A stretch of DNA of 27,913 nucleotides from Streptomyces flavochromogenes. Its GTDB lineage: Bacteria; Actinomycetota; Actinomycetes; Streptomycetales; Streptomycetaceae. The notes under the pieces were generated by a model, which saw only the letters and a program-made list of their open reading frames with translations, ran no database searches and was not told where the DNA came from. Position 1 is the stretch's first letter; the number at the start of each line of letters is the position of its first letter. Below, piece after piece: positions 1 to 27,913 of this stretch. A program made the translations under genes and the position numbers. The stretch lies in NCBI RefSeq assembly GCF_000717595.1, contig NZ_JNZO01000056.1:1-27913 (forward strand), given 5' to 3'.

Positions 1-26
1 TGAGCCAGGATCAAACTCTCCGTGAA
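1..26 (-). rRNA. rrs: 16S ribosomal RNA, 5' end only
   Basis: Read on the minus strand, bases 26 to 1 give the conserved start of bacterial 16S rRNA, including the universal 27F primer site AGAGTTTGATCCTGGCTCA. Only the first ~26 nt lie in the window; the gene continues past the left edge. The exact mature 5' end cannot be fixed from sequence and could shift by a few bases. The rRNA operon is transcribed away from crr-ptsI. Confidence 0.96.
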
Positions 27-62
27 TGTTTACCCGTAATCGGGTGACACTCGCGTTGAGCG

Positions 63-94
63 GGACAGTCAGACCGGAATAAGGCCGACTGTCC
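63..94 (-). other. 16S leader hairpin (possible processing stem)
   Basis: GGACAGTC (63-70) pairs perfectly with GACTGTCC (87-94), with further partial pairing inside. In the minus-strand transcript this hairpin sits about 40 nt upstream of mature 16S. That suits a leader structure used in antitermination or RNase III processing. The role is inferred from position. Confidence 0.5.
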
Positions 95-111
95 ACAGCA
101 TCCTCGCTGTG
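94..111 (-). other. Second 16S leader hairpin
   Basis: CACAGC (94-99) and GCTGTG (106-111) form a 6-bp stem around a 6-nt loop, directly abutting the 63-94 hairpin. In the rRNA transcript the two stems would stack next to each other. Confidence 0.4.
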
Positions 112-181
112 TATGTTGCCTACCGCCACAAGGGCCGGCAGGACTTTCAAAGGAACCTCGCCATCCGAAGATGGACGGGGT

Positions 182-202
182 ATCAACTAATCTGGCGTTG
201 AT
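182..202. repeat. Inverted repeat in rRNA leader region
   Basis: ATCAAC (182-187) and GTTGAT (197-202) form a perfect 6-bp inverted repeat with a 9-nt centre. On the plus strand it is followed by a short T run, so it could be a weak terminator-like hairpin toward crr, a protein-binding site, or chance. Confidence 0.35.
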
Positions 203-379
203 TTTTGGCACGCTGTTGAGTCCCGTTTCTGCCACCCGCTGGAGCGGGTTCGCTGGGCAGGAATTCACTTTCGTGCTTTCCGTTCCCGGCGGGGTTGAAC
301 ATTACCAGGCTTTCTCGGTCCCCCCGACCACATCCCTGCGAGCATGCAGAGGTGTAGACCACTGGGGTTAGGATCTGGC

Positions 380-408
380 TTGATAGGTGCTGCCGACCCG
401 CGACTCAA
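380..408 (-). promoter_or_regulatory. Candidate rRNA promoter
   Basis: Minus strand: TTGAGT (408-403), exactly 17 bp, then TATCAA (385-380). This is the best -35/-10 pair seen in the leader and points toward 16S. Further promoters closer to 16S are likely, but none matched as well. Confidence 0.5.
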
Positions 409-436
409 GGCCGCGTTGGGGTCAGGCAGGAGTACG

Positions 437-465
437 ACAGTACATCCCACCGTCAGCTGAGGCAA
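437..465 (-). promoter_or_regulatory. Candidate rRNA promoter (distal)
   Basis: Minus strand: TTGCCT (465-460), a 17-bp spacer, then TACTGT (442-437). This fits the principal sigma (HrdB) pattern TTGNNN-N17-TANNNT. It lies about 410 bp upstream of the 16S start, plausible for the outermost of several tandem rrn promoters. The call is pattern-based only. Confidence 0.45.
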
Positions 466-609
466 ATCGTTTCCGGTGGTCCCTAGCTCCGCCCAACTGG
501 TACGTCCCGGGCGGAACTGGGACTTCTTATGACTTACGCTTCTGAACAGTACGCCGTCCAGGACAGGTAGTGACGGCGCCACACAATCTCCGCCCCTGGG
601 AGGCTTCCC

Positions 610-1059
610 ATGACAACCGTGACGTCGCCGCTTGCCGGACGCGCCATCGGTCTCGCCGCAGTTCCCGACCCGGTCTTCTCCGGTGCGATGGTCGGGCCCG
701 GCACCGCCATCGATCCCGTACGTGAGCCCTCGGAGGCCGTCTCCCCCATCGACGGGGTCATCGTCTCCATGCACCCGCACGCCTTCGTCGTCGTCGACGG
801 TGAGGGCCACGGGGTGCTGACCCACCTCGGCATCGACACCGTTCAGCTCAACGGGGAGGGCTTCGAGCTCCTCGTGAACAAGGGCGACACCGTCCAGCGC
901 GGCCAGGCCGTCGTGCGCTGGGACCCCGCCGCGGTCGAGGCCGCCGGAAAGTCCCCCATCTGTCCCATCGTGGCCCTCGAGGCCACTGCGGACTCGCTCT
1001 CCCACGTCGTCGAGGACGGCGATGTGAAGGCCGGCGACCAGCTCTTCGGCTGGAGCTGA
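610..1059 (+). CDS. crr: PTS glucose-type IIA component (Crr)
   Basis: A 149-residue protein of the EIIA(Glc) family, the phosphocarrier between HPr and sugar-specific IIBC permeases. In other bacteria it also signals carbon status; here it is expected to be cytosolic. The phosphorylation motif THLGIDTV puts the acceptor histidine at residue 72. The second active-site histidine is in PHAF at residue 57. The length equals a single IIA domain, with no fused IIB or IIC. The ATG at 610 follows GGGAGG by 5 nt. ptsI follows after 80 bp, so the two probably share a transcript. The general PTS genes crr and ptsI are neighbours in other Streptomyces. The gene is divergent from an rRNA operon. Confidence 0.96.
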   Translation: MTTVTSPLAGRAIGLAAVPDPVFSGAMVGPGTAIDPVREPSEAVSPIDGVIVSMHPHAFVVVDGEGHGVLTHLGIDTVQLNGEGFELLVNKGDTVQRGQAVVRWDPAAVEAAGKSPICPIVALEATADSLSHVVEDGDVKAGDQLFGWS

Positions 1060-1139
1060 GCCGGATCGTCCCCGTGACGACCGCGAGTTCGACATTCAAC
1101 GCGGCGGCAGGTGTCGCCGCTCTATCGGAGACGGGTGAG

Positions 1140-2810
1140 ATGGAGACAACGCTGCGAGGCGTCGGCGTCAGCCACGGTGTGGCGATCGGCGAGGTCCGGC
1201 ACATGGGCACGGCGGTTCTCGAACCGCCGGCCAAGCAGATTCCGGCGGACGAGGCGGAGCGCGAACAGGGGCGCGCCCGTCAGGCCGTCGAGGCTGTCGC
1301 CGCCGACCTCAATGCACGCGGCAACCTGGCCGGCGGCGAGGCTCAGCACGTGCTCGAGGCCCAGGCGATGATCGCCCAGGACCCGGAGCTCATCGCCGAT
1401 GTGGACCGTCGTATCGCCGTGGGCAGCACGGCCGAGCGCGGTATCTACGACGCCTTCTCGCACTATCGCGAGCTGCTCGCCGGTGCCGGTGAGTACATGG
1501 CCGGGCGGGTCGCCGACCTCGACGACGTGCGGAACCGGATCGTGGCGCGCCTTCTCGGTGTGCCGATGCCTGGTGTGCCGGACAGCGACGAGCCGTACGT
1601 GCTGATCGCGCGGGACCTTGCACCCGCCGACACGGCGCTGCTCGACCCCACGCTGGTGCTCGGGTTCGTGACCGAGGAGGGCGGGCCGACCAGCCACAGC
1701 GCGATTCTCGCGCGAGCGCTGGGTGTGCCGGCCATCGTCGCGCTGCCGGGCGCGGGTGAGCTCGCCGAGGGCACGATGATCGCGGTCGACGGTTCGACCG
1801 GTGAGATCTTCGTGGAGCCGAGCGAGGAGAAGAAGGCGGAGCTGACCAAGGCCGCCGCCGCGCGCAAGGCCGCGCTGGCGACGTCCAGCGGTCCGGGCGC
1901 CACCTCGGACGGGCACAAGGTGCCGCTGCTCGCCAACGTCGGCGGGCCGGCGGATGTGCCGGCTGCGGTGGAGGCCGGTGCCGAGGGTGTCGGTCTGTTC
2001 CGTACGGAGTTCCTCTTCCTGGACGACAGCGAGAAGGCTCCGTCCGAGGACAAGCAGGTCGAGGCCTACCGCAAGGTGCTGGAGGCGTTCCCCGAGGGCC
2101 GTGTGGTCGTGCGGGTGCTCGACGCGGGTGCGGACAAGCCGCTGGACTTCCTGACGCCGGCGGACGAGCCGAACCCGGCGCTCGGTGTGCGGGGTCTGCG
2201 GTCGCTGCTCGACCACCCCGAGGTGCTGCGGACCCAGCTGACCGCGCTGGCGAAGGCGGCCGAGGGCCTGCCGGTGTACCTCGAGGTGATGGCGCCGATG
2301 GTGGCCGACCGCACGGACGCGAAGGCTTTCGCGGACGCCTGCCGTGAGGCGGGGCTGCGGGCGAAGTTCGGTGCGATGGTCGAGATTCCCTCGGCCGCGC
2401 TGCGGGCGCGCTCGATCCTCCAGGAGGTCGAGTTCCTTTCGCTCGGCACCAACGACCTGGCGCAGTACACCTTCGCCGCCGACCGTCAGGTCGGTGCGGT
2501 GTCGCGGCTCCAGGACCCGTGGCAGCCGGCGCTGCTGGACCTGGTGGCGCTGTCCGCCGAGGCGGCGAAGGCCGAGGGCAAGAGTTGTGGTGTCTGTGGC
2601 GAGGCTGCCGCCGACCCGCTGCTCGCCTGTGTGCTGACGGGTCTGGGTGTCACCTCCCTTTCCATGGGTGCTGCCTCGATTCCGTATGTGCGGGCGACGC
2701 TGGCCAAGTACACGCTGGCGCAGTGCGAGCGTGCCGCGGCCGCGGCGCGTGCCGCGGACACGGCGCACGAGGCACGCGTGGCCGCGCAGGCGGTGCTGTC
2801 CGGGGAGTGA
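1140..2810 (+). CDS. ptsI: Phosphoenolpyruvate-protein phosphotransferase (PTS Enzyme I)
   Basis: A 556-residue Enzyme I, which takes phosphate from PEP and passes it to HPr as the first step of PTS sugar uptake. The phosphohistidine motif GGPTSHSAILARALG places the active histidine at residue 186. The C-terminal PEP-binding barrel carries GLFRTEFLFLD, SLGTNDLAQYTFAADR and the catalytic cysteine motif CGVCGEAAADP (Cys486). The frame is open back to a GTG at 1074, but the ATG at 1140 is preferred: it is preceded by GGAG about 8 nt upstream and gives the usual N-terminus METTLRGVGVSHGVAIG and family length. It is probably cotranscribed with crr. HPr (ptsH) and the permeases are not in this window. 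Confidence 0.96.
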   Translation: METTLRGVGVSHGVAIGEVRHMGTAVLEPPAKQIPADEAEREQGRARQAVEAVAADLNARGNLAGGEAQHVLEAQAMIAQDPELIADVDRRIAVGSTAERGIYDAFSHYRELLAGAGEYMAGRVADLDDVRNRIVARLLGVPMPGVPDSDEPYVLIARDLAPADTALLDPTLVLGFVTEEGGPTSHSAILARALGVPAIVALPGAGELAEGTMIAVDGSTGEIFVEPSEEKKAELTKAAAARKAALATSSGPGATSDGHKVPLLANVGGPADVPAAVEAGAEGVGLFRTEFLFLDDSEKAPSEDKQVEAYRKVLEAFPEGRVVVRVLDAGADKPLDFLTPADEPNPALGVRGLRSLLDHPEVLRTQLTALAKAAEGLPVYLEVMAPMVADRTDAKAFADACREAGLRAKFGAMVEIPSAALRARSILQEVEFLSLGTNDLAQYTFAADRQVGAVSRLQDPWQPALLDLVALSAEAAKAEGKSCGVCGEAAADPLLACVLTGLGVTSLSMGAASIPYVRATLAKYTLAQCERAAAAARAADTAHEARVAAQAVLSGE

Positions 2811-2827
2811 TTCCCGGAGGTGTTCGA

Positions 2828-2869
2828 CGAAGGGGCTTTCCGTCACGGAGGTGGCGGGGAGCCCCTTCG
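2828..2869. terminator. Hairpin terminator between convergent ptsI and the hypothetical gene
   Basis: CGAAGGGGCT (2828-2837) and AGCCCCTTCG (2860-2869) form a 10-bp perfect stem with a 22-nt loop that contains a smaller TCCG/CGGA hairpin. There is no U-run, as is common in Streptomyces. It lies between two convergent stop codons, so it can serve both strands. Confidence 0.7.
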
Positions 2870-2881
2870 GCATGTGCGGGG

Positions 2882-3781
2882 TCAGTGGTGGGTGGTCCAG
2901 TCGTCGTCGGGGTCGGGGGTGAGGGGGAAGCCTGCCCGGTGGTCGACGCCCGGTTCCGGGGAGAGGGGTTCTCCGGTGCGGGCGTCGGTGCAGTAGGCGG
3001 CGAAGACCTCGGCCTCGGTGAGGGGGGTGAGGATGCCGCCGGTGAGGCGCCAGCCGTGGAGTCGGTCGCGGGCGCCGGGAGAGGTGGTGCGCAGGACGAG
3101 GCCGCCGGGTGCTCCGAGGACGATGCCCGCGGCGAGGACGGCGGTGAACTCGGCTGCTGCGGTGTCCTCGACGTCCGTGGGTGAGGTGGTGCCGTCGGCG
3201 TGGAGGACGGCGAGGAGCTGGTCGTCGGCGGCCGGGACGCTGCAGACGAGGTGGTGGATGCCGGGTCCTGCGGCCTCCAGGAGTCGGGCGAGGAGCCGGG
3301 CGGCGCGCTCGAAGGCGGCGCTGCCGATGTCCCTGCCGCAGGTGGCGCAGTCGCCCGCGGTGGCGAGGACGGTGGTGGCGTACTCCCAGGTGGCGTGGCG
3401 GACGGCGGTGCCGACCAGCTCGGGGAGGAGGGTGCTGAGGGGCTGCCCGGTGTAGGTGACCCGGGCGCCGGTGGCGGCGAGGTGGGCGGTGAAGCGGCTG
3501 CGGCTCGTGGGGTGGTCGGGGTCGAGGGCGGTCTCGGCGCAGTAGGCCGCGTACTCCTCGGGGTCGAAGAGGGTGACGGTGGTGTGGCCGCCCTGGGTGG
3601 CGAGGGTCCTGAGAAGGGCCTCGATCTGACGGAGGTAGGTGGTGTGGTCGTCGAAGGCGAAGGTGCGGTACCGGCGCATGGCCGTGAAGTCGTGCTCGTC
3701 GGCGAGGAGGCCGACGGTGCTGGGGACTTCGCGGCGCAGGGCGCGGCGGAGGTTCGCTGGGGTGGTGCCGGTCCGTGTCAT
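2882..3781 (-). CDS. Conserved hypothetical protein with a CxxC motif
   Basis: A 299-residue protein of unknown function that I do not match to a named family, though it resembles Streptomyces proteins annotated only as hypothetical. It has no signal peptide or membrane helix. A single C-A-T-C pair (Cys145, Cys148) sits mid-protein, followed by a helical stretch rich in Ala and Leu. The ATG at 3781 has a strong AGGGGGAGAC site just upstream. It starts 24 bp after the stop of the MFS gene on the same strand, so the two form an operon. A role tied to the exported substrate or its sensing is possible but unsupported. Strong codon bias and the good ribosome-binding site make it a real gene. Confidence 0.85.
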   Translation of the reverse strand: MTRTGTTPANLRRALRREVPSTVGLLADEHDFTAMRRYRTFAFDDHTTYLRQIEALLRTLATQGGHTTVTLFDPEEYAAYCAETALDPDHPTSRSRFTAHLAATGARVTYTGQPLSTLLPELVGTAVRHATWEYATTVLATAGDCATCGRDIGSAAFERAARLLARLLEAAGPGIHHLVCSVPAADDQLLAVLHADGTTSPTDVEDTAAAEFTAVLAAGIVLGAPGGLVLRTTSPGARDRLHGWRLTGGILTPLTEAEVFAAYCTDARTGEPLSPEPGVDHRAGFPLTPDPDDDWTTHH

Positions 3782-3805
3782 GTCTCCCCCTGGAATGTGG
3801 TCCGA

Positions 3806-5092
3806 TCAGTGCTCACTCACCGTAACCTTCGCCACTGACAGTGACGCTTCGGGGAGGCGTCGGCGGACGAGGCGGTTCTGGGCGGCGCTGGTGGCGACGA
3901 GCGCCGCGCCGAGGAAGGGCCAGGCCAGCGGGCCGGCGGAGACGAGGCCGGTCATGAGGAGCGGGCCGACGAAGCGCTGGGTGGACTGGGCGAGGCCGTG
4001 GACACCGAGGTAGGCGCCCTGCGCGTCGTCGGGGGCGAGGGCCACGGAGATCTCCCAGGACGCGATGGTGTGGATCATCTCGGCGAAGGTGAGGACGACG
4101 GCCGCGGTGATCAGGGCGGCGATGGCGAGGGTCCGGCCGCCGAGGGCGGAGACGGTCAGGGCGAGCGTGCCGACGGCGAAGAGGACCGCGAGGGGCGCGA
4201 GCAGGCGGCGGGCGGCTTCGGTGGAGGAGCCGAAGCGCGAGAGCGGGACCTGGAAGATCACGACGAGGGCGCTGTTGGCGACCATCAGGAGCGGGGCGAG
4301 GCCGACGGGGGCGTCGGTGGCGTGGACGATCCAGAGGGGCAGGGCGACCTGGAGGACCGAGTCGTGGAGGAAGAAGACCGAGTCCGCGGCGGTGAAGCCG
4401 AGGAAGCCCCGGTCGCGCCAGGGGTTGGAGGGCTTGGCCGTCGGCGTGGCGTCGATGGAGGCTGCGGCGATCAGGGAGGCGGCGGGGGCCGGGGGTTCGG
4501 CGCAGCGGAGGGTGAGCACCGCCATCACGAGGTAGGAGAGGGCGTCTCCGACGAGGAGGAGCTGGAAGGCGGTGGTGGTGCCGACGGCGAGGGCGGCCGC
4601 GGCGCCGAGGCCGCCGAGGGTCCAGCCGATGTTGGAGGTGGTGCGGTTGATGGCCTGGTAGCGGACGCGGTCGGGGCCGGCGACCCGGGCGGCGTAGAGC
4701 TTGGTCAGGACGTTGGTGGCGCGGTCGGGAAGGGCGCCGGCGGCCGAGAAGAGGACGAGCAGCAGGTAGTCGTCGGTGGTGAGGAGGGCGAGGAGGGCCG
4801 CGGCGCGGAGGAGTTGGGTGCAGATGATGACGCGGACGAGGGGGAAGCGGTCGGCGAGGCGGCCGCCGAGGGGGGCGCCGGCGATGCCGGCAGCGCCGGA
4901 GACGGCGATGAGGAGGCCGACCTGGCCGAGGTCGAGGCCGGTGACGAACGTGAAGTAGAGGGCCATGGCCGTGGACCAGAGTCCGGTGCCGCACTTGTCG
5001 ATGAACCCGATGACGAGCATGCGGCGGCCGTCCCGGCCGCCGGGTATGCGGTCCGTGAGGGCTGTGCGGGTGGAGTGGGTGGAGCGGCTCAA
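3806..5092 (-). CDS. Major facilitator superfamily transporter
   Basis: A 428-residue membrane protein with about 12 hydrophobic segments and the MFS motif A, GGRLADRFPLVRV, at residues 77-89 between helices 2 and 3. The extended hydrophilic loop near the middle (Pro/Ala-rich) is the usual break between the two six-helix halves. The substrate is unknown; drug/proton antiport is a common role for this type. The start is a judgement: the frame is open to an ATG at 5128, but the TTG at 5092 lies 6 nt after AAGGGGGA, whereas the ATG has no ribosome-binding site and would overlap the promoter and inverted repeat. Divergent from a MocR-type regulator, which probably controls it. Confidence 0.88.
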   Translation of the reverse strand: MSRSTHSTRTALTDRIPGGRDGRRMLVIGFIDKCGTGLWSTAMALYFTFVTGLDLGQVGLLIAVSGAAGIAGAPLGGRLADRFPLVRVIICTQLLRAAALLALLTTDDYLLLVLFSAAGALPDRATNVLTKLYAARVAGPDRVRYQAINRTTSNIGWTLGGLGAAAALAVGTTTAFQLLLVGDALSYLVMAVLTLRCAEPPAPAASLIAAASIDATPTAKPSNPWRDRGFLGFTAADSVFFLHDSVLQVALPLWIVHATDAPVGLAPLLMVANSALVVIFQVPLSRFGSSTEAARRLLAPLAVLFAVGTLALTVSALGGRTLAIAALITAAVVLTFAEMIHTIASWEISVALAPDDAQGAYLGVHGLAQSTQRFVGPLLMTGLVSAGPLAWPFLGAALVATSAAQNRLVRRRLPEASLSVAKVTVSEH

Positions 5093-5102
5093 TGGGTCCC
5101 CC

Positions 5103-5131
5103 TTGTGAACTGCTTTGTATTGATACATACT
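5103..5131 (+). promoter_or_regulatory. Candidate promoter giving a leaderless mRNA
   Basis: TTGTGA (5103-5108), a 17-bp spacer, then CATACT (5126-5131). The GTG start codon of the regulator begins 8 nt after the -10, exactly where transcription would start. No ribosome-binding site precedes that GTG. Both facts fit a leaderless transcript, which is common for Streptomyces regulators. Confidence 0.5.
5116..5127. promoter_or_regulatory. Candidate operator between MFS and MocR genes
   Basis: TGTAT-TG-ATACA is a perfect 5+2+5 inverted repeat in the 46-bp divergent gap, followed by an extra direct ATAC copy (5127-5130). It falls between the -35 and -10 of the likely regulator promoter, where a bound MocR/GntR protein could repress both directions. 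Binding by the adjacent regulator is inferred. Confidence 0.5.
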
Positions 5132-5138
5132 TGATTAC

Positions 5139-6458
5139 GTGGCAGCACAATATTCGATCGAAGGCACGACGGCCAAGGGGATTGCCGCGTCCGTGGAGCG
5201 GGGCGTCGCCGAGGGCGGGCTCTCCCCCGGCGACGCCCTGCCGCCCGTGCGACGGCTCGCGGACGAGCTGGGGGTGAGTCCGGGGACGGTCGCGACGGCC
5301 TACAGGGAGCTGCGGCAGCGCGGGCTGATCGTCACGCGGGGCCGGGGCGGGACGGTCGTCGCGGAGGTGCCGTCGGTGGCCTCCAGGCGCCCGCCGCGCG
5401 TACCGGAAGGCCTTGTGGACCTCGCCGGTGGCCACCCGGACCCGCTCTTCCTCCCCGTACTGCGTCCACCGGCGACGGTCGTCCCGGGGTACGGGTCCCA
5501 CCGTGCCGCGCCTCGCACGGCGGCGCTCGAGGAGGTGACCCGGCAGTGGTTCGAGCGGGACGGGGTGCCCGCACGGCACGTGACGTTCGCGCACGGGGCA
5601 CTCGACTGCATCGCCCGGCTCCTCTCGACGGAGCTGCGGCCGGGTGACGCGGTGGCCGTGGAGGACCCGGGGTTCCACCACCTCCTCGACCTGGTCCCCG
5701 CGTTGGGCATGCGATTGGTCCCGGTGACCGTGGACGGCGAGGGGCTCGTTCCGGAGTCGCTGCGGGCGGCGCTGCGGGGCGGGGTGCGCGCGGTGGTGTG
5801 CAGCCCGAGGGGGCAGTGCCCGACCGGGGCGTACTTCACCCGGTCGCGGCGGGACGAACTCGTTGCGGTGCTAAGGGACTTCCCCGAGGTGCTCGTCGTC
5901 GAGGACGATCACAACGCGGAGGTCGGCGGGGCGGCCGCGTACACCCTCGCCGCCGCCGGGCTCGACCGGTGGGCGCAGGTGCGGACCGCGTCGAAGCACC
6001 TCGGGATCGACCTGCGGTGGGCCGGGATCGCGTGCGACGCGGCCACCCTCGCGCGGCACGACGGGCGGATGCTCATGACGTCGGGCTGGGTCAGTCACGT
6101 CCTCCAGGAGACGGTGGCCGGCCTGTTCCGCGACAGCGCGGTGCGCGCGCTCGTGGCCGACGGCGAGGCGGCGTACAAGGAGCGGCGCACGGCCCTGATC
6201 GACGCGCTCGGGGCGCACCGGATCCGGGCGGTCGGCGCGAGCGGGCTGAACGTGTGGGTGCCGGTGCGGGACGAGTCGGCGGTCGTCAACGGGCTGCGGA
6301 CCCAGGGCTGGTGGGTGGCCGCGGGGGCGCGGTTCCGGATCGCCGCCCCGCCGGCCGTACGGATCACCACGTCCACACTCGCTCCGGAGGACGCGCGGCG
6401 GCTGGCGGCGGACTTCGCGGAGGTCCTGGGCGACGCGCAGGCGACGTACGGCGGTTGA
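5139..6458 (+). CDS. MocR-type regulator: GntR winged helix fused to aminotransferase-like domain
   Basis: A 439-residue protein with an N-terminal GntR winged helix-turn-helix (about residues 10-75; LADELGVSPGTVATAYRELR is the recognition part) joined to a fold-type I aminotransferase domain (about 95-435). The PLP-binding lysine is in ASKHLGIDLRWAG (Lys286), and the SPRGQCPTG and EDDHNAEV motifs match the PLP pocket. Here His replaces the usual Tyr of EDDYD. MocR proteins use PLP or an amino compound as effector and often regulate a divergent gene, so control of the MFS transporter is likely. The start is GTG at 5139 with no Shine-Dalgarno sequence, probably leaderless. Confidence 0.92.
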   Translation: MAAQYSIEGTTAKGIAASVERGVAEGGLSPGDALPPVRRLADELGVSPGTVATAYRELRQRGLIVTRGRGGTVVAEVPSVASRRPPRVPEGLVDLAGGHPDPLFLPVLRPPATVVPGYGSHRAAPRTAALEEVTRQWFERDGVPARHVTFAHGALDCIARLLSTELRPGDAVAVEDPGFHHLLDLVPALGMRLVPVTVDGEGLVPESLRAALRGGVRAVVCSPRGQCPTGAYFTRSRRDELVAVLRDFPEVLVVEDDHNAEVGGAAAYTLAAAGLDRWAQVRTASKHLGIDLRWAGIACDAATLARHDGRMLMTSGWVSHVLQETVAGLFRDSAVRALVADGEAAYKERRTALIDALGAHRIRAVGASGLNVWVPVRDESAVVNGLRTQGWWVAAGARFRIAAPPAVRITTSTLAPEDARRLAADFAEVLGDAQATYGG

Positions 6459-6611
6459 CTCCGGGTCGTCGGGCGCCGCCGGGTGTCGCCCTGGGTGCCA
6501 TCCAGGTCGTGCCGTTGTCCGTCGACAGAGACACGGCGAGGGAACGGACGCCGGTATCGGCGGCGACTGAGGGCCTGGGGCGGAGCCGGTACGCGGTGTG
6601 GCGCGGGTCAC

Positions 6612-6617
6612 GGGAAC
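6612..6617 (+). promoter_or_regulatory. Possible ECF-type -35 element upstream of the sigma gene
   Basis: GGGAAC lies 41 bp upstream of the sigma factor start and matches the common ECF -35 consensus. This raises the possibility of autoregulation. No convincing -10 partner (CGTC or GTT type) was seen at 16-18 bp, so confidence is low. Confidence 0.25.
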
Positions 6618-6657
6618 CGGGACGAACCATCGCCCAGTGCTTTGTGTGGAATCACCT

Positions 6658-7488
6658 ATGAGAGATCGCTTCCGCGCCGGGGATCCCTCCGCGCTCGGTG
6701 AGGCGTACGACGAGCACGCACGCGTGCTGTATCACTACGCCTTCCGGGTGTGCGGGGACCGGGCGGCGGCCGAGGACGTCGTCTCCGCCGCGTTCCTGGA
6801 GGCCTGGCGCTGTCGCGGGAAGGTGCACGCCGAGGGCGGCAGTCTGCGCCCCTGGCTGCTCGGCATCGCGACCAACATCATGCGCGGGTCCGCCCGCGAG
6901 GCACGGCGGCGGGACGCGGCGCTGGCCCGGATGCCCGAGCGGGGCGTCCTGCCGGACTTCGCCGACGACGTCCTCGCCCGGATGGCCGACGGGGAGCAGA
7001 TACGCGCCGCCCGCGCCGCTCTCGGCAAGCTCCGGCGGCGTGAGCGGGAGGTCTTCACGCTCGTCGTGTGGGCCGGGCTCGACTACGCGGCCGCCGGGGA
7101 GGCCCTGGGGGTCCCCGTCGGGACGGTCCGGTCCCGGTTGTCGCGGGCCCGCGAACGACTCCGGAAGCTCGCCGACGCCGAACTGCGGTCGGCCCGCCGG
7201 GAGGAGCGGGCGGCGGCTGCCGCCGTTCGGTCGCCCGGCCGGGTGGTGGGGCCGGCTGCCGGGCCCGCCACCGACGCCCGTCCCCGTACGGCCACCACGT
7301 TCGAGGCGACGCGCCAGGCCGCCCGCTCCGAAGCCGTGCGCCCGGCCGCCTTCCCCGATGCCCCGGCCCCCTCCCCCGAAGCCGTGAGCCCGACCGCCGC
7401 ACCCGATGCCGTGACCCCAGCCGGTTCGGCGCGGTCCACCGTCCGTCCTGCCCTCGTCCCCCGATCGATCCCGGAGAACCAGGCATGA
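6658..7488 (+). CDS. ECF-type RNA polymerase sigma-70 family factor with long C-terminal tail
   Basis: A 276-residue sigma factor. Region 2 spans about residues 10-80, with the core-binding and -10 recognition helices around GDRAAAEDVVSAAFLEAW. Region 4 spans about 115-172, with the helix-turn-helix YAAAGEALGVPVGTVRSRLS. The usual ECF protein ends near here; this one carries about 100 extra residues rich in Ala, Pro, Arg and Ser with no evident fold. The start is ATG at 6658, with only a weak GTGGAA upstream; longer in-frame starts lack support. The stop overlaps the next gene's start in ATGA, so the pair is translationally coupled, as is usual for a sigma factor and its membrane regulator. 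Confidence 0.93.
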   Translation: MRDRFRAGDPSALGEAYDEHARVLYHYAFRVCGDRAAAEDVVSAAFLEAWRCRGKVHAEGGSLRPWLLGIATNIMRGSAREARRRDAALARMPERGVLPDFADDVLARMADGEQIRAARAALGKLRRREREVFTLVVWAGLDYAAAGEALGVPVGTVRSRLSRARERLRKLADAELRSARREERAAAAAVRSPGRVVGPAAGPATDARPRTATTFEATRQAARSEAVRPAAFPDAPAPSPEAVSPTAAPDAVTPAGSARSTVRPALVPRSIPENQA

Positions 7489-8609
7489 ACGCCTTCGCCC
7501 CCCGTACGCCTCATCACCGCAAGGCCGACGCGCACGCGGACGCGCTGCTGCGGGCCGAGCTCGCCGAGCTGCTGCCCCCGCCGCCGGTGCCCGAGCTCGC
7601 GCCGGAGCGGGACCGCGAGCTGCGGCACGCCGTCCTGCGGACCGCCCTCGCCTCGGGTGACGGCGCCGGCGCCCACCCGCCTCGTGAGCGCCGGTCGCGC
7701 GGCGGGCTACGGCTCGGCTGGATCGCCGCGCCGGTGGCCGCCTGCGCGGTCGTCGCCGGTGTCGCCGTGCTCGCGCCCCAGGAGGGACCCACCGGGTCTC
7801 CTGGCCGCGCCTCGGCCGGGCAGCCCGCGGCCCCGGAGGCCGTGCGCTTCCTGTCCGGTGCCGCGCTGGCCGCCGCCTCCGCTCCCGCGCCGGACGCCCG
7901 GCCGGGCGGGTACGTCTACGTCAGGAGCCTCGTCGCCCACGCGGGGCGCGACGCGGCCGGCGGTTCGGCCGCGCTGCCGCCCGCGCACCAGCGCGAGGTG
8001 TGGCTCTCCGTCGACGGCAGCCGTCCGGGGCTGTTGCGCGAGGCCGGGGCCGCCGACACGGAACTCGGCGGCGAGGCCCCCGTCTACGAGCTGGACGGTC
8101 CCGGGGCCACACCCCGGAAGACGACCCTCGCGGCGGCGGCGCCCTCCGTCATGAACCCGACCCACACGTTCGTGGCGACGCTCCCCACGGATCCGGACGC
8201 GCTGCTGCGCCTCGTCCGGGACCAGACGCGCGCGGGCGAGGGCGACGCCGATCAGCGGGCGTTCACCGCGATCGGAACCCTGCTCGCCGAGACCTGGGCC
8301 CCGCCGAAGGTCACCGCCGCGCTGTACGGGGCCGCGGCGCGGATCCCCGGAGTGACCCTCCTGCCGTCCGCGAAGGACGCCGCCGGTCGTGAGGGCGTCG
8401 CCGTGGCCCGCACCGCCCACGGCGAGCAGACACAGTGGATCTTCGACCGGGCGACGTCGGCGTTCCTCGGTGAGCGCACCGTCCTCACCGAGACCACCTC
8501 GGCCGGCTCGGCCGGGACGGTCCTCGGGCTCTCGGCGGTGCTCGCCAAGGCATCCGCCCCGGCGCCCGGTGTGCTGCCGACGGGCGTGAGCCGCCTGCCG
8601 AAGGGCTGA
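7485..8609 (+). CDS. CU044_5270-type membrane protein, probable regulator of the adjacent sigma factor
   Basis: A 374-residue protein with a charged cytosolic N-terminus (1-75), one membrane helix (about 77-97, LGWIAAPVAACAVVAGVAVLA) and an extracytoplasmic domain of about 270 residues. The domain resembles the family annotated CU044_5270, which often sits next to ECF sigma genes in actinobacteria. The topology and the ATGA overlap with the sigma gene suggest an anti-sigma or sensor partner, but no zinc-binding anti-sigma (ZAS) motif is visible and binding is inferred. The ATG at 7485 follows GGAG by 8 nt. The 3' 358 bp are overlapped antisense by the extended frame of the acetoacetyl-CoA synthetase gene. 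Confidence 0.82.
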   Translation: MNAFAPRTPHHRKADAHADALLRAELAELLPPPPVPELAPERDRELRHAVLRTALASGDGAGAHPPRERRSRGGLRLGWIAAPVAACAVVAGVAVLAPQEGPTGSPGRASAGQPAAPEAVRFLSGAALAAASAPAPDARPGGYVYVRSLVAHAGRDAAGGSAALPPAHQREVWLSVDGSRPGLLREAGAADTELGGEAPVYELDGPGATPRKTTLAAAAPSVMNPTHTFVATLPTDPDALLRLVRDQTRAGEGDADQRAFTAIGTLLAETWAPPKVTAALYGAAARIPGVTLLPSAKDAAGREGVAVARTAHGEQTQWIFDRATSAFLGERTVLTETTSAGSAGTVLGLSAVLAKASAPAPGVLPTGVSRLPKG

Positions 8610-10528
8610 CCGGAGAACGGAAGGGCCCGCCGATCCGGCCGGATCGGCGGGGGGCTGCGGAGGCGCTTGACCGGTACCTCGATGCGCTTGCCCGTGAGGG
8701 TGTGCGGGACGCCCGGGACCTCGATGATCTCGTCGGGGACGTGGCGCGGGGAGAGTTCGGTGCGGATCGTCCGCTTGATACGGGCGATCAGCTCGTCGTC
8801 GAGGGTCGCGCCCTCGACGAGGTGGACGAAGAGCGGCATCCAGTAGCCGCCGTCCGGCTCTTCCAGGCCGATCACGAGGGATTCGCGGATCTCCGGGAGG
8901 CGTTCTACGGCCTCGTAGATATCGGCGCTCCCCATCCGGACGCCCTGGCGGTTCAGGGTGGAGTCGGAGCGGCCGTGAATGACGACCGAGCCGTGGTCGG
9001 TGATCGTGATCCAGTCTCCGTGGCGCCAGACGCCCGGGAACATCTCGAAGTAGCTGTCGCGGTAGCGGCTGCCGTCCGGGTCGTTCCAGAAGTGGATCGG
9101 CATGGACGGCATGGGGTTGGTGACGACGAGTTCGCCGACCTCGCCGATCACGGGCTTGCCGGAGGGGTCCCAGGCCTGGAGGTCGGTGCCGAGGCCGGCC
9201 GCCTGCAGTTCGCCGATGTGGACCGGGAGGGTGGGGACGGCGCCCGCGAAACAGGAGCACACGTCGGTGCCGCCGCTGACGGAGGCGATCCAGAGGTTCT
9301 CGCGGACCTCGTCGTGGAGCCAGCGGAAGCCGTCGGGCGGCAGCGGGGAGCCGGTGGTGGCCACGCACTTCACCGCCGAGAGGTCGAAGTCGCGGCCGGG
9401 GTGCACGTCCGCCTTCGCGCAGGCCATCACGTACGCGGCGGAGGTGCCGTACAGGGTGGCGCGGGTGCGCTCGGCGACGCGCCACTGGGTGGCGGTGTCG
9501 GGGTAGCCGGGGCTGCCGTCGTACAGGACGACGGTCGTGCCGGTGAGCAGGCCGGAGACGAGAAAGTTCCACATCATCCAGCCGGTGGAGGTGTACCAGA
9601 AGAACACGTCCTCGGGGCCCAGGTCGCAGTGGAGGCCCAGCTGCTTGACGTGCTCGACGAGGATGCCGCCCTGGGACTGGACGATCGCCTTCGGCAGGCC
9701 GGTGGTGCCGGAGGAGTACAGGACCCACAGCGGGTGCGAGAACGGGACCTGCTCGTAGACCGGCTCGACGTCCGCGGAGACGAGGTCGGCCCAGGCGAGG
9801 GTGCCCTCGGGAGCCGGGGTGCCGAGCAGCGGGACGTGGACGACGGCGCGGAGGGTCGGGAGCTCGGCGCGCAGTTCGGCGACGGTCTCGCGGCGGTCGT
9901 GCTCCTTGCCGCCGTAGCGGTAGCCGTCGACGGTGAAGAGGACCACGGGCTCGACCTGCTGGAAGCGGTCGAGGACGCTGCGGGCACCGAAGTCGGGGGC
10001 ACAGGAGGTCCACACGCCGCCGACCGCGGCGGTGGCGAGGAGGGCCACGACGGACTGCGGGACGTTGGGCAGGTAGCCGCTGATCCGGTCGCCCGGCCGG
10101 ACGCCGAGGGCACGGAGTTCGGCGGCGAGGGAGCCGACCTGGCGGCGGAGCTCGGCCCAGGTGATCGGGGTGGGCTCATGTGTTTCGTCCACATGGAGCA
10201 GGGCCGTGTCATGGGGCCGCTCGTCGGCGGCGCGCAGGGCGTGCTCGGCGTAGTTGAGGGTGGCTCCGGGGAACCAGTCGGCGCCGGGCATCGAGCGGTC
10301 GCCGAGCACACGCTCGTACGGGGTCGAGAAGCGGATGTCGAACCACTCGACGACCGCCTGCCAGAAGGCTTCGAGCTCGTCGACGGACCAGCGGTGGAGC
10401 GCCGGGTATCCGCCCGCGGCCGGGGCGCCGTGGTGTTCGGCGGCCCACGTCTGGAAGCGGGTCACGGCGGCCGTGGCGATGCGTTCGTCGTCCGGCTGCC
10501 AGAGCGGCTCGGTCTGCGCTGATGTCAT
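8252..10528 (-). CDS. aacS: Acetoacetyl-CoA synthetase, C-terminal tail lost and replaced by read-through
   Basis: Acyl-CoA ligase that activates acetoacetate to acetoacetyl-CoA with ATP. Visible motifs are YSSGTTGLPKAIV (about residues 260-275), VSGGTDVCSCF, GRSDSTLNRQGVRMGSADIYE and the catalytic lysine region TGKRIEVPVK (Lys614). Family-like sequence stops at Leu623. Relatives normally continue about 30 residues (a GSIDNL-like tail) and end near 655. Here the frame instead runs through the neighbouring terminator palindrome and antisense to the CU044_5270-type gene, adding 135 unrelated residues to give 758. A deletion or an assembly fault at about 8652-8660 explains this. The core catalytic residues remain, so activity is possible but uncertain. 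ATG at 10528 follows AGGGAG by 9 nt. Confidence 0.85.
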   Translation of the reverse strand: MTSAQTEPLWQPDDERIATAAVTRFQTWAAEHHGAPAAGGYPALHRWSVDELEAFWQAVVEWFDIRFSTPYERVLGDRSMPGADWFPGATLNYAEHALRAADERPHDTALLHVDETHEPTPITWAELRRQVGSLAAELRALGVRPGDRISGYLPNVPQSVVALLATAAVGGVWTSCAPDFGARSVLDRFQQVEPVVLFTVDGYRYGGKEHDRRETVAELRAELPTLRAVVHVPLLGTPAPEGTLAWADLVSADVEPVYEQVPFSHPLWVLYSSGTTGLPKAIVQSQGGILVEHVKQLGLHCDLGPEDVFFWYTSTGWMMWNFLVSGLLTGTTVVLYDGSPGYPDTATQWRVAERTRATLYGTSAAYVMACAKADVHPGRDFDLSAVKCVATTGSPLPPDGFRWLHDEVRENLWIASVSGGTDVCSCFAGAVPTLPVHIGELQAAGLGTDLQAWDPSGKPVIGEVGELVVTNPMPSMPIHFWNDPDGSRYRDSYFEMFPGVWRHGDWITITDHGSVVIHGRSDSTLNRQGVRMGSADIYEAVERLPEIRESLVIGLEEPDGGYWMPLFVHLVEGATLDDELIARIKRTIRTELSPRHVPDEIIEVPGVPHTLTGKRIEVPVKRLRSPPPIRPDRRALPFSGQPFGRRLTPVGSTPGAGADALASTAESPRTVPAEPAEVVSVRTVRSPRNADVARSKIHCVCSPWAVRATATPSRPAASFADGRRVTPGIRAAAPYSAAVTFGGAQVSASRVPIAVNAR
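8626..8651. terminator. 26-bp perfect palindrome, terminator of the sigma operon
   Basis: CCCGCCGATCCGG (8626-8638) is followed directly by its exact complement (8639-8651). It starts 17 nt after the stop of the plus-strand operon. The left arm is extended by AAGGG, but the right side continues GGGCT instead of CCCTT. The hairpin therefore stops being symmetrical exactly where the truncated synthetase sequence begins. Confidence 0.75.
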
Positions 10529-10743
10529 TGGGGCGGCTCCCTGGCTGTACGCGGGGTCGGCGTGTGTCCCGCGCACGTGCTGGGGTGTGCGCGCGACGCG
10601 GCTGACAGGACGATGCCATGTGATCGTCTTTCGCACCAGGTCTGCCCGCCCATGGTCGGGTAGTTGAATATGTGCTCCCACCACGGGTGAACGCCAGTTG
10701 AACGGAGCCTGTTCGGCCCCGGGTGGGTGGCAGGCTGAGCTGC
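10529..10743. promoter_or_regulatory. Divergent promoter region, aacS and GH31
   Basis: This 215-bp gap separates two divergent genes and must contain both promoters. A locally AT-richer stretch lies around 10660-10700. I did not find a -35/-10 pair good enough to call on either strand. Confidence 0.5.
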
Positions 10744-13158
10744 ATGGACGGTCGTGAACTGGTGCGTTCGATGAAGGCGTTCGGCTCGGTGCGGGGATGG
10801 CGGACGGTGCGGGCGGCGTGGCGGCAGCGTCGTACGGACGCGTGGGGGCTGCCGCCGAGAGGTGCGGAGCGGGCCCGGGTACCGGGGCCGGCGACGGGTG
10901 CGGAGGCCTCGCCCGGCGGGGGGACCATCCGGTTCGCGCGCTCCTCGTTGCGGATCCGGGTGTCGTCGGGCGGCACGGTGTTCTGGGGGTGGGACGGGGC
11001 CGAGCCGCTTCCCTCGTACGCCCTGGCCGGTGAGGCGCCGGATCCGGATCTGCGGGCCTCCCTGGAGCCTGACACGGACGGGGGCTGGCGGATCGTGTCG
11101 GAGCGGGTGACGGTGGCGGTGTCCCGGCACGGGGCGGTGGAGATCCGGACGCCGGGCGGGGTGATGCTGCGCCGGGACCTGCCACCGCGCTGGTGGGAGC
11201 CGGTGGCGCAGGCCGTTCCTCCGGGTGCGAAGCCGGCTCCGGGTGCTCGGTCGGGGGCCGACGCGGCCTCGTCCGGCGGGTCCGCGCGCTGGGTGCAGCG
11301 CAGTGAGGTGCCGGCGGACGCACGGTTCTTCGGGCTGGGCGGCCGGTCGGCGGGGCCTCGGCTGCGGGACGGCTCGTACCGCCTCTGGAACACCGACCCC
11401 AAGGGGAGCTTCGGCCCCGGGGACGATCCGCTCTACCTCACCATGCCCGTGCAGTTCGTCGTCTCGGACGCGGGGACGCACCTGGCCTTCCACGACAACT
11501 CCTGGGACGGCCGGGTCACCCTCGCCGAGGGTGAGGAGGGCGCGGGGTCCGGGCACGACCGGCCGGGGACCAGCGAGGTCCGCATGGTCGGCGGTCCGCT
11601 GCGCTGCTGGGTGGTGGTCGGCACCCCCGCGCGCGTGCTCCACGGCTGGGCGGCGCTCACCGGCGCTCCGGCGCTGCCGCCGGACTGGGCGCTCGGGCCG
11701 CAGCACGCGCGCTGGGGGTTCGGCAGCGAGCACGAGGTGCGTCGGATCGTGGCCGGATACCGGGAGCGGGGGCTGCCGCTGTCCGCCGTCCATCTGGACA
11801 TCGACCACTACGACGGGCACCGCGTGTTCACCGTCGACCGGGAGCGTTTCCCCGATCTGCCGGGGCTCGCGAAGGAGCTGCGGGAGCAGGGCGTGCGGCT
11901 CGTGTCGATCGTGGACCCGGCGGTGAAGGTCGAACCGGGGAACGCGGTCTACGACAGCGGGCGGGCGGCGGGGGCCTTCGTGCGGGACGCGCGGGGCGAC
12001 GAGGTCCACGGCGTGGTGTGGCCGGGCGAGTGCGCCTACCCGGACTTCACCGATCCGGCGGTACGGGAGTGGTGGGGCGAGCTGTACGAGGAGCGGCTCG
12101 GGCAGGGCTTCGCCGGGGTGTGGCACGACATGAACGAGCCGGTGTCCTTCGCGCCCTTCGGTGACACGACGCTGCCGCGCTCGGCACGGCACGACCTGGA
12201 CGGCCGGGGCGGCGACCATCGCGAGGCGCACAACGTGTACGGCCTCACGATGGCGCGGGCCGGGTACGAGGGGCTGCGCCGGCTGCGGCCCGACGAGCGG
12301 CCCTTCCTCTTCTCGCGTTCCGGCTGGGCGGGGATGCAGCGCTACGGGGGCACCTGGTCGGGCGATGTGTCGACGGGGTGGCCGGGGCTGCGGGCCTCCC
12401 TCGCCCTGGTCCTGGGGCTCGGGCTGTGCGGGGTGCCGTACTCGGGTCCCGACGTGGGCGGTTTCGACGGCAGTCCGACACCGGAGCTGTTCCTGCGCTG
12501 GTATCAGCTGGGGGCGTGGCTGCCGCTGTTCCGCACGCACGCGGCGATCGACGCGGGGCGGCGCGAACCGTGGGAGTTCGGTCCGGAGGTCCTGGAGCAC
12601 GCGCGCGCGGCACTGGCCGAACGGGAGCGGCTGCGGCCGTACTTCACGACCCTGGCCCGGCTGGCCAGGATGACGGGCGCGCCGTACGTACGCCCACTGT
12701 GGTGGGGGGCGCCCGAGGACCGGGTGCTGCGCGACTGCGAGGACGCTTTCCTGCTCGGGGACGCGCTGCTCGTGGCGCCGGTCCTGACCAGGGGAGCCGA
12801 CCGACGGGCGGTACGGCTGCCGCGCGGACGCTGGTACGACACGGTGACGGGGCAGGCGTACGAGGGTCCCGGGCAGGTGCTGCTGGACGCACCGCTCTCC
12901 CGGGTGCCGGTCCTGGCGCGGGCGGGGGCGGTGCTCGCGGTGCGGGGTGACGACGGCGAACCGGCCCTGGAGGTGTGGGCGCCCGCCGCCGGGCGGACGG
13001 GGGGCGGGCTCGTCGTACGGGACACGGGGGACGGCTGGGAGACGGCCGAGATCGAGCGGTACCAGTCGCGGCTCGTGGACGGCCGGGTGGTCGTCGAGCG
13101 GGTGACGCACGACGGGGTGGAGGAGGCGGGGCTGCCGGTGCGGGTGCGGGGGGTGTGA
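10744..13158 (+). CDS. Glycoside hydrolase family 31 (alpha-glucosidase type)
   Basis: An 804-residue retaining glycosidase of family GH31. The nucleophile motif is WHDMNEPVSF, with the catalytic aspartate at residue 462. The acid/base is Asp541 in WSGDVSTGW. Other family marks are GFGSEHEVRRI, VHLDIDHYDGHRVF, FSRSGWAGMQRYGGTWSGD and DVGGFDG. An N-terminal beta-sandwich precedes the barrel and C-terminal beta domains follow. There is no signal peptide, so it is probably cytosolic and acts on imported alpha-glucosides; the exact substrate is not decided by sequence. The start is ATG at 10744, with weak GGCAGGCTGAG upstream. A GTG at 10723 is less likely. The gene stands alone. Confidence 0.93.
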   Translation: MDGRELVRSMKAFGSVRGWRTVRAAWRQRRTDAWGLPPRGAERARVPGPATGAEASPGGGTIRFARSSLRIRVSSGGTVFWGWDGAEPLPSYALAGEAPDPDLRASLEPDTDGGWRIVSERVTVAVSRHGAVEIRTPGGVMLRRDLPPRWWEPVAQAVPPGAKPAPGARSGADAASSGGSARWVQRSEVPADARFFGLGGRSAGPRLRDGSYRLWNTDPKGSFGPGDDPLYLTMPVQFVVSDAGTHLAFHDNSWDGRVTLAEGEEGAGSGHDRPGTSEVRMVGGPLRCWVVVGTPARVLHGWAALTGAPALPPDWALGPQHARWGFGSEHEVRRIVAGYRERGLPLSAVHLDIDHYDGHRVFTVDRERFPDLPGLAKELREQGVRLVSIVDPAVKVEPGNAVYDSGRAAGAFVRDARGDEVHGVVWPGECAYPDFTDPAVREWWGELYEERLGQGFAGVWHDMNEPVSFAPFGDTTLPRSARHDLDGRGGDHREAHNVYGLTMARAGYEGLRRLRPDERPFLFSRSGWAGMQRYGGTWSGDVSTGWPGLRASLALVLGLGLCGVPYSGPDVGGFDGSPTPELFLRWYQLGAWLPLFRTHAAIDAGRREPWEFGPEVLEHARAALAERERLRPYFTTLARLARMTGAPYVRPLWWGAPEDRVLRDCEDAFLLGDALLVAPVLTRGADRRAVRLPRGRWYDTVTGQAYEGPGQVLLDAPLSRVPVLARAGAVLAVRGDDGEPALEVWAPAAGRTGGGLVVRDTGDGWETAEIERYQSRLVDGRVVVERVTHDGVEEAGLPVRVRGV

Positions 13159-13206
13159 TCCGCCGCGGGCGAGTGCTCCGGAGGCCGTGATCCTCTCCGG
13201 AGCAGG

Positions 13207-13220
13207 GCCCCCGAAGGGGC
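13207..13220. terminator. Small hairpin between GH31 and Nudix genes
   Basis: GCCCC, loop CGAA, GGGGC: a short stem with a stable-type tetraloop between two convergent genes. Two CTCCGGAG palindromes (13176-13183, 13195-13202) just upstream may add to the structure. The stem is short, so this is tentative. Confidence 0.4.
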
Positions 13221-13274
13221 GTGACCGCTCCCTGTGGAGGTCCCGACGCCGCTCGTCTCGCCGTCGGCTCCCGC

Positions 13275-13796
13275 TCAGCCGTACTGCCCCGCGAACCACT
13301 TCCGTACCGCCTCCGTGTGGAGCGGGAAGGCGAGTTCCTCGGGTGCGTGGAGCACGTGGTGGCCGCTCGTCTCGTCCGTCGCGACCGAGGGCGGGAGCGC
13401 TGCCGCCGGGCGGGGCGGGAGGAGGCCGAAGACGAGGAGGTGGCCGGCCGGGGAGCTCAGCGCGTCGGCGAGACGGACCTCCTCGGCGGAGGCGACGATC
13501 CCGGTCTCCTCCCGCAGTTCGCGGGCCACGGCGGCGCGCCAGTCCTCGCCGTGGTCGATGAAGCCGCCGGGCAGGGCGACCTCGCCGCGCGCGGGTTCGA
13601 TGGTGCGGGTGATGACGACGAGGCCCGTGTCCGCTCCGTCCGTGACGGGGAGCAGCGCGACGGCGACGGGCAGCGGGTTGCGGTAGGCGGTCTGGCCGCA
13701 GGCCGGGCAGGTGCGGGGCCAGCCGGCGTCGGCCGGGTGGGCCGCGCCGCAGAACGTGCAGTGGGAGTCCTTCACGGGCCGACCGTATGCGATCAC
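13275..13796 (-). CDS. Nudix hydrolase with N-terminal zinc ribbon
   Basis: A 173-residue protein. Residues about 12-36 hold two CxxC pairs (CTFC and CPAC), a zinc ribbon like that of NudC-type enzymes. The Nudix box is complete: G-x5-E-x7-REL-REE-TGI, starting at GGFIDHGEDW. It hydrolyses a nucleoside diphosphate linked to another group; the substrate is not evident. The NADH pyrophosphatase signature downstream of the box is not obvious. The chosen start is GTG at 13796, just after GGGAAAGG. A second GTG at 13775 (VKDSHCTF) is possible, as is an upstream ATG that would overlap the divergent gene. It is divergent from the dipeptidase gene with only 37 bp between. Confidence 0.88.
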   Translation of the reverse strand: MIAYGRPVKDSHCTFCGAAHPADAGWPRTCPACGQTAYRNPLPVAVALLPVTDGADTGLVVITRTIEPARGEVALPGGFIDHGEDWRAAVARELREETGIVASAEEVRLADALSSPAGHLLVFGLLPPRPAAALPPSVATDETSGHHVLHAPEELAFPLHTEAVRKWFAGQYG

Positions 13797-13833
13797 CCTT
13801 TCCCGGCGCTGCCGGAACTGATAGACGGTGCGC

Positions 13834-14655
13834 ATGACAGGACTTGCTTCCGCCTTACGTACCCTCGCCGTCACGGCCGCGGCCGGACTGCTCGCCGTCA
13901 CGGGCGCCGTCGCCGCCCCCGCTCCCCCGGCGTCCGCCGCGCCCGAGCCGAAGGCGCCCCGGGAGTTCGTGGCCCTCGGATCGGTGGACCGGACGATCAT
14001 TCAGGAGATGCGCTACACGACGGAGCACAACTTCGTGGGCGAGCCGGTGGACGGCTACCGGCAGCCGTTGTGCATCCTGACCCGGCCTGCCGCCGAGGCC
14101 CTGCACCGCGCACAGGTGCGTCTCCTCGCCCGCGGCTACACGCTCAAGGTGTACGACTGCTACCGGCCGCAGCGGGCCGTCGACCACTTCGTGCGCTGGG
14201 CGAAGGACCTGGCTGACGAGCGGATGAAGGGTGAGTTCTATCCGCTCGTCGACAAGTCGAGGCTGTTCGCGGACGGTTACATCGCGGAGAAGTCCGGTCA
14301 CAGCCGGGGCTCGACTGTGGATCTGACGATCGTCCGGCTGCCGGCCGTGCCCACGCGCGCGTACGTGCCGGGCGAGAGGTTGACGGAGTGCTACGCGCCG
14401 CGCGCGGAGCGGTTCCCGGACAACTCCGTGGACATGGGGACCGGGTACGACTGCTTCGACACGCTCTCGCACACCGACGATGCCCGGATCCAGGGTGCGC
14501 AACGGGCCCATCGGCAGCTGCTCAGGAGCACGCTCGTCGAGCAGGGCTTCGTGAACCTGCCGGAGGAGTGGTGGCACTTCACCTTCAAGCCGGAGCCGTT
14601 CCCGAGCACGTTCTTCGACTTTCCGGTGGCGCGGAGGTCGGTGGCCGGTCACTGA
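13834..14655 (+). CDS. Exported D-alanyl-D-alanine dipeptidase (VanX family, M15D)
   Basis: A 273-residue zinc peptidase. It has a signal peptide (residues 1 to about 35, hydrophobic AVTAAAGLLAVTGAVAA, cleavage near ASA-AP). The VanX zinc and catalytic residues are present: SGHSRGSTVD gives His156 and Asp163, and EEWWH gives Glu245 and His248. Family enzymes cleave the D-Ala-D-Ala dipeptide. Unlike the cytosolic VanX of vancomycin resistance, this one is predicted to be exported, and no vanH or vanA lies nearby. Cell-wall dipeptide recycling or turnover is more likely than resistance. The start is ATG at 13834; GTG at 13828 would add two residues. No clear Shine-Dalgarno sequence is seen. Confidence 0.92.
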   Translation: MTGLASALRTLAVTAAAGLLAVTGAVAAPAPPASAAPEPKAPREFVALGSVDRTIIQEMRYTTEHNFVGEPVDGYRQPLCILTRPAAEALHRAQVRLLARGYTLKVYDCYRPQRAVDHFVRWAKDLADERMKGEFYPLVDKSRLFADGYIAEKSGHSRGSTVDLTIVRLPAVPTRAYVPGERLTECYAPRAERFPDNSVDMGTGYDCFDTLSHTDDARIQGAQRAHRQLLRSTLVEQGFVNLPEEWWHFTFKPEPFPSTFFDFPVARRSVAGH

Positions 14656-14687
14656 ACCTTTCGCCCGCGGGGCTCCCGTGCCACACT

Positions 14688-14704
14688 TCTGACGGTTCGT
14701 CAGA
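14688..14704. promoter_or_regulatory. Candidate operator upstream of the DUF35-thiolase operon
   Basis: TCTGACG-GTT-CGTCAGA is a perfect 7+3+7 inverted repeat 34 bp upstream of the ATG at 14739. TetR-family regulators of lipid and acyl-CoA genes commonly bind palindromes of this type. No regulator gene is adjacent, so the binding protein is unknown. Confidence 0.6.
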
Positions 14705-14738
14705 TCAGGGTGGGCGACGGCAGGCACGGGAGGCCTCG

Positions 14739-15203
14739 ATGGCACGGACACGCACACCGGTGGTGGCCGGCTGGTTCACCGACGACACCGTGCCGGAGGC
14801 GGAGTTCCGGCTGCTCGGAACCCGTTGCACGGCCTGCGCCTCGGTCTTCTTCCCGCGTGCGGACGACGGCTGCCGCAATCCGGTCTGCCCCGGGGGCGGG
14901 GAGCTCGCCGAGTTCCCGCTCTCCCCACGCGGGCGGGTCTGGTCGTACACCGACGGGCGCTATCGTCCGCCCGCCCCGTACGTCTCCGATCCGGACACGC
15001 CCTGGGAGCCGTACACCCTCGTCGCGGTCGAGCTGGCGGCCGAGGCGATGGTGGTCCTCGGGCAGGCCGCACCGGGGGTGACGACGGCCGATCTGGCGGT
15101 CGGGACGGAGGTCGAGGTGGTGCCCGGGGTCCTCGACGAGGACGACGAGCACATCTGGACCACCTGGAACTGGCGGCCCGTCGTACGGGAGGAGCGGTCG
15201 TGA
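14739..15203 (+). CDS. DUF35 OB-fold protein with zinc ribbon, thiolase partner
   Basis: A 154-residue protein. The N-terminal rubredoxin-like zinc ribbon has Cys30-x2-Cys33 and Cys45-x4-Cys50. An OB fold follows (about 60-145; GRVWSYTDGRY, PYTLVAVELA). Such proteins form complexes with thiolase-like enzymes, as in the steroid side-chain aldolase Ltp2 with its ChsH2 DUF35 domain, and in acetyltransferase complexes of archaea. ATG at 14739 follows GGGAGG by 5 nt. The stop overlaps the thiolase start in GTGA, so 1:1 coupled synthesis of a two-subunit enzyme is likely. The upstream inverted repeat probably controls both genes. Confidence 0.9.
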   Translation: MARTRTPVVAGWFTDDTVPEAEFRLLGTRCTACASVFFPRADDGCRNPVCPGGGELAEFPLSPRGRVWSYTDGRYRPPAPYVSDPDTPWEPYTLVAVELAAEAMVVLGQAAPGVTTADLAVGTEVEVVPGVLDEDDEHIWTTWNWRPVVREERS

Positions 15204-16387
15204 ACGACATCGCCGTCATCGGGGCGGGAATGCACCCCTGGGGCAAGTGGGGCCGGAGTTTCATCAGTTACGGGACAGCCGCCGCCCGGGCCGCCCTCGC
15301 CGACGCCGGCCTCGACTGGTCGGACGTCGGCTCCGTCGTGGGCGCGAACACCATGCGGTGCGGATACCCGGGATACGTGGCCGGGGCGACGTTCGCGCAG
15401 GCCCTGGGGTGGCAGGGGGCGCGTGTCACCAGCGTGTACGCGGCGTGCGCGTCGGGCGCCCAGGCGATCGGGACCGCACGGGCCCAGATCCTCTCGGGAC
15501 TCGCGGACGTGGTCCTGGTCGTCGGCGCGGACGCGACACCGAAGGGCTTCCTCGCCCCGGCCGGCGGCGAGCGTCCCGACGACCCGGACTGGCTGCGGTT
15601 CCGGGTGCTCGGGGCGACCAACCCCGCGTACTTCGCGCTCTACGCCCGCCGCAGGATGGCCCTGTACGGGGACACCCCGGACGACTTCGCCCAGGTGAAG
15701 GTGAAGAACGCGGCGGCCGGCGCGCTCAACCCACTCGCCCGCTACCGCGCGCGCGTGAGCGCCGAACAGGTCGCCTCGTCGGCCGTCGTCGCCGATCCGC
15801 TGCGGCTCCTCGACATCTGCGCCACCTCGGACGGGGGCGCCGCGCTCGTGCTGTCCGGCATGGAGTTCGCGCGCGGCCACGGGCACCCCGACCCGGTGCG
15901 GATCCGGGCCGTGTCGACGGTGTCCCCCACGTATCCCAAGGCGGTGCTCGACCTCCCGGACATCGCGACCGACTCGGCGGTGGCCGTCGCGCCCGCCCCG
16001 CACTCCTTCCGCGCCTCCATCGCACGCGCCGCCTACGAGGAGGCGGGGGTCGGGCCCGAGGACCTGTCCCTCGCGGAGGTCTACGACCTGTCCACCGCTC
16101 TGGAGCTGGAGTGGTACGAGGACATCGGGCTGTGCGCGGCCGGCGAGGGCGCCAAGCTGCTGCGGGAGGGGGCGACCGCGCTCGGCGGACGTCTGCCCGT
16201 CAACACCAGCGGCGGACTGGCCTCGTTCGGGGAGGCCGTGCCCGCCCAGGCGATCGCCCAGGTCTGCGAGCTGACCTGGCAGCTGCGGGGCACGGCGGGC
16301 GACCGGCAGGTCCCGGGGGCGCGGGTCGGCATCACCGCGAACCAGGGGCTGTTCGGGCACGGGTCGGCGGTGGTGGCGGTGCGCTGA
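15200..16387 (+). CDS. Thiolase-like enzyme, lipid-transfer (SCP-x/Ltp) type
   Basis: A 395-residue thiolase-superfamily protein. The acylation cysteine is retained (Cys83 in YAACASGAQAI). The HDCF motif of SCP-x thiolases reads YDLS, with Tyr295 where His is usual. Near the C-terminus NTSGGLASFGEAV and ANQGLFGHGSA match actinobacterial lipid-transfer thiolases. With the coupled DUF35 subunit it probably cleaves or forms a carbon-carbon bond in an acyl-CoA. The His-to-Tyr change recalls the Ltp2-type retro-aldolases, but those lack the cysteine, so the reaction is open. The start is GTG at 15200, after GGGAGGAG. Fatty-acid or sterol metabolism is the likely context; no other degradation genes are adjacent. 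Confidence 0.88.
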   Translation: MNDIAVIGAGMHPWGKWGRSFISYGTAAARAALADAGLDWSDVGSVVGANTMRCGYPGYVAGATFAQALGWQGARVTSVYAACASGAQAIGTARAQILSGLADVVLVVGADATPKGFLAPAGGERPDDPDWLRFRVLGATNPAYFALYARRRMALYGDTPDDFAQVKVKNAAAGALNPLARYRARVSAEQVASSAVVADPLRLLDICATSDGGAALVLSGMEFARGHGHPDPVRIRAVSTVSPTYPKAVLDLPDIATDSAVAVAPAPHSFRASIARAAYEEAGVGPEDLSLAEVYDLSTALELEWYEDIGLCAAGEGAKLLREGATALGGRLPVNTSGGLASFGEAVPAQAIAQVCELTWQLRGTAGDRQVPGARVGITANQGLFGHGSAVVAVR

Positions 16388-16427
16388 GAATCCCCGGGAT
16401 CGGAAGGGACCTCCGGTCGGGACACCT

Positions 16428-16506
16428 GGGACCTCGCGAGGAGGGCGCCCTGATGAAGGGACCTCGCGGGGAGGGAGCCCTGGTGAAGGGACCTCGCGGG
16501 GAGGGA
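16428..16506. repeat. Three 30-bp tandem direct repeats (last one partial)
   Basis: Copies start at 16428, 16458 and 16488, each beginning GGGACCTCGCG. The first two are full 30-bp units differing at 4 positions; the third matches for 19 bp. A related GGGACCTC-like fragment occurs at 16406-16413. The array lies in the 165-bp gap between the convergent thiolase and cvnD genes, and is followed by a G+C-rich inverted-repeat area (16511-16545) that may terminate transcription. Confidence 0.85.
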
Positions 16507-16552
16507 CCTCGGCGGCGGGCCGGGGCCCCTCGGCCGGCGGCCGGGGGTCACC

Positions 16553-17158
16553 TCAGGGGGCCACCGTCGCGTGACTCCGGTCCGCGAGGACGAGCGCGTG
16601 CTCGACCACGGCGACGAGGACGTTCTTCACGGACTCGCGGTCCCGGGCGTCGCACATCAGGAGCTCGACCTCCGGGTCCAGGTCCAGCGCCCCGCGCACG
16701 CTCTCCGCGGGGAACCGCCGTGCGCCCTCGAAGCAGTTGACGGCCACCGTGAACGGGATGCCGCGCCGCTCGAAGTAGTCGATGGCCGCGAAGCTGTCCT
16801 CCAGACGGCGGGTGTCCGCCAGGACCACCGCGCCGAGCGCGCCCTGTGCCAGCTCGTCCCAGAGGAACCAGAAGCGGTCCTGGCCGGGGGTGCCGAACAG
16901 GTACAGGACGAGGTCCTCGCGCAGGGTGATCCGGCCGAAGTCCATGGCGACCGTGGTGGTCGTCTTGGTCTCGACGCCGTGCAGGTCGTCGACGGGCCGC
17001 CCCGCCTCGCTGAGGATCTCCTCGGTCCGCAGGGGCCTGATCTCGCTGACCGCGCTCACCAGCGTCGTCTTGCCGACCCCGAACCCGCCCGCGACGAGGA
17101 TCTTCAGGGTCACCGGCTCGACGTACGGCTTCTTGCGGCTAGAGCGCCCGAAGGCCAT
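16553..17158 (-). CDS. cvnD: Conservon GTP-binding protein CvnD
   Basis: A 201-residue Ras-like small GTPase of the conservon type, last gene of the cvnABCD operon. The P-loop GGFGVGKT is at residues 24-31, the switch I threonine region at ETKTTTTVAMDFG, and the G3-like motif is FGTPGQDRFWF. Conservon GTPases form a membrane-associated complex with CvnA-C that resembles a eukaryotic G-protein system and affects development and antibiotic production in Streptomyces. Its ATG at 17158 lies 20 bp inside the end of cvnC, indicating coupling. No cvnE cytochrome P450 follows, unlike some conservons. Confidence 0.95.
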   Translation of the reverse strand: MAFGRSSRKKPYVEPVTLKILVAGGFGVGKTTLVSAVSEIRPLRTEEILSEAGRPVDDLHGVETKTTTTVAMDFGRITLREDLVLYLFGTPGQDRFWFLWDELAQGALGAVVLADTRRLEDSFAAIDYFERRGIPFTVAVNCFEGARRFPAESVRGALDLDPEVELLMCDARDRESVKNVLVAVVEHALVLADRSHATVAP

Positions 17159-17582
17159 TGATCACCTCGCGGAGAATGCTCACGTCCGGCAGCTCGGCCG
17201 GCGGAACGGGGCGGGTCACATGGACGAGTTCGTCCTCGACGAGGTCGCCGACGAGCACCCTGACCACCCCGACGGGGAGGTCGAGTCCTGCGGCGAGCTC
17301 GGCGATCGACTGGGGCTGCTCGGAGCAGCGTTCGACGATCTCCACGTGCTCGGGGGAGAGCGTCTGGTCCCGGCCGGGGTCGTCGGCCGCGGGTTCGGGC
17401 ACGACCACCGCGATCAGGTCGAGCCGGTGGCGGGTGGCGGCACTCGTCCGGCCGCGGGTCATCGCGTACGGACGGACCACCGGCCCGGCCTCGTCGTCGA
17501 ACCAGTGGTGGTGGGCCGGGGTGGGGCTCTGGTCCGACTCCGTGTGCCGGTTCAGCTGGTTCCGCTCGGCTGCGTCACTCAT
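17139..17582 (-). CDS. cvnC: Conservon DUF742 protein CvnC
   Basis: A 147-residue DUF742 protein with the conserved VVRPYAMTRGRT segment and a winged helix-like C-terminal half (QSIAELAAGLDLPVGVVRVLVGDL). The end, PDVSILREVINGLRAL, is the usual conservon CvnC terminus. It works with the roadblock protein and GTPase in the same complex; its biochemical role is not established. I chose ATG at 17582, 6 nt after GGGGA. A GTG at 17597 that overlaps the cvnB stop is possible, but GGGAGG would then directly abut it. Confidence 0.93.
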   Translation of the reverse strand: MSDAAERNQLNRHTESDQSPTPAHHHWFDDEAGPVVRPYAMTRGRTSAATRHRLDLIAVVVPEPAADDPGRDQTLSPEHVEIVERCSEQPQSIAELAAGLDLPVGVVRVLVGDLVEDELVHVTRPVPPAELPDVSILREVINGLRAL

Positions 17583-17593
17583 GCCGTCCCCAC

Positions 17594-18043
17594 TCACCCT
17601 CCCGCGGGCAGACCGGTCCGGGGCGCCGTCGCGAGGTGGGCCCCGACCCGCTTCACCATCAGCGTCATCTCGTAGGCGACCTGGCCGACGTCGGAGTCCG
17701 CGTCGGCGAGCACAGCCAGACAGCTGCCGTCGCCGGCGGCCGTGACGAAGAGGAAGGCGTCCTCAAGCTCGACGACCGTCTGGCGGACCTTGCCCGCCTC
17801 GAAGTGACGGCCGACGCCCTTGGCGAGGCTGTGGAAGCCGGAGGCCACGGCGGCCAGGTGCTCACCGTCCTCCCGGGTCAGGTCCTGGGACGCGCCGGTG
17901 GGGAGGCCGTCGCTGGAGAGCACCAGGGCCTTCCGGATGGACGCGACGCGCTGCACGAGCTCGTCGAGGAGCCAGTTCAGCTCGCCGTTGCCGTTTCCAG
18001 GGCCGGAGGTGGTGCTGGATGCTGCGGCGTTCGGTGCGGTCAT
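17594..18043 (-). CDS. cvnB: Conservon roadblock/LC7 protein CvnB
   Basis: A 149-residue roadblock/LC7-fold protein (LNWLLDELVQRVASIRKALVLSSDGL is the family's first helix and strand). Roadblock proteins act as dimeric scaffolds or GTPase-activating partners for small GTPases, here CvnD. The first ~20 residues are a Ser/Gly/Asn-rich flexible tail. Its ATG overlaps the cvnA stop (ATGA), so it is coupled to the kinase gene. Confidence 0.95.
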   Translation of the reverse strand: MTAPNAAASSTTSGPGNGNGELNWLLDELVQRVASIRKALVLSSDGLPTGASQDLTREDGEHLAAVASGFHSLAKGVGRHFEAGKVRQTVVELEDAFLFVTAAGDGSCLAVLADADSDVGQVAYEMTLMVKRVGAHLATAPRTGLPAGG

Positions 18044-21003
18044 CGACCGTCCCCCTCGGGTGTCGTTCCAGGTGCTGTCGGGTCGTCAGGGTCGGCGTTG
18101 TGCTGTCGCCCGCGCTGCCAGCCGCGCTGCATGGCGGCCATGCGCGCGCGTACCTCCTCGGCGTCGCGCTCGAAGGAGTCGGCGTCCGCGGGCGGGGCGC
18201 CGCCGTTCGTACGGGCGTCGGGGCGTCCGGCCGTACCGCGGTCGTCCGGGCCGTCGGTCGCGCGCAGCTGGGGCGCGAGGCTGGCCTGCCGGACGCGGCG
18301 GGGCAGTCCGCCGAACGGCTCGGGGCTCGCCGGCGGCGGCACGGGACCCTCCGGTGGTACGGGGACGAGGGTGGGGCCGGTTCCTCGTGGGGCGATGGGC
18401 AGGCCGTGCTGCCGGCCGGTGCCGCGCGGGGGTACGGGCTGGACGGCGGGCCGGCCGGTTCCGCTCGGGGGCACCGGCCGCTCCTCCTGCCCGGTTCCGT
18501 AGGCGTGGTGGTCCGTGACGCCGGGGCCGTCCGTCACCCGGCCGGGGGCGGGGTGCGCCCGGCCGTTGAGCGGCTGGTCCAGGTCGGGGAGCGCGTGGGC
18601 CCGCTCGGGCCCTTCGGCGTCCCGGCTCCGGCCCGTTCCGTCCGCGCCACGGCCGCGGTTCGGCTCGTCGAGGCGGCGGCCGTGATCCACGACGAGGGTC
18701 GGCGTACGACGACGCGGCAGCGGTACGGGGCCGAGGACGCCCGCGTCGGTGGACTTCTCCTCCTCGCCGTGGCCGCTCGTCCGGTCCGCGGGCTGCTGGT
18801 GCTGCTCTCCTGCGGGGGTGAGTCCGGCACGCCGCCGGCCACGGGGCCGGAAGAGACCGCCGCGTTCGCTCTCGGTGTCGAGGAGGTCCGCCGCGCCGTC
18901 GAGGAGTACCTCGAACTCCTCGCTGCCGAGCGGCCCCTCGAGCTCGACGGGTCCGTCGAGCGGGCCCGGTGCCTCGGTCACGTCCGGGACCCTGGCGAGC
19001 GCCGGGCGGCGGCTGGGCAGGACGCCGTCCTCGGCGGTCACGCCGTCGGCCGGGCCGGTGCGCTCCAGGGTCTTGCGGTCCAGGCGGAAGCCGGCGCCCT
19101 GGGTCTCGGGCGCGTCGGTGAGGAGCGCGGCCGGGATGAAGACGACGGCGGTGGTCCCGCCGTACGGGGAGGTCTGGAGCGAGACGCGGACGTTCTGGCG
19201 CTGGGCGAGCCGGCTGACCACGAAGAGGCCGAGCCGGTCGGTGTCCGAGAGCTCGAACTCGGGGGTCTCGGCGAGCCGGAGGTTGGCGTCGAGCAGGGCG
19301 TCCGGGTTCATGCCGAGGCCGCGGTCGTGGATCTCCAGGGTGAAGCCGTTGGCGACCCGCTCGCCCAGCACCTGGACGGCGGTGTGCGGGGGCGAGAAGA
19401 CCGTGGCGTTCTCGAGGAGTTCGGCGATGAGGTGGGTGAGGTCCGCGACGGCGGGGCCGCCCACGCCGAGGCGCGGGAGCCGGCGGACCTCGATGCGCTC
19501 GTAGTCCTCGACCTCGGCGACGGCGGCACGGACCACGTCCATGAGCTGGACGGGCTTGCGCCACTGCCGGGAGGGTGCGGCGCCGGAGAGGATGACGAGG
19601 CCCTCGGCATGCCGTCGCATGCGGGTGGTGAGGTGGTCGAGCCGGAAGAGGTCGGCGAGCTCGTCGGTGTCCTCGGTGCGCCGTTCCATGGTGTCGAGGA
19701 GGGTGAGCTGGCGGTGCAGGAGAACCTGGTTGCGACGGGCGAGGTTGACGAACACCTCGGAGACGCCGCGCCGCAGCTCGGACTGTTTCACGGCGGCTTC
19801 GACGGCGGCGCGCTGGAGGGTGTTGAGCGCCTGGCCGACCTGGCCGACCTCGTCCTGTCCGTATCCCAGGTGGGGGACTTCGGTGCCGACGTCGACCTGT
19901 TCGCCCGCGGCGAGCCGTCGCATGACGCTGGGCAGGCGGACACCGGAGACCTCCTGGGCCTCCTTCTGGAGGCGGCGCAGGTCGCGGACGAGGTCGCGGC
20001 CGATGCGGACGGAGATGACGATCGAGGCGAGCAGGGCGAGGAAGCCGAGGACTCCGGCGACGCCTGCCTTGAGGAGGACGCTGTACGCGGCGGGCTGGAC
20101 ACGGTCCTGGTAGCGGTCGCCGGCCGCGGTGTTCTCCCTGGCCAGGTCGTCGAGGACGGGGCCGGCGTTGTCCTGCCAGTAGGCGGGGGTGACGGCGCGG
20201 GGGCTGTCGGTGGGCCCCTGTTCGATGATCGCGTTCTCGGCGGTGCGCAGCGGCTGGGTGTCGGGGCTGCGCCAGTACTTCTCGAAGCGGTCGCGCTCGG
20301 CGGTGGGCAGGAGTTCGAGGTTGACCTCGTAGAACTGCTCGCGGTTGGCGACGAGGTCGGATATCTCGCGGATCTCCCGGGCGGTGACCCGGTCCGCGAC
20401 GAGCGCGGAGAGGACGAGCGCGTCCTCGCGGGAGAGCAGCTCACGCGCGCGGGTGATGCCGACGAGGGCGCGGCCCTGCTTGTCCATCTCCACGTTCTCG
20501 AGTGCGTGGAGGGTGACGAGGAAGCTGTAGCAGGGGTCGACGAGCCGGTTGTAGAACTCGAGGGCCTGCATCCGGCCGATGTCACGGTTCTCCACCGAGC
20601 GGCGCAGCGAGGCGATGCCTTCGAGCGCTTCGAGGAGGGAGGAGAGCCGCTGGGCGGTGACGGGCCGCATCTCCTCGCGTACGCCGGGGTCGGCGGCGTT
20701 GGCGCGGATGCGGGCGATCTGGCGGTCGGTCGCCCGGCGGGTCTCGTTGAGGGAACCGAGGGCGTTGGAGCCCCGGGGGTCGGCGAGGTAGATGAGGGAC
20801 TGGCGCCGTTCGAGCTGGATGACGCGGGCGGTGTCCTCGAGGGGGTAGCCGACCTTGTCGACGATGTAGCCGACGTCGAGGAGTTGGTCGGCCTCGCGTC
20901 CGGTGAGGGCCGTGGCGAATCCCCACAGGCACGTCAGGGAGACGAGCGGTACGAGCAGCAACGCCACGATCTTCCTGCGGATGGACTTCCCGCGAAAGCG
21001 CAT
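18040..21003 (-). CDS. cvnA: Conservon sensor histidine kinase-like protein CvnA with NIT domain
   Basis: A 987-residue membrane protein. Membrane helix 1 is at residues 11-33, an extracellular nitrate/nitrite-sensing-like (NIT) domain at about 45-300, and helix 2 at about 310-332. A HAMP segment follows (to about 400). The dimerization-type helices contain DLFRLDHLTTRMRRHAE (His457 as candidate phosphoacceptor), and the HATPase domain has ELLENATVFSPP, DRGLGMN and GLFVVSRLAQR (about 520-625). The last ~350 residues are Pro/Arg/Gly-rich and look disordered. No response regulator is encoded here; in conservons the output goes to CvnB-D. The ATG at 21003 is the first gene of the operon. Confidence 0.94.
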   Translation of the reverse strand: MRFRGKSIRRKIVALLLVPLVSLTCLWGFATALTGREADQLLDVGYIVDKVGYPLEDTARVIQLERRQSLIYLADPRGSNALGSLNETRRATDRQIARIRANAADPGVREEMRPVTAQRLSSLLEALEGIASLRRSVENRDIGRMQALEFYNRLVDPCYSFLVTLHALENVEMDKQGRALVGITRARELLSREDALVLSALVADRVTAREIREISDLVANREQFYEVNLELLPTAERDRFEKYWRSPDTQPLRTAENAIIEQGPTDSPRAVTPAYWQDNAGPVLDDLARENTAAGDRYQDRVQPAAYSVLLKAGVAGVLGFLALLASIVISVRIGRDLVRDLRRLQKEAQEVSGVRLPSVMRRLAAGEQVDVGTEVPHLGYGQDEVGQVGQALNTLQRAAVEAAVKQSELRRGVSEVFVNLARRNQVLLHRQLTLLDTMERRTEDTDELADLFRLDHLTTRMRRHAEGLVILSGAAPSRQWRKPVQLMDVVRAAVAEVEDYERIEVRRLPRLGVGGPAVADLTHLIAELLENATVFSPPHTAVQVLGERVANGFTLEIHDRGLGMNPDALLDANLRLAETPEFELSDTDRLGLFVVSRLAQRQNVRVSLQTSPYGGTTAVVFIPAALLTDAPETQGAGFRLDRKTLERTGPADGVTAEDGVLPSRRPALARVPDVTEAPGPLDGPVELEGPLGSEEFEVLLDGAADLLDTESERGGLFRPRGRRRAGLTPAGEQHQQPADRTSGHGEEEKSTDAGVLGPVPLPRRRTPTLVVDHGRRLDEPNRGRGADGTGRSRDAEGPERAHALPDLDQPLNGRAHPAPGRVTDGPGVTDHHAYGTGQEERPVPPSGTGRPAVQPVPPRGTGRQHGLPIAPRGTGPTLVPVPPEGPVPPPASPEPFGGLPRRVRQASLAPQLRATDGPDDRGTAGRPDARTNGGAPPADADSFERDAEEVRARMAAMQRGWQRGRQHNADPDDPTAPGTTPEGDGR

Positions 21004-21438
21004 GGCCTCCCCCAGCTCGACCTCCGTGGCCCCGGAGGTCCTTCACGTTCGTGACGTCCGGCGTCAACACGCGGCGTCAACCTTGAGATTCAACAAACGG
21101 CGGCGCGAGCCTACTACTGCATCGCGGCCATCCCGAAGGCATGTCCGGGCTATTTTCAGCCTGTCGAGTGAGTCTTGATCATGAGATGTCCTGGTATTCG
21201 GGGAGTTGGGATTGGTCAATGTGGTGTAGGACACCTGACGATGCGCCATTTCTCCGGCCTGCGGAGATGGCTGGAATTATTCGTTCCGGTCCCATCCCGC
21301 TCACTTTCATCCCAGGTCGGACGAAACCTTTTCCCTCACTCGTGCGTCAATAAGTACGGGGCCGGTTCTGTCCGTGTATAGGCGCTCAAGACGGGCAGGC
21401 GTTCCTGAAGACGGTCAGTGGTGGGGAGTGACGGGACA
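21004..21438. promoter_or_regulatory. Intergenic region upstream of cvnA and the small membrane gene
   Basis: This 435-bp divergent gap has no convincing gene and is AT-richer than its neighbours, especially 21160-21330. It must hold the cvnABCD promoter (minus) and that of the gene at 21439 (plus). A direct repeat near cvnA is listed separately. TTGA-GAT-TCAA (21084-21094) is a short inverted repeat. No strong -35/-10 pair was found. Confidence 0.6.
21059..21081. repeat. Direct repeat upstream of cvnA
   Basis: CGGCGTCAAC occurs at 21059-21068 and 21072-21081, a 13-bp period; read toward cvnA this is a doubled GTTGACGCCG. Each copy contains TTGACG, an ideal -35 hexamer, but neither has a good -10 at 17 bp. 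It could be a binding site for a regulator, or alternative promoter parts. Confidence 0.5.
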
Positions 21439-21807
21439 ATGGAACACGAGGCGCGGTCGGCGCGGCAGTTGTGGGTGGAGGACGAGCGGGCGCGACGGCG
21501 CATGCCGGACCCGGTGCGCGCCGCCGCGGTGCGGGCCGTGATGATCACATCGGTGACGCTCGTCCAGGGGGTCGTGGCGTTCTTCAGCACCGTGACGGGC
21601 TCATGGCTGGCGTTCCCGGTGACCGTCAGCGCGGTGGTCTCCACCGTCGTGGCGACCTGGAGTGTGCTCGACGTCTGGATCACCCGTCAGGTGTGGCGCC
21701 AGCGCAACGGTGTGGTGTCGGAGCCGAGCAGCACGGCGCGTCCGCCGCTCCGTGCGAAGCGCGGAGAGGGCCGGGCGGAGACGGCGTCGCTGTCCGAGGC
21801 GGCCTGA
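21439..21807 (+). CDS. Small two-helix membrane protein, unknown function
   Basis: A 122-residue protein with a charged N-terminus (1-30), two adjacent membrane helices (about 33-52 and 57-80) joined by a short turn, and a basic, Arg-rich cytosolic C-terminus. No family is recognised. ATG at 21439 follows GGGGAG by 10 nt. It stands alone, divergent from the conservon operon and convergent with the SMC-like operon, and ends just before a strong hairpin. Any link with either neighbour is unproven. Confidence 0.78.
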   Translation: MEHEARSARQLWVEDERARRRMPDPVRAAAVRAVMITSVTLVQGVVAFFSTVTGSWLAFPVTVSAVVSTVVATWSVLDVWITRQVWRQRNGVVSEPSSTARPPLRAKRGEGRAETASLSEAA

Positions 21808-21820
21808 CCCGGCAGAACGA

Positions 21821-21865
21821 AAGTGAGCGGCCCGGCCCCCGTCGAGGGGGCCGGGCCGCTCACTT
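21821..21865. terminator. Strong bidirectional terminator hairpin
   Basis: A 20-bp perfect stem (21821-21840 with 21846-21865) around the 5-nt loop GTCGA. The outer ends AAGTGAG/CTCACTT would give an A-rich upstream and U-rich downstream side on both strands. It begins 14 nt after the plus-strand stop and 6 nt after the minus-strand stop, closing both the small membrane gene and the SMC-like operon. Confidence 0.92.
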
Positions 21866-21870
21866 GTGCG

Positions 21871-24800
21871 CTAGAGGGCCGCCGGCCGGCTCGGGTCGTC
21901 CGCCGTGTGCCGGCGGAACATCCGCGTCGCCGTGATCTCGCCGTGGATCGTCTCGCCCTCCGCCGCCGTCTGCGGCAGACCCGGACGCAGGTGTTCCTCC
22001 ACGCTGATGTACTTGAGGCCGGCCCGCAGGTCGGCGTCGTTGCGCAGCCGGATCACCAGCGGGAACTCGGCGAGCGCGGTCGTGTCGAACAGACCCGTCG
22101 TGTACAGGAGCTGCACGCCCAGCGCGTCCGACACGGCCCGCTGGAGCTCCAGCAGGTACGTGGCGTTGGCGCGGCCGATCGGGTTGTCCAGGAACAGGGT
22201 GCCCGCGTGCCGGTGCTTGTCGCGGCCCCGGTCGTTGGACCGGAGCGCCGCCATCGTGCAGTACAGGGCGATGGCCGCGGTGAGCAGCTGACCGCCGGAG
22301 AAGACGTCGCCCATCTGCCCGACGGGCACCCGCTCGGCACGCAGCACCGCGTCCGGCTTGAGGATCTCGACGGAGACGCCCTTGGGTTCGAGCGCCGCCT
22401 GGACTCCGCGGAGCAGCAGGGACATGCCGTCACGGCGGAGGTCGGAGTTCTTCCTGACCGCGGCGCGGGTCGCCTCGTCGACGACCTCGCCGAGCCGCTC
22501 CGCGAGGGTGGCCTGGTCGGGCTCCTCGAAGCGGATCCGCAGGAACTCCTGGCCCGACCACTCCCCGAGGCCCTCGGGGAGGCGGGAGAGCCGCTGTGCC
22601 GAGCGGAGCGTCGCGAGCGAGGACTCCACCAGGCCGCGCAGCCGGTCGACGATCGAGTCGCGGTTGCGCTCCAGCTGCTCCAGCTCGTCGGTGAGGACCC
22701 GCAGCCGGGGCGCGAAGGCCTCGGCCCACTTGGCGGCGTGCTCGGGCAGCGCCGACGCGGGCAGTTCGCGGATCTGCTGGCGGGCCGGGGTGCGGACCTG
22801 CTCGTAACGGGTGGAGTTGGCGTGCCGTACGAGGATGTCGCTCGCCTCGCGGACGGCGGCGTCGGCCGCCGACAGCTCGGCCGTGCAGGAGCGCAGCGAG
22901 CGCCGCGCCTCCGAGGCCGTCGTACGGGCCTCCTCCAGGCTGCCGGGGTACGGCTCGGTCTCCTCCCGCTCCTCGTCGGTGTGGTCCCGGAGCAGGTCCC
23001 GCAGCAGGGCGGCGGTCTCGTCGAAGCCGCCCGCCGCGTCCTCGGCGGCCCGGTGGTCCCTGAGCAGTCCGGTGTGGGCGGCGCGGGCCGCCTCCAGGGC
23101 GTCGGCGCGGGAGGCGAGTTCGGCCGTGGCCGTACGGAGCAGGGCCTGGGCCCGCTCGGCGTCGGCGGGGACGAGGTCCTCGGGCAGCTCGGTGTGCTCC
23201 TCGCCGTCCTCGGGGGCGAGGCGCTCGGCCTCGCCGCGCAGCCGGCCGAGCTTCTCGCTGGCCTCCGACGCGCGGGTCTCCAGCATCTGCACGAGGGACT
23301 CGGCGCGGGCGGCGGCGGCCTGCCGGGACGGGCCGTCGGCGCCGTCCGTGGACTCCAGGAGCTGCTCGGCCCGGGTGCGGACCTTGTTGGTGAGGCGGTC
23401 GAGCTCGGTGAGGGCGGCGGACTCGTCGCCCTCGGCGCGGGCCTGCTCGGCCCGCAGGTCGGCGCCGACCCCGACCTTCTCGTACAGCTGGGACGCGGCC
23501 CGGTAGGCCTCGCGCAGGGTGGGCAGCGCGGCGCGGGGCGCGGGCGCGTCGCCCTCGGGGAGGGTGTCGGGTGCGCCGGCGATCTCGGCGCGCTCGGCCC
23601 GCAGGGCGCGGGCGGTGCGGTGGGCGTCGTCGGCGGAGCGCTGGGTCGCGCGCCGGTCCTCGTCGGCGGCACGCGCGCGTTCCAGACAGGTCTGGGCGCG
23701 GGCCTCGGCCTCGGCTGCGTCGTCGGCGAGTTCACGGAGCTTGGCCTGCCAGGCGGAACGCTCGCGCAGCCGGAAGGCGAGGCCCGCGAGGGCGTCGGCG
23801 ACCCGGCGGGCGCGCTGGGCCGCCTCCTGGCGCTCGTCCCGTACCTGGGCGGCCTCTGCGGCGGCCTCGTCGGCCTCCGCACGCGCGGTGCGGGCCTCGT
23901 CCAGGGTGGCGGTCGCGGCCTCCGCGGTCTCCCGGGCGGTCGTGGCGACGGCCGAGAGTTCGGCGAGCATCCCGGGCGGGCAGTCGGCGCGCCACGCGCC
24001 GATCCGGGCCGCGAGGGAGCGGTCGCCCGCGAGGCGGGCGGCGAGGGTACGGATCTCCTCGTCGCGGGCGGCGGCGCGGGCACGCAGGGCGTGCCGCTCC
24101 TCGTCGGCCGCGTGCTCGTCGTGCATGGCCGGGTTCGGCGGGACGAGGAACACGCCGTGGACACCGCTGTCGTCCGCGGTGTCCTGCGCCGGTACGGGGG
24201 CGAGCAGGGCGGCGGCCGTGCCGACGGCCACCGCGGAGCGCGGCAGCAGGGCAGCGGTGCCGAGGACCTCGCGGGCGCGGCCGTACGAGACGGCGTCGGT
24301 GATCACGACGCCGTCGACCAGCTCGGGGCGGGCGGCGAGGACCCGCGCGTGGTCGGCGGGGTCGACGGCCTGGGCGAGGTAGCGCCAGCCGGGGAGGGCG
24401 GGGATGCCGTGCTCGCCGAGGTACTCGACGGTGGCGAGGACGTCGGGGCCCGGCGGCAGCAGGCCGCCGTCGCCGAGGGCGCCGAGGATCCGGGAGTCGT
24501 CCGCCGCGGCGGTGCGCAGCTCGAAGAGCTGGCGCTCGGCGGAGGTGACGGACTGGTCGAGCATGCCGCGCAGTTCGTCGGCGTAGCGGTCGAACTCGGT
24601 GACGGTGAGAGGGCCCTGGGGCTCGTCGCTCGTGTCCGTTCCGGCGGATTCGTCGGTGTCGGCGGCGGGGGTCGCGGCGCGCTGTCCGGGCAGGGGCGAG
24701 CCTGCGGCAGGGAGGTGCGCGCCGGTGGCGGGAAGACTCAGGAGTTCGGCGAGCCGCCGCTCGCCGGCGAGCGACTCGGCGGCGCGGCGCTCCGCGTCGT

Positions 24801-26571
24801 AGGCGTTCCCGGCGGCCTCGGCGGCGTCCGCGGCACGGGCCGCCGCGAGTTCGGCGCGGGCCTCGGCCCCGGCGGCCTCACGCGCGCGGTCCGCTGCGGT
24901 GCGGGCGGCCTCGCGCGCGGTGTCCCAGGCGGCGACCGTCGTCTTCTCGGCATCGCTCGCGGCGAGCGCGGCGCGTGCGGGGTCGGCGTCGGGGGCGGTG
25001 TCGTCGAGCCAGCCGGCCCGTACGGCCTCGGCGGTCTCCTGCTCGACCTCGGCGAGACGCTGGCGCAGGTGCCCGGCCTCGCTGCGGGCCCGCTGGGCCT
25101 CGGTCGCGGCGGCCGTGGCGTCGCGGTGAGCGGTCTCGCCGGCCTCCTGGAGGGCGGTGGAGCGCTCTTCCTCCTCGGCCGCGTGGCGCTCGCCCTCCTC
25201 GGCGGCGGCGGAGAGAGCCCGTACGAGGTCGGCGGCCGCCTCGGCGCGGGCCGCGAGCGCCGGTGCGGCGTCCCGCTCGGCCTCGCGGATGGCGGCGGCC
25301 ACGCGCGCGGAGCGGTCGCCGGCGGCGCGGTGGCGGAGGACGACCTCGGCCGCCTGCCAGGCGGAGTGCACGGTGCGGGCGTCGGTGAGTTCGCGGCGCT
25401 GGGACGCGGCGCCCTTCTCGGCTGCGGTCAGCGCCAGGGAGGCGTGCCGGTAGGCGAGTTCGGCGGCGATGAGGGCGGCGCGCCCGCGCGCGGTCTCGGC
25501 CTCGGCGACGGCGTGTCCGGCGGAGGTGACCTGCTGGGCGAGTTCGGCTCCACGCGCGCGTTCCACGGCGGCGCGGGCGGAGAGCCGGCGGGCCAGGGTA
25601 CGGGTGCGGCGCTCGGCCGCCGTGTGGATGTCGCGTGCGGTGGAGCGGGTCCCGGCGGCCTCGACGATCCGGTTGAGGAGGTCGACCGAACCGGCCGTGA
25701 ACTCGCGCTCGGCGGTGAGCTCGGCGCGGCGGCCGAGCTTGTTGCCGAAGCCTCCGACGAGGTCGGCGAGACCGTCGGTGTCCCGGGTGTCGGTGACGGC
25801 CCGCAACAGCAGGTCGGTGAAGTCGGAGTCCTTCTTGACCGCGAAGAGGCCGGCCGCCTCGCCCTCGTCGGCGTTCATCTCGCGCTGGTAGCGGAAGAGT
25901 TCCGGGTCGAGTCCGAGCTCGCCGAGGTGCTCGTTCCAGCGGTCGTGGATCTCCTCCCAGTAGACCTCCAGGTGCGGGTACGCCTTGCCCGCCTCCGTGA
26001 TCGCGTCGCGGAAGCCCTTCATGGTGCGGCGCCGGCCGGTCGCGCCGGAGGCGCCCTCGACGGGAGCTCGGACGGACGTCGCCTCGGCGACGGGGAGGTT
26101 GTCCAGGCTGAGTCCGGGGCCGGGACGGAACGAGTACCAGGCCTCGGCGAACTTCCGCGGGTCGGAGGAGACCTGCCGGCCGCGCCACTCGCTGGCCTTG
26201 CCGACGACGACCAGTTCACCGGTGAGGGTGTGCTGCCACTCCAGGGCGACGTGCCCGCAGTCGTCGGCGAGGAGGAACTTGCGCAGCACGCCGGAGCTGG
26301 CGCCGCCCAGGGTGTTGCGGTGGCCCGGGAGCATGACCGAGAAGATCAGCTTGAGGAGGACGGACTTGCCGCCGCCGTTCTCCAGGAAGAGCACGCCCGC
26401 GGGGGCGGGGCGGCGCGGCGGGCCGACCGGCTCCTCCTCGAAGAACTCCGCCTGGGTGGGGGCGGGGTGGGGCACGGGCGCGCCGACTCCCCGCAGGTCC
26501 AGGACGGTGTCGGCGTAGCGCGCACCGGCGGGACCGATGGAGTACAGGCGGACCCGGGACAGCTCGTACAT
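21871..26571 (-). CDS. SMC/MukB/JetC-like coiled-coil ATPase
   Basis: A 1566-residue protein with split ABC-ATPase ends. The N-terminal head has a P-loop LENGGGKS (63-70), with Leu where GxxxxGKS has its first Gly. Two long Ala/Glu/Arg-rich coiled coils (about 300-690 and 820-1330) flank a central globular region (about 696-818) in the hinge position. The C-terminal head has the signature FSGGQLL (SGGQ 1425-1428) and the Walker B LFLDNPIG, where Asn1463 follows Asp1462 in place of the usual catalytic Glu. This is the layout of condensin-like DNA loop extruders (MukB, MksB, JetC). It is the last gene after kleisin-like and KITE-like partners, starting 52 bp after the latter with only a weak GAGAG site. 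Chromosome organisation or plasmid defence is inferred, not shown. Confidence 0.85.
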   Translation of the reverse strand: MYELSRVRLYSIGPAGARYADTVLDLRGVGAPVPHPAPTQAEFFEEEPVGPPRRPAPAGVLFLENGGGKSVLLKLIFSVMLPGHRNTLGGASSGVLRKFLLADDCGHVALEWQHTLTGELVVVGKASEWRGRQVSSDPRKFAEAWYSFRPGPGLSLDNLPVAEATSVRAPVEGASGATGRRRTMKGFRDAITEAGKAYPHLEVYWEEIHDRWNEHLGELGLDPELFRYQREMNADEGEAAGLFAVKKDSDFTDLLLRAVTDTRDTDGLADLVGGFGNKLGRRAELTAEREFTAGSVDLLNRIVEAAGTRSTARDIHTAAERRTRTLARRLSARAAVERARGAELAQQVTSAGHAVAEAETARGRAALIAAELAYRHASLALTAAEKGAASQRRELTDARTVHSAWQAAEVVLRHRAAGDRSARVAAAIREAERDAAPALAARAEAAADLVRALSAAAEEGERHAAEEEERSTALQEAGETAHRDATAAATEAQRARSEAGHLRQRLAEVEQETAEAVRAGWLDDTAPDADPARAALAASDAEKTTVAAWDTAREAARTAADRAREAAGAEARAELAAARAADAAEAAGNAYDAERRAAESLAGERRLAELLSLPATGAHLPAAGSPLPGQRAATPAADTDESAGTDTSDEPQGPLTVTEFDRYADELRGMLDQSVTSAERQLFELRTAAADDSRILGALGDGGLLPPGPDVLATVEYLGEHGIPALPGWRYLAQAVDPADHARVLAARPELVDGVVITDAVSYGRAREVLGTAALLPRSAVAVGTAAALLAPVPAQDTADDSGVHGVFLVPPNPAMHDEHAADEERHALRARAAARDEEIRTLAARLAGDRSLAARIGAWRADCPPGMLAELSAVATTARETAEAATATLDEARTARAEADEAAAEAAQVRDERQEAAQRARRVADALAGLAFRLRERSAWQAKLRELADDAAEAEARAQTCLERARAADEDRRATQRSADDAHRTARALRAERAEIAGAPDTLPEGDAPAPRAALPTLREAYRAASQLYEKVGVGADLRAEQARAEGDESAALTELDRLTNKVRTRAEQLLESTDGADGPSRQAAAARAESLVQMLETRASEASEKLGRLRGEAERLAPEDGEEHTELPEDLVPADAERAQALLRTATAELASRADALEAARAAHTGLLRDHRAAEDAAGGFDETAALLRDLLRDHTDEEREETEPYPGSLEEARTTASEARRSLRSCTAELSAADAAVREASDILVRHANSTRYEQVRTPARQQIRELPASALPEHAAKWAEAFAPRLRVLTDELEQLERNRDSIVDRLRGLVESSLATLRSAQRLSRLPEGLGEWSGQEFLRIRFEEPDQATLAERLGEVVDEATRAAVRKNSDLRRDGMSLLLRGVQAALEPKGVSVEILKPDAVLRAERVPVGQMGDVFSGGQLLTAAIALYCTMAALRSNDRGRDKHRHAGTLFLDNPIGRANATYLLELQRAVSDALGVQLLYTTGLFDTTALAEFPLVIRLRNDADLRAGLKYISVEEHLRPGLPQTAAEGETIHGEITATRMFRRHTADDPSRPAAL

Positions 26572-26623
26572 GGCGAGGGACTCTCGTGCTCTCGTGCTCG
26601 GGAAGAACGGTTACGCGGGGCGG

Positions 26624-27550
26624 TTACGCCGACGGTGGCGCGTGGAAGGGCAGGCCCGCGTCGGCCGCGATCTCCAGGTCGTCGCCCTCGGGCGGCGGCA
26701 GGAGCGTGGCGGAGCCGTCGCTGACGGGGACGACGCCGAGTTCGAGGAGCTCGGCCATGGCTGCGGAACCGGCCATGTCGCGGACCTGGAGCTGATAGCG
26801 GGCGGTGGTCCGGTAGGAGCCGCCGCCCTCGTCCCCGGTGCGCTGGAGGAACCCGGAGTCGGTGAGGAAGGCGGCCGCCTTGCCGACGATGCCGGTGGTG
26901 GACCCGGCGAGACGGCGGGCGTCCTTGGTGGCGCCGGTGGCGCTGCGGCGGGCGTAGATCCGCCAGGCGGCCTCCAGACCGGGGGCGTCGGACGCCGGGT
27001 CGGTGTTCTCGCCCTGCTCCTCTGCGCGCTGCTCCAGACGCAGACACGCCTGCCGTACGAACGCGTCGACGCCGTTGACGGTGAGACGGCCGATGTACGC
27101 GTCGTCCGCGAGGTCCTCGGGGCGGGGGAAGGCCATGGCGGCGATGGCGAGATGGGCCAGGCCGTGCAGGAAGCGGTCGGCCGAGTCGGTGGAGGCGCGG
27201 CGCGCGTAGTCGCCCATGCGGACGGCGAAGACGGAGTCCTCGCCGGCGGTGACGGCCATCCCCGCGCGCGGGGAGACCTCCAGGACGATGAGCCCGAGAC
27301 CGGTCGCGACGGCGTCGGCGAGGCGCGCGAAGGCGGGGTCCTCGCGGTAGCGGCGCAGCAGTTCCGCGTACTCGGCGTCGCGGGCGGGGAGCAGCTTGGG
27401 CTGCAATCCGAAGGAGACGAGGCGGGCCGCGTCGGAGGCGTCGGCGGGGGTGACGGCGGGTGCGGCGCCTCCGCCCGTGGAGGCGGCCGGGGGCTGCGGG
27501 GGCTCCTGCTCGCCCCACGCGTCGGCGTACTCGGCGTGGGTTTCGCTCAC
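26624..27550 (-). CDS. KITE/MukE-like winged-helix subunit of the SMC-like complex
   Basis: A 308-residue protein. A Pro/Ala-rich flexible start (1-45) is followed by an alpha/beta part (about 50-115) and what look like two winged-helix units (about 120-178, and 190-265 with GIVGKAAAFLTDSGFLQRTG...RYQLQVRDM). Size, fold pattern and position between a kleisin-like gene and an SMC-like gene match MukE, MksE or JetB. Direct sequence identity to those is not visible to me, so the assignment rests on architecture. GTG at 27550 overlaps the upstream stop (GTGA), giving coupled translation. The gene precedes the ATPase by 52 bp. Confidence 0.75.
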   Translation of the reverse strand: MSETHAEYADAWGEQEPPQPPAASTGGGAAPAVTPADASDAARLVSFGLQPKLLPARDAEYAELLRRYREDPAFARLADAVATGLGLIVLEVSPRAGMAVTAGEDSVFAVRMGDYARRASTDSADRFLHGLAHLAIAAMAFPRPEDLADDAYIGRLTVNGVDAFVRQACLRLEQRAEEQGENTDPASDAPGLEAAWRIYARRSATGATKDARRLAGSTTGIVGKAAAFLTDSGFLQRTGDEGGGSYRTTARYQLQVRDMAGSAAMAELLELGVVPVSDGSATLLPPPEGDDLEIAADAGLPFHAPPSA

Positions 27551-27913
27551 GGCTGGGGCTCCTCGGTACGGCTCTCGGTCGATGGGGGGACGGCGGGGGT
27601 GACGGGCCCGGCGGGATCGGCGGGTGTGACGGGGCGGGGTACGGGCAGCGGGACCGGGGTGACGGCCGCGGGGCGCTCGGTGGCACCGGGGAGGCGTACG
27701 GGCGCGGCCGTGGTGTCCGTGAGGCGCACCGGGCGCACGGACGGGGTGCCGCTCCGGCGCTCGGCCGTCGTGCGGGACGGCTGCGGCACCGCCACGACCC
27801 CGAAGCGGGGCGGCGTGCCGGGGGCCCACGGGGACGGGTCGTCCGGCTCGCCCCGTGGTCCGGCCGGGGGGTCGATCCGGACGTGGCGGACGCGGGGGCC
27901 GGGGGTGGGGCTG
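27547..27913 (-). CDS. C-terminal tail of the first operon gene (possible kleisin-like subunit), incomplete
   Basis: Only the last ~121 codons are in the window and the frame is open to the right edge, so the start lies outside. The visible part is Pro/Val/Thr-rich and low in complexity (repeated P-V-x-P runs) with no recognisable domain. Its stop overlaps the start of the KITE-like gene. By position in MukFEB, MksFEB and JetABC operons it would be the kleisin (MukF/JetA) subunit, but nothing in the visible sequence proves that. An internal GTG at 27795 is probably not the start, because coding character continues upstream. Confidence 0.65.
   Translation of the reverse strand, partial: SPTPGPRVRHVRIDPPAGPRGEPDDPSPWAPGTPPRFGVVAVPQPSRTTAERRSGTPSVRPVRLTDTTAAPVRLPGATERPAAVTPVPLPVPRPVTPADPAGPVTPAVPPSTESRTEEPQP

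Follow-up and report, generated by a model that had tools for sequence, protein, structure and literature searches.

In Wadjet systems, a JetABC motor was described to extrude the plasmid, which JetD then cuts (PMC12647877, PMC10586767), and Wadjet was reported to be enriched in Actinobacteria and towards the ends of Streptomyces chromosomes (PMC10482375). MksBEF of Pseudomonas aeruginosa, which has a part in organizing the chromosome, is considered to be a JetABCD system that lacks JetD (PMC10586767). The condensin named in the accessible text of three Streptomyces chromosome papers was Smc or Smc-ScpAB, and that text left the complex described here unmentioned (PMC13121528, PMC8410768, PMC8410849). 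The window analyzed in our study, a stretch of 27,913 nucleotides, was the entire contig C56 of the S. flavochromogenes draft genome (8.9 Mb, 169 contigs). It carried an operon with the 5' to 3' order jetA-linker-jetB-jetC, without the nuclease gene jetD in either the window or the core loci of relatives, and the 5' end of the operon was missing from the window, as the contig stops at position 27913 (Table 1). We hold it to be somewhat better than an even chance that the operon encodes a nuclease-free JetABC loop extruder, derived from type III Wadjet and serving chromosome folding or segregation in the manner of Pseudomonas MksBEF. The complex may be an overlooked chromosome organizer derived from a defense system.

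Table 1. Features of the jetABC operon; positions are those of the window unless another contig is given.
Feature	Position	Strand	Basis
jetC3-like SMC ATPase, 1566 aa	21871..26571	-	ORF; PADLOC PDLC00588 JetC3, 1406.8 bits
Walker A NGGGKS, residues 65-70 of JetC	26362..26379	-	motif reading
Approximate hinge, about residues 655-800 of JetC	24172..24609	-	inferred
ABC signature SGGQ, residues 1425-1428 of JetC	22288..22299	-	motif reading; comparison of 16 JetC3
Walker B LFLDNP, residues 1459-1464 of JetC	22180..22197	-	motif reading; comparison of 16 JetC3
jetB-like KITE subunit, 308 aa, GTG start	26624..27550	-	ORF; 49% identity to L040 JetB; predicted fold
Pro-rich linker ORF, C-terminal 121 aa and stop	27547..27913	-	cut by contig end
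jetA3, outside the window	G000:C6:463482-464957		profile match
Terminator-like hairpin	21822..21864	-	arms 19 nt, perfectly complementary; loop 5 nt

JetC matched the PADLOC model for JetC3 of Wadjet type III at 1406.8 bits and had no match at E≤1 in Pfam or NCBIfam, the latter ruling out a JetC of Wadjet type II (TIGR02680). The original prediction of a MukBEF/Wadjet-like SMC operon, outside TIGR02680, with a KITE-type middle subunit and a large protein bearing ATPase halves at both ends was upheld, with Walker A lying in the N-terminal part of JetC and the signature and Walker B in the C-terminal part. The accompanying view that the operon was of an uncharacterized type and not a standard JetC was half right, as the strong match to a published JetC3 model placed it in a type that was already known. 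The ATPase motifs were invariant over 16 diverse JetC3 proteins, including N65, G66, G68 and K69 of Walker A, and, among 71 named JetC frames, between 66 and 69 retained them. The Asn of LFLDNP presumably occupies the place expected for the catalytic Glu. The same LDNP Walker B was found in 12 of the 13 JetD-linked JetC3 examined, L149 being the exception; in type I MksB, the Walker B mutant E1042Q was reported to be inactive (PMC10123090). An approximate hinge was placed between two putative coiled-coil arms, because the positions conserved among the 16 proteins from D692 to G754 stand between regions whose weak PDB matches were mostly to coiled coils.

The absence of the core component JetD could be taken to mark a decaying Wadjet remnant. 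This reading is hardly credible given the retained motifs and the dN/dS values of 0.03-0.28 for jetA, jetB and jetC against five relatives, which indicated purifying selection on all three genes. A repair protein of the SbcC/Rad50 type, an outcome that the original prediction had named as its own refutation, is extremely improbable. One of 16 JetC relatives did match SbcC_Walker_B (E 0.017), but no CxxC zinc-hook motif occurred anywhere in the 1566 residues of JetC, partners of the JetB and JetA types were present, and no Mre11-like gene was recognized by eye among the conserved neighbors.

The small subunit and the JetB of L040, a complete Wadjet III locus, were 49% identical over 251 residues. 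The nearest named relatives of the small subunit were Streptomyces proteins, and the 80 loci retained in the analysis were all from Streptomyces. The PADLOC JetB3 models gave no match to the small subunit. When the predicted JetB model was searched with Foldseek, the top nine rows all came from MukE-MukF, MukBEF or JetABC entries, and the two best rows of a VIA search were JetABC chains. The predicted fold is probably the winged-helix MukE/JetB (KITE) fold, in agreement with the winged-helix middle protein that had been proposed.

The original prediction also held that three minus-strand genes were coupled with a GTGA overlap, and that a protein with a Pro-rich tail was the third partner in the kleisin role. 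The jetC and jetB genes were confirmed, as was the overlap, which is formed by the GTG start of jetB and the upstream TGA, but the supposed third gene comprised the last 121 residues of a linker ORF only. In close relatives, the Pro-rich frame was a separate ORF whose start overlapped the stop codon of the preceding gene, which encodes about 520 residues, and in L039, the relative checked, that preceding gene was JetA3 (617.8 bits to the JetA3 profile). Genome G007 carries L039 as well as L040 and has both versions of the locus. The JetA of S. flavochromogenes itself was found at the end of contig C6 (PADLOC JetA3, 610.4 bits). With the linker ORF lying between jetA and jetB, and JetA3 on C6, the Pro-rich protein was rejected as the kleisin; by family assignment, JetA would take the kleisin position. 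The ends of contigs C56 and C6 had 17 exact bases in common, and the remainder of the linker ORF is probably at the end of C6.

Among 79 named Streptomyces loci (L154-L233), the linker ORF exactly spanned the gap between jetA and jetB in 67, with four-base stop/start overlaps at both ends. Its length varied widely, from 9 to 331 residues, and only the coupling and a recurring C-terminal ending like EEPQP looked conserved. We infer that the GAGGAG beneath this ending is the Shine-Dalgarno sequence of jetB. The combination of conserved coupling and unconserved product suggests that the linker is a translational-coupling ORF.

Directly 3' of the jetC stop, the hairpin lay between jetC and a small convergent ORF (21439-21806, plus strand), and it is probably a two-way terminator. 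This small ORF resembled a membrane protein and had relatives in 9 of 14 Streptomycetaceae loci. Beyond the operon, a sensor-kinase-like gene (18040-21003, minus strand), which may be of the CvnA type, had relatives in 10 of those 14 loci.

Two observations extended beyond what had been predicted: the absence of JetD and the near-universal presence of the operon in the genus sample. An HMM for JetD was built from nine control ORFs and detected JetD in all 13 JetD-linked control loci, nine of which had supplied the profile. Applied to 99 core loci, the same HMM found no JetD; 84 of the loci were informative, running at least 1 kb past jetC. In 82 of these, the end of jetC and at least 1 kb beyond it were located by tblastn; L135 and L216 were also counted, because their jetC frames have the C-terminal motif and are followed by kilobases of sequence. 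The other 15 loci were cut by a contig end or, at L037, had no jetC. This last locus (in genome G012) held jetB alone amid unrelated sequence, with a JetC match 2 Mb away, and is probably a misassembly or rearrangement.

A nuclease could also act in trans, with a JetD encoded away from the locus, or else a nuclease unrelated to it, completing a working Wadjet III. Of the 150 genus genomes, 21 did have a JetD3 match at E≤1e-3, strong in 11 (E below 1e-40) and weak in 10, and two Streptomyces JetD3 genes had no adjoining jetABC within the 17-20 kb fetched: L258 (G169) had just a jetC fragment nearby and L262 (G187) no jetABC gene. However, the remaining 129 genomes, that of S. flavochromogenes included, had no JetD3 match at this threshold; the 12 strong JetD3 places in 11 genomes adjoined their own jetA, jetB and jetC; and no nuclease was recognized by eye among the conserved neighbors of the core loci. 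In none of the 21 genomes did JetD3 stand beside the core jetB, being distant on the same contig in 12 and on another contig in 9. We consider a nuclease in trans distinctly unlikely. Two of the JetD-linked loci, L147 and L148 in genome G102, had identical JetA and lay near opposite ends of the 9.2-Mb contig C1, in line with the enrichment reported for Wadjet at Streptomyces chromosome ends (PMC10482375). The accessible text of that actinobacterial defense survey made no mention of JetD-less loci.

Across the genus sample, JetC3 was matched in 147 of 150 genomes, some of which also carried a JetD-linked copy, and JetB in 143. Four of the seven genomes lacking a JetB match were fragmented drafts in which JetC was still matched (G062, G085, G132, G151); neither protein was matched in G091 (78% complete), G124 and G128. 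Within the order, JetA3 was found in 185 genomes out of 197 (181/181 in the genus, 1/1 in a sister genus and 3/15 in other families, one of these three being weak). In the class, it was found in 61 of 394 genomes (40 in the genus, 19 in family f20, with one further match each in f48 and f19, the latter weak), and strong JetD3 matches (E below 1e-30) occurred in 9 of the 394. Twelve loci fetched from family f20 held jetABC and at least 1.2 kb past jetC, and none had JetD; three other f20 loci were full JetABCD. In one of the twelve JetD-less loci (L243), jetC was split across two frames. Gene neighbors, compared by eye, were conserved inside Streptomycetaceae, where they were kept in, for example, 9 to 12 of 14 core loci, and inside f20, but differed between the two. 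Core-type JetB was not encountered on plasmids: a search of 72,556 records gave five matches, all below 60% identity and none covering 80% of the query.

This distribution bears on the possibility of nuclease-free immunity, in which JetABC would sense, compact or silence circular plasmids or phage DNA without cutting. Such a role would fit a family that is anti-plasmid and in which JetABC is the shape sensor, and a comparable compaction and silencing of extrachromosomal DNA was proposed for Smc5/6 (PMC10586767). The near-universal presence, conserved neighbors and purifying selection of the core operon argue against it, being unlike the patchy JetD-linked loci (11/150), and we regard immunity as unlikely, though deserving of serious consideration. 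What separated chromosome folding from nuclease-free immunity in our study was the distribution pattern alone.

One clade of the JetA tree, with support of 98/99, united the 12 rows of the Streptomycetaceae core with the 14 JetD-less rows of f20. In quick JetC trees, the two groups were separate, and forcing them together cost only 1.05 log units (p-AU 0.468). The operon would appear to have arisen within the Wadjet III family, where jetD was either lost along this lineage or never present in it; the direction of evolution is our interpretation. Locus L255 (genome G657, family f48) had JetA3, JetB and JetC without JetD in the locus, and no JetD3 match was found in its genome; its JetB was 99.6% identical to a Prauserella protein. 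It fell among JetD-linked rows in both the JetA and JetC trees and is perhaps a second loss of jetD.

Returning to a chromosomal role, the putative complex would consist of JetC as the ATPase with coiled-coil arms and a hinge, JetA in the kleisin position and JetB as the KITE subunit. It would load onto DNA and extrude loops with ATP, as JetABC and MukBEF do, and because there is no JetD, it would be unable to cut. Acting beside Smc-ScpAB, the complex could participate in chromosome folding or segregation of mycelial bacteria, and the step seen in Pseudomonas, JetABCD minus JetD, would have been repeated here in type III. More tentatively, and at a little under an even chance, Streptomycetaceae and at least one further actinobacterial family, in another gene neighborhood, would carry a second chromosomal condensin derived from type III Wadjet minus its nuclease, which would fold or segregate multi-genomic hyphal chromosomes and has been left out of current Streptomyces contact-map models.

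These findings touch on the question of how SMC machines shift between immunity and chromosome upkeep, with MksBEF cited as a precedent. Streptomyces has good genetics and Hi-C data in print, and true JetABCD systems of some sister species could serve as controls, so that a core JetABC free of a nuclease would make such a switch directly testable there. They also carry a warning, as defense counts based only on JetC or JetA would label nearly all Streptomyces as Wadjet-positive.

Compared with MukBEF of Escherichia coli, the operon shared the KITE (MukE) fold predicted for its small subunit and, putatively, the overall subunit plan. In sequence, the JetA profile did not match MukF, and MukB did not occur in the 60 matches listed out of 69 for the JetC profile; Streptomyces additionally has Smc-ScpAB (PMC8410849). 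MksBEFG/EptABCD of corynebacteria and mycobacteria is likewise an actinobacterial SMC-KITE-kleisin operon, but those systems have the nuclease MksG/JetD and target plasmids (PMC10123090, PMC7022226, PMC10586767). The likeness to MksBEF of P. aeruginosa was drawn from its published description, and the operon described here differs in belonging to the type III family. Closest was Wadjet type III itself (JetABCD; JetA3, JetB3, JetC3 and JetD3 in PADLOC), with which the operon shared strong JetC3 and JetA3 matches, a homologous JetB and the A-B-C gene order. It differed in the lack of jetD from the operon and of any JetD3 match in its own genome, in its near-universal rather than patchy presence in the genus sample, and in the linker ORF set between jetA and jetB.
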